From positions 1 through 42,801 of the forward strand of contig JAUWLR010000007.1 of NCBI GenBank assembly GCA_030613615.1: 42,801 bases of DNA, written 5' to 3'. The translations under genes were made by a program, and so were the position numbers. Shown one piece after another: positions 1 through 42,801 of the stretch (position 1 is its first letter; each line of letters opens with the position of its first letter). The notes below the pieces were generated by a model. It ran no database searches. It was not told the origin of the DNA and saw only the letters and a program-made list of their open reading frames with translations. This DNA comes from Candidatus Eiseniibacteriota bacterium (GTDB lineage Bacteria > Joyebacterota > Joyebacteria > Joyebacterales > Joyebacteraceae).

Positions 1-2
1 GC

Positions 3-593
3 GGCGCGTTTCACGTGGATAACATCAGGGTGTACGACTTCGCGACCGGCGAGGTGTACTTCTACGACGACTGTGAGGACGGCATCGGTCTCTGCGAACC
101 CACGGTCCCCCCGGCGGCGGGTGACTGGTGGCACATCATCGCCCGCAGCTGTCCGGCCTACTCGGACCCGCACTCGTGGTGGTGCGGGGATGATGCGGAC
201 ACGAGCCACGTGCCGCCGGGGCTGCACAACGAACTATTCACCCCACTGGTCGAATTCATCAGCGCGGTCTGGAGGTGCACGGTTTACTTCGCCAGTCACT
301 TCGCAGTACCGACAGTGGACAACGACTACATAGAGTTTCTTGGGACATGCGACGGGGATGATTACTACAGCTTCGGCGCATACTGGGGCGACTTCGGTTC
401 GTGCGACGGCTGGGACGGCACGGCCCTCAACATCGGCTTCGACGTCGGCCAGTTCTCGCCGAACGTATTTGTGGAGGCCGCGGGCTTCAAGTTCATCTTC
501 CACACGACCGACGACGGCTGCGGCCCCGGCGCGGCCGGGGATGCGGGCGTCATGATCGATGAGATCTACATGCTAGGCTACCCGTTCTGGTGA
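3..593 (+). CDS. secreted/extracellular protein of unknown function, 5' end outside the window
   Basis: Frame is open to the left edge (…GAFHVDNIRVYDF…) and ends …MLGYPFW-stop. Trp/Cys/Asp-rich extracellular-like composition. No family recognised. Confidence 0.6.
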   Translation, partial: GAFHVDNIRVYDFATGEVYFYDDCEDGIGLCEPTVPPAAGDWWHIIARSCPAYSDPHSWWCGDDADTSHVPPGLHNELFTPLVEFISAVWRCTVYFASHFAVPTVDNDYIEFLGTCDGDDYYSFGAYWGDFGSCDGWDGTALNIGFDVGQFSPNVFVEAAGFKFIFHTTDDGCGPGAAGDAGVMIDEIYMLGYPFW

Positions 594-682
594 TGTAGCC
601 AGAATCGCGGAGAGCTGGAAGAAATACCACGGCAAGACCCGGCGCCGCGGAGGGCCGGGGACCACCAGGCAAGGAGGAACTT

Positions 683-3082
683 GTGTCAAGATGCGGAAGC
701 ATGATCGCGGGCATCGTGCTCGTGTCGCTCGTGGCGGCACCGGCGGCATGCGGAACGCCGGGTGGGACCATCCACCTCCTCACCCACCCCTTCAACCCGG
801 TGGAAGGCGAGCCGGCGATCGACAGCCGGCTCAAGGCAGAGTCGCCGGCGCCGGGAGAATCCGGGTACTACCTCGTGCAGCTTGCGGGAGCCTCGACGGA
901 CGAGCGAAAGGCCGCGGTGGAAGCGCTCGGCGGCGAGCTCATCGCCTACGTGCCGGACGACACGTGGATCACGAGGATCGAGGGAGACCCGTCGGGGTCG
1001 CTGCTCGCTTCACCGGAGGTGGCGTGGGTGGGCGCGTTCCACCCGGCCTACAAGATCTCTCCCACCATCGGCACTCATGAGTTCAGGAATCCGAAGCGCG
1101 CGGGTGATTCGTTTCTGACCCTGCGCGTGCGCGTCTTCGATGATATCGCGGGCACCGCGGTCGCACTCGAGCGGCTCGGCGTTGAGGTGCTCGAGGCAAG
1201 CGACGACGGATTTCAGAAGCTTCTCGTGGTGCACTCCTCCAGACAGATGGTCAACGCCATCGCGCGTTTGCCCGAGGTCTGGTGGATCGAGGAGAAACCG
1301 GAGTTCTACCTTATGAACGACACCACGAAGTGGGTCGTTCAGTCTAACGTCAGCGGCAGCACACCGATCTGGAGCCACGGAATTCACGGAGAGAACCAGC
1401 TGGTCGCCGTGATGGACTCGGGACTGGACTACAACTCTTGCTGGTTCCGGGAGACGGGCGGAGCGGTTCCGGGGCCGTCTCACCGCAAGGTCGTCGACTA
1501 CACGGCCTACGGCGGCGGAGTCGCGTACGACGGATGCGACACGGGGCACGGCACGCACGTCTGCGGGACGCTTGCGGGCGACCAGTCGTACATCAACGCC
1601 GGCAACTACGATTACAACGGCATGGCCTACAAAGCCAAACTGATGATGCAGGACGTCGGCGCCGACGACGAGTGGGCATGTATGATCGGCGAGGTCCTGA
1701 TACCGACGAGCCTCAGCTCCGCGTACACCAACGCGTACGGGCTCGGCGCGCGCATACACTCGAACTCGTGGGGCAGCACCGAGAACTCGTACGATTCATA
1801 TTGCGTGGACATAGACAACTTCATGTGGAACAACCCGCAGTTCCTGGTTCTGTTCGCCGCGGGCAACGGGGGGCCAGGCGGCAGCACGGTCGGATACCCC
1901 GGCACCGCGAAGAACTGCATCACCGTCGGCGCGCCACGCAGGCCGCCGGACCAGGACGTGGTGGCCAGCTACTCCAGCAGAGGGCCCGCGCACGATGGGC
2001 GCTACAAGCCAACGGTGACGGCGCCCGGCGGCGAGGCCGGCTACAGCTATGTCAATTCGGCCGACAACGATCCGGGCAATCCGCCCGCGCAGACGTGCAA
2101 CATGGTCAGCGAGCCGTTCCAGGGCACGTCGATGGCGACCCCGGCGGTCGCAGGGCTGGCGGCCCTCGCCAGGCAGTATTTCGAGGAGGGGTGGTTCCCT
2201 TACGGCATGCCCACCGCAGGTGAGGAGCTCACGCCAAGCGCCGCGCTGGTCAAGGCTACGATCGTGAACTCCGGGACCGACATGGCAACGGCCGATATCC
2301 CCAACCACAACGAGGGATGGGGCCGCGTGCTCCTGAACGACGTCCTGTACTTCGACGGTGACGCGATCGAGCTGAAGCTGGAAGACGAGGCCGGAGGCGT
2401 CTCGCACGGCGGAACGAGCGACTACTCGTTCACGGTGGACAGCTCCTCTGTGCCGCTCGAGATCGCGCTGGTGTGGACGGACTATCCTGCTACCGCCGGC
2501 ACGGGCGTTGCGCTTCAGAACAACCTCGACCTGACGGTCACCGCGCCGGGCGGAACGGAGTACAAGGGGAACTGTTTCAGCGGAGGTCAGTCGGCAACTG
2601 GCGGTTCCTACGACATCAGGAACGTCGAGGAGGCCGTGCGGCTGAACGCACCTCCGACCGGCGCCTACACGATCACGGTGGACGGGACGAACGTGCCCCA
2701 CGCGCCGCAGCCGTTCGCGCTGGTCGTCACGGGGTCGTTCGCCAACTGGCCGCCCCAGAGCGGAGTCGAGGATGACCCGGTGATGGACGGCAGGGCGTTC
2801 GCTATCGAGGGCATCTCGCCCAACCCGTTCAACCCCCAGGCCGTGATCTCCTACACCCTCCACTCCGTTGAGACGGGCCAGGCGCACGTCACTCTTCGTG
2901 TGATGAGCGTGGACGGACGCGTCGTCAGCACGCTCGTCGACAGGGTCCAGGACCCCGGACCTCACGAGATCGTGTGGAACGGTACGGACGCCGACGGCTT
3001 CCCTGTCGCGAGCGGCATCTACTTCTGCGACCTGTCGTACGGCGGAGAGAGAGACACCAGGAAGATGACGCTTCTGAAGTAG
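683..3082 (+). CDS. subtilisin-like serine protease (S8) with C-terminal FlgD-Ig/T9SS-like sorting domain
   Basis: GTG start behind AAGGAGG. Catalytic motifs VAVMDSGLD (Asp), GHGTHVCGTLAGD (His), FQGTSMATPAVAGLAA (Ser). C-terminus SPNPFNPQAVISYTL…ASGIYFCDLSYGGERDTRKMTLLK. Confidence 0.93.
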   Translation: MSRCGSMIAGIVLVSLVAAPAACGTPGGTIHLLTHPFNPVEGEPAIDSRLKAESPAPGESGYYLVQLAGASTDERKAAVEALGGELIAYVPDDTWITRIEGDPSGSLLASPEVAWVGAFHPAYKISPTIGTHEFRNPKRAGDSFLTLRVRVFDDIAGTAVALERLGVEVLEASDDGFQKLLVVHSSRQMVNAIARLPEVWWIEEKPEFYLMNDTTKWVVQSNVSGSTPIWSHGIHGENQLVAVMDSGLDYNSCWFRETGGAVPGPSHRKVVDYTAYGGGVAYDGCDTGHGTHVCGTLAGDQSYINAGNYDYNGMAYKAKLMMQDVGADDEWACMIGEVLIPTSLSSAYTNAYGLGARIHSNSWGSTENSYDSYCVDIDNFMWNNPQFLVLFAAGNGGPGGSTVGYPGTAKNCITVGAPRRPPDQDVVASYSSRGPAHDGRYKPTVTAPGGEAGYSYVNSADNDPGNPPAQTCNMVSEPFQGTSMATPAVAGLAALARQYFEEGWFPYGMPTAGEELTPSAALVKATIVNSGTDMATADIPNHNEGWGRVLLNDVLYFDGDAIELKLEDEAGGVSHGGTSDYSFTVDSSSVPLEIALVWTDYPATAGTGVALQNNLDLTVTAPGGTEYKGNCFSGGQSATGGSYDIRNVEEAVRLNAPPTGAYTITVDGTNVPHAPQPFALVVTGSFANWPPQSGVEDDPVMDGRAFAIEGISPNPFNPQAVISYTLHSVETGQAHVTLRVMSVDGRVVSTLVDRVQDPGPHEIVWNGTDADGFPVASGIYFCDLSYGGERDTRKMTLLK

Positions 3083-3135
3083 CCAAACCGCGTGACGCAC
3101 CCTCCGGTCGCGGGTGCGCAACGATAGCAAGATGC

Positions 3136-3170
3136 AGAGAGGCCTCCGCCTTGAGTGCGGAGGCCTCTCT
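3136..3170. terminator. bidirectional hairpin between convergent genes
   Basis: Perfect 14-bp inverted repeat AGAGAGGCCTCCGC / GCGGAGGCCTCTCT with a 7-nt loop, between the + protease and the - membrane protein. No long T-run. Confidence 0.6.
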
Positions 3171-3229
3171 CATTCCGTGCGGAACTGCATCCAGAAGCGG
3201 AGCTCTCCTCCGAGCCTGCTCGCCGTCTC

Positions 3230-3628
3230 TCAGAGCGCCTCATCGGCAGGCCGTGCCGCCTGCTCTCTTCTCCGCGAGAGCAAACCGTGTGTCACGTACA
3301 GAATCCCGGGTATCGCTACCATCACCGCAATGGGAAGGATCCCGGGCATGAAACTCACATACGCCCACCATCCGAACAGACACACGATGGCGAGAACGCC
3401 CCCGACCAGTCCCCAACGGAAGGCGAGCGCGTACGCCACGAACACACCGAAGGGGAACATCGAGAGCCCCAGCCACTCCTTTCCCCTCGGCATCGCCTCG
3501 CCGGCGGGGTGGACGAAGTTGACCACGATCACGAAGACGAGCACCGCGACGAATACCCCACCAGTGATGCGGGCACTCCACAGGAGAGCGCGAAGTCCAC
3601 GGCCTGCTCCTTCAGCCGAATCAGCCAT
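3230..3628 (-). CDS. small multi-pass membrane protein
   Basis: Hydrophobic segments (VFVAVLVFVIVVNFV, MFPFGVFVAYALAF, GGVLAIVCLFGWWAYV, IAVMVAIPGILYV). ATG at 3628 preceded by GGAGGG. Confidence 0.75.
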   Translation of the reverse strand: MADSAEGAGRGLRALLWSARITGGVFVAVLVFVIVVNFVHPAGEAMPRGKEWLGLSMFPFGVFVAYALAFRWGLVGGVLAIVCLFGWWAYVSFMPGILPIAVMVAIPGILYVTHGLLSRRREQAARPADEAL

Positions 3629-3655
3629 CTGACTGCCCTCCATCCGCAACCGCGC

Positions 3656-6600
3656 CTAGTCGAGCTGCTTCATCAGCACTTCGACCGCGCGCTCGAGCTG
3701 CGCGTCGGCGCCTTCCATCGACTCCTCCGGCACCGCGTCGACCCTGACGTCGGGCTCGATGCCCCAGTTCTCCAGGTTCTTCCCGGTAAGGTCGTACCAT
3801 CCCGAGCCGGGCACCCGGAACATGGTGCCATCGATAAGCGGTACGTCATTCGTGCCTATCACCGCGCCGAACGTCGGTGTTCCGACAACTGGTCCAAGTC
3901 CCAGCACTTTCCATCCCATCGGGAATATCTCGGCGTCGCTGTAGCAGCTCTCGTCTATCACGAGCGCGAGCGGCATGGTATAGAGCTCGAGCGGGTTGTA
4001 GGAGGGCGGCCTGCCGCGCGACATCGTGTAGCCGTACACTCGCCTGTCGAGGTACCGCAGGATCTCATCGTGAACCGAGCCGCCACCGTTGCCGCGGATG
4101 TCCACGATGAGCCCGTCCTTGTCCTTGCCCTGGGCGAAGAGGTCTTCCTCGAACTGGAAGAGGTTACCGGTGCCCATGCCCGCGATGTGCAGGTATCCGA
4201 GCCTGCCCCTGGAGGCACGCTCGACCTTCTCCCGGCGCTGCCGCACGCGGTCCTCGTAGGCCAGCGCGTGGACCGAACGCACGGGCCGGATCCTCACCTC
4301 GCGGCGGTTTCCGCCGCCCGCTGACGATGCCACTTCGATCAGTATCTCATCGCCGGCGGTGTCCTCGAGCAGCACGTGGTAGTTCTCACCCGGCGCTATC
4401 TCATGCCCGCCGATGGAAAGGATGTAGTCCCCGGCGACGATGCCCTCACGCTCGGCCGGGCTGTCGGGTATCACCTTCCTCACGAGAATACCGGGCCCAT
4501 CGTACCGCTCGTCGTGGTAGACCCCGAGCCTTCCCGTCGACCCACCTCCCCCGCCCCACTTGTAGATGCCAAGGTGCGACGCGGACAGCTCACCGAGCAT
4601 CTCCCGCACGACCGCACGGAACTCCTCCTCGGTGTACGCCGCCATCGCCAGAGGCTCGTACTTGTCTCGTATGGCGGGCCAGTCGACGCCGTGGAACTCG
4701 GGGTCGTAGAACCCGTTCAAGAGCAGCCGCCACGCCTCTGTGAACATCACCTCCCGCTCTGCAGGTATGTTGACCGTCATCCTGACGGAGAAGCCGACGG
4801 CGCCGCGGCCTGTCACGCTGCCCGAATCGGGGTCGATGCTGACGCTCGAGATCGTGCGTCCGTCAATGTAGTAGCAGGTCTTGCCGTCCTGGTCCCAGTA
4901 GAGATCCGTCGGATCGCTTCCGCCCTGTGAGACCTGCGTCAGGCTGCTGCCCTTCCAGTCGACCAGCCACAGATTGTCCCGCCGGAGGCTTCGGTCACGG
5001 AAGGCGTAGTAGTGCCCGTCGGGAGTCTGTGCGTAGAAATCGTAGCCGCCGCGCATGTCCATGACCGTGATAGTGCGCTCGTTGATGCGGTCGAAATCGA
5101 TGGTAACGTCAACGTCCTCGTCCTCGCCTTCGTCTTCTCCCTCGTCTTCAGCGTCGCCGGCCGCATCTTCGGCCTCGTCCTCCTCGTCCTCCTCGCGCTC
5201 CTCGTCAGTCTTCCAGTAGTCGTCCTTCAGCAACCAGATGTACTTGAGCGCGTACCGGCCGTCGTCGGTCCTCGACGCGAACGAGAGACGCTTCCCGTCG
5301 TCGGACCAGCGCGGCTGGAAGTCATCGTTCGGGTGCTCGGTGACGTCGACGGGCTCCCCGCCTCCCGCGGGCACGATGAAGATGTCTTCCTTGTGACCCA
5401 TCGTCGTGCGGGAGAAGGCGATCCACCGACCGTCAGGTGACCACGCCATGTGCAGAATACCGGGTTCCTCAACGAGTTGGCTCTGGTGCGCCCCGTCCAC
5501 GTCCATCGTCCAGAGCTGCCTGTCACCGCGCATGTAGGCGATGACGTCGCCCTCGGGAGAGGCGCTCGGTGAGAACTCGTCCTCCGGGGAATCGGTCAGC
5601 CGCGTCGTCTCGAACTTGAGCGCGTCCGAGAGCAGCGGCTCTCCCTCCTCTGCCGAGGTGACGGCATAGAGGTCGTAGTCGCCCGTGCGATCCGATGCGA
5701 AGACGAGCGTCTCGCCGTCGAGCATCCAGGAAGGGTCCTTCTCTCTCGCGGCCGTCTCGGTCACGCGTCTCGCGTCTCCAGCCTCCCCATCCTCGAAGGG
5801 GCAGACGAAGAGTTCACCTCGCACGACGAGGGCGAGCTCCGTCTCATCCGGCGAGAACGCGAACTGCGTCACACCTCTCGAGAGGTTCAGGACAAGGTCC
5901 TCGTTCCACTTGAGGTCGCTCGCAACAGAGATGACCACCTCTGTCGGCTCCCCGTCGGGCAGCTTGAGCTTCCAGATGCCCGCGTCCCACTCGTACACGA
6001 TGAGCGAGCCGTCCTCGGAGACCCTTGCCATCTGAACGCCGTCGTGGACGTGGTGCGTCACCTGGAAGGGCCCGCCCACGACCTTGGGCTTCCCGCTCTC
6101 CCCCGACGCCGGCAGATCGACGATCACGTTCCAGATGTTGGCTACGGAATCGGCGCGCTCGGACACGAAGTAGAGCGTGCGCCCATCCGCACCCCACATC
6201 GGGCTGTCGTCGTTGTAGAGAGAGCGCACGGCGCGGTAGCTCGGGCCGCCGTCGATGGCCCGAATCCAGATGTCGCGGGCGGCGGAGCCGTAGTAGTGCT
6301 GGCGCCACCAGGGGGTCCTGCCGCGGACGTACGCGAGCCAGCGTCCGTCCGGCGAGACCGACGTATTGTACCCTCGGTCATGCAGAACCCGCCGGGGTAG
6401 ACCACCGGACACCGACACGCGGTAGACATTGGACTCCAGCGTGTCGCGGTAGGACGTGAAGAGCACGCTTCCGCCGTCGCGGTCCCAGCACTGAGGGATG
6501 TCCCACGAGCTGTGCCACGTCAGTCGCTCGGGTACTCCTCCGGCGGAGGGGATGACGTAAACGTCCGCGTTCCCCGCCCTGTCGGACGAGAACGCGATGC

Positions 6601-6907
6601 GGTCGCCTTCCGGCGACCACAGAGGAACGTCGTCGTAGGCCTCGTGCACGGTGAGGCGCGTCGCGGCCCCGCCGGTGGACTCGACCCTCCACAGGTCCCC
6701 CATGTACGAGAACGCGATCTCACTGCCGTCCGGCGAAGGGGCCGGCTGCCTGGCATTGAGAATGCCATCGCCGGCGAAGCAGGGAAGGGCGGCGAGCAGA
6801 ACAATGAGGGCGGCCGCCAGTGTCACGGTAGTTGCTTGCTGCGCGCCTCGGTGGCCCGGCGCCTCTTCCGGCACGGTCATCTGTGACAGGGCGAAACGGT
6901 TCGACAT
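3656..6907 (-). CDS. Tricorn protease homologue: TolB/WD40-like beta-propellers, PDZ, S41 peptidase
   Basis: Repeated propeller motifs (PSPDGSEIAFS, WSPDGRWIAFSR, WSDDGKRLSFAS), PDZ-like PDSPAEREGIVAGDYILSI, S41-like LIVDIRGNGGGSV and DESCYSDAEIFP. Start chosen at MSNRFALS. Confidence 0.9.
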   Translation of the reverse strand: MSNRFALSQMTVPEEAPGHRGAQQATTVTLAAALIVLLAALPCFAGDGILNARQPAPSPDGSEIAFSYMGDLWRVESTGGAATRLTVHEAYDDVPLWSPEGDRIAFSSDRAGNADVYVIPSAGGVPERLTWHSSWDIPQCWDRDGGSVLFTSYRDTLESNVYRVSVSGGLPRRVLHDRGYNTSVSPDGRWLAYVRGRTPWWRQHYYGSAARDIWIRAIDGGPSYRAVRSLYNDDSPMWGADGRTLYFVSERADSVANIWNVIVDLPASGESGKPKVVGGPFQVTHHVHDGVQMARVSEDGSLIVYEWDAGIWKLKLPDGEPTEVVISVASDLKWNEDLVLNLSRGVTQFAFSPDETELALVVRGELFVCPFEDGEAGDARRVTETAAREKDPSWMLDGETLVFASDRTGDYDLYAVTSAEEGEPLLSDALKFETTRLTDSPEDEFSPSASPEGDVIAYMRGDRQLWTMDVDGAHQSQLVEEPGILHMAWSPDGRWIAFSRTTMGHKEDIFIVPAGGGEPVDVTEHPNDDFQPRWSDDGKRLSFASRTDDGRYALKYIWLLKDDYWKTDEEREEDEEDEAEDAAGDAEDEGEDEGEDEDVDVTIDFDRINERTITVMDMRGGYDFYAQTPDGHYYAFRDRSLRRDNLWLVDWKGSSLTQVSQGGSDPTDLYWDQDGKTCYYIDGRTISSVSIDPDSGSVTGRGAVGFSVRMTVNIPAEREVMFTEAWRLLLNGFYDPEFHGVDWPAIRDKYEPLAMAAYTEEEFRAVVREMLGELSASHLGIYKWGGGGGSTGRLGVYHDERYDGPGILVRKVIPDSPAEREGIVAGDYILSIGGHEIAPGENYHVLLEDTAGDEILIEVASSAGGGNRREVRIRPVRSVHALAYEDRVRQRREKVERASRGRLGYLHIAGMGTGNLFQFEEDLFAQGKDKDGLIVDIRGNGGGSVHDEILRYLDRRVYGYTMSRGRPPSYNPLELYTMPLALVIDESCYSDAEIFPMGWKVLGLGPVVGTPTFGAVIGTNDVPLIDGTMFRVPGSGWYDLTGKNLENWGIEPDVRVDAVPEESMEGADAQLERAVEVLMKQLD

Positions 6908-6994
6908 CGGCTCCCCCCGCGGCCGCGTCGAAGGCCGCAACATGTGCAGGCCCCAGGTGTGCCCGTCTCCGGACTCCTTAGGCCCGCTCTGGCT

Positions 6995-7621
6995 CTAGAA
7001 GTACTCCACTGTTCTCTCGTTCAGGTGGCAAGCTTCGTTCCATTTGAGCATAACGAAGGCGCCGTCGTTGAATCCGAAGACAGAGTAGCCCGCATTGTCC
7101 AGGTAGAACCTCCAGAAGTAGCCGCTCTCCATGCCCATGAGCGCGCCCGCCAGGAGCTTGGCCACTGACCTGTGCGACACGATGACCATCCTGGAGTCCC
7201 TGTGCTCATCCACGAGCTCGAGCGTTCGAGCGTACGCCCGCTCTCTCACGTCCGCGAGGCTCTCGCCCCCGGGGATCCGCAGAGCATCCGGGTCTTCCAT
7301 CCACAGGCGCCACAGCTCCGGCTGTTCCCGCCTCACGCGCTCCTTCTCCCTGCCCTGCCACTCCCCCAGATCGATGTTGTTGAACGCGGGATCCACAATG
7401 GGTCTGAGACCGTGCGGAGACGCCACCGCCCGCGCGGTGTCCAGCGCGCGGCCCATCGGGCTTGCGAACACCGCGGCGACCGGGACGCCGGACAGCGCCA
7501 CGGCGACCGCTTCAGCCTGTGTCCGACCGCGCTCATTGAGGGCGACATCGGCGCGCCCCCTGAACACGCCCGCCGTATTGAGCTCTGTCTCACCGTGGCG
7601 TACGAGAACGATCTCCGTCAT
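6995..7621 (-). CDS. histidine phosphatase family protein (phosphoglycerate mutase-like)
   Basis: LVRHGETELNTAGVFRGRADVALNERG with the RHG motif, and later IVSHRSVAKLL. Confidence 0.92.
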   Translation of the reverse strand: MTEIVLVRHGETELNTAGVFRGRADVALNERGRTQAEAVAVALSGVPVAAVFASPMGRALDTARAVASPHGLRPIVDPAFNNIDLGEWQGREKERVRREQPELWRLWMEDPDALRIPGGESLADVRERAYARTLELVDEHRDSRMVIVSHRSVAKLLAGALMGMESGYFWRFYLDNAGYSVFGFNDGAFVMLKWNEACHLNERTVEYF

Positions 7622-7732
7622 CGGTCAGTCGGCCTCCTGCAGTCGCCGGATGATCGTATGTCTGATCGCGGCAGGCCCTCGGTCGCGCGTTCGACAGTGA
7701 ACTCCATCGCAAACACGGCATGCGGGCGGACG

Positions 7733-8947
7733 TCATCTGGCGGGGAAAAGGAACTCCACGGCCCGCGGGAAGCGGGACGCCCAGGCACGCTCATTGTGTA
7801 TCGCACCTTCATCTTCGATGTATCGCAGGTGACGCTTGATCACCAGGCCCTTCGCCATCAGTATGTTCCTGGCCTGACGATGCAGCTCTATGATGTCGGG
7901 GACACCGTCCTCGTTCCGGTCCGACTCGTCCTCCGCCGTGCCCATGTCCAGCCACACTTTCACGCCGGGAGGCGGACTCATCTCCTCCAGCACAGTCAGG
8001 ATCTGCGAGTTCGACCACCGGTAGCTGGTGGACATGGCGCCGACGCGAGAGAACACGTCCGGGTGCGTCCACGCGATGTAGAGAGACGCGATGCCGCCGA
8101 GCGAAGAACCCATGATGCCCGTGTGCTCGCGCTCAGGACGCGTGCGGTAGGTCGCATCGATGAACGGCTTGAGCTCGTCAACGATGAAGTCCGCGTAGCG
8201 GGACGCACCGCCGCCCTTGCCGCTGTCGGAATCCTGCGTCGGGGTGTACTCGAATTCCCTCTCGCTCGTGTTGCATATGCCGACGACTATCAGTGGCTCG
8301 ACCAGGCCCTCTCCTATCATGCGTTCCAGCGTCTCATCCACGCCCCACTCCACTCCGATGAAGGAGGTCGCGGCGTCGAAGATGTTCTGACCGTCGTGCA
8401 TGTAGAGTACCGGATACCGCCGCTCCTCGTCCTCCTCATACCCCGGTGGCACATATACCCGCACGCACCTGGTGTTCCCGAGTGCGGTCGAGGGAAAGTC
8501 CTCATGATGCCTGAGGTCGCCGACCACGGTGTAGATCTCCCTTTCCCCCGAATAGTCGCGCCAGTTCAGAACGCGGACCGCCACTGTCTCGTCACCGATC
8601 ACGTCATGTTCCCGATCCGGGATCTCCTCGAACCACCGTCCCTTCTCCACGGTCTCCCACGAACCCCTGGTGAACTTGTACTGGAACTCGAGACCCGCGG
8701 GCAGCATGAGTGTGATCGCATAGCTGAGGTCGCCTATCTTCCCCAGCTCGACCTTCCCGGGATCCCACGGGCCCAGCGAGGGAATGCTGCCCGAGATGAA
8801 GACGCTCGCGTCCGGAGGCGTGTCCTCCGGGACGAGTACCTTGAACGTGACCATCGCGTCGCGCGCGCACGCGGCGACTGGGAACGCGAGCACCGCGGCC
8901 ACCGCCAGCACCAGCAGTCGAATCCCCGTCGAAGAACCCCTTGTCAT
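7733..8947 (-). CDS. secreted esterase, alpha/beta hydrolase (enterochelin esterase/esterase D-like) with N-terminal starch-binding-like (CBM20/48-type) domain
   Basis: Signal peptide; VTFKVLVPEDTPPDASVFISGSIPSLGPWDPGKVEL resembles CBM20; YPVLYMHDGQN and GIMGSSLGGIASLY (GxSxGG nucleophile elbow). Confidence 0.88.
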   Translation of the reverse strand: MTRGSSTGIRLLVLAVAAVLAFPVAACARDAMVTFKVLVPEDTPPDASVFISGSIPSLGPWDPGKVELGKIGDLSYAITLMLPAGLEFQYKFTRGSWETVEKGRWFEEIPDREHDVIGDETVAVRVLNWRDYSGEREIYTVVGDLRHHEDFPSTALGNTRCVRVYVPPGYEEDEERRYPVLYMHDGQNIFDAATSFIGVEWGVDETLERMIGEGLVEPLIVVGICNTSEREFEYTPTQDSDSGKGGGASRYADFIVDELKPFIDATYRTRPEREHTGIMGSSLGGIASLYIAWTHPDVFSRVGAMSTSYRWSNSQILTVLEEMSPPPGVKVWLDMGTAEDESDRNEDGVPDIIELHRQARNILMAKGLVIKRHLRYIEDEGAIHNERAWASRFPRAVEFLFPAR

Positions 8948-9001
8948 GATGTCCTCCTGCGCGCCGCCACACCGTGTACCACACTTGCGGTGCCGGTCCG
9001 G

Positions 9002-9499
9002 CTACATGTCCTGAAGGACCCGAACCAGCAGGAACGCCAGCACAGCCGCGATCGCGGTCCCCCATCCGAAGTACGCCTTGCTCACGACGCGGATGTCGTC
9101 TATCTCGAAGAAGGCCAGCCGCTCCCGGACTACGATGTCGACGCCCCGTATCTCCACCGCTCTCCCGATCGGAGTACCGTCCCGATAGACAACGTCCACG
9201 TCATCATTTCTGACGACGGTGATGCTCGAGCTCTTCGGAACAGAGCGGTCAACGATCAGAACACCGTCGTCCATCCCGATGAGAGTGCCGGAGAAAGAAT
9301 CGCCTGAGGTCAGGACGATGCGAACGGTGACCCCGGGCTCTTCGACGAAGTTCTCAGGCGTAGTGGCGGCACAGCCGGAGAGCATCGTGATGAACCCCGC
9401 GAGCAGACCCGCCACGAGGATGAGCTTGGTCGACCTGACAGTTGGAAACACCCCGCGTGTATTTCCGTGCGCCTCCATCACGACAGCCTCCGTGCTCAC
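9002..9499 (-). CDS. lipoprotein-like protein of unknown function, paralogue of the next gene
   Basis: N-terminal hydrophobic stretch ending LSGCAATTP (lipobox-like), beta-rich domain TVRIVLTSGDSFSGTLIGMDDGVLIV, C-terminal TM helix. Confidence 0.7.
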   Translation of the reverse strand: MSTEAVVMEAHGNTRGVFPTVRSTKLILVAGLLAGFITMLSGCAATTPENFVEEPGVTVRIVLTSGDSFSGTLIGMDDGVLIVDRSVPKSSSITVVRNDDVDVVYRDGTPIGRAVEIRGVDIVVRERLAFFEIDDIRVVSKAYFGWGTAIAAVLAFLLVRVLQDM

Positions 9500-9993
9500 A
9501 GGATGAACGCCAGGGTCGCACCGACGGCCGGCCCGAGAAGAAGACTCACGATCGAGGAGAGCGACCGCTCTCCACCGCTCTCATGGAACGTCGCGGAGGC
9601 GATATCCACGGCTCGGAACGTGCGGTGCACGACGGCCACGCGCTCGCCCTCGTCCGTGTCGATGCGCACGAACCGGCCCGGGAGTCGCTCCGTACCGGAG
9701 TAGAGAGCCCGCTCGTCGCCCCGCTCCCGCACCCGGACGTCGCCCTCGAGCGCGTGGCGCAAGGCGATAACCATCGACCCGGCATCGAGCGAGACGACTC
9801 GTCCGGTTACCTGCTCGCCGTCCGATGTAGCCAGCCTGACCCAGACCACCGCTCCGGATGCGCCCAGCTCCGCCAGCGGAACCTGACGCGCGCAACCGCA
9901 CGCGACAAGGCCGGCGCAGACGAGCACGAACAAGGCAATGGCGGGCGCACCGACGCACTTTCTCCCAGCGGTATCTCCGAATCTGAGTGTCAT
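9496..9993 (-). CDS. lipoprotein-like protein of unknown function, tandem paralogue of 9002..9499
   Basis: FVLVCAGLVACGCARQ; VWVRLATSDGEQVTGRVVSLDAGSMVI aligns with the neighbour. Overlaps it by 4 nt (ATGA). RBS GAGG before ATG at 9993. Confidence 0.7.
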   Translation of the reverse strand: MTLRFGDTAGRKCVGAPAIALFVLVCAGLVACGCARQVPLAELGASGAVVWVRLATSDGEQVTGRVVSLDAGSMVIALRHALEGDVRVRERGDERALYSGTERLPGRFVRIDTDEGERVAVVHRTFRAVDIASATFHESGGERSLSSIVSLLLGPAVGATLAFIL

Positions 9994-10140
9994 TGTATGC
10001 GACCTCCTCGGCCGCAATTCTATCCTATCGAGGGCCTTCAAGGAAGCCTCCCGAAATCCCTTGCACAGCCCGCATTCACGGCGGTAGATTCACTCGCGTG
10101 GGCGCCTTCACCGGCAGAACCCCTCACGCAGGAAGCCACG

Positions 10141-10557
10141 ATGAACGAGACAACCAACACGAACTACAATCGCTGGTGGGCCATGGCGCTTGTCGCCGCT
10201 CTGGTGACGCCGGTTTTCACGGTGCTCTGGCTCGGAGTGGCTCTCACGTCCACAAGCGAGAACCTGCCCACGGCAGTGGTCAAGATCGTCTTCACGATCA
10301 TCGCCGTCGGCACCGCCGCGCTCGGCGTCAAGTGGAGGACCGCCTCAGGCGTGGCGCTTCTCGTCGAGTTCGTGGTGGTCGTCGTGTGGATGCTACTCAA
10401 GGCCGAGGTCTACTCGCATGAGGGGCTTGTTCGGACGTCCCTCCTCCTCGCGGCTCCGCTCGCGGTCTCCGGTGTCCTCTACGTTCTGGCGGGAGGGATG
10501 GAGGCGGGAACGTGGCCTCCGACCCGGTTCCGCCGCGCCGCTCGGGGAGACCACTAG
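10141..10557 (+). CDS. small multi-pass membrane protein
   Basis: MNETTNTNYNRWWAMALVAALVTPVFTVLWLGVAL… with several hydrophobic helices. The upstream extension of the listed ORF is non-coding-like, so the start is placed at 10141. Confidence 0.7.
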   Translation: MNETTNTNYNRWWAMALVAALVTPVFTVLWLGVALTSTSENLPTAVVKIVFTIIAVGTAALGVKWRTASGVALLVEFVVVVVWMLLKAEVYSHEGLVRTSLLLAAPLAVSGVLYVLAGGMEAGTWPPTRFRRAARGDH

Positions 10558-11684
10558 ACCAGCTCGCTTCCCTCCCGGGCGTTGAGCCCGCTCCGCAGCA
10601 GATACTCAAGTTCCGAGGCCATCCTGTCCCGACCGAAACACTCGACCGCGCGTTGCCTGGCTGACGCCCCCAGCCGGGCGGAAAGCTCCCTGTCCCGGAG
10701 CAGCGTCAGGATTCCATCGGCCAGTGCCGACGGGTCCGACGGAGCGACCACGAGGCCATCAACGCCGTCGCGGACGGCCTCTCGGCTGCCGGACACGTCC
10801 GTCGCTACGATGGGCGCGCCGACGGACATGGCCTCGAGCAGCGTGTTGGCCATGCCCTCGTTCATCGAGGAGAGCGCGTAGACGTCGACCGCGGAGAGAA
10901 TCTCGCGCACATCCGTGCGGTACCCCGCGAAGACGACGGTGTCAGTCAGCCTTTCAGAACGTGCGAGTTCCTCGAGGCTCCGCCGCTGACCGCCCTCGCC
11001 GACCAGGACGAGCCGCGTGCCCGACATCTTCTCCCTCACGAGCGCCATGGCCCGAATGAGAACGTCGAACCCCTTCTGACTGGTGAGACGTCCCACTCCC
11101 GCGACGACCGGCGTGCCGCGCGCGATGCCCACGCTCTCGAGGAAGTCGAGACCCGCGCCGTCCGCTACCTTCGAGGTCTCGACGCCGTTCAGAAGCACGC
11201 GGACCTTCGACGGGTCCAGCCACTCGGCTCCAAGGAGCGTGTCGCGCACATCTCCTGAGTTCACAAGGATCAGATCCGCGAAGCGCCCGAACGCTGAGCG
11301 GCGCTTGAAGTCCTCCCGCAACGGACGCCTGAGGCCGTGGCGTAATACGACGAGCGGACGGCCGGCGACGCGCGACGCCAGCCCACCCATCCAGTACTCG
11401 CGCTGCTTGGTGAGGATCAGCACGTCTGGCCGGATTCCGCGGAGCAGTCGGACGAGCGCTGAGAACCCGAAGGGATTGACGTCCCCCCACAGCCTGACCC
11501 GACGCGCTGGAATCCCGCGCGACTCGAGCTCCGCGCGGATAGGGGCGTGGGTCCAGAACGCGACGACGCGGTGTCCCCGACACAGAAGCCCACGGGCGGC
11601 CTCCGTGGCCCATTTCTCATTGCCGCCCCAGCTTCGGGAGGTGATCCCGATCAGAACGGACAGCTTCCGGGACTCATCGCTCAT
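10554..11684 (-). CDS. glycosyltransferase family 4 (GT4)
   Basis: GGNEKWATEAARGLLCRGHRV; VAGVGRLTSQKGFDVLIRAMALV; E-x7-E region NEGMANTLLEAMSVGAPIVATDVSGSREAV. Start overlaps the upstream stop (ATGA 11681-11684). Confidence 0.93.
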   Translation of the reverse strand: MSDESRKLSVLIGITSRSWGGNEKWATEAARGLLCRGHRVVAFWTHAPIRAELESRGIPARRVRLWGDVNPFGFSALVRLLRGIRPDVLILTKQREYWMGGLASRVAGRPLVVLRHGLRRPLREDFKRRSAFGRFADLILVNSGDVRDTLLGAEWLDPSKVRVLLNGVETSKVADGAGLDFLESVGIARGTPVVAGVGRLTSQKGFDVLIRAMALVREKMSGTRLVLVGEGGQRRSLEELARSERLTDTVVFAGYRTDVREILSAVDVYALSSMNEGMANTLLEAMSVGAPIVATDVSGSREAVRDGVDGLVVAPSDPSALADGILTLLRDRELSARLGASARQRAVECFGRDRMASELEYLLRSGLNAREGSELV

Positions 11685-12217
11685 CTGCTCAGAAGCTCCA
11701 TGACTCTGTCCCTCAACACCGGCACCATGCACCCGCGGTTGGAGGCGGTGACACGCATAACCTCAACGTCGGCGCGACCGCGGATAGCGTTCAGGAAGTC
11801 GTTGTGCCGTTCCTGCAGTGTGCCAAGAACCGGCACGCGGGAATCAAGGGCACGCCGGACCGCATCCTGGAACGCCTCGGAGCAGAGCTCCATGCGCCCG
11901 ACCTCGTCCATTACGATGAGTCGCGAGCGCTCGATGGCCTCGTCGATCGCGCGCACTCCAACTCTCTCGAGATCCTCGCAGTTGACACCGTACTTCCCGA
12001 CGCGGAAGGAGCCTTCGTGGTCAACGTGGGCCAGCACGCCGCTGTCACCATGCAGCCCGACTATCGAAAAACCCACCCTGCGGCCGCCATCGAGCAACTC
12101 CCTTGTGTAGAAGCCGCCGGCGTCGATGTCCAGTGTATCGAGCACCCGCTCGATCAGCGTGGTCTTGCCAATGCCGGGTCGCCCCGTGACAAAGAGGTTT
12201 TTCCTGAGCGCCGTCAC
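11681..12217 (-). CDS. THEP1-type NTPase (nucleoside-triphosphatase, COG1618-like)
   Basis: Walker A VTGRPGIGKTTLIERV; Walker B-like RLIVMDEVGRMELCSEAFQDAV; GFYTRELLDGGRRVGFSIV. GTG start overlaps the upstream TGA (GTGA 12214-12217). Confidence 0.88.
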   Translation of the reverse strand: MTALRKNLFVTGRPGIGKTTLIERVLDTLDIDAGGFYTRELLDGGRRVGFSIVGLHGDSGVLAHVDHEGSFRVGKYGVNCEDLERVGVRAIDEAIERSRLIVMDEVGRMELCSEAFQDAVRRALDSRVPVLGTLQERHNDFLNAIRGRADVEVMRVTASNRGCMVPVLRDRVMELLSR

Positions 12218-12705
12218 CGCTCTCTCCCCTGCGTTCCGAGCACCCGCTCCAGCCATTCGCGCGCACGCTCGACGTGAGTCGCCGCCCAGTAGACTCGGCC
12301 GCACGATGGACACCGTGAGAAGCGCTCCTGCGTCTCGTACACGTAGTCCGGCACGCGCTCTCTCACCTCACACTTCTCCACGTCCTCGACCTCGACGTTG
12401 CAGATGAGGCACCGCGAGAAGAGCTTGCCACCGGGCGCGGTGCCGAAAACCCGCGCGATCTGCAGGAGCTGTTCCTCCACGTGGTCGCTCTCGACCAGAA
12501 GCACGGTGACAGGAAGGTTGGTGTCGGCCACCTCGTGGTCGCGCGTCAATATCACTCTGCCCTCGCGAAGGGCGGTCATCTTGAGCTCGTTGTCGTCGAT
12601 GTCGGGACGATAGAGCGTGTCGAGACCGAGCATACGGAGCGCCCGAGCCAAGCGCCCGAGCATGGCGTCCGCAATGAACTCAAGTCTGTCATCCGTGCCG
12701 GCCAT
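12214..12705 (-). CDS. Mut7-C family PIN-like RNase domain protein with zinc ribbon
   Basis: FIADAMLGRLARALRMLGLDTLY, GRVILTRDHEVA, and Cys motifs RCLICNVEVE…RCPSCGRVYW. RBS AGAGG before ATG at 12705. Confidence 0.9.
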   Translation of the reverse strand: MAGTDDRLEFIADAMLGRLARALRMLGLDTLYRPDIDDNELKMTALREGRVILTRDHEVADTNLPVTVLLVESDHVEEQLLQIARVFGTAPGGKLFSRCLICNVEVEDVEKCEVRERVPDYVYETQERFSRCPSCGRVYWAATHVERAREWLERVLGTQGRER

Positions 12706-12729
12706 GAGACCTCTTGCGAGTCCGCGCAC

Positions 12730-13842
12730 TCAGGACTCCGCGAGAATCCTGTGGTACAGGCGCTCGGTCTCCTCGACCATGCGCTCCACGGTCAGATTCT
12801 CCCGGACGAAACGCTCGCCTTCAGACGCCAGGCGACGAGCGAGTCCGCGATCATCGAGGAACCTCGCGAGCGCGGACGCGAGTGCAGTCGGGTCATCCGG
12901 CGGGACCAGGAGTCCGGTCTCACCGTCTCTGACAAGCTCCCGGTTGCCGCCGACGTCCGTCGCCACCACTGGCCTGCCGACCGCGAGCGATTCTCTGACG
13001 GCGCCCGAGAGCCCCTCTCCGGCCCTCGGCGCGTTGACCGAGATGTCGAGCGCCGATATGATCTCCGGAATGTCCGTGCGGTAGCCGGCCTGTACCACCT
13101 TGCCGGTCAGACCGAACCGCTCGACCATCGCGGTCATCTTGTCGCTGTCGGTTCTGTGGCCTGCCAGAAGGAAGCGAAGCGTCGGTCGTTCCTCGGCCAG
13201 GATCGCGGCCGCGGCCAGGAACGTGTCGTGCCCCTTCCACCCATGGTAGAAGTTCGCGACCTTCCCGATGAGCAGCGCATCAGAGGGGATCCCGAACTCT
13301 TCCCGAACTCGCCCCCCGTCAATCCCCGTCCGGTAGCGGAGCGGGTCGGAGCCGCTGTAGATAACCTCAACGCGGCTGGCATCGACCCCGTAGTCCACCA
13401 GGACATCCTTGACCGCTTGCGAGACCGCGATGATCCTCGTGACGAATCTGTTGCGGTACTTCAGCCTGCTACCGAGGTTGTCCTTCGGCCGGAACGACAC
13501 CCGCCTGGACACAACGAAGGGCCGGCCGGTGGCGAGCGCCGCAAGGAGCCCGAGCGAGTGCGCGTGCGCCCGGTGCGCGTGTATCACGTTCACCCGCCGC
13601 GACCACACGAGAAGCGACAACCTGGCTATCGCCGCGGGATTGAGCTCGGACCGCGTCTCGACAGCGACGACATCCACACCCGCCTCCGCGGCCCTCTCCC
13701 ACAGGATACTCCCCCGCGTCGTCGCCAGGGTGATGCGGTGGCCACGACGCCCCAGCCCGAGCACCAGCTCGAGCGTCTGCGCCATGGCGCCCGTCCACGA
13801 CGGTGATTCGATAACGTGCAGCACGCTCATCGTCCTGCTCAA
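12730..13842 (-). CDS. glycosyltransferase family 4 (GT4)
   Basis: VLHVIESPSWTGAMAQTLELVLGLGRRGH; APRAGEGLSGAVRESLAVGRPVVATDVGGNRELV. Confidence 0.93.
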   Translation of the reverse strand: MSRTMSVLHVIESPSWTGAMAQTLELVLGLGRRGHRITLATTRGSILWERAAEAGVDVVAVETRSELNPAAIARLSLLVWSRRVNVIHAHRAHAHSLGLLAALATGRPFVVSRRVSFRPKDNLGSRLKYRNRFVTRIIAVSQAVKDVLVDYGVDASRVEVIYSGSDPLRYRTGIDGGRVREEFGIPSDALLIGKVANFYHGWKGHDTFLAAAAILAEERPTLRFLLAGHRTDSDKMTAMVERFGLTGKVVQAGYRTDIPEIISALDISVNAPRAGEGLSGAVRESLAVGRPVVATDVGGNRELVRDGETGLLVPPDDPTALASALARFLDDRGLARRLASEGERFVRENLTVERMVEETERLYHRILAES

Positions 13843-15023
13843 GCGGGGGTGACCTCCTGTTCCTCGAGACTGGGATCGCGGCCCTCGCGGCGACCTCGCG
13901 TGCCGTCTCCGCGGGCGCCTCCAACGGTGCGTGCGCCCGCATCGAGCAGCTCACACACGGCCTCGAACACGCGATCGACCGTGACGTTCTCCATACACAG
14001 GAGCCGGTCCTGCGCGCACGTCGACGCGTCGCAGGGGCGACACGCAAGGCCGTCCGCGTAGACGGGGATGAAGCGCTCACCCGGAGGGTGCCACCTGGCG
14101 ACGGGTGTCGGACCGTGGATGAAGACGCCGGGTGCTCCAACCGCGGCCGCGATGTGCATGGGACCAGTGTTGTTGGTCACGACTGCGTCCATCAACTCGA
14201 AAGCGGCGGCAAGGATGCGGATGTTGCCGGGACCGTGCACGACCGGTGGCGCGGCCCCCTCCCACTCACGCAGCTCCGTGACGGCGTGTGCCAGGTCCTC
14301 TTCTCTTGGGCCGAAGAAAAAGACCGGCGTGACGCCCGCCTCCCGCTCCAGTCTGCCCGCGAGCTCGACAAACAGCCTGATGGGCCACCGCCTGATCTCG
14401 CGACTCGCGCCGGGGTGCAGTCCGACCAACCGCACGTGTTCCGGTGTGGCGCCGATGAGCTTCCGTGCGGAGCGGCGCTCCTCTTCGGTCAGGAAGAGCT
14501 CCAGCTCCCGCCCGTCGGCGGGTATGCGCAGAAGCCTCAGCACCGCGAGATGCTCATCGACCTCGTACGCGGTGCGGTCGCGCGGCCTCTTGTGCGTGAG
14601 AAGGAAGCCGCGGCCCTCACTGGAGAGCCCGGCCCGAACGGGGGCGGCGCCCATCAGCGCGATGAGCGCGCTCCGGAAGGATGTGTGCAGCACGAGCACC
14701 GCGTCGAAGTCCTGGGAGCGAACCCACGAGGCCAGCCGCATGACTCCGAGGAAACCCTTGCGCTCCTTGCCGACGAGCGGCAGGAGCTTTTTCACGTAGG
14801 GACTGCCGACCAGTACCGGCGCCGAACCGGGACGCACCATAACGGTCACGTCGGCCGAGGGAAAGGCCTTTCCGATGGCGCGAAGCACGGGCGTTATGAC
14901 CAGGAGCTCTCCGATGAGCCCGGTCTCCATCACAAGGAGCTTAGGTCTATCGGGCAGTTCGACCAGCTTTCGCTTCGTGAGCGCCACGGGAGCCACCTCC
15001 GTCCCAGCTTTGGAACCGAACAC
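13839..15023 (-). CDS. glycosyltransferase family 9 (heptosyltransferase-like)
   Basis: LLVMETGLIGELLVITPVLRAIGKAFPSADVTVMVRPGS; VGLHPGASREIRRWPIRLFVELAGRL; DAVVTNNTGPMHIAAAVGAPGVFIHGP; CRPCDASTCAQDRLLCMENVTVDRV. Confidence 0.92.
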   Translation of the reverse strand: MFGSKAGTEVAPVALTKRKLVELPDRPKLLVMETGLIGELLVITPVLRAIGKAFPSADVTVMVRPGSAPVLVGSPYVKKLLPLVGKERKGFLGVMRLASWVRSQDFDAVLVLHTSFRSALIALMGAAPVRAGLSSEGRGFLLTHKRPRDRTAYEVDEHLAVLRLLRIPADGRELELFLTEEERRSARKLIGATPEHVRLVGLHPGASREIRRWPIRLFVELAGRLEREAGVTPVFFFGPREEDLAHAVTELREWEGAAPPVVHGPGNIRILAAAFELMDAVVTNNTGPMHIAAAVGAPGVFIHGPTPVARWHPPGERFIPVYADGLACRPCDASTCAQDRLLCMENVTVDRVFEAVCELLDAGARTVGGARGDGTRGRREGRDPSLEEQEVTPA

Positions 15024-17506
15024 TACTCCTCGATAAGCTCTGCTGCAACCTGAAGGCCCGCGATGTCCGTATCGACGAAGCCTTCGCCCGCGACGTCGAC
15101 GTGCTTGACGCTCTGCGCTTTCGACACGTCACAGAGCTCCGTCGACAGCGGTTCGATCTTTCGCCACGTCTCAGCGTCGCAGGCCACGGCCAGCACGCCC
15201 ACCGGCGTCGCGACCGAGACCTTGTTCACAGACTTGATCTTCCGCATGCCCTCTATGACCGCGAGAGCGATACGCCCCGCCTCGAGCGCCTCGGGATCGT
15301 CCCACTCGTCCCGCGGCTTGGGCCAGGCGGACACGTGTATCGACTCGACGTCCTCGCGCTCAGCGAAGAAGAGCGAGTGAATCTCCTCGGTGATGTGCGG
15401 CATTATCGGCGCGAAGAGCTTGAGCGACGCGAGAAGCGCCTGGTAGAGCGCATACTGCGCGCCGCGCCGCCCGGCCTCATCGTAGCCCTCGTCTCCGTAG
15501 AGGCGCTTCTTGGCTATCTCGATGTAGTTATCACAGAGGTCGTGCCAGAAAAAGCGCTCGCCGGCCTCGAGCGCGCCGTGGTAGTCGCAGACGTCGAAGC
15601 TTCGCGTCGCTCTGGCCACCGCACGGCCGAGCTCTGCCAGGAGCCACCGGTCGATGGTCGAAAGCTCCCGCTCGGCGCCGCCGTCGTAATCCTCCAGCCG
15701 CATGATCGCGAACTTCGACGCGTTCCACAGCTTGACCACGAGCCTGTGCCCGGCATCGAGCGGTTCCTCGGCGAGAATGGTGTCGGTTCCCAGCCTGGTC
15801 GAGCTCGCCCAGTAGCGCACGACGTCGGCGGAACGCTCCGCGACGATGTCGCTGGGAGCGGCGCCCGTTGCGCCCTTGGATTTGCTTATCTTCGCACGAT
15901 CCGGATGCAGCGTGTGCCCGGAGATCATGGCCGTGCGCCAGGGGATCTTCCCCTCGTTCAGCATGCCCTTGACCACCGTGTAGAACGCCCACGTCCGGAT
16001 GATGTCGTGCGCCTGCGGGCGCAGGTCCATGAGGTACTCGGGGCCGCCGTCGACTCCTTCCTTCTTGAAGCGATCGACGCGTGAATCGTCCTCGCCCCAA
16101 CGCAGGTTGATGAAAGGCGTGCACGACGATGTCATCCACGTATCCATGACATCTCGCTCGGGAACGAGCTCAGCAGACCCGCACTTTGGGCACGCGTCGA
16201 CGGGCGGCCACGTCACCGTCGGATCGACCGGTAGCTGCGAGTCCTCCGCCAGAACAACCTCACCGCAACCTCCGCACACCCAGAGCGGGAACGGCACGCC
16301 GTAGTACCGCTGCCTGGAGATGCACCAGTCCCACGCGAGGTTCTCCACCCAGTTCTGGAAGCGGACTGCCATGAACTCGGGGCACCACTGGACCTTCGCT
16401 CCGGCGCCGAGGATCTCCTCTTTGATATCCAGCACCCGGACGAACCACTGCGCGGCGACCGAGAACTCGATGCCTGTGCCGCACCGCTCGTGGACGTTCA
16501 CGACGTGCGTGATGGGCCTCTGACCGCGCAGGAGGCCGGCAGCCTCGAGATCCGCGACGATCCTTTTCCTCGCGTCTCCGAGCGAGAGCCCCTCGTAGCC
16601 CGGTGCGAGTTCGTTCATGCGACCGCCCTCGTCGAAGACGATGCGCATGTCGAGCTTGTGCTTCTTCCACCAGTCGATGTCCGTGGTGTCCCCGAACGTG
16701 CAGCACATGACGAGGCCCGTGCCCTTCTCGGGGTCGGCCTTCTCGTCGGGCATGATTGGCACTTCGTGACCGAAGATGGGAACGGTCGCGCTCTTCCCGA
16801 TGATCGCGGAGTAACGCTCGTCGTCCGGGTGCGCGAACATGGCGACGCACGCGGGCAGAAGTTCCGGACGAGTGGTCGAGATGACGAGGTCCTCATCCCC
16901 CAGGCCGAATGCCACGTCGTAGAAGACGGAATCGTGCTCCGCGTCCTCGATCTCCGCCTGCGCGATGGCCGTGTGACACTCGGGGCACCACAGCGTGGGT
17001 GCTTCCTTCCGGTAGACACGGCCCTTCCTGTAAAGGTCCAGGAACGAGCGCTGCGAGATCCGCTGAGAGCGCGGGTCGATGGTCGAGTAGTCTTCCTCCC
17101 AGTCGACCGAGAGCCCCAGGCTCTTCCAGAACGCGATGAAGTCCACCTCGTACTGCTTCGTGAGCTCGAGGCACATCTCGACGAACTTCTCCCTGCCCAC
17201 CTCCGTCGCCTTGACGCCCTTCTCCTTCTCGACCAGCCGCTCACTCGGGAGTCCGTTGTCGTCAAACCCGAACGGGTAGTAGACGTTGTGCCCGCGCATC
17301 CGCCAGTAGCGCGCGACCACCTCGGCCTGCACGTAGCTGAAGACATGGCCAATGTGTATCTTCCCGGACACGGTGGGAGGCGGCGTGTCGATGCTGTAGA
17401 TGGGACGGTCGGGGAACTTGTCGAACTTGTAGATCCCCCGCTCCTCCCAGTGGCGCTGCCACTTCTGCTCCGCCTCAGCGGGCTTGTACTTCTTTGGAAG
17501 CTTCAT
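15023..17506 (-). CDS. valS: valyl-tRNA synthetase (short, archaeal-like form)
   Basis: KKYKPAEAEQKWQRHWEERGIYKFD; PPPTVSGKIHIGHVFSYVQAEVVARY (HIGH); FGFDDNGLPSERLVEKEKG; KISKSKGATGAAP (KMSKS-type). Confidence 0.95.
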   Translation of the reverse strand: MKLPKKYKPAEAEQKWQRHWEERGIYKFDKFPDRPIYSIDTPPPTVSGKIHIGHVFSYVQAEVVARYWRMRGHNVYYPFGFDDNGLPSERLVEKEKGVKATEVGREKFVEMCLELTKQYEVDFIAFWKSLGLSVDWEEDYSTIDPRSQRISQRSFLDLYRKGRVYRKEAPTLWCPECHTAIAQAEIEDAEHDSVFYDVAFGLGDEDLVISTTRPELLPACVAMFAHPDDERYSAIIGKSATVPIFGHEVPIMPDEKADPEKGTGLVMCCTFGDTTDIDWWKKHKLDMRIVFDEGGRMNELAPGYEGLSLGDARKRIVADLEAAGLLRGQRPITHVVNVHERCGTGIEFSVAAQWFVRVLDIKEEILGAGAKVQWCPEFMAVRFQNWVENLAWDWCISRQRYYGVPFPLWVCGGCGEVVLAEDSQLPVDPTVTWPPVDACPKCGSAELVPERDVMDTWMTSSCTPFINLRWGEDDSRVDRFKKEGVDGGPEYLMDLRPQAHDIIRTWAFYTVVKGMLNEGKIPWRTAMISGHTLHPDRAKISKSKGATGAAPSDIVAERSADVVRYWASSTRLGTDTILAEEPLDAGHRLVVKLWNASKFAIMRLEDYDGGAERELSTIDRWLLAELGRAVARATRSFDVCDYHGALEAGERFFWHDLCDNYIEIAKKRLYGDEGYDEAGRRGAQYALYQALLASLKLFAPIMPHITEEIHSLFFAEREDVESIHVSAWPKPRDEWDDPEALEAGRIALAVIEGMRKIKSVNKVSVATPVGVLAVACDAETWRKIEPLSTELCDVSKAQSVKHVDVAGEGFVDTDIAGLQVAAELIEE

Positions 17507-17547
17507 GTTCGTCCTCTCAGATTTGCGCGCTGTCGCTGGCGGACCCG

Positions 17548-17882
17548 CAAATGAAACGGGCCCTCTCATTCCACGATTGGGAACGAGAGGACCCGAATGC
17601 GTCCATCCCGCGGTACCATCCCGATTCCAGGGACCCGCGGCTGCACTGCTGCCACGCGGTTCCCCGGCACTCGATTGGGGCTATGACGGGCCCACCCGTC
17701 CGAGCCTACGCGGGACCGCACTCCTGGCTCTCGCCATATGGTCCGTTCAGCCCGGCAGCTCCGGAGCGACCTTCGACCGACGCCTGCCCGGGACTCTCTC
17801 AGCCAGGGAGTCCCTCTCTCTTAGGGCGCGTTCCGGCCTACTCCTCTCCATCGCAGCCTTTGACCGCTATTCGGATGTCTCA
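17548..17882 (-). promoter_or_regulatory. T-box riboswitch leader of valS operon, specifier GUC (Val)
   Basis: Minus-strand RNA has GAUGGAGAGGAGUAG (stem I 5' side), GAAG-GUC-GCUCCGGAGCUGCC (specifier GUC at 17768-17770), CGUAGGCUCGGACGGGUGGGCCCGUCAUAGCC (stem III region), GGGAUGGUACCGCGG (T-box, 17609-17622), then a terminator stem CGGGUCCUCUCGUUCC…GGAAUGAGAGGGCCCG followed by UUUCAUUU. Confidence 0.93.
17557..17595 (-). terminator. T-box-associated intrinsic terminator
   Basis: About 16-bp stem (with G-U pairs) and a 7-nt loop, followed on the minus strand by TTTCATTT. Confidence 0.85.
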
Positions 17883-17888
17883 CCTGCA

Positions 17889-17906
17889 GACGCGGGTCAC
17901 CGCGTC
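17889..17906 (-). terminator. small hairpin between groL and the T-box leader
   Basis: Perfect 7-bp stem GACGCGG/CCGCGTC with a 4-nt loop, just after the groL stop codon. No U-tract. Confidence 0.35.
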
Positions 17907-17919
17907 CGAAGTGATGATG

Positions 17920-19590
<1,671 letters not shown>

Positions 19591-19637
19591 TTAATAGGCA
19601 GAAAACCCACGTTTCGCGCTTCGAAGTACGAACGTAC

Positions 19638-19666
19638 ATCATACACGCGGCGCGTGGCTGCTGCAA
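19638..19666 (-). promoter_or_regulatory. sigma70-like promoter for groL
   Basis: Minus strand TTGCAG-N17-TATGAT, directly downstream of the preceding operon's terminator. Confidence 0.6.
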
Positions 19667-19673
19667 GCTGAAA

Positions 19674-19692
19674 CGGGCCTCTCAGAGGCCCG
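19674..19692 (-). terminator. hairpin terminator of the tamB/Omp85 operon
   Basis: CGGGCCTC-TGA-GAGGCCCG followed by TTTC on the minus strand. Confidence 0.6.
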
Positions 19693-19805
19693 GAGGTTGC
19701 AGATTCGGCGATGCTGAGCGCTCGCGCGGCGGGACCGGAGGGCATCCACTCGGGGGGCGTCAGAACGGCTGTCCGTCGGAGCGGGCGGACGTCGGAGCGA
19801 GGCCG

Positions 19806-21674
19806 TCAGAACGCCTGCCCCACGCTGAAGTACCACTGGACATCACCCTTCTCGGACAGCGGGGCGGCCACGTCCAGGCGCAGCAGCCCGACGCGCGTGT
19901 TGTAGCGCAGCCCCACGCCCCCGGCAACAGCGAGGTCCGAGAACCGCATCGCGTTGAAGTCAGGGAACACCTGGCCGGAGTCGACGAACACGGCGGCACC
20001 GAGCGTCTTGTAGACACGGAATCGAATCTCCCCACGGACAAGTGCGATTGCCCTCCCTCCGACGGGTTTCCGCTCTCCTTCCTCATCAGGCGGGCCAAGC
20101 GGCCCCAGTGAGTTCCTCAGGAACCCGCGGACCGTGCCCTCGCCCCCGAGGAAGTAGCGCTCGTTGATCGGAACCTCGTTCTCGCCGCCCTGAGGCTTCA
20201 CCCACCCGGTTCGCAGCTCGAGCGCGGCCACCCACCCGCGCGCGACCTTCTTGTAGCCGCGCCAGTCGATGTTGTACCGAACGAAGTCGTTGGTTCCGCC
20301 GAGCTTCTGGCTCGCGAGTTCCACCTCGGTCCTGACAAACGTGCCGCGCGTTGCGTTCAGGATGTCGTTGCGTGCGTCGTAGATGACCGCGCCGAGGATG
20401 CTCCCTGTGTAGTTCTTCTCTCCATCGCTGGTGTCGTCCACCCCCTCGAGGACCACCGTCCGGTCGTGCCTGTAGCCCCCCTCGAGCGTCAGGCGCAGAT
20501 TCAATTCCTTCGACAGAACGAAGCTCGCGCCTGTCGTCTGCGCGACGAACGACTTCTCGTCTTCCCAGCTGTAACGCGCAGCGACCTCAGCGGACACGCG
20601 CCGCCCGAGGAACCACGGGTCACCTATCGACGCCCTTACCTCCCGGGCACGCGCGCTGTACCTCCCCGTGAGACCCAGAGCCCTCGCCTGCCCCTGCACG
20701 TTCCGGTTGGAAATCCCGGCGCCCACTTCGACACCGTCGATGGCCGCGTAACCGAAGTTGAAGTCGATGTGACCGCTCGAGCGCTCGGCCACGCGTACGA
20801 CGACGCGCTTCTCCGCCCTGCCGGTATCCTCCGGGGCCGGCTCGATCCAGACGGAATTGAAGAGGCCCGTCCGATACAAGTTGACCCGCGACTCACCTGT
20901 CTTCTCGAAATCGAAGAGCTCGCCCGCCGCGAACGTCAGCTCACGCTTGACGACGTACGGTCGCGTCTTCTTGTCGCCGTACACGTCTATCGATGCGATG
21001 GACGCCTGCTCTCGCTCGGTGATGCCGTATGTGATCGTCGCGGAACGGTTCTCGTCATCGCGGACAACGTCCTGCACCACGTGCGCGTCAAGATAGGACC
21101 GGCGCGCGTACTCCTCGAGGATCGCACGTCGGTCGGAGTCGAGTTCGCCGACCATGAGCGGTGTCCCCTCCCTGACGGTCACCACGCCGCGGAGCTTCTC
21201 CTCCGGGATGACGCTTGCGCCTTCGAACGACACATCCTCTACCATCCAGCGGTCGCCCTCGTACACGCCGATCAGCAGTCTTACGCTCGTCGAGTCGGCG
21301 CTGAGCATCATGTCGTCCAACTCGACGTCGGCCTCGAGAAAGCCCTGTGAGACGTAGAATCGCTCGAGGTTCTCGAGGTCGCGAAGGAACGCGCGCCTGT
21401 CGTAGCTGGTTTTTCGGAGGGACCCGCTCTTCCTGGTCTGCATGTACGGAAGCAGCGAGTCGTCCTCGAAGCTCTCGTTCCCGATGAACAGGACGTCCGT
21501 CACGACGGGACCGGTAGGCGCACGCCTCGCGAATGTGCGCCGCACGAGAGCCGGGTCTCCCCTGGCCATCGCCCACCCGGGCGCCAGCAGGAACACCAGC
21601 GCGAGGAGCGACACCATCAGAGCGAGTCCACCACCCTTATTTGAACGGAATCTGCAACTTGAGTCCGACTGCAT
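19806..21674 (-). CDS. Omp85/BamA-TamA family outer membrane protein (POTRA + beta-barrel)
   Basis: POTRA-like repeats (VTDVLFIGNESFEDDSLLPYMQTRKSG; VEDVSFEGASVIPEEKLRGVV; ASIASIDVYGDKKTRPYVVKRELTFAAGELFDFEKTGESRVNLYRTGLFNSV); barrel motif GGEGTVRGFLRNSLGP; C-terminal Phe. An alternative start at 21617 is possible. Confidence 0.92.
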   Translation of the reverse strand: MQSDSSCRFRSNKGGGLALMVSLLALVFLLAPGWAMARGDPALVRRTFARRAPTGPVVTDVLFIGNESFEDDSLLPYMQTRKSGSLRKTSYDRRAFLRDLENLERFYVSQGFLEADVELDDMMLSADSTSVRLLIGVYEGDRWMVEDVSFEGASVIPEEKLRGVVTVREGTPLMVGELDSDRRAILEEYARRSYLDAHVVQDVVRDDENRSATITYGITEREQASIASIDVYGDKKTRPYVVKRELTFAAGELFDFEKTGESRVNLYRTGLFNSVWIEPAPEDTGRAEKRVVVRVAERSSGHIDFNFGYAAIDGVEVGAGISNRNVQGQARALGLTGRYSARAREVRASIGDPWFLGRRVSAEVAARYSWEDEKSFVAQTTGASFVLSKELNLRLTLEGGYRHDRTVVLEGVDDTSDGEKNYTGSILGAVIYDARNDILNATRGTFVRTEVELASQKLGGTNDFVRYNIDWRGYKKVARGWVAALELRTGWVKPQGGENEVPINERYFLGGEGTVRGFLRNSLGPLGPPDEEGERKPVGGRAIALVRGEIRFRVYKTLGAAVFVDSGQVFPDFNAMRFSDLAVAGGVGLRYNTRVGLLRLDVAAPLSEKGDVQWYFSVGQAF

Positions 21675-24600
21675 GGTTGCCTTCCGGGTCGGTGCGGGTC
21701 TGCAGCCAGAAGCGCTTCGCCAGCTCATACGAGATCTCCACCCTCTGGTTGCGACCGTGCCCGACCGCCGTCGAGTAGTTGACGCGAAGCCGGTCTCCGA
21801 ACTTCTTGCCGAGGGTGACACTGGTCTCAGTCTCAGTCTCGCTGGCGTCCCCGGGCGCCAGCTCTTCCTGCTCAAACGCGACCCTGTCGAGATGCAAGAG
21901 CCTCTCGAGCGTGCTCTCGGCCAGTCCGAACGCGCTGGAGAGAAATACCGTGCTGGCAAGGTGGCTGAAGGCGCCGCCGGATGAGTCCGAACCTGGGTCG
22001 CCGGAGGTCATCGTGCCGAACGTGTCGCCGAAGGTCAGGAGTGAAACTATGTCCGGCCTGCTCAAGGAAGGAGTGCTGTCGAGCTCCGGCACCGCCTCGG
22101 ACAGGTACCCGTTCAGCCTCGCGGTTACCCGGTAGGACTCGCCGGACCGGCTCTCCACCTCCGCCACGCCCGAGAGGTCGACGTACGGGTCCCGGCGCAC
22201 CGGGTCGATGAAGCTCACGCTCAGCGCGTCGATCTCGAAGTCGTTGTCCAGGTAGGAGAAGGTGCCTTCGTCGGCGTGAACGCTCCCGGAGATGCGTGGC
22301 TTCGCCAACGTACCTCCGATCGACGCTCCGCCCTCGAGCGACAGGTCCGCCACGTTGCTGTAGACCTCGATAGCGTCCTCGATCTCGACGTCCAGGTCCA
22401 GGCCGATCGCCGACCTCGGATCGTCCCCTCGTCTCACAATGGTCACTGTCGGCCCGCGCCCGACGAAGTCGGAGATGCCCACCGAACGCGTCACGTTCAT
22501 CTCCTCGATGACGATGTGCCCCCTCAGGACGGAGCGAGAGAGCATGCCGCCCCAGTCGATGTTCCCAGCGACACGCCCTTCAAGCGTGTTCTTGATCTCG
22601 AACTCGGGAGACTTGAACTGTCCTGTCATGAAGAAGGTCGGGTCGTCGAGTCCAGACGACAGGTCGGCGAGGCCGCTCACATCGATGCTCCCATCGCCGA
22701 ACTCCGCGGTCGCATGATTGAGAAGCACGGTCTCGCCCTTCACCTCCAGGTCGAGTGCGACATGCCTGGCGGGCTTCGCGAGGTCGGCCCCCCCGATCTC
22801 TCCGTCCGTGAGGCTCAGCGTACCGTCGGCGGAGACCCCGTCGGAGCTCCCGCGAACCCGCAGGTCGGCATCGAGCCGGCCCTCCAGACTCGTGAGCTCC
22901 GGTGGCAGAGCAGTGAGCGCCTTGAGTCGGAAGCCGTCCGCGGTGAGGCTCATGTCGAACCCGGGGAGGGTCCCCTCGACTTCGGAGCGCACGTCGACTT
23001 CACCGGTGATCCTGAGTGCGCGGTTACCGGCCAGGAACTCGACCGTCTCCACCTTGACCACGCCGGCCTCGAGTGTCCCGGCGCCCTGGGCGCGGTCGAA
23101 ACCAAAGTCGGCGATCCTTGGCGAATCGACGAACCACGAGAAGCTGGCGCGCGGGTCGCTCGGGAGCCCCCCGACCACCGCCTCCGCATTCAGCCTTCCA
23201 CGAAACTGGGACCCCGAGGAGTACCCCAGTGCCCGAGCCACGTGACCCACGTCGAGGTCCTCGGCTGTCACACTCAGACTGACGTCTCCCCCGGGCACGA
23301 CCGAGCTGCTCAGGACCAGCCGTCCACCGTCAGGGTCGCCAAGAACGTGCGTCCGAACGACGTCGATCACGAGGTGATCGACACGGAAGACCCCGCCCTC
23401 CACCTCGAAGCCGACAGTGTCCGCGAGCGTGAACTCCGCGAGGTCGAACGCCGCCGACAGCTGAGCGAACTGCCCGCTCCCGTTGATGGAGGCCAGGGAA
23501 TCCACGGCGCCGGTCACGAGAACCGACCCGTCCAACCGGAATCGCTTCTCACCACGCACCTGGGGCAGGACGGATTCGCCCGCGTCGAGCGTGAAGCCCT
23601 CCGTCCAGATGCTCACGCCGAACTCTCTGCTCGAGTCGAATCTGAGAACGGTCACCGAATCCGGAGCCACGGGCGCCGAGCCGCTGACCAGGAGCACACC
23701 TGACCCCGCGCTCTCCGCGGTCAGATAGAACACGACGTCGGAGGAATCACCGCTGGCCTCGAGTGTCGCCGACTCGACCGCGAAGCCTGCCATCTCGAAC
23801 TCCCTCAGACGAACGTCGGCTGAGAAGACCGGGGCGTCCCTCGTACCGGCAAGAAGCACGCTGCCCGCCAGCTGACCGCGCGGCGGGACGTCCGGAGGAC
23901 GAGGCAGAAGTTCGGCGAGCTCGGACAGTTCAGCACCGTCGAAGGTCATAGCGATGTCGATCGCGTCGGAGGTGCTCAGTCTTCCCGCGACGGACGCCTC
24001 GCCGAACGTGCCTTCCAGCCGCGCCTCGGTCAGACGGATCGAGTCCGGCGACGCGGTGAAGCTGAAGGGCGCCGTGAGCGCGGCGTTCTGACGGCGCGCG
24101 GCGAGGTCCAGCTCCGAGATCTCCCCGGTCACGGTGTAGGCGCCACCGAGACCCCCGCTCACAGAGGCCGTGCCTGTTACGAGCCCGGCGAGCGACATCG
24201 CTTCGCGAAGCGAATCTTCGAGCACCGCCGCCAGATCAAAGGCGTGGGCCCTGACGGAGGCGGTGTAATCCCCGTCGGGATCCAGCGACGCCCTGCCGAG
24301 CAGCGTGGAATCGAAGGCCTCGTAGAGCAGGTCGTAGGACCCGTCCAGCCCGGACGCTTCGACGCTGACAGGTCCGGCCTGGATGTGCCTGTATCTGAGG
24401 TCGGGGAACTCGGCGGTCGCGGCGAGCGAGAGTGACGAACCGATGTCCGTCAACTCCACCTCGATCGTTCCGCTGCCCGCCAGCCCGTCGCGACCGAAAG
24501 CGGCCGCGAGAACGGCCAGGTCGGAAGTGGCAGCCGACAGATTCACCTGCTGCAACCTACTATCGGTGAGCTGCCCGATGGCTGAGGCGGAAACGCCGCA

Positions 24601-26007
24601 GCAGGAGCCGGAGGAAACAAGCAGTCCGTCCGTAACCCGGCCCCGGACCGACGGAGAGCCGAAGTCCCTCTCCCCGGCGATGAGCCGCGAGGCGTCCAGG
24701 TCGAAGGCCGCATTCAGATTCGACAGCCCCGGTGTCGTCCAGTCGAAGCTCGCCGTTCCACCGAGCGTGCCCGACACCCGCGTGTCACGCTCGGGAGCAA
24801 GCGCCGCCAGCCGGTCGAGCTCGAGCCCCTTGAACTCCGCCCGGCCCGAAAGACGTGGGAACTGCGTGTCGGCACCGGCGCCCGGGAACTCGACGGCCGC
24901 GGCTGCGGTAAGCGTACCGCCCATCCCCTCCGCGTGAAGCGACTTGGCCCTGATGGCTCCGGCGTCTCCGGCGAGGAGTGCGGTCAGAAGGTCGAGTTCC
25001 AGCAGGCCCACGGTGACGCTGTCGGCCCGCAGACTGCTTGAGTACGTCAGGTCCGCGAACGGACCCTCGATCTCGGATGTCAGTGTGAGATTCCCGGTGG
25101 CGTCCCGGAGGTTCTGCGATGCGGTCTCGGGAAGAAACGCCGCCAGCTGCGACAGGTCGTGTGTGGACTCGATCACGAGGTCGGCTGAGGGCCCGGTGCG
25201 GTAGTCCGAGGAGTCCTCGGCCTGGAGTGCCTCCGCGTGCGACTCCGCAGGCGGGACAGGTTGACCCGGGTCACGCAACCACACAGTTCCCGTGACCACG
25301 GCCTCGCCCACGCTCGTGCGAAGCGCAAACGACGACAGCTCGACGGCCTCGCCCGCCACGAATCGCACGCTGCCGTCGAACTCCCCCGTGATGGGTTCCC
25401 TGAGTCCGGGCATCTCGAGCGCCGCGGCGCCCCGAAGAACTGCATCGAGCTCCGCCGCCGTCCCGGACACGGTTCCGTCGGTCGGTCCCACCACCAGATC
25501 GAGACCGGAGACCGCGCTCCGTACGACCACCGTCACGTCCGCAAGCGCAATGTCGAAGCCCACTTCCCACGCGCCGCTTCCGGTGCTGTCGGAAGACGCC
25601 TCCTCGGCCCGTCCTCCTCCGAGCTGCGACCAGCCGAGCTGCTTCCCATCATCGTCGGTTGCAAAGAGGAGTTCGCCACCGCTGACTCGAACGTCGCTGA
25701 GCTCCACACGCTTCGAGCTCAGACTGACAGCGCCTGCCCGGACACCGATGCCCTCAACCACGAGAAGTCGCGTTCCGTCTTCTGTGGTGAGCCGCACGTC
25801 CTCGAAGGTGATCCCCCGAACGAGGCTTCCGCGCGTGGATCCAATGAAGAGCTCGACGCCCGAGTCGCCCGCCGCCATGGACCAGCCGATCGAGGCCGCC
25901 ATCCGCCCGCCGAACGGGGTCAGGAGCAAAACAGCCACCAGAATCGCGAGAACGATCCCGCTGGCTGCCAGAATGTACAGGAACGTGCGAAGCACCCGTT
26001 TCGACAA
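21637..26007 (-). CDS. TamB-like translocation/assembly module protein (AsmA-like/DUF490)
   Basis: 1456 aa; N-terminal single TM anchor; long beta-rich repeats; C-terminal ISGSVHADEGTFSYLDNDFEIDALSVSFIDP…VTLGKKFGDRLRVNYSTAVG typical of TamB. Directly precedes the Omp85 gene. Confidence 0.9.
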   Translation of the reverse strand: MSKRVLRTFLYILAASGIVLAILVAVLLLTPFGGRMAASIGWSMAAGDSGVELFIGSTRGSLVRGITFEDVRLTTEDGTRLLVVEGIGVRAGAVSLSSKRVELSDVRVSGGELLFATDDDGKQLGWSQLGGGRAEEASSDSTGSGAWEVGFDIALADVTVVVRSAVSGLDLVVGPTDGTVSGTAAELDAVLRGAAALEMPGLREPITGEFDGSVRFVAGEAVELSSFALRTSVGEAVVTGTVWLRDPGQPVPPAESHAEALQAEDSSDYRTGPSADLVIESTHDLSQLAAFLPETASQNLRDATGNLTLTSEIEGPFADLTYSSSLRADSVTVGLLELDLLTALLAGDAGAIRAKSLHAEGMGGTLTAAAAVEFPGAGADTQFPRLSGRAEFKGLELDRLAALAPERDTRVSGTLGGTASFDWTTPGLSNLNAAFDLDASRLIAGERDFGSPSVRGRVTDGLLVSSGSCCGVSASAIGQLTDSRLQQVNLSAATSDLAVLAAAFGRDGLAGSGTIEVELTDIGSSLSLAATAEFPDLRYRHIQAGPVSVEASGLDGSYDLLYEAFDSTLLGRASLDPDGDYTASVRAHAFDLAAVLEDSLREAMSLAGLVTGTASVSGGLGGAYTVTGEISELDLAARRQNAALTAPFSFTASPDSIRLTEARLEGTFGEASVAGRLSTSDAIDIAMTFDGAELSELAELLPRPPDVPPRGQLAGSVLLAGTRDAPVFSADVRLREFEMAGFAVESATLEASGDSSDVVFYLTAESAGSGVLLVSGSAPVAPDSVTVLRFDSSREFGVSIWTEGFTLDAGESVLPQVRGEKRFRLDGSVLVTGAVDSLASINGSGQFAQLSAAFDLAEFTLADTVGFEVEGGVFRVDHLVIDVVRTHVLGDPDGGRLVLSSSVVPGGDVSLSVTAEDLDVGHVARALGYSSGSQFRGRLNAEAVVGGLPSDPRASFSWFVDSPRIADFGFDRAQGAGTLEAGVVKVETVEFLAGNRALRITGEVDVRSEVEGTLPGFDMSLTADGFRLKALTALPPELTSLEGRLDADLRVRGSSDGVSADGTLSLTDGEIGGADLAKPARHVALDLEVKGETVLLNHATAEFGDGSIDVSGLADLSSGLDDPTFFMTGQFKSPEFEIKNTLEGRVAGNIDWGGMLSRSVLRGHIVIEEMNVTRSVGISDFVGRGPTVTIVRRGDDPRSAIGLDLDVEIEDAIEVYSNVADLSLEGGASIGGTLAKPRISGSVHADEGTFSYLDNDFEIDALSVSFIDPVRRDPYVDLSGVAEVESRSGESYRVTARLNGYLSEAVPELDSTPSLSRPDIVSLLTFGDTFGTMTSGDPGSDSSGGAFSHLASTVFLSSAFGLAESTLERLLHLDRVAFEQEELAPGDASETETETSVTLGKKFGDRLRVNYSTAVGHGRNQRVEISYELAKRFWLQTRTDPEGNHAVGLKLQIPFK

Positions 26008-26066
26008 GAGCGTAACCTCCAGACAAGCTCAGTCTAGCAGGCCGAACGTCACGTTCCAAGTCCGAG

Positions 26067-26131
26067 GTACTCGCTGGGCGGTAGGTACGCGCTGGTGGGC
26101 AGGTGTGCGGTAGGTACGCGCCGCGGGGGCG
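26067..26131. repeat. degenerate intergenic tandem repeat (18-bp units)
   Basis: GTACTCGCTGGGCGGTAG / GTACGCGCTGGTGGGCAG / GTGTGCGGTAG / GTACGCGCCGCGGGGGCG. Confidence 0.55.
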
Positions 26132-26178
26132 GATTCCCCGAAACGGGACCGTGAGAGTGCCCCCGGTGTGGAGTGCCT

Positions 26179-28236
26179 CTACTGGCCGTTCCCGCGGGGT
26201 CGGACCACGCGAACCGTGTAGGTTCCCGGTCCGCCATCCTCGACGAAGGCGAACTCAACACCCCACGTGTTCTCGTCGAAGGGACCGAGTGTCGTGGAAT
26301 AGCCGCTCAGGTTGGCCATGACGTCACCCCCCGGCTCCAGCGTCCGAGTGGCGCTCGTCTGCCAGCGGTCCAGGCTCCAGCGAACCGTCCCCGGGACGTC
26401 GGACATAATCCGCAGGAGCTGCCCCGGCTCCAGCGCGCGGACCGGCTCGTCCTTCGTCCAGAGCATCTGCTTACGCACGATGGGATCTTCGAGGAACTCG
26501 GGCGGTTCCTCCCCCAGGGAACGGTAGACGTTCTTCAGGTGCTCACGGAAGAGCAGGTCGAACGTCCAGTCGACCCCCTGCGGCAGAACGAAGTCGTCCC
26601 CGAACCACCAGAACCAGTCGCTTCCCTCCGCGGCGTAGAGCGACTCGTAGGCCTTAGGGTTCTCCTCGGGCGTCGCGCCCACTTCGTCCATGTGACCGCG
26701 GACCAATCCCAGAACCTCCCACGCCCGGTTCTCCTGCGGGGAACCGATCCAGATGTTGAGGTCGTTGCCGTGAGGCGAGCCCATCTCGTCGATCCAGCTG
26801 GCCGTGAAGAGCGGGGCAACGGAGTACTGTTCCGCCACCGGATGCGGGGAGACTCCCCGCGCGGGGTCGCCGTCGATGAACTCGGATGGCGTGACGGCCA
26901 CGAGATCGGGGTCGTCGTTGAGGCGCGAGTAGAGGCCCCTCAGGAACGCCCTGGCGTCGTTGCGGTACGAACCCCAGGCGTTCTCACCGTCCACCGCTAT
27001 CGTCAGGATCCTCTCCGACGGGGCCTCGACCCTGCGGGCGAACCCCTCGCGGATCCAGCCCAGGAACTCCTCGGCCGCCCGGTCGTAGTCGGCGTAGTCC
27101 TGCATGCTGAAGCCGATGTCGTCAGAGAGGCGCGTGTGCCTGAAGAAGACGCTGACCTGGCTGCCCTCATTGCCCACTAGATACGGCCTCAGGAGCACCT
27201 CGGGATCCTCGGTCTCGTAGCCGTGGTCTCCGGACTTCTCGAGCACGCCGCGGTCGGTCGCCATCCACCGGAACCCCGCGTCGTGCACCAGCTCCACGAT
27301 GTTCTCGCTGACAGAACCCTCGGACGGCCAGAGCCCTCTCGGTTCGCGTCCGAACCGCTCACGGAAGAAATCGGCGGCACCATCAAGCTGCGCCCTGGCA
27401 TCTTCCGGGTGACTGAAGCGTGGTGGAAGCGTCGCCCCCGCCGCGTCGATCGTGGCCAGGTCGGTGTCCACAAGCAGAGGCAGAATGGGATGGTAGAATG
27501 GTGAGACCGACACCTCGAGCTGCCCGTCCTCGACCAGCTGCCGGTGGATCGGCATGACGTTCCTCATGACCGCAAGCTGCTGTTCCAGGATGCGCAACAC
27601 GTCGTCGGTGTCGAACCCCCTGCCCTTCTCTATGAACTCCCGAATCGAGACCTCTTCCCCATTGTGCAGTCGCCACGGTTCGCCCCTCGCCTCCGGCGGG
27701 AACCACGCCAGATTGAACCACGCCTTGAGGTCGTCGATGTCAGAATCGGTGAACGGGCGGCACTCCCGCCGCATGCGCAGGAGCTCCGCGTAGCGCGGGT
27801 AGATCTCGACCTCGTGCCGCCAGTTGGCGTCGAAGAAGCGGGAGACGATGAAGTCCCTGTCGGCGTCGGTCAGGTGCTCAGTCGGTGTGAGGCAGAGTTC
27901 CATCCAGAGGTCGGTAGCGCCGTTTTCGGTGTAGTCATCCAGCTGGACGATCATCGACGGAACGAGGTTGATCGTCAGATGCACATTCGGGTAGTCGGCC
28001 ACCATCGCGGCCATGGAGTAGTAGTCGCGGACCGCGTGCAGGCGGACCCACGGGAGGAGATAGGCGCCCGTCGGATCTCCGTCCATGCCCATACGATAGA
28101 ACGGCTGGTGCTGGTGCCAGAGAAAAGCGACGGCCAGCCTGCCGTCGCGGTGACGCGGGGATCTCGCCTTCCTGGAGCTCGTACCATCGGCCTTCCCGCC
28201 GGGGCCCTCGCTGCGCTTCGCGTTCTTGTCTCTCAA
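26179..28236 (-). CDS. glycoside hydrolase family 57 enzyme (alpha-amylase-like)
   Basis: AVAFLWHQHQPFYRMGMDG; GLWPSEGSVSENIVELVHDAGFRWMATDRGVL; ILTIAVDGENAWGSY. Probable TTG start overlapping the upstream TGA (TTGA 28233-28236). Confidence 0.9.
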   Translation of the reverse strand: MRDKNAKRSEGPGGKADGTSSRKARSPRHRDGRLAVAFLWHQHQPFYRMGMDGDPTGAYLLPWVRLHAVRDYYSMAAMVADYPNVHLTINLVPSMIVQLDDYTENGATDLWMELCLTPTEHLTDADRDFIVSRFFDANWRHEVEIYPRYAELLRMRRECRPFTDSDIDDLKAWFNLAWFPPEARGEPWRLHNGEEVSIREFIEKGRGFDTDDVLRILEQQLAVMRNVMPIHRQLVEDGQLEVSVSPFYHPILPLLVDTDLATIDAAGATLPPRFSHPEDARAQLDGAADFFRERFGREPRGLWPSEGSVSENIVELVHDAGFRWMATDRGVLEKSGDHGYETEDPEVLLRPYLVGNEGSQVSVFFRHTRLSDDIGFSMQDYADYDRAAEEFLGWIREGFARRVEAPSERILTIAVDGENAWGSYRNDARAFLRGLYSRLNDDPDLVAVTPSEFIDGDPARGVSPHPVAEQYSVAPLFTASWIDEMGSPHGNDLNIWIGSPQENRAWEVLGLVRGHMDEVGATPEENPKAYESLYAAEGSDWFWWFGDDFVLPQGVDWTFDLLFREHLKNVYRSLGEEPPEFLEDPIVRKQMLWTKDEPVRALEPGQLLRIMSDVPGTVRWSLDRWQTSATRTLEPGGDVMANLSGYSTTLGPFDENTWGVEFAFVEDGGPGTYTVRVVRPRGNGQ

Positions 28237-29861
28237 GCGGTCGTCTCCCCCGCGGCGTCCGGCGGCGCGGGAGGTCCGTCCTCCGCGTAGACGCGGTAGT
28301 CGAGCCACGGGAAGATACGGTCGCGCCACTCGATCTCGCTCAGGAACTTCTCGTCGACGCTGTTGGCCTTGATGTCCTCGTAGAGCTTCGTGAATCTCGA
28401 GACGTGTGCGCGCGTGCGCTTGTGGGCGTAGTCGGCCATGTCGCCGGTCTTCATGATGAAGGCCCAGTCGCTCGCCTGGGCGAGGAGGAACTCCCTGGCC
28501 GCCTGGTTGAGCGCGCGGAGCCGCAGGCCTTCAGCGTGGGGATGGGCCTTGGCCAGCTCGGTCATTCGCCTGGCGGCCCTGTGAAGATGGGAGTAGACGT
28601 AGTGATTTGTGGTGTTCAGCCAGACCTCGCTATACCCCCTGTAGCCCCAGCTGGAGTGGAACAGCGTCGCGGTCTGGAACGGCCCCTCACTCCCGATGTA
28701 GTCCATGGGCGTACAGGTTCGCACGGGGCCCTGAACCTCGTAGACCTTGCGGAAGAACGCCTCGAGCCACGCGGGTCCCTCGAACCACCAGTGTCCGAAG
28801 AGCTCAGCATCGTAGGGCGCGACCACGATCGGCCTCTTGCCCATTACTTCGTGGAGGTGCTCGATCTGGCGTTCGCGATTGAACACGAAGTTGGCGGCGT
28901 GCTCGACGACCCGCTCGCGCGCAACCTCCGGCTCGTAGAGTTCCTTATCATCGGTCTCGCCGGTGATTCTGTAGAACTTGAGCCCGAGCGCCTTACGAAT
29001 GCCGTCGTGACCCAGATACGGCCGTATGTAATCGTGGTCAAGCTCGTACGAGTAGTCCCTATAGAAGTCGCGGTAGTGAGGATCGCCCGGATAGCCCTCC
29101 TTGGAGCTCCAGACCTGCTTGGACGACTCGAAGTCGCGACCGAACACCGCCACACCCGCGGGCGTTATGACGGGCGAATACGGCCCGTATTTCGGTTTCG
29201 GAGCGGCGTGAAGCAGACCGTGGCCGTCCACGAACGTGTAGCGGATGCCCGCCTCTGCCAGATAGGCGTCGACGCCCGGGAAGTAGCCGCACTCGGGGAG
29301 CCAGATGCCGGCGGGCGCCTGCCCGAGCGAGTTCGTGTGGCTCTCGACCGCGAGTCGGATCTGGGCCCGGACGGCGGCCGGGAACTGTTCCATCAACGGC
29401 AGGTAGCCGTGGGTGGCGCCGCACGTGACCAGGTCCAGCTTGCCCGCGTCACGGAAGGTCCGGAAGGCCTGGACCAGGTCCAGTCCGTACTCCTCGGTGA
29501 AGATCCGCCTGCAGTCTGAGAAGAGGTCGTGGTACATCCCTGCGAGCGCTCGTAGACGAGGCTTGGACCGGTTCCTGTCCATCTCCTTCTCGGTGAGCTC
29601 GATCAGGCGGGAGATATGCGCTACGTACCGCTCCTGAAGCAGCGGGTCCTGGAGCATGGCAACGAGAGGCGGAGAGAGGGAAAGCGTCAGCCGGAAGTCA
29701 ATGCCGTCGTCCGTCAACCTCTGGAAGACGCGGATGAGTGGGATGTACGTTTCGGTGATCGCCTCGAAGAGCCAATCCTCTTCGAGGAAGCTCTTGTACT
29801 CCGGATGCCTGACGTAAGGCAGATGAGCATGCAGAACGAGGCTCAGGTAGCCCTTTTCCAT
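28233..29861 (-). CDS. GH57 1,4-alpha-glucan branching enzyme (with DUF1957-type C-terminus)
   Basis: GYLSLVLHAHLPYVRHPEY; GIWLPECGYFPGVDAYLAEAGIRYTFVDGHG; VAPYDAELFGHWWFEGPAWLE; C-terminal ASDWAFIMKTGDMADYAHKRTRAHVSRF. Confidence 0.93.
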   Translation of the reverse strand: MEKGYLSLVLHAHLPYVRHPEYKSFLEEDWLFEAITETYIPLIRVFQRLTDDGIDFRLTLSLSPPLVAMLQDPLLQERYVAHISRLIELTEKEMDRNRSKPRLRALAGMYHDLFSDCRRIFTEEYGLDLVQAFRTFRDAGKLDLVTCGATHGYLPLMEQFPAAVRAQIRLAVESHTNSLGQAPAGIWLPECGYFPGVDAYLAEAGIRYTFVDGHGLLHAAPKPKYGPYSPVITPAGVAVFGRDFESSKQVWSSKEGYPGDPHYRDFYRDYSYELDHDYIRPYLGHDGIRKALGLKFYRITGETDDKELYEPEVARERVVEHAANFVFNRERQIEHLHEVMGKRPIVVAPYDAELFGHWWFEGPAWLEAFFRKVYEVQGPVRTCTPMDYIGSEGPFQTATLFHSSWGYRGYSEVWLNTTNHYVYSHLHRAARRMTELAKAHPHAEGLRLRALNQAAREFLLAQASDWAFIMKTGDMADYAHKRTRAHVSRFTKLYEDIKANSVDEKFLSEIEWRDRIFPWLDYRVYAEDGPPAPPDAAGETTA

Positions 29862-29920
29862 GGTGCTCCCGTTGTGTCAGGGAATGAGCGGATCGCCGCC
29901 CGTGGCGCGCCTCGGGCTTC

Positions 29921-30916
29921 TCAACCCTGCCCCCATCCGCCGGAGCCCCATCCTCCGGAGCCGGATGTCGGCCCGCGCTCGGTGAGAGAGTAGATCTCCC
30001 CGAGCGACTCGAGTGTTACCCACTGCTCGTCGACCTCGGCCGACGGGCCGATGGGTGGAAGCGACACGCGGTTGGACCTGGCAATGACGAGGAACGACCC
30101 GTCCGGCAGGATCAGGCCGATGTCAATGCAGTAGTCGCTCTCCACGTGCGTGACGTTGATGTACCAGTCGCGCGCGCCGGGGGCGACGTCGATGTCGTGA
30201 TAACCGACCGGGTTCTCGGCGTCCACCCCGGTCACGTCGTACACGCGAAGAACCAGTCTGCTGTTGCGCAGCGTGTCTTCGCCCAGCCTGTTCAGAAGCT
30301 GGTCGTTGAGATCAGGAGAGAACTCCCAGTAGGCGAACAGCCAGTAGGGATCGCGCACCATCAGGGCTATGAGGTCCTCCCCGTGCGTCTCAGGAAACAT
30401 GAACCCGTCATCGATATCGGGGGCTTCCTGAACGCCCAGGTGGTACTTGCTGGCCTTGATTCTCTGCTCGCCCGCGGTGCGGTAGATGGAGAACGCCCGG
30501 CGCGTACGCGGTGAGAGCCCGCGGCCCACGTGATCCTCGCGACCGCCGGCGCGCTCCGAGGCCGGTTTCCTTCTGACCTTCGTCGCCCGAACCGGTTTCC
30601 CCGAGGCCTTCGTCGCTCTGGCCTTCGTCGCCCGGACCGGTTTCCTTCTGACCTTCGTCGCCCGGACTGGTTTCCCCGAGGCCTTCGTCGCGCCGGATGG
30701 TCTCTTCGTCGCCGCGGCAGGCTTGTCGGTCCGCCGAGCGGGCGCCTTGGACCGGGCGTTGCCGGACCCGGACGCAGCGAGCAGGTCGACCAGCCTGGTC
30801 TTCTTCAGGGCGGAGCAGTTCTTGAGGCCTGCGGCTTTCGCCAGCGCCCTCAGCTCCTGAACGGTCTTCCCGGATAGCTCGGTCTTCTTCACAACACACC
30901 CTGCGTTCTCTGCCAT
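29921..30916 (-). CDS. DUF4912 protein with N-terminal Rho_N/SAP-like domain and Lys/Arg-rich repeat linker
   Basis: SGKTVQELRALAKAAGLKNCSALKKTRLVDLLAASG; linker KASGKPVRATKVRRKPVRATKAR…; DUF4912-like LIALMVRDPYWLFAYWEFSPD…LVLRVYDVTG…. Confidence 0.88.
   Translation of the reverse strand: MAENAGCVVKKTELSGKTVQELRALAKAAGLKNCSALKKTRLVDLLAASGSGNARSKAPARRTDKPAAATKRPSGATKASGKPVRATKVRRKPVRATKARATKASGKPVRATKVRRKPASERAGGREDHVGRGLSPRTRRAFSIYRTAGEQRIKASKYHLGVQEAPDIDDGFMFPETHGEDLIALMVRDPYWLFAYWEFSPDLNDQLLNRLGEDTLRNSRLVLRVYDVTGVDAENPVGYHDIDVAPGARDWYINVTHVESDYCIDIGLILPDGSFLVIARSNRVSLPPIGPSAEVDEQWVTLESLGEIYSLTERGPTSGSGGWGSGGWGQG
30562..30712. repeat. 75-bp in-frame tandem duplication inside the Lys/Arg-rich linker
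   Basis: The 28-mer CCGGTTTCCTTCTGACCTTCGTCGCCCG occurs at 30562 and 30637. Similarity continues downstream at the same 75-bp offset. Confidence 0.85.
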
Positions 30917-30974
30917 TGCCTACGCAAACATGCGCCCGCTGCGCGCGCGCCCACGAATCCCAGTCAATTGCCAC

Positions 30975-31003
30975 AGTATGTTCCGACACCCCGTCTCTGT
31001 CAA
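30975..31003 (-). promoter_or_regulatory. sigma70-like promoter upstream of the DUF4912/GH57 operon
   Basis: Minus strand TTGACA-N17-CATACT about 60 nt upstream of the start codon. Confidence 0.6.
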
Positions 31004-31107
31004 CCTGAACCCTCGATTCTTGCACGGTTCTGACAATCGGGGAATTCGGCCCGCGAGCCACCCAGGGCCCCGGGAGGGCAAACAGGCTCCGGGGCCTGCC
31101 GACCGCG

Positions 31108-32067
31108 CTAGTCCGATGCTATCTCCGTGCCCGCAATCGGTGACAGATCCTCCGAATATTGCTGTACCCACCCGTTCTCGAGGCCTTCGTCCTCCAGCGC
31201 CTCCACCGCTTCGGCCCATTCCTCGCGGGTTATCCTCCGTGCCAGCTCCGGGAACTCGCGTGCGCGGCAGGCGGGGTAGTACTGGGCCATCAGACTCACG
31301 TACGTCTCGACTCCAAGCCTCCGGGCGATGAAGCGCATGGCCTCGCGAGTGCCCGCGTGCCCGTTCGGCAGAACGAGGTGTCTTACGATGAGCCCCCTCG
31401 TAGCGACGCCGTCGGCGTCCACCTTGAGGGCGCCTACCTGCCGGTGCATCTCGACGAGAGCCGCCCGGCTCACGGCGGTGTAGTCAGGTGTATCCGAGAA
31501 CTCCCTCGCCGCATCGTCTGAGGAGTACCGGATGTCCGAGAGGTAGATGTCGACGACCCCATCCAGAAGCCTGAGCGCGAACTCGGACTCGTACCCGGAA
31601 GTGTTCCAGACGAGCGGCAACGCCGCTCCCGCACGCCAGGCGAGCAGAAGCGACTCGAGCACGTGAGGGAGAAACTGCGTCGGGGAAACGTGGTTGACGT
31701 TGTGGCAACCTGCGTCGCTGAGCGCGCCCACCATGGCGGACAGTTCCTCGATCGTACGGTCGGTCCCCTCCCCCAGCTGGCTCATGTGGTAGTTCTGGCA
31801 GAAGCAGCACGACATCGTGCAGTGGCTCCAGAAGATGGTCCCGGAGCCGTGTGTGCCGGAGATCGGCGGCTCCTCGCCGGGGTGCGCCATGTGCCGGTAG
31901 ACTCTCGCGGTGGGCCCGGCGCCGCAGTAGCCGACCTCGCCCGCCAAACGGTCCACGCCGCACTCGCGCGGACATAGCCTGCACGCGCTGAGCGATTCCC
32001 GGGCGACCGCCGCCCGGCGCTCCAGTTCCCCGCTCTCAGCCAGCGAGACGAACATGGGAACGCTCAC
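31108..32067 (-). CDS. radical SAM protein, PflA-like (COG1313-type)
   Basis: CRLCPRECGVDRLAGEVGYCG; radical SAM motif CTMSCCFCQNYHMSQ (CxxxCxxC); VWNTSGYESEFALRLLDGVVDIYLSDIRYSSD. Confidence 0.92.
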   Translation of the reverse strand: MSVPMFVSLAESGELERRAAVARESLSACRLCPRECGVDRLAGEVGYCGAGPTARVYRHMAHPGEEPPISGTHGSGTIFWSHCTMSCCFCQNYHMSQLGEGTDRTIEELSAMVGALSDAGCHNVNHVSPTQFLPHVLESLLLAWRAGAALPLVWNTSGYESEFALRLLDGVVDIYLSDIRYSSDDAAREFSDTPDYTAVSRAALVEMHRQVGALKVDADGVATRGLIVRHLVLPNGHAGTREAMRFIARRLGVETYVSLMAQYYPACRAREFPELARRITREEWAEAVEALEDEGLENGWVQQYSEDLSPIAGTEIASD

Positions 32068-33527
32068 TATCGGTGCAGGATGAATGAGATCCCCCTCGCC
32101 CCCACCATGACAGTACCGGACATCGCCTCGAGAGAGATGCCCTCCGCGACGACCGACAGTGACCTGGTGAACTCGTAGACGCCCTCCTTGATCTCGAGCT
32201 CCTCCCCGTCCAGCACGACCGTGTACTCATCCGGTATGGCCAGCATCACCTTGAGGAGGTCGAACTGGTCGTTCCCGAGCACGACAGCCGTGGGAACCCC
32301 GAGAAGATGGAGGTGCGTGCCTCCGGAGTACTCGATCCTGAGGATGCCGGAATGCACCTCGCGGTGGGCGTCCACCTTCTCGATCCGCGACCGATCGAAG
32401 CTGATCTCACCACTCGAGAGCAGATGCGTAGCGACCGCGAAGGTCGGGTTCTCGCTTCGCGCGATACTCTCGAACAACCGCTCCGCATCGCTCTTGGACT
32501 CCTCAATCGTCGTGGTCATGCTGGCCACGAGCCGCTCGTACCCGAACCGGGCCAGCACGGCCTTCGCAGACGGTGTCCTGCCCTTGACTCGTTTGCACAT
32601 GAGCTCGAACGGGTCGACGCACCCGAGCGACACGCCTTTCTTCCAGTCCGGGTCGAACCTGTCCATCACACTGCACAGTACAGCGCCGGTCCATCGGAAA
32701 CGCTCGCCGCGATACCAGTCGAGACCCGGTGACTCGGGGAAGCACTGTTCGAGGGCGCCCGCCTCTCCGAGAGCGTCCTCCAGACGCGGGCCGAACCTGC
32801 CACCGAGATAGGGTTCTGCTTCCCTTCGGCATCGCTCCGCGAGATACGTGGGAATGCCATCGGTGAACTCTATCCTCCGCTCGAACTCGGCGTAGCGTCC
32901 GCCCATTCTCAGGCGGCGGTGTCGCCGTACGCTCGTGAACTCGCGGACGCACAGGTCGAGCGAATCCGCGGTCGCGAGCGCGGCTCTGTGAAGCAGGCGG
33001 CACTCGATGTCCGCGAGAACGAGGTTCCAGGCATCTATCGGATAGCCGGAGAGAAGTTCTATCGGCCGCATCCTGCCCTCGCAGAGATCCGCCCCGTGAG
33101 CGCGGAACGACCCCTCGAAAGCGCGCGGCACCATCTCCGCTGCGAGGCCCCAGAGATCGAGCGCCGCCGTGGAGATCCCCTCGATGAGACAGACATCGCC
33201 GGAAGGAACGTCTCGGGCGTGCGCTCGGTACACGGCCGTTCGGAGCGAGGACTCTTCCCTCACACGACGGTAGTGTACCGGCGGTCGCGGGTGATTGATG
33301 AGATAGCAGGTGCTGTCCGGGCCGTGCAATAGGAACGGCGTCTCAGAGATGTCCCAGGCCGGCCAGAGGTCCTGGCTGAACTCGGTCATCTCGAGAACGG
33401 CCTCTATCCTGAGAAGCGCATCCTCCGTTCGGGCGTCCATGGCGCCCGCAAGCGCTCCCGGCGACGCGGCGAGCAGCAGCACCGTCAGGAGGGCAAGCTG
33501 GAGTCTGGTTCGTGAGGGCTCCGCTCG
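32067..33527 (-). CDS. secreted protein of unknown function
   Basis: Signal peptide RLQLALLTVLLLAASPGALAGAMD. Long ORF overlapping the radical SAM gene start by 1 nt. No family recognised. Confidence 0.7.
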   Translation of the reverse strand, partial: RAEPSRTRLQLALLTVLLLAASPGALAGAMDARTEDALLRIEAVLEMTEFSQDLWPAWDISETPFLLHGPDSTCYLINHPRPPVHYRRVREESSLRTAVYRAHARDVPSGDVCLIEGISTAALDLWGLAAEMVPRAFEGSFRAHGADLCEGRMRPIELLSGYPIDAWNLVLADIECRLLHRAALATADSLDLCVREFTSVRRHRRLRMGGRYAEFERRIEFTDGIPTYLAERCRREAEPYLGGRFGPRLEDALGEAGALEQCFPESPGLDWYRGERFRWTGAVLCSVMDRFDPDWKKGVSLGCVDPFELMCKRVKGRTPSAKAVLARFGYERLVASMTTTIEESKSDAERLFESIARSENPTFAVATHLLSSGEISFDRSRIEKVDAHREVHSGILRIEYSGGTHLHLLGVPTAVVLGNDQFDLLKVMLAIPDEYTVVLDGEELEIKEGVYEFTRSLSVVAEGISLEAMSGTVMVGARGISFILHR

Positions 33528-33578
33528 CATTCCGACCCTCCTTCTCATGGCGGACCCGAGGAAGTGGGTCCGCAACCC

Positions 33579-33607
33579 ATTCTAGACGCCCCGCAGTCGT
33601 CGGGCAA
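33579..33607 (-). promoter_or_regulatory. sigma70-like promoter for the 32067..33527 gene
   Basis: Minus strand TTGCCC-N17-TAGAAT. Confidence 0.5.
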
Positions 33608-33652
33608 GAGCCCTTGCAGGTGCAGGAACCGCCCACACGCACCCCGCATTCC

Positions 33653-33681
33653 TTGACTGCACGCTCAGATTGCGGTATAAT
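33653..33681 (+). promoter_or_regulatory. near-consensus sigma70 promoter
   Basis: TTGACT-N17-TATAAT on the + strand. Confidence 0.75.
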
Positions 33682-33753
33682 GAGGTGCGAGTATATATCT
33701 CTCAACACCACTCAAGTGACCCGTGAGCGCTCTCCAGCTCCGGGCCAAGGTGA

Positions 33754-34017
33754 GAACCCAGGCAGGCGGCGTTCGAGAAGCTCCAGGCCGCGCTTGCGCT
33801 GCCGCCGGACGCGGTGCGGGCGTTGCAGGAAGACTACGACGTCTACTGCTACGACATCGACATCGAGATAGATGAGGGGCCTGAGACCGTAGCCGGGTCC
33901 GTGGTCATGCGCGCGACGAGCACGATAGACGGCCTGGACACAGTAATCCTCAACCTACATGACAACATGACGGTCGATTCGGTTGCGCACAATGGCGCAG
34001 TAACGGATACGGACTGA
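33754..34017 (+). pseudogene. truncated M1-family aminopeptidase N-terminal remnant
   Basis: Open frame …AAFEKLQAALALPPDAVRALQEDYDVYCYDIDIEIDEGPETVAGSVVMRATSTIDGLDTVILNLHDNMTVDSVAHNGAVTDTD-stop resembles the M1 N-terminal beta-domain. No good in-frame start upstream. A GTG at 33750 would join the frame through a 1-nt shift. Confidence 0.6.
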
Positions 34018-34018
34018 G

Positions 34019-34049
34019 AGCGGGGAGCCTGAGGAGGCTCCCCGCTTTT
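34019..34049 (+). terminator. strong intrinsic terminator
   Basis: AGCGGGGAGCCT-GAGG-AGGCTCCCCGCT-TTT: perfect 12-bp stem plus a short T-run, 1 nt after the TGA of the remnant. Confidence 0.88.
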
Positions 34050-34051
34050 CG

Positions 34052-34129
34052 TGTTCCGGGCTCGTCTTCAGGGTTCCTCTTGAGGGTTCCTCTTCAGGGC
34101 TCGTGTTCCAAGCTCGTGTTCCGGCTAGA
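34052..34129. repeat. six-unit 13-bp intergenic tandem repeat
   Basis: TGTTCCGGGCTCG / TCTTCAGGGTTCC / TCTTGAGGGTTCC / TCTTCAGGGCTCG / TGTTCCAAGCTCG / TGTTCCGGCTAGA. The last unit includes the stop codon of the - strand gene. Confidence 0.85.
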
Positions 34130-35981
34130 ACAAGTCCCGGAGGACCAGTTTCAACTCTCTCCGCTTCCCGTCGCGCTCGACCTCGAAGACGTACTCCGTT
34201 CCCGGCTCCTCGCGAAGCATCGCACGGAACTCAAGTAGTCCTCCAAAGCGCTCGACGTCGATGCCGTTGATTGTGAGCACGACGTCGTCTTCCTGGAATC
34301 CGGCGTCCTCCGCGGGTGTTCCGGGTGAGACGTAGAGCACCTCGCACGCCTCGTCGGGACGCCAGAGCTGCAACCCGCTCCGGTCCCACGGGAATTCGGT
34401 CTCGAAGTCGTCTCCCTTCTCGACCACCACCTGCTGGCTCTTGTAGTCGAGATACAACACGAAGTGTCTGAAGAGCGTGTTGCCGAGGTTGCCGACGAGC
34501 TCCCCACCTGAGAAGCCGCCCGCCACCTCCCCATCGGATCCCGCCATCGATATCATGGGACGCTCTATCGTATAGCCGCCGAGCTCAACGGTCTCGTACC
34601 GGGAGAAGTGGTGTTTAATCCGCCCGCCCGCTCCGAAGCCCACACCGGAGATGCCCTCCCTGCTCGCCAGATCGTGCGCCTTCGCGTACGGAGCGTGGAA
34701 CGTCATCCCCCCGGCCCCAAGATCCAGCATCCAGCGTCCCCTGTAAATACCGTCAACCGTCGCGGCAACGGTGAAGAGGTTGTCCTTGAGAGGAGCATCG
34801 AGAACCGTCCCGTCTCCCTCGTACTCGAATTTCTCCGGGTCATAGAAGGTCAGCATGTTGTTCGCGTAGTCAACCCTGGTGACGAACCGCGACAGGAAAT
34901 CGTAGCCCAGAATACCGACGACCTCGAGATCGGACATCCTGCGGAACAGGCTCACGAGTTCGATGGCCGCGATCTGTTGTTCTTCGAATCCGATGCCCTG
35001 GACGCTGAACGGAGGGAGCGTCGTGAACGCAACGTCCACAGTGTTGCCGGCTCCCTGCCCTTTGATTTCGCCGCTCATCGTGAGCCCGAGACTCTCGGCG
35101 TACTCGCGGTCGATGACCGACATGCTCGCACCCGAGTCCAGGATCCACAGCGCCTCGCGGCAGTTGACGGTCACCGGGAGAAACACATGCCGCTCGATGT
35201 ACTGACAGGGCACGTCCGCCCGGTCGCCGCCATCGGTGAAGACGAAGTCCCGGGTGTCTTCGGCCGGCGGCTCGAAGAACCCGGGGTCGATGTCGATGTC
35301 GGTCTCGAGCAGGGTCGTCACCATCGTCTGCCTCTGTCCTATCGGCAGCACCTCAATGTCCTGTCTGAACGCGTGAAGCGCACCGTTGACCTCACGGAAA
35401 TCTGAATAGACAACGTGTTGCTGCATGTCCGGCCGGACCTCCACAGACTTCCTCAAGAGGAAGTCGATGACGTCTATGTACCAGGTCCGCTCAACGTGGT
35501 CGGACTCACTGGCGACCCCAACCACGTAGCAGTCCGTGCCCTCTACATGCTCGACGCCGGTAAGCGTAACCGCAAATACGTCGGAGGCAGGGTCGAGATG
35601 CTCGAACAGGGCGAGCCTTCTGCCAACCTCCCGGCGCGCCAGCGCGTTCGGATCCTGCTCGATCCGGAGCTTGCCGTTTGGGCCGACCTCCCAGGCGGTC
35701 ACCCCGTTATCACCCGTGGTCTGTCTGAACACCTCCAGGTCGATCTCAGTCCGACTCTGATCGGGCCTGATCTCCCAGTGCTCCACAGTCCCGGTGAGCC
35801 CGGCCATCGAGAAGTCAGCAGCGAAGTGGAGGGATTTCTCTTCCTTGAGTCTGTCCAGGCCTCCCAGAGCCTCGTAGTGTCGGTCGAGCACCTCGTAAGG
35901 ATCAGTGATATCCGCGGCGGCGAGCGCCGCCGGCGCGAGCGCACAGACAAGCGCCAGCGCGATCAGAACCTGTCTCTTCAT
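34125..35981 (-). CDS. retropepsin-like aspartic protease/PDZ protein with signal peptide
   Basis: MKRQVLIALALVCALAPAALA; WILDSGASMSVIDREYAESLGL (DSGA aspartic protease motif); C-terminal PDZ LYVSPGTPAEDAGFQEDDVVLTINGIDV. RBS GAGGAG before ATG at 35981. Confidence 0.88.
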   Translation of the reverse strand: MKRQVLIALALVCALAPAALAAADITDPYEVLDRHYEALGGLDRLKEEKSLHFAADFSMAGLTGTVEHWEIRPDQSRTEIDLEVFRQTTGDNGVTAWEVGPNGKLRIEQDPNALARREVGRRLALFEHLDPASDVFAVTLTGVEHVEGTDCYVVGVASESDHVERTWYIDVIDFLLRKSVEVRPDMQQHVVYSDFREVNGALHAFRQDIEVLPIGQRQTMVTTLLETDIDIDPGFFEPPAEDTRDFVFTDGGDRADVPCQYIERHVFLPVTVNCREALWILDSGASMSVIDREYAESLGLTMSGEIKGQGAGNTVDVAFTTLPPFSVQGIGFEEQQIAAIELVSLFRRMSDLEVVGILGYDFLSRFVTRVDYANNMLTFYDPEKFEYEGDGTVLDAPLKDNLFTVAATVDGIYRGRWMLDLGAGGMTFHAPYAKAHDLASREGISGVGFGAGGRIKHHFSRYETVELGGYTIERPMISMAGSDGEVAGGFSGGELVGNLGNTLFRHFVLYLDYKSQQVVVEKGDDFETEFPWDRSGLQLWRPDEACEVLYVSPGTPAEDAGFQEDDVVLTINGIDVERFGGLLEFRAMLREEPGTEYVFEVERDGKRRELKLVLRDLF

Positions 35982-36043
35982 TTGCTCCTCCTCACTCCCA
36001 AGAAACCGCCCCATTCCCATCGTGCGAGGAGTGGGGCTCGTCC

Positions 36044-36107
36044 GTGCGTTCCTTTCGTGCGTTCCTTTCGTGCGTTCCTTCCGTGCGTTCCTTCCGTGCG
36101 TTCCTAG
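36044..36107. repeat. five-unit 13-bp intergenic tandem repeat
   Basis: GTGCGTTCCTTTC ×2, GTGCGTTCCTTCC ×2, GTGCGTTCCTAG, starting at 36044, 36057, 36070, 36083 and 36096. Confidence 0.9.
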
Positions 36108-36817
36108 AGCTGATGGCTTCCGCTCCTGCACTCGAACATCGCGCTTCCCTTACCCACGGCGCCGGTGCCGACGTCCTCTATCCTCACGCTGAGACCGTGC
36201 TCTCCGTCCGAGAGCTCTGGCCGCTCTACACGGATCAGACAGACGGGCATGTACTTCACGTCGGCTCCGCCCAGGTCACCATACGCCTCGTAGTACCACT
36301 GCAGCGACGACACGGCAGCAGGCTCTCCGTCCAGCTCGATGCCTACGTGGGCCTCATCCAGGACCGGCGCAACGTCGGCCACCTCGATCTCCTCACCTTC
36401 CACTACGGCGAGCCTGACGGGGACCTCTCCGAAGAACGTCTCCATCGAGATCGGGGCGAACGAGAGATAGACGTACCGATCATCCGGCGAATCCCAGACG
36501 GAGAGATTGTGCAGCTCGAGCCGGCCGCTGTCCGAGCCTGCTGAAGCGCTCTCCTCGAACGCGGCTTCGTTCGCGCGCGGCGTGTTGGGACGCCCCGATG
36601 GAATGGCTGTGTCCTTGATGACGGGAGGAACGACGCTCGCCGTCACGCACCCCGCACCGTCCGGCGCCACCGCAATGAGGGGAGCGCTGCAGGTGTCCCG
36701 CGGCGGTTCACCTGCGCGTGCGTCGGTAGAGCCACACACCCTCACCGTCGTGGAGAACGCGACGACCACGAGCGCGAGCAGCGCCAACGAAGCGCACACT
36801 CTCGCGACTGCCCTCAT
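36104..36817 (-). CDS. secreted protein of unknown function
   Basis: Signal peptide-like AVARVCASLALLALVVVAFSTTV. RBS GAGAGGAG before ATG at 36817. Confidence 0.65.
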   Translation of the reverse strand: MRAVARVCASLALLALVVVAFSTTVRVCGSTDARAGEPPRDTCSAPLIAVAPDGAGCVTASVVPPVIKDTAIPSGRPNTPRANEAAFEESASAGSDSGRLELHNLSVWDSPDDRYVYLSFAPISMETFFGEVPVRLAVVEGEEIEVADVAPVLDEAHVGIELDGEPAAVSSLQWYYEAYGDLGGADVKYMPVCLIRVERPELSDGEHGLSVRIEDVGTGAVGKGSAMFECRSGSHQL

Positions 36818-36895
36818 ACGAGACTCCTCTCTCATGTGGTCAGATGTCTTCCTCACCCTCTGCTCGTTCCGGGCGGGTGAGGGAACTACAACGGG

Positions 36896-38239
36896 TCAGT
36901 TGGCCCGTTCCGGCGAACCGTTAGCCGTGGCGGGTCCCCAAAGGGCACCTGTTGCAGGCGCACCTCGCGCGGCAGGGGACCCGCCCTTGGCCATCCGGGG
37001 GGAATCCGGAGCATCGGCTGTTTCTTCGTCAGTTGAGTCAGAGGTCATCTTCACGATGACCATGGTGAGATCGTCCGTCTGGGAAGCGCCGGCTGCGAAG
37101 TCCTTGACGCTCGTGTAGACCCGCTCCTCGATCTCGCGGGCCGAGGCATGACGGTGCTCGATCAGGAGCTGCTCGAGCCGCTCCTCCCCGAACATCTCGC
37201 TCTCGGGGTTTTCGGCCTCGGTCACGCCATCGGTGTAGAGGACCAGATCGTCTCCCGCGCAGAGAGTCGCTCGTCCCTCCTCGTACTCCGAGTTGGGCAC
37301 GACGCCGATCACGAGCCCTCCACGATCGAGGTACTCGCGACTACCATCGCGCCTGAGGATGCACGGAGGATTGTGCCCGGCGTTGACGTAAACGAGTTCG
37401 CCGGTACGAGTGTCGAGAACCGCGTAGAAGAAGGTGATGAAGACGCTGTCCTCCGTGTAACCGTGCACGAGCTTGTTCACCCTCGTTATGAGCTCCACCG
37501 CGGGCACCTGACTTTCGGACAGCACCCGAACGGCCGCCTGCACATTCGCCATGAGAATCGCAGCGGGCGTTCCCTTGCCCGAGACGTCTCCGATCGTGAT
37601 CGCCAGCTTGCCGTCGCCGATGTCGATGACGTCGTAGCAGTCACCGCCGACGTGCCTCGCCGGAACGGTGAACGCGAACATGTCGAGCCCGGGCAGCTTC
37701 GGGAACGTCTTGGGCAGAAGTTCCATCTGGATGTCTCTGGCGATGTTCATCTCGTGCTCGAGCTTCCCGCGCTCCGCCGCCTCCTGCTCCATCTGGATCC
37801 TCATCTGCTCATACGTGTAGGTGACGAGCCCGACAGCCAGCGCCAGAACGCCGTTGATGGTCAGGACCATGAGGGCGAGCCTCAGCTGGTAGAGAACCAC
37901 CAGAGGGTTCACGAGCATGGCGAGTCCGCTCCCCAGCACGCCACCCGCCACCAGTGTCAGCCCCGCCAGCGGGATCCTGAGGAACACCGGAAGCCCACTG
38001 TACCTTGGTAGCACGAATTTCGCGGTGAGGACCGCCGCGAAGCCGACGACGTTCGCGAACACGATGCTCATTGGAATGAGCCCGCGCACCGTGGTATCGC
38101 TCTCGGCGAACACGTAGATCGCGACTCCCACGGCGAGCCCCGCGAGGCTGTTCCCCAGCACCCAGAGCCAGACGGCCCTGGCCCCGAACGGCCTCGCTTC
38201 CTGAAGCACAGTTGAATTGCCGCGCGTTGCTCCGCTCAT
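36896..38239 (-). CDS. PP2C/SpoIIE-type serine phosphatase (RsbU-like) with multi-pass membrane sensor domain
   Basis: DIQMELLPKTFPKLPGLDMFAFTVPARHVGGDCYDVIDIGDGKLAITIGDVSGKGTPAAILMA; YVNAGHNPPCILRRDG; GDDLVLYTDGVTEAENPESEMFG. Confidence 0.94.
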   Translation of the reverse strand: MSGATRGNSTVLQEARPFGARAVWLWVLGNSLAGLAVGVAIYVFAESDTTVRGLIPMSIVFANVVGFAAVLTAKFVLPRYSGLPVFLRIPLAGLTLVAGGVLGSGLAMLVNPLVVLYQLRLALMVLTINGVLALAVGLVTYTYEQMRIQMEQEAAERGKLEHEMNIARDIQMELLPKTFPKLPGLDMFAFTVPARHVGGDCYDVIDIGDGKLAITIGDVSGKGTPAAILMANVQAAVRVLSESQVPAVELITRVNKLVHGYTEDSVFITFFYAVLDTRTGELVYVNAGHNPPCILRRDGSREYLDRGGLVIGVVPNSEYEEGRATLCAGDDLVLYTDGVTEAENPESEMFGEERLEQLLIEHRHASAREIEERVYTSVKDFAAGASQTDDLTMVIVKMTSDSTDEETADAPDSPRMAKGGSPAARGAPATGALWGPATANGSPERAN

Positions 38240-38243
38240 CCGG

Positions 38244-39599
38244 TTACGCTCCGGTCCCGGTGCCCGGGAATTCGTCAGGCAGCCCGTTTGAGACGACCGG
38301 AGCGGGCTCGAACGCCGCGTCCAGCCTGGTCTCTTTCCGCTGCATCAGCGCGCCCAGTCCGAAGAAGATGATGACGACACCGACCAGAGTTCCCACGAGG
38401 GGTATCGCCGTCACGAGATAGACGATCGCGAGACCCAGCAGCATCGAGGGGATCGGAGAGACGTCCGTCCTTCCACCCCTCTTGAGGATCAGGTTGCCAA
38501 GCCAGATCGAGAAGTAGAACTTCGCGATGTAGAGAGCGATAGCATAGGCCAGCCCGACAATGAACATCAGCGGGATCGTCAGAATGAAGACCAGCAGCAT
38601 GAGAAGCACGATCGGCATGCAGATGAAGGTGACGAACCCTATCCCCAGACTCTTGAGGGGCTTGGTCCGGATGATCTCCGCCGTCCTCCTGGCATGGTCG
38701 GTCGTCAGAGCGACAATGATCGTGCCCGCAACGAGTGCGGCGAGGAAGCCGAGGAAGTGGAACAGGACGCTGACGCCGCCGAAGAAATCGAAGTCGATTT
38801 CCTCCTCGATGACCTTCTGGAACGTGACCTCGCCCGCGACCGTCCCCTCGGGGATGTCGATCTCGGAGGGGCCCTCGTAGAAGAGATCGCCTCCGATGTG
38901 CGCATCCGGGCCCAGCCTGATGCCTCCATCGGTGGTTATCTCAGCGTTGCCCGCGATCGTGCCGTCCATGTCCAGGAACCCGGTCATGATGCGGGCCCTT
39001 CCGCCGACAGCTCCATCCATGGTCACCGTGGCCGCCGCGATGATGACGTCCCCGTCGATGACCGCGGTCTCGCTGATCTGGACATCCTTGGCGGCGACGA
39101 TGAAGTCCCCGACGACGTAACCGTCGAGATAGAACGTCTCGCACGCGAACCGCACGTCGTCTCCAACCACACCGGTGACGCGCATCGTCTCGCACATGCC
39201 ATTCAGGTCCTGGGTCACCGTGCCGGAGATCGTCCCGTCCTGGAAACCCGCGACGATGTCGCCGTCCAGCGTGCCCGCGATCTCGAGGCTCTGCGCCCAT
39301 ATGTAGAGATCCGCTTCCTTGGTCTCTCCCTCGGGCACGAGATATTGCCCGGCCTGTTGGATATCGATCTTGCCGTGGCCCGGTGTCAGCACGTGGACGG
39401 TGCTGGCCGCGACGCCGCGCGCGGGGTCGCCCGCACCGGTGTCGACGGCCTCAGCAGGCGTTGGCGTCAGCAGGATACCCAGCGCGACAGCCACGACGAG
39501 CAGGCCCAGCGCCACCCGGATCATCACGTTCCTGACGTCTCTCTCTCTCACCACCGCGACGGCGACCTGTCGCGCTCTCACGATGCGCATCGCATTCAT
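38244..39599 (-). CDS. bactofilin-like (polymer-forming) domain with N-terminal signal/TM and C-terminal TM helices
   Basis: N-terminal VALGLLVVAVALGILLTPTPAEA; beta-helical repeats (IAGTLDGDIVAG, VVGDFIVAAKDVQISETAVIDGDVIIAAATVTMDGAVGG, LGPDAHIGGDLFYEG); then several TM helices. RBS AAGGAG before ATG at 39599. Confidence 0.87.
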   Translation of the reverse strand: MNAMRIVRARQVAVAVVRERDVRNVMIRVALGLLVVAVALGILLTPTPAEAVDTGAGDPARGVAASTVHVLTPGHGKIDIQQAGQYLVPEGETKEADLYIWAQSLEIAGTLDGDIVAGFQDGTISGTVTQDLNGMCETMRVTGVVGDDVRFACETFYLDGYVVGDFIVAAKDVQISETAVIDGDVIIAAATVTMDGAVGGRARIMTGFLDMDGTIAGNAEITTDGGIRLGPDAHIGGDLFYEGPSEIDIPEGTVAGEVTFQKVIEEEIDFDFFGGVSVLFHFLGFLAALVAGTIIVALTTDHARRTAEIIRTKPLKSLGIGFVTFICMPIVLLMLLVFILTIPLMFIVGLAYAIALYIAKFYFSIWLGNLILKRGGRTDVSPIPSMLLGLAIVYLVTAIPLVGTLVGVVIIFFGLGALMQRKETRLDAAFEPAPVVSNGLPDEFPGTGTGA

Positions 39600-39645
39600 G
39601 GTGCTCTCCTTGCGTGTGCGGCCCATACGTTTCTCTTACACACAC

Positions 39646-39675
39646 AGTGTACGCGTTATTCGCCCCGCACGGCAA
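39646..39675 (-). promoter_or_regulatory. candidate sigma70-like promoter of the bactofilin/phosphatase operon
   Basis: Minus strand TTGCCG-N18-TACACT about 45 nt upstream of the start codon. Confidence 0.4.
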
Positions 39676-39685
39676 AGCCAAGCCT

Positions 39686-39735
39686 GTGAAGTGTGGATTC
39701 AGGTGGGTGAAGTGCTTCTGAGCGGGGGTGAAACG
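39686..39735. promoter_or_regulatory. three phased direct repeats, candidate LytTR response-regulator operator
   Basis: GTGAAGTG (39686-39693) N13 GTGAAGTG (39707-39714) N13 GTGAAACG (39728-39735), exact 21-bp period, 10 bp upstream of the candidate -35 element. Confidence 0.6.
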
Positions 39736-39824
39736 CAGCGGCCCGACTACCCCGATTTGTCATGTGAGCGAGCGCCGTGTGGAGGGAAGCGGTGGCCCGC
39801 CCTCCCCGGCCGGACCGATCTCGG

Positions 39825-40580
39825 CTACCAGGGCAGTATCTCCCGCAGGCCCTTCGCCCGCGCTCTCGAGAGCACAAGCTCGCTCTTCTTCTCGTCGTCG
39901 ACGATTATCTTGTACTTGCCGCTGAACCACGGCACGATCTCTTTGACGTGATTCAGGTTGACGATGCTGGAGCGGTGACTCCGGAAGAAGACCCGGGGGT
40001 CCAGGCGGCTCTCGAGCTCCGCCATCGTCGCGTTCATCATGTACTTCTCGGAAGCGGTGTGCACAAAGACCAGTTCGTCCTCGACACCGATCCACACGAT
40101 GTCGTCCAGGTCGACAAGTACGATCTTCTTTCCCTTCATGACGGGGAGCCGCCGCATGTCGCGTGACCTGATGAGCCCGGCGAGTCTCGCCATCTGGTCG
40201 TCGAGCTGAGGGGTGTCATCAAGCAGCGACCGTGCCCGCTCGATCGCCTCACCGAGCCGCTCCCTCGAGATCGGCTTCAGCAGGTAGTCGACCGAGTTGA
40301 CCTCGAACGCCTTGATCGCGTACTCGTCGAAGGCCGTCGCGAAGATGACGAGCGGAACGTGTGTGAGCGCCTCGACGACCTCGAAGCCGTCCATGCCGGG
40401 CATCTGTATGTCGAGAATGACGACATCGGGCCCAAGCTCGCCCACCAGCTCGACCGCCCGGAGGCCGTTCTCCGCCTCACCTGCGACCTCGACGTCGGGG
40501 ATGTCCGCCAGGAGTTCCTTGATCCGCGCCCTGGCCAGCTCCTCGTCGTCGACCACGAGCACCCTCATCGACCTTCTCAT
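39825..40580 (-). CDS. LytTR-family response regulator
   Basis: Receiver: MRVLVVDDEELARARIKELL, VVILDIQMPGMDGFEVVEAL, VDYLLKPISRERL. LytTR: IVLVDLDDIVWIGVEDELVFVHT…FFRSHRSSIVNLNHVKEI. Confidence 0.96.
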   Translation of the reverse strand: MRRSMRVLVVDDEELARARIKELLADIPDVEVAGEAENGLRAVELVGELGPDVVILDIQMPGMDGFEVVEALTHVPLVIFATAFDEYAIKAFEVNSVDYLLKPISRERLGEAIERARSLLDDTPQLDDQMARLAGLIRSRDMRRLPVMKGKKIVLVDLDDIVWIGVEDELVFVHTASEKYMMNATMAELESRLDPRVFFRSHRSSIVNLNHVKEIVPWFSGKYKIIVDDEKKSELVLSRARAKGLREILPW

Positions 40581-40582
40581 GT

Positions 40583-41719
40583 CTAGCTCGGCCCTCCCTT
40601 CAGGCCCTCCGGTTCGATGCCGCCCTCCGCGGGCAATATGAGCTCAACTCTGGTTCCCGTCTCCCTGGAACTCTCGAACTTGAACCACTCCCCCTCACCG
40701 AATCGCGTGGCGAGCCGGTCGCGCACGTTCCTGAGCCCGTAACCCTCCGCCAGCATTTCCTCGAGGTCGATGAGACCGGTCCCCTTCCCGTCGTCCTGAA
40801 CAACTATCCGCAGGGTATCGTCGACGAGCGTCGCCTTTATCCTGATGGTTCCTCCCTCGACCATCGGGGAGATCCCGTGCCTCACCGCGTTCTCCACGAC
40901 CGGCTGGAGGATCAGAGGCGGAACCGGCACGTCGCGCGCGCCGGGATCGATCGCCTGCTCGATGTTCAGACGGCTGCCGAAGCGGGCCCGCTCCACGTCC
41001 AGATAGGCGTCGACCAGCTCCATCTCCTTCCGGAAGGGAACGCTGCCCTTCTCGGAGGCGAGCAGGGTGCCGCGGAAGATCCCCGCCAGCCGCTCGAGGG
41101 TCTGCTGCGCCGCGTCGGGATTGGACGAGATGAGGGCGGAGATCGAGTTCAGTGCGTTGAAGAGGAAGTGCGGGTTGATCTGCGCCTTGAGGGCCTTGAG
41201 CTCGGACCGTGCGGCGAGCTCGCGCAGTCGCTCCTCCCTGACCCTGTTGCGAGCGATGGCGGCGTAGCTCTTCTCTATCTGATCTCTCAGCCGTTCGTAG
41301 TTGTAGATGATCAGGCCGACGATGACGGCGATGATGCTGTCGACCACAACGAGCAGGAGAAGAAGCCTGCCCTGGTACAGGACGGTGAGTGGATTCCAGA
41401 AGATGACGAGAGCGGACCCGAACGCGCCGCCGGCCAGCAGTGTGACGATGGCGAGAGGAAGTCGGACAAGGGTCGGGAGCTCGCTGTAGCGAGGCAGCAC
41501 GAACCGGGCGGAGAAGCCCGCCGCGAACCCGATGGCGTTCGCGAAGAGGATGCCCGTGGGAACGAACCTGGCCATGGCGCCGTCCTCTTGCGAGAACAGT
41601 GCGATGGCCACACCCACGAGTCCGCCGGCCAGCGAGTTCGCAAGGAGCCAGAGGACGAGGCCGCGCGCCGTCGCCCAGAACTGCCCCGTGGCTGTTCCTG
41701 CCCGATTCACGTCTATCAC
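40583..41719 (-). CDS. LytS/YehU-type sensor histidine kinase with multi-pass membrane sensor domain
   Basis: LKAQINPHFLFNALNSISALI; VPPLILQPVVENAVRHGI; HATPase GLRNVRDRLATRFGEGEWFKFES. GTG start with GGGAG RBS. Confidence 0.95.
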   Translation of the reverse strand: MIDVNRAGTATGQFWATARGLVLWLLANSLAGGLVGVAIALFSQEDGAMARFVPTGILFANAIGFAAGFSARFVLPRYSELPTLVRLPLAIVTLLAGGAFGSALVIFWNPLTVLYQGRLLLLLVVVDSIIAVIVGLIIYNYERLRDQIEKSYAAIARNRVREERLRELAARSELKALKAQINPHFLFNALNSISALISSNPDAAQQTLERLAGIFRGTLLASEKGSVPFRKEMELVDAYLDVERARFGSRLNIEQAIDPGARDVPVPPLILQPVVENAVRHGISPMVEGGTIRIKATLVDDTLRIVVQDDGKGTGLIDLEEMLAEGYGLRNVRDRLATRFGEGEWFKFESSRETGTRVELILPAEGGIEPEGLKGGPS

Positions 41720-41731
41720 GATTCTCCCTTG

Positions 41732-41785
41732 TGCATTCCCGCGCGAACGTGCGTGCCCGTGCGAACGTGCATTCCCGCGCGAACG
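41732..41785. repeat. three-unit 18-bp tandem repeat upstream of the histidine kinase
   Basis: TGCATTCCCGCGCGAACG / TGCGTGCCCGTGCGAACG / TGCATTCCCGCGCGAACG. Confidence 0.9.
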
Positions 41786-41830
41786 CCGCGTGGAAGCTTC
41801 TGTCCGTCATGGGCGAGGCAGACGGCGAGG

Positions 41831-42801
41831 TCAGCTTCGGCGGATGACCGCCAAAACGCTGTGCTCGAAGTCGTGGACACGCCAGGCCTCACATTCGAAG
41901 CCGTTGACAATGACGGAGAACAGGACCTCCTCGCCCGACCCGTTCTCCATGATGCCGGATATCGCCGTGACGCCGTCTAAGAGCCCTGTCTTCGCGCGCA
42001 CGACGCTCCGGAGTTCCGCATATCCCATCCGATCGCTGAGCGTTCCGTCCGTGCCGCTGACACTCAGTGATGCCGCGAACTCGTACGAGGTTGTGAAGTC
42101 GGACAGTGCCTGTTGCATGACAGCGACTATCGCGCGCGGCGTCAGACGGTTGTCGCCGGAGAACCCGGACCCGTCCTCTATGTGGCACAACCCGCTGTCC
42201 CCCCCGGCCGCCCGCAGGTGATCCGTGAGGACCGCGGCCCCGCCCGCAGTGGTGCCGGGAGCGCCGTAGACGTGCGCGGCCATGGCCTTGAGAAGCTGCT
42301 CCGCCACGAAGTTGTTGCTGAATTTGTTGAGGTCGCGCACGATGAGCGACAGCGGCTTGGACGTATGCACCACGAGCGTCCGCGCGTCCTCGGGCGCCGC
42401 TCCCAATGCCACCGTCCCTCCAAACTCCACGCCCGCCGACTCAAGGAACTCCTGTAGTACTGCGCCGAAATACCCCAGACCGTCGTCCAGACTGCGGTAG
42501 TGAACGCGCGTTCCAGATCCCGCCGGAACGCTCCCGCTCACAGTGATCACATTCTTGCCCTCCTCGAACGTCCGTCGCACGCTCAGATTCGAACGGCTTC
42601 GGGACCTCCCGGTGGACACTCCGCCCCGCAACTCCACGAACGACGTCCCGGGCGCGAGCTCCACGACGGCGGGGGCGCCGGGACGCTCGGCGGGCGTAGT
42701 GTGCACGGCGACCGCGTTGAAGTTCAGGGAGAGAGCGCCCGTCCGCGCGTGATAGGCGCGGTCTCCATTGGCGACCGTCAGTGATGTCGTGTTCGCGGAA
42801 T
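41831..42801 (-). CDS. D-alanyl-D-alanine carboxypeptidase/endopeptidase (S13, PBP4/DacB-like), N-terminus outside the window
   Basis: KFSNNFVAEQLLKAM (SxN), VVRAKTGLLDGVTAISGIM (KTG). Frame is open to the right edge (…SANTTSLTVANGDRAYHARTGALSLNFNAVAVHTTPAE). Confidence 0.9.
   Translation of the reverse strand, partial: SANTTSLTVANGDRAYHARTGALSLNFNAVAVHTTPAERPGAPAVVELAPGTSFVELRGGVSTGRSRSRSNLSVRRTFEEGKNVITVSGSVPAGSGTRVHYRSLDDGLGYFGAVLQEFLESAGVEFGGTVALGAAPEDARTLVVHTSKPLSLIVRDLNKFSNNFVAEQLLKAMAAHVYGAPGTTAGGAAVLTDHLRAAGGDSGLCHIEDGSGFSGDNRLTPRAIVAVMQQALSDFTTSYEFAASLSVSGTDGTLSDRMGYAELRSVVRAKTGLLDGVTAISGIMENGSGEEVLFSVIVNGFECEAWRVHDFEHSVLAVIRRS

Follow-up and report, generated by a model that had tools for sequence, protein, structure and literature searches.

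A four-helix membrane sensor module is carried at the N-terminus of two proteins with different output chemistries, a LytS-type histidine kinase (HK) and a SpoIIE/PP2C Ser/Thr phosphatase (PP2C), which are encoded in the same gene cluster of a Candidatus Eiseniibacteriota bacterium. This module, common to a His-Asp and a Ser/Thr output, is real, conserved and of single origin. The cluster is found towards one end of the window, by which is meant the whole stretch of 42,801 nucleotides that was analysed (Table 1). From the sequences it is also fairly probable that the duplicated and fused module forms part of a locally wired envelope-signalling locus. The principle of a shared sensor is already known; the module itself, the pairing of its two copies within one cluster and a candidate feed-forward link between them are new within the reach of these searches.

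Table 1. Features of the kinase–phosphatase cluster, with positions in the window
Feature	Position	Strand	Details
SpoIIE/PP2C Ser/Thr phosphatase	36896..38239	-	447 aa; PF07228 E=2e-53; N-terminal 4TM module
Four-TM sensor module of phosphatase	37784..38191	-	BLASTP and hydropathy
Bactofilin-like membrane protein	38244..39626	-	PF04519 E=9.9e-08; position conserved in all complete loci
Putative LytTR operator	39683..39736	-	triple direct repeat GCGTTTCACCCC / GCACTTCACCCA / ACACTTCACAGG with a 21-bp period, upstream of bactofilin gene
LytTR response regulator (receiver + LytTR)	39825..40580	-	Response_reg 5.9e-24, LytTR 4.4e-28
Histidine kinase, LytS type	40583..41719	-	378 aa, GTG start; PF06580 E=1.8e-25, HATPase_c 8.1e-10
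Layout of histidine kinase			4TM module ~residues 17-150, helical linker, H-box H184, N277, D309, G311
Four-TM sensor module of histidine kinase	41270..41677	-	52% identical to PP2C copy
D-Ala-D-Ala carboxypeptidase (Peptidase_S13), upstream gene cut by contig end	41831..42799	-	same cluster as L044:3537-5336

The membrane region shared by kinase and phosphatase

Both genes are located on the minus strand, running from 41719 to 40583 for the kinase and from 38239 to 36896 for the phosphatase; a plus-strand reading of these coordinates is not the gene. The sequence-only reading had described the N-terminal membrane regions of the two proteins as paralogues on a hand count of 66 identities in 129 positions, and the paralogy is confirmed. 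The domain alignment gives 52% identity over the module, and BLASTP of the two proteins finds 71 identical and 102 similar residues out of 146 (E=5e-40), the similarity being limited to the N-terminal membrane region and a short stretch beyond the fourth transmembrane helix (TM4). The alignment score of 353 compares with a maximum of 65 among full shuffles (n=1000) and, when hydropathy was kept by shuffling within 10-residue windows, with a maximum of 116 (mean 62, SD 13, n=1000). The hydrophobic segments of the module span residues 21-39, 57-75, 89-107 and 120-138, with outer loops of about 10–17 residues.

The output domains are those that had been named from the sequence, with PF06580 His_kinase and HATPase_c in the kinase, PF07228 SpoIIE in the phosphatase and Response_reg with LytTR in the adjoining regulator. 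The catalytic residues of the kinase (H184, N277, D309 and G311) are invariant across 17 aligned orthologues, and the phosphatase residues D200, D218, D337 and D390 are likewise invariant in 17 aligned sequences. Against the full-length model for SpoIIE proper, the sporulation phosphatase (TIGR02865), the PP2C protein scores 66.5 bits, under the cut-off of 490.8.

The earlier statement that the membrane region is not 5TMR-LYT, MHYT or another named sensor holds for the model collections that were searched, as Pfam and NCBIfam yielded no sensor model for the region in either protein at E up to 1. No significant match was found among PDB sequences; a search of the PDB by fold, for which the query was a poor predicted model, returned nothing significant. 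A likeness exists in topology and length, in that AlgZ has four transmembrane helices at its N-terminus (PMC4064291) and the module, as in AlgZ, places its four helices within the first 150 residues. When the module HMM was run against the N-termini of about 30 other LytS-type kinases, a set from which AlgZ is absent, the best E-value was a non-significant ~0.01. A profile comparison with five 4TM kinases, hand-picked after weak hits had been seen, gave a probability of 32% over 133 columns, against less than 0.5% for controls. A remote kinship with other 4TM LytS-type sensors is plausible. Two weak matches outside the lineage were inspected and are chance hits, an LspA-like lipoprotein signal peptidase and a TauE-like permease (E ~0.006-0.007); the remaining weak matches have E >0.01. 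No relative of the module was found in the viral contigs searched. Plasmid matches to the full proteins mostly come from the kinase or phosphatase core; in two, from Vibrio campbellii (H1) and Fusobacterium animalis (H31), the N-termini are aligned, and the N-terminus of the Vibrio campbellii protein scores a non-significant E-value of 1.1 with the module HMM.

Distribution, origin and gene order

Within the phylum of the window, whose relatives in GenBank carry the label Candidatus Eisenbacteria, a profile search finds the module in 19 of 20 genomes, mostly with two copies each. The sole genome without it (G002) is a fragmented assembly. Two assemblies (G011 and G019) have a third copy, which may reflect assembly mixture. 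Outside the phylum, two overlapping samples of 393 genomes each, drawn mostly from different families, were screened with a loose first search step by which distant relatives could be missed, and among the matches listed there is one clear match, in a genome of a different phylum (G077). This genome contains the kinase and a LytTR regulator, and within the 17 kb of sequence examined neither a bactofilin-like protein nor a PP2C accompanies them.

In the tree of the module all PP2C copies are separated from all HK copies at one branch with a support of 100/100. Because this single split is seen within one small phylum, the sequences indicate one ancestral duplication and fusion rather than repeated ones, preceding the split of the phylum's genera and subsequently kept in synteny. 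The proposal of a distinct module that has a LytS-type kinase and a SpoIIE/PP2C phosphatase as fusion partners is borne out, but the suggestion that such fusions recur is not. With the G077 kinase as the sole outside sequence, the most economical reading of the tree, whose root is not resolved, is that a kinase carried the module first and a phosphatase gained a copy of it on one occasion. Homogenisation between the two copies was looked for in the pairwise identities and was not seen, with HK and PP2C modules being 49.4% identical in same-genome pairs and 48.5% in cross-genome pairs. The sequence identity suggests that both copies may respond to the same signal, but at about 49% they have diverged, and what they sense may now differ.

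The kinase and phosphatase genes are close together in every genome with a locus-spanning contig, as had been anticipated, and the order HK, LytTR regulator, bactofilin-like protein, PP2C is found in all 13 such genomes. The regulator gene starts 2 bp past the end of the kinase gene. The bactofilin-like protein has an N-terminal hydrophobic segment, a predicted bactofilin-type beta-solenoid region and four C-terminal transmembrane segments. In those genomes of the family that have a PF06580 kinase, none other than this HK was found. The four genes are part of a longer syntenic block, sitting downstream of MatE, PfkB, Amidase_2 and Peptidase_S13 genes; as synteny in this small clade extends over the wider neighbourhood, the order of the four genes says little by itself about a joint function. 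In one related locus (L044) the Peptidase_S13 gene matches PF02113 with E=2.2e-102 and is directly preceded by Amidase_2 (E=1.5e-25). The enzymes neighbouring the cluster, an amidase and a D-Ala-D-Ala carboxypeptidase, are ones of peptidoglycan remodelling.

Candidate operator, linker helices and partner-switch proteins

The putative operator follows the regulator gene and precedes the bactofilin–PP2C pair. Sequence footprinting shows that four loci of the genus have in common three direct (T/C)TTCAC repeats with a period of 21 bp, this lag being the best of 30 in each locus and never equalled in 300 shuffles. Published LytTR sites consist of repeats of 9-11 nt separated by spacers of 11-13 nt, and the GGCATTTCAT repeats bound by YpdB have the same 21-bp period (PMC4847170); the putative operator fits this arrangement as a sequence pattern. 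A matrix built from several loci places its top locus-wide triple match at the same position in each of four held-out loci (L046, L047, L050 and L054). Its strength is high in L046, moderate in L047 and L054 and weak in L044 and L050, the score of 10 in L050 being within the range of shuffled sequence, where one of five shuffles reached 16.3. The g3 loci L045, L052 and L056 gave no score. Among six genomes of the genus, the five that carry the module (G000, G001, G003, G004 and G005) each have a single copy of the site when up to one mismatch is allowed, and in G002, which has no module match, none was found at up to two mismatches. A sigma-70 consensus promoter was sought at the operator region and not found, and a LytTR consensus of published style had no match in the intergenic regions. 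As the operator-like triple repeat separates the regulator gene from the bactofilin–PP2C pair, the LytTR regulator probably controls the bactofilin–PP2C transcript, and how much phosphatase is made is hence probably under the control of the kinase pathway.

Beyond TM4 the spacing to the catalytic domains is fixed. Between the conserved YxYE motif that closes TM4 and the phospho-accepting histidine there are 42 residues in all 16 kinases measured, a set that includes the distant G077 and leaves out the G011 kinase with its changed motif, and 54 residues separate YxYE from the GGD motif of the phosphatase in 17/17 PP2Cs. In AlphaFold models of both proteins TM4 runs on as a single helix, at low confidence (pLDDT 62 and 59), and the phosphatase model, of low confidence overall, has a helix at residues 112-174 ahead of the catalytic domain. 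PP2C phosphatases share with kinases and GGDEF cyclases a mechanism based on dimeric helical linkers (PMC12143880), and a rigid dimeric helix has been shown for RsbU and proposed for sensors common to phosphatases and kinases (PMC12143880, PMC1592074). The invariant spacing in both protein groups suggests that the module signals to both outputs through such a rigid helix.

The absence of a STAS or anti-sigma partner from the window agrees with genome-wide searches, which find none on this contig and both elsewhere in the genome. A STAS gene adjoins an RsbW-like gene on contig C198, unlinked to the HK/PP2C locus. An RsbW-like protein is encoded in 20/20 genomes of the phylum, and at all 20 RsbW-like loci examined there is a STAS neighbour with an INSTGLG motif. 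The genome encodes three SpoIIE-domain proteins, namely the locus PP2C, a 695-aa protein in which SpoIIE alone is recognised and an FHA-GAF-PP2C protein. The STAS/RsbW-like pair may be the target of the locus phosphatase, or one of the other two PP2Cs could instead act as its phosphatase.

A proposed circuit and competing explanations

The steps of a proposed circuit can be ranked by falling support as the dimeric helix, operator control, the STAS target and the type of signal. TM4 and the cytoplasmic helix would relay the signal to both outputs by way of the dimeric helix. Phosphorylated LytTR regulator would then bind the 21-bp triple repeat and turn on the bactofilin–PP2C transcript. Were this transcript regulator-driven, the same module would be used twice, inducing the phosphatase and thereafter gating its activity, as in a feed-forward loop. 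Active phosphatase would dephosphorylate the RsbV-like STAS protein and so shift its RsbW-like partner. The signal may be some condition of the membrane or peptidoglycan; with outer loops too short to hold a binding domain, the module would perceive it inside the membrane or by way of the bactofilin-like protein. Overall, the wiring is probably hierarchical, in series, and not merely two parallel outputs; a coherent feed-forward loop that reads a single sensor twice, possibly with mixed kinase–phosphatase receptor complexes, can be put forward only tentatively.

One competitor, in line with the sequence-only reading, is that a single stimulus acts separately on kinase and phosphatase, the two being produced together with no regulatory link between them, which would account for the same module, the same locus and the intact catalytic residues of both proteins. 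It is unlikely, given that the operator-like repeats fall exactly between the HK–regulator and bactofilin–PP2C pairs and are genome-unique in the genus. A closer contact between the two proteins can also be imagined, with mixed oligomers formed through the module allowing the phosphatase to modulate the kinase directly, or the reverse. The roughly 50% identity over the whole transmembrane bundle and the equal spacing of the helices would permit this, but the two groups separated before the genera of the phylum split and no sign of sequence homogenisation is seen, making such complexes very unlikely as the main explanation.

The module could alternatively serve for dimerisation and membrane anchoring only, with the signal coming from a partner that touches both 4TM copies, for instance the bactofilin-like protein acting as LiaF does on LiaS; the shared sequence would then denote a shared partner and not a shared ligand. 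The short outer loops are in keeping with this, as is the fact that each complete locus encodes, between the kinase and the phosphatase, a membrane protein predicted to contain a solenoid, but the G077 kinase and regulator have no bactofilin-like protein or PP2C nearby, and the idea is somewhat doubtful. Nor is it especially probable that the module is simply a member of a broad, ordinary and unnamed 4TM class of LytS-type kinases, of AlgZ topology, that was fused once to a PP2C by chance and has no special circuit. The AlgZ-like topology and length and the weak profile match described above point in this direction, but the direct HMM matches are not significant, the comparison set was picked after the weak hits had been seen and the conserved operator is left unexplained.

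The preferred reading, that of a shared sensor with serial wiring, can be set beside several known systems. The idea of an exchangeable toolkit of sensory domains common to kinases and phosphatases has been put forward (PMC12143880), and the present locus offers a natural paralogous pair. As with the sensory domains exchanged among kinases, GGDEF cyclases and phosphatases (PMC1592074, PMC12143880), a helix of fixed length connects one input to different outputs; here, however, both outputs are in one cluster, the module was duplicated once and one output appears to regulate the expression of the other. The value of the pair lies in its single cluster, its phylum-wide retention, linkers whose lengths do not vary and a candidate operator that joins both genes, and a module swap could directly ask whether one sensor drives His-Asp and Ser/Thr outputs. 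The locus also provides a first candidate envelope-signalling circuit for this uncultured lineage.

The LytS/LytTR systems AlgZ/AlgR, BtsS/BtsR and YpdA/YpdB similarly have a PF06580 kinase with a multi-TM N-terminus, an adjoining LytTR regulator and operator-like direct repeats of 21-bp period, but the present system differs in having a module with no named sensor model, a copy of that module on a phosphatase and three repeats in place of two. The locus phosphatase resembles PP2Cs of the RsbU, RsbP and RssB type in its SpoIIE-type catalytic domain, whose metal-binding Asp residues are invariant, in its helical linker of fixed length with an ARxIQ..LLP motif and in having STAS and RsbW-like proteins encoded in the same genome. 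It departs from them in its 4TM membrane input, in place of a PAS, RsbU-N or receiver domain, in its separation from the STAS/RsbW genes and in its presumed two-component control. LiaFSR-like envelope stress systems (PMC11237479) also combine, in the same locus, a short-loop kinase with a membrane protein that has a beta-rich part, but here that protein is bactofilin-like, with no Toastrack or LiaF match, and the regulator is of the LytTR rather than the HTH type.

Assemblies with three module copies

The four-helix membrane sensor module is present in three copies in the assemblies of two genomes, G011 (loci L060 and L061) and G019 (locus L010, contig C123). The extra copies resemble genus g1 in both cases, and the third copies are therefore possibly the result of assembly contamination.

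Genes beside the kinase and phosphatase

The 250-aa protein encoded next after the PP2C gene has no Pfam match, and comparison with other loci revealed no counterpart there. Within G077, a genome of a different phylum, an ECF-type sigma factor gene comes after the kinase and regulator genes, in place of the bactofilin-PP2C pair.

Coordinates of the neighbouring and related genes
Feature	Location	Strand
250-aa protein	window 36104-36856	minus
ECF-type sigma factor (G077)	L055:5645-6277	
PAS/GAF hybrid histidine kinase	L130:3077-6679	
Second STAS protein	L131:5749-6099	
DUF2807 (Toastrack group)	L133:1921-2580	
SpoIIE phosphatase	L133:3449-5536	
DUF4097 (Toastrack group)	L134:1912-2949	
SpoIIE phosphatase	L134:4942-6654	

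STAS and SpoIIE genes elsewhere in the genome

Divergent from the STAS/RsbW pair lies the gene for a 1200-aa hybrid kinase, matches to which likewise adjoin the pair in several relatives. A second STAS gene of the window's own genome (contig C143) sits within a division/cell-wall cluster, flanked by an MraZ-like gene on one side and an RsmH-like gene on the other. The genome's two further SpoIIE phosphatases both have Toastrack-group genes close by.
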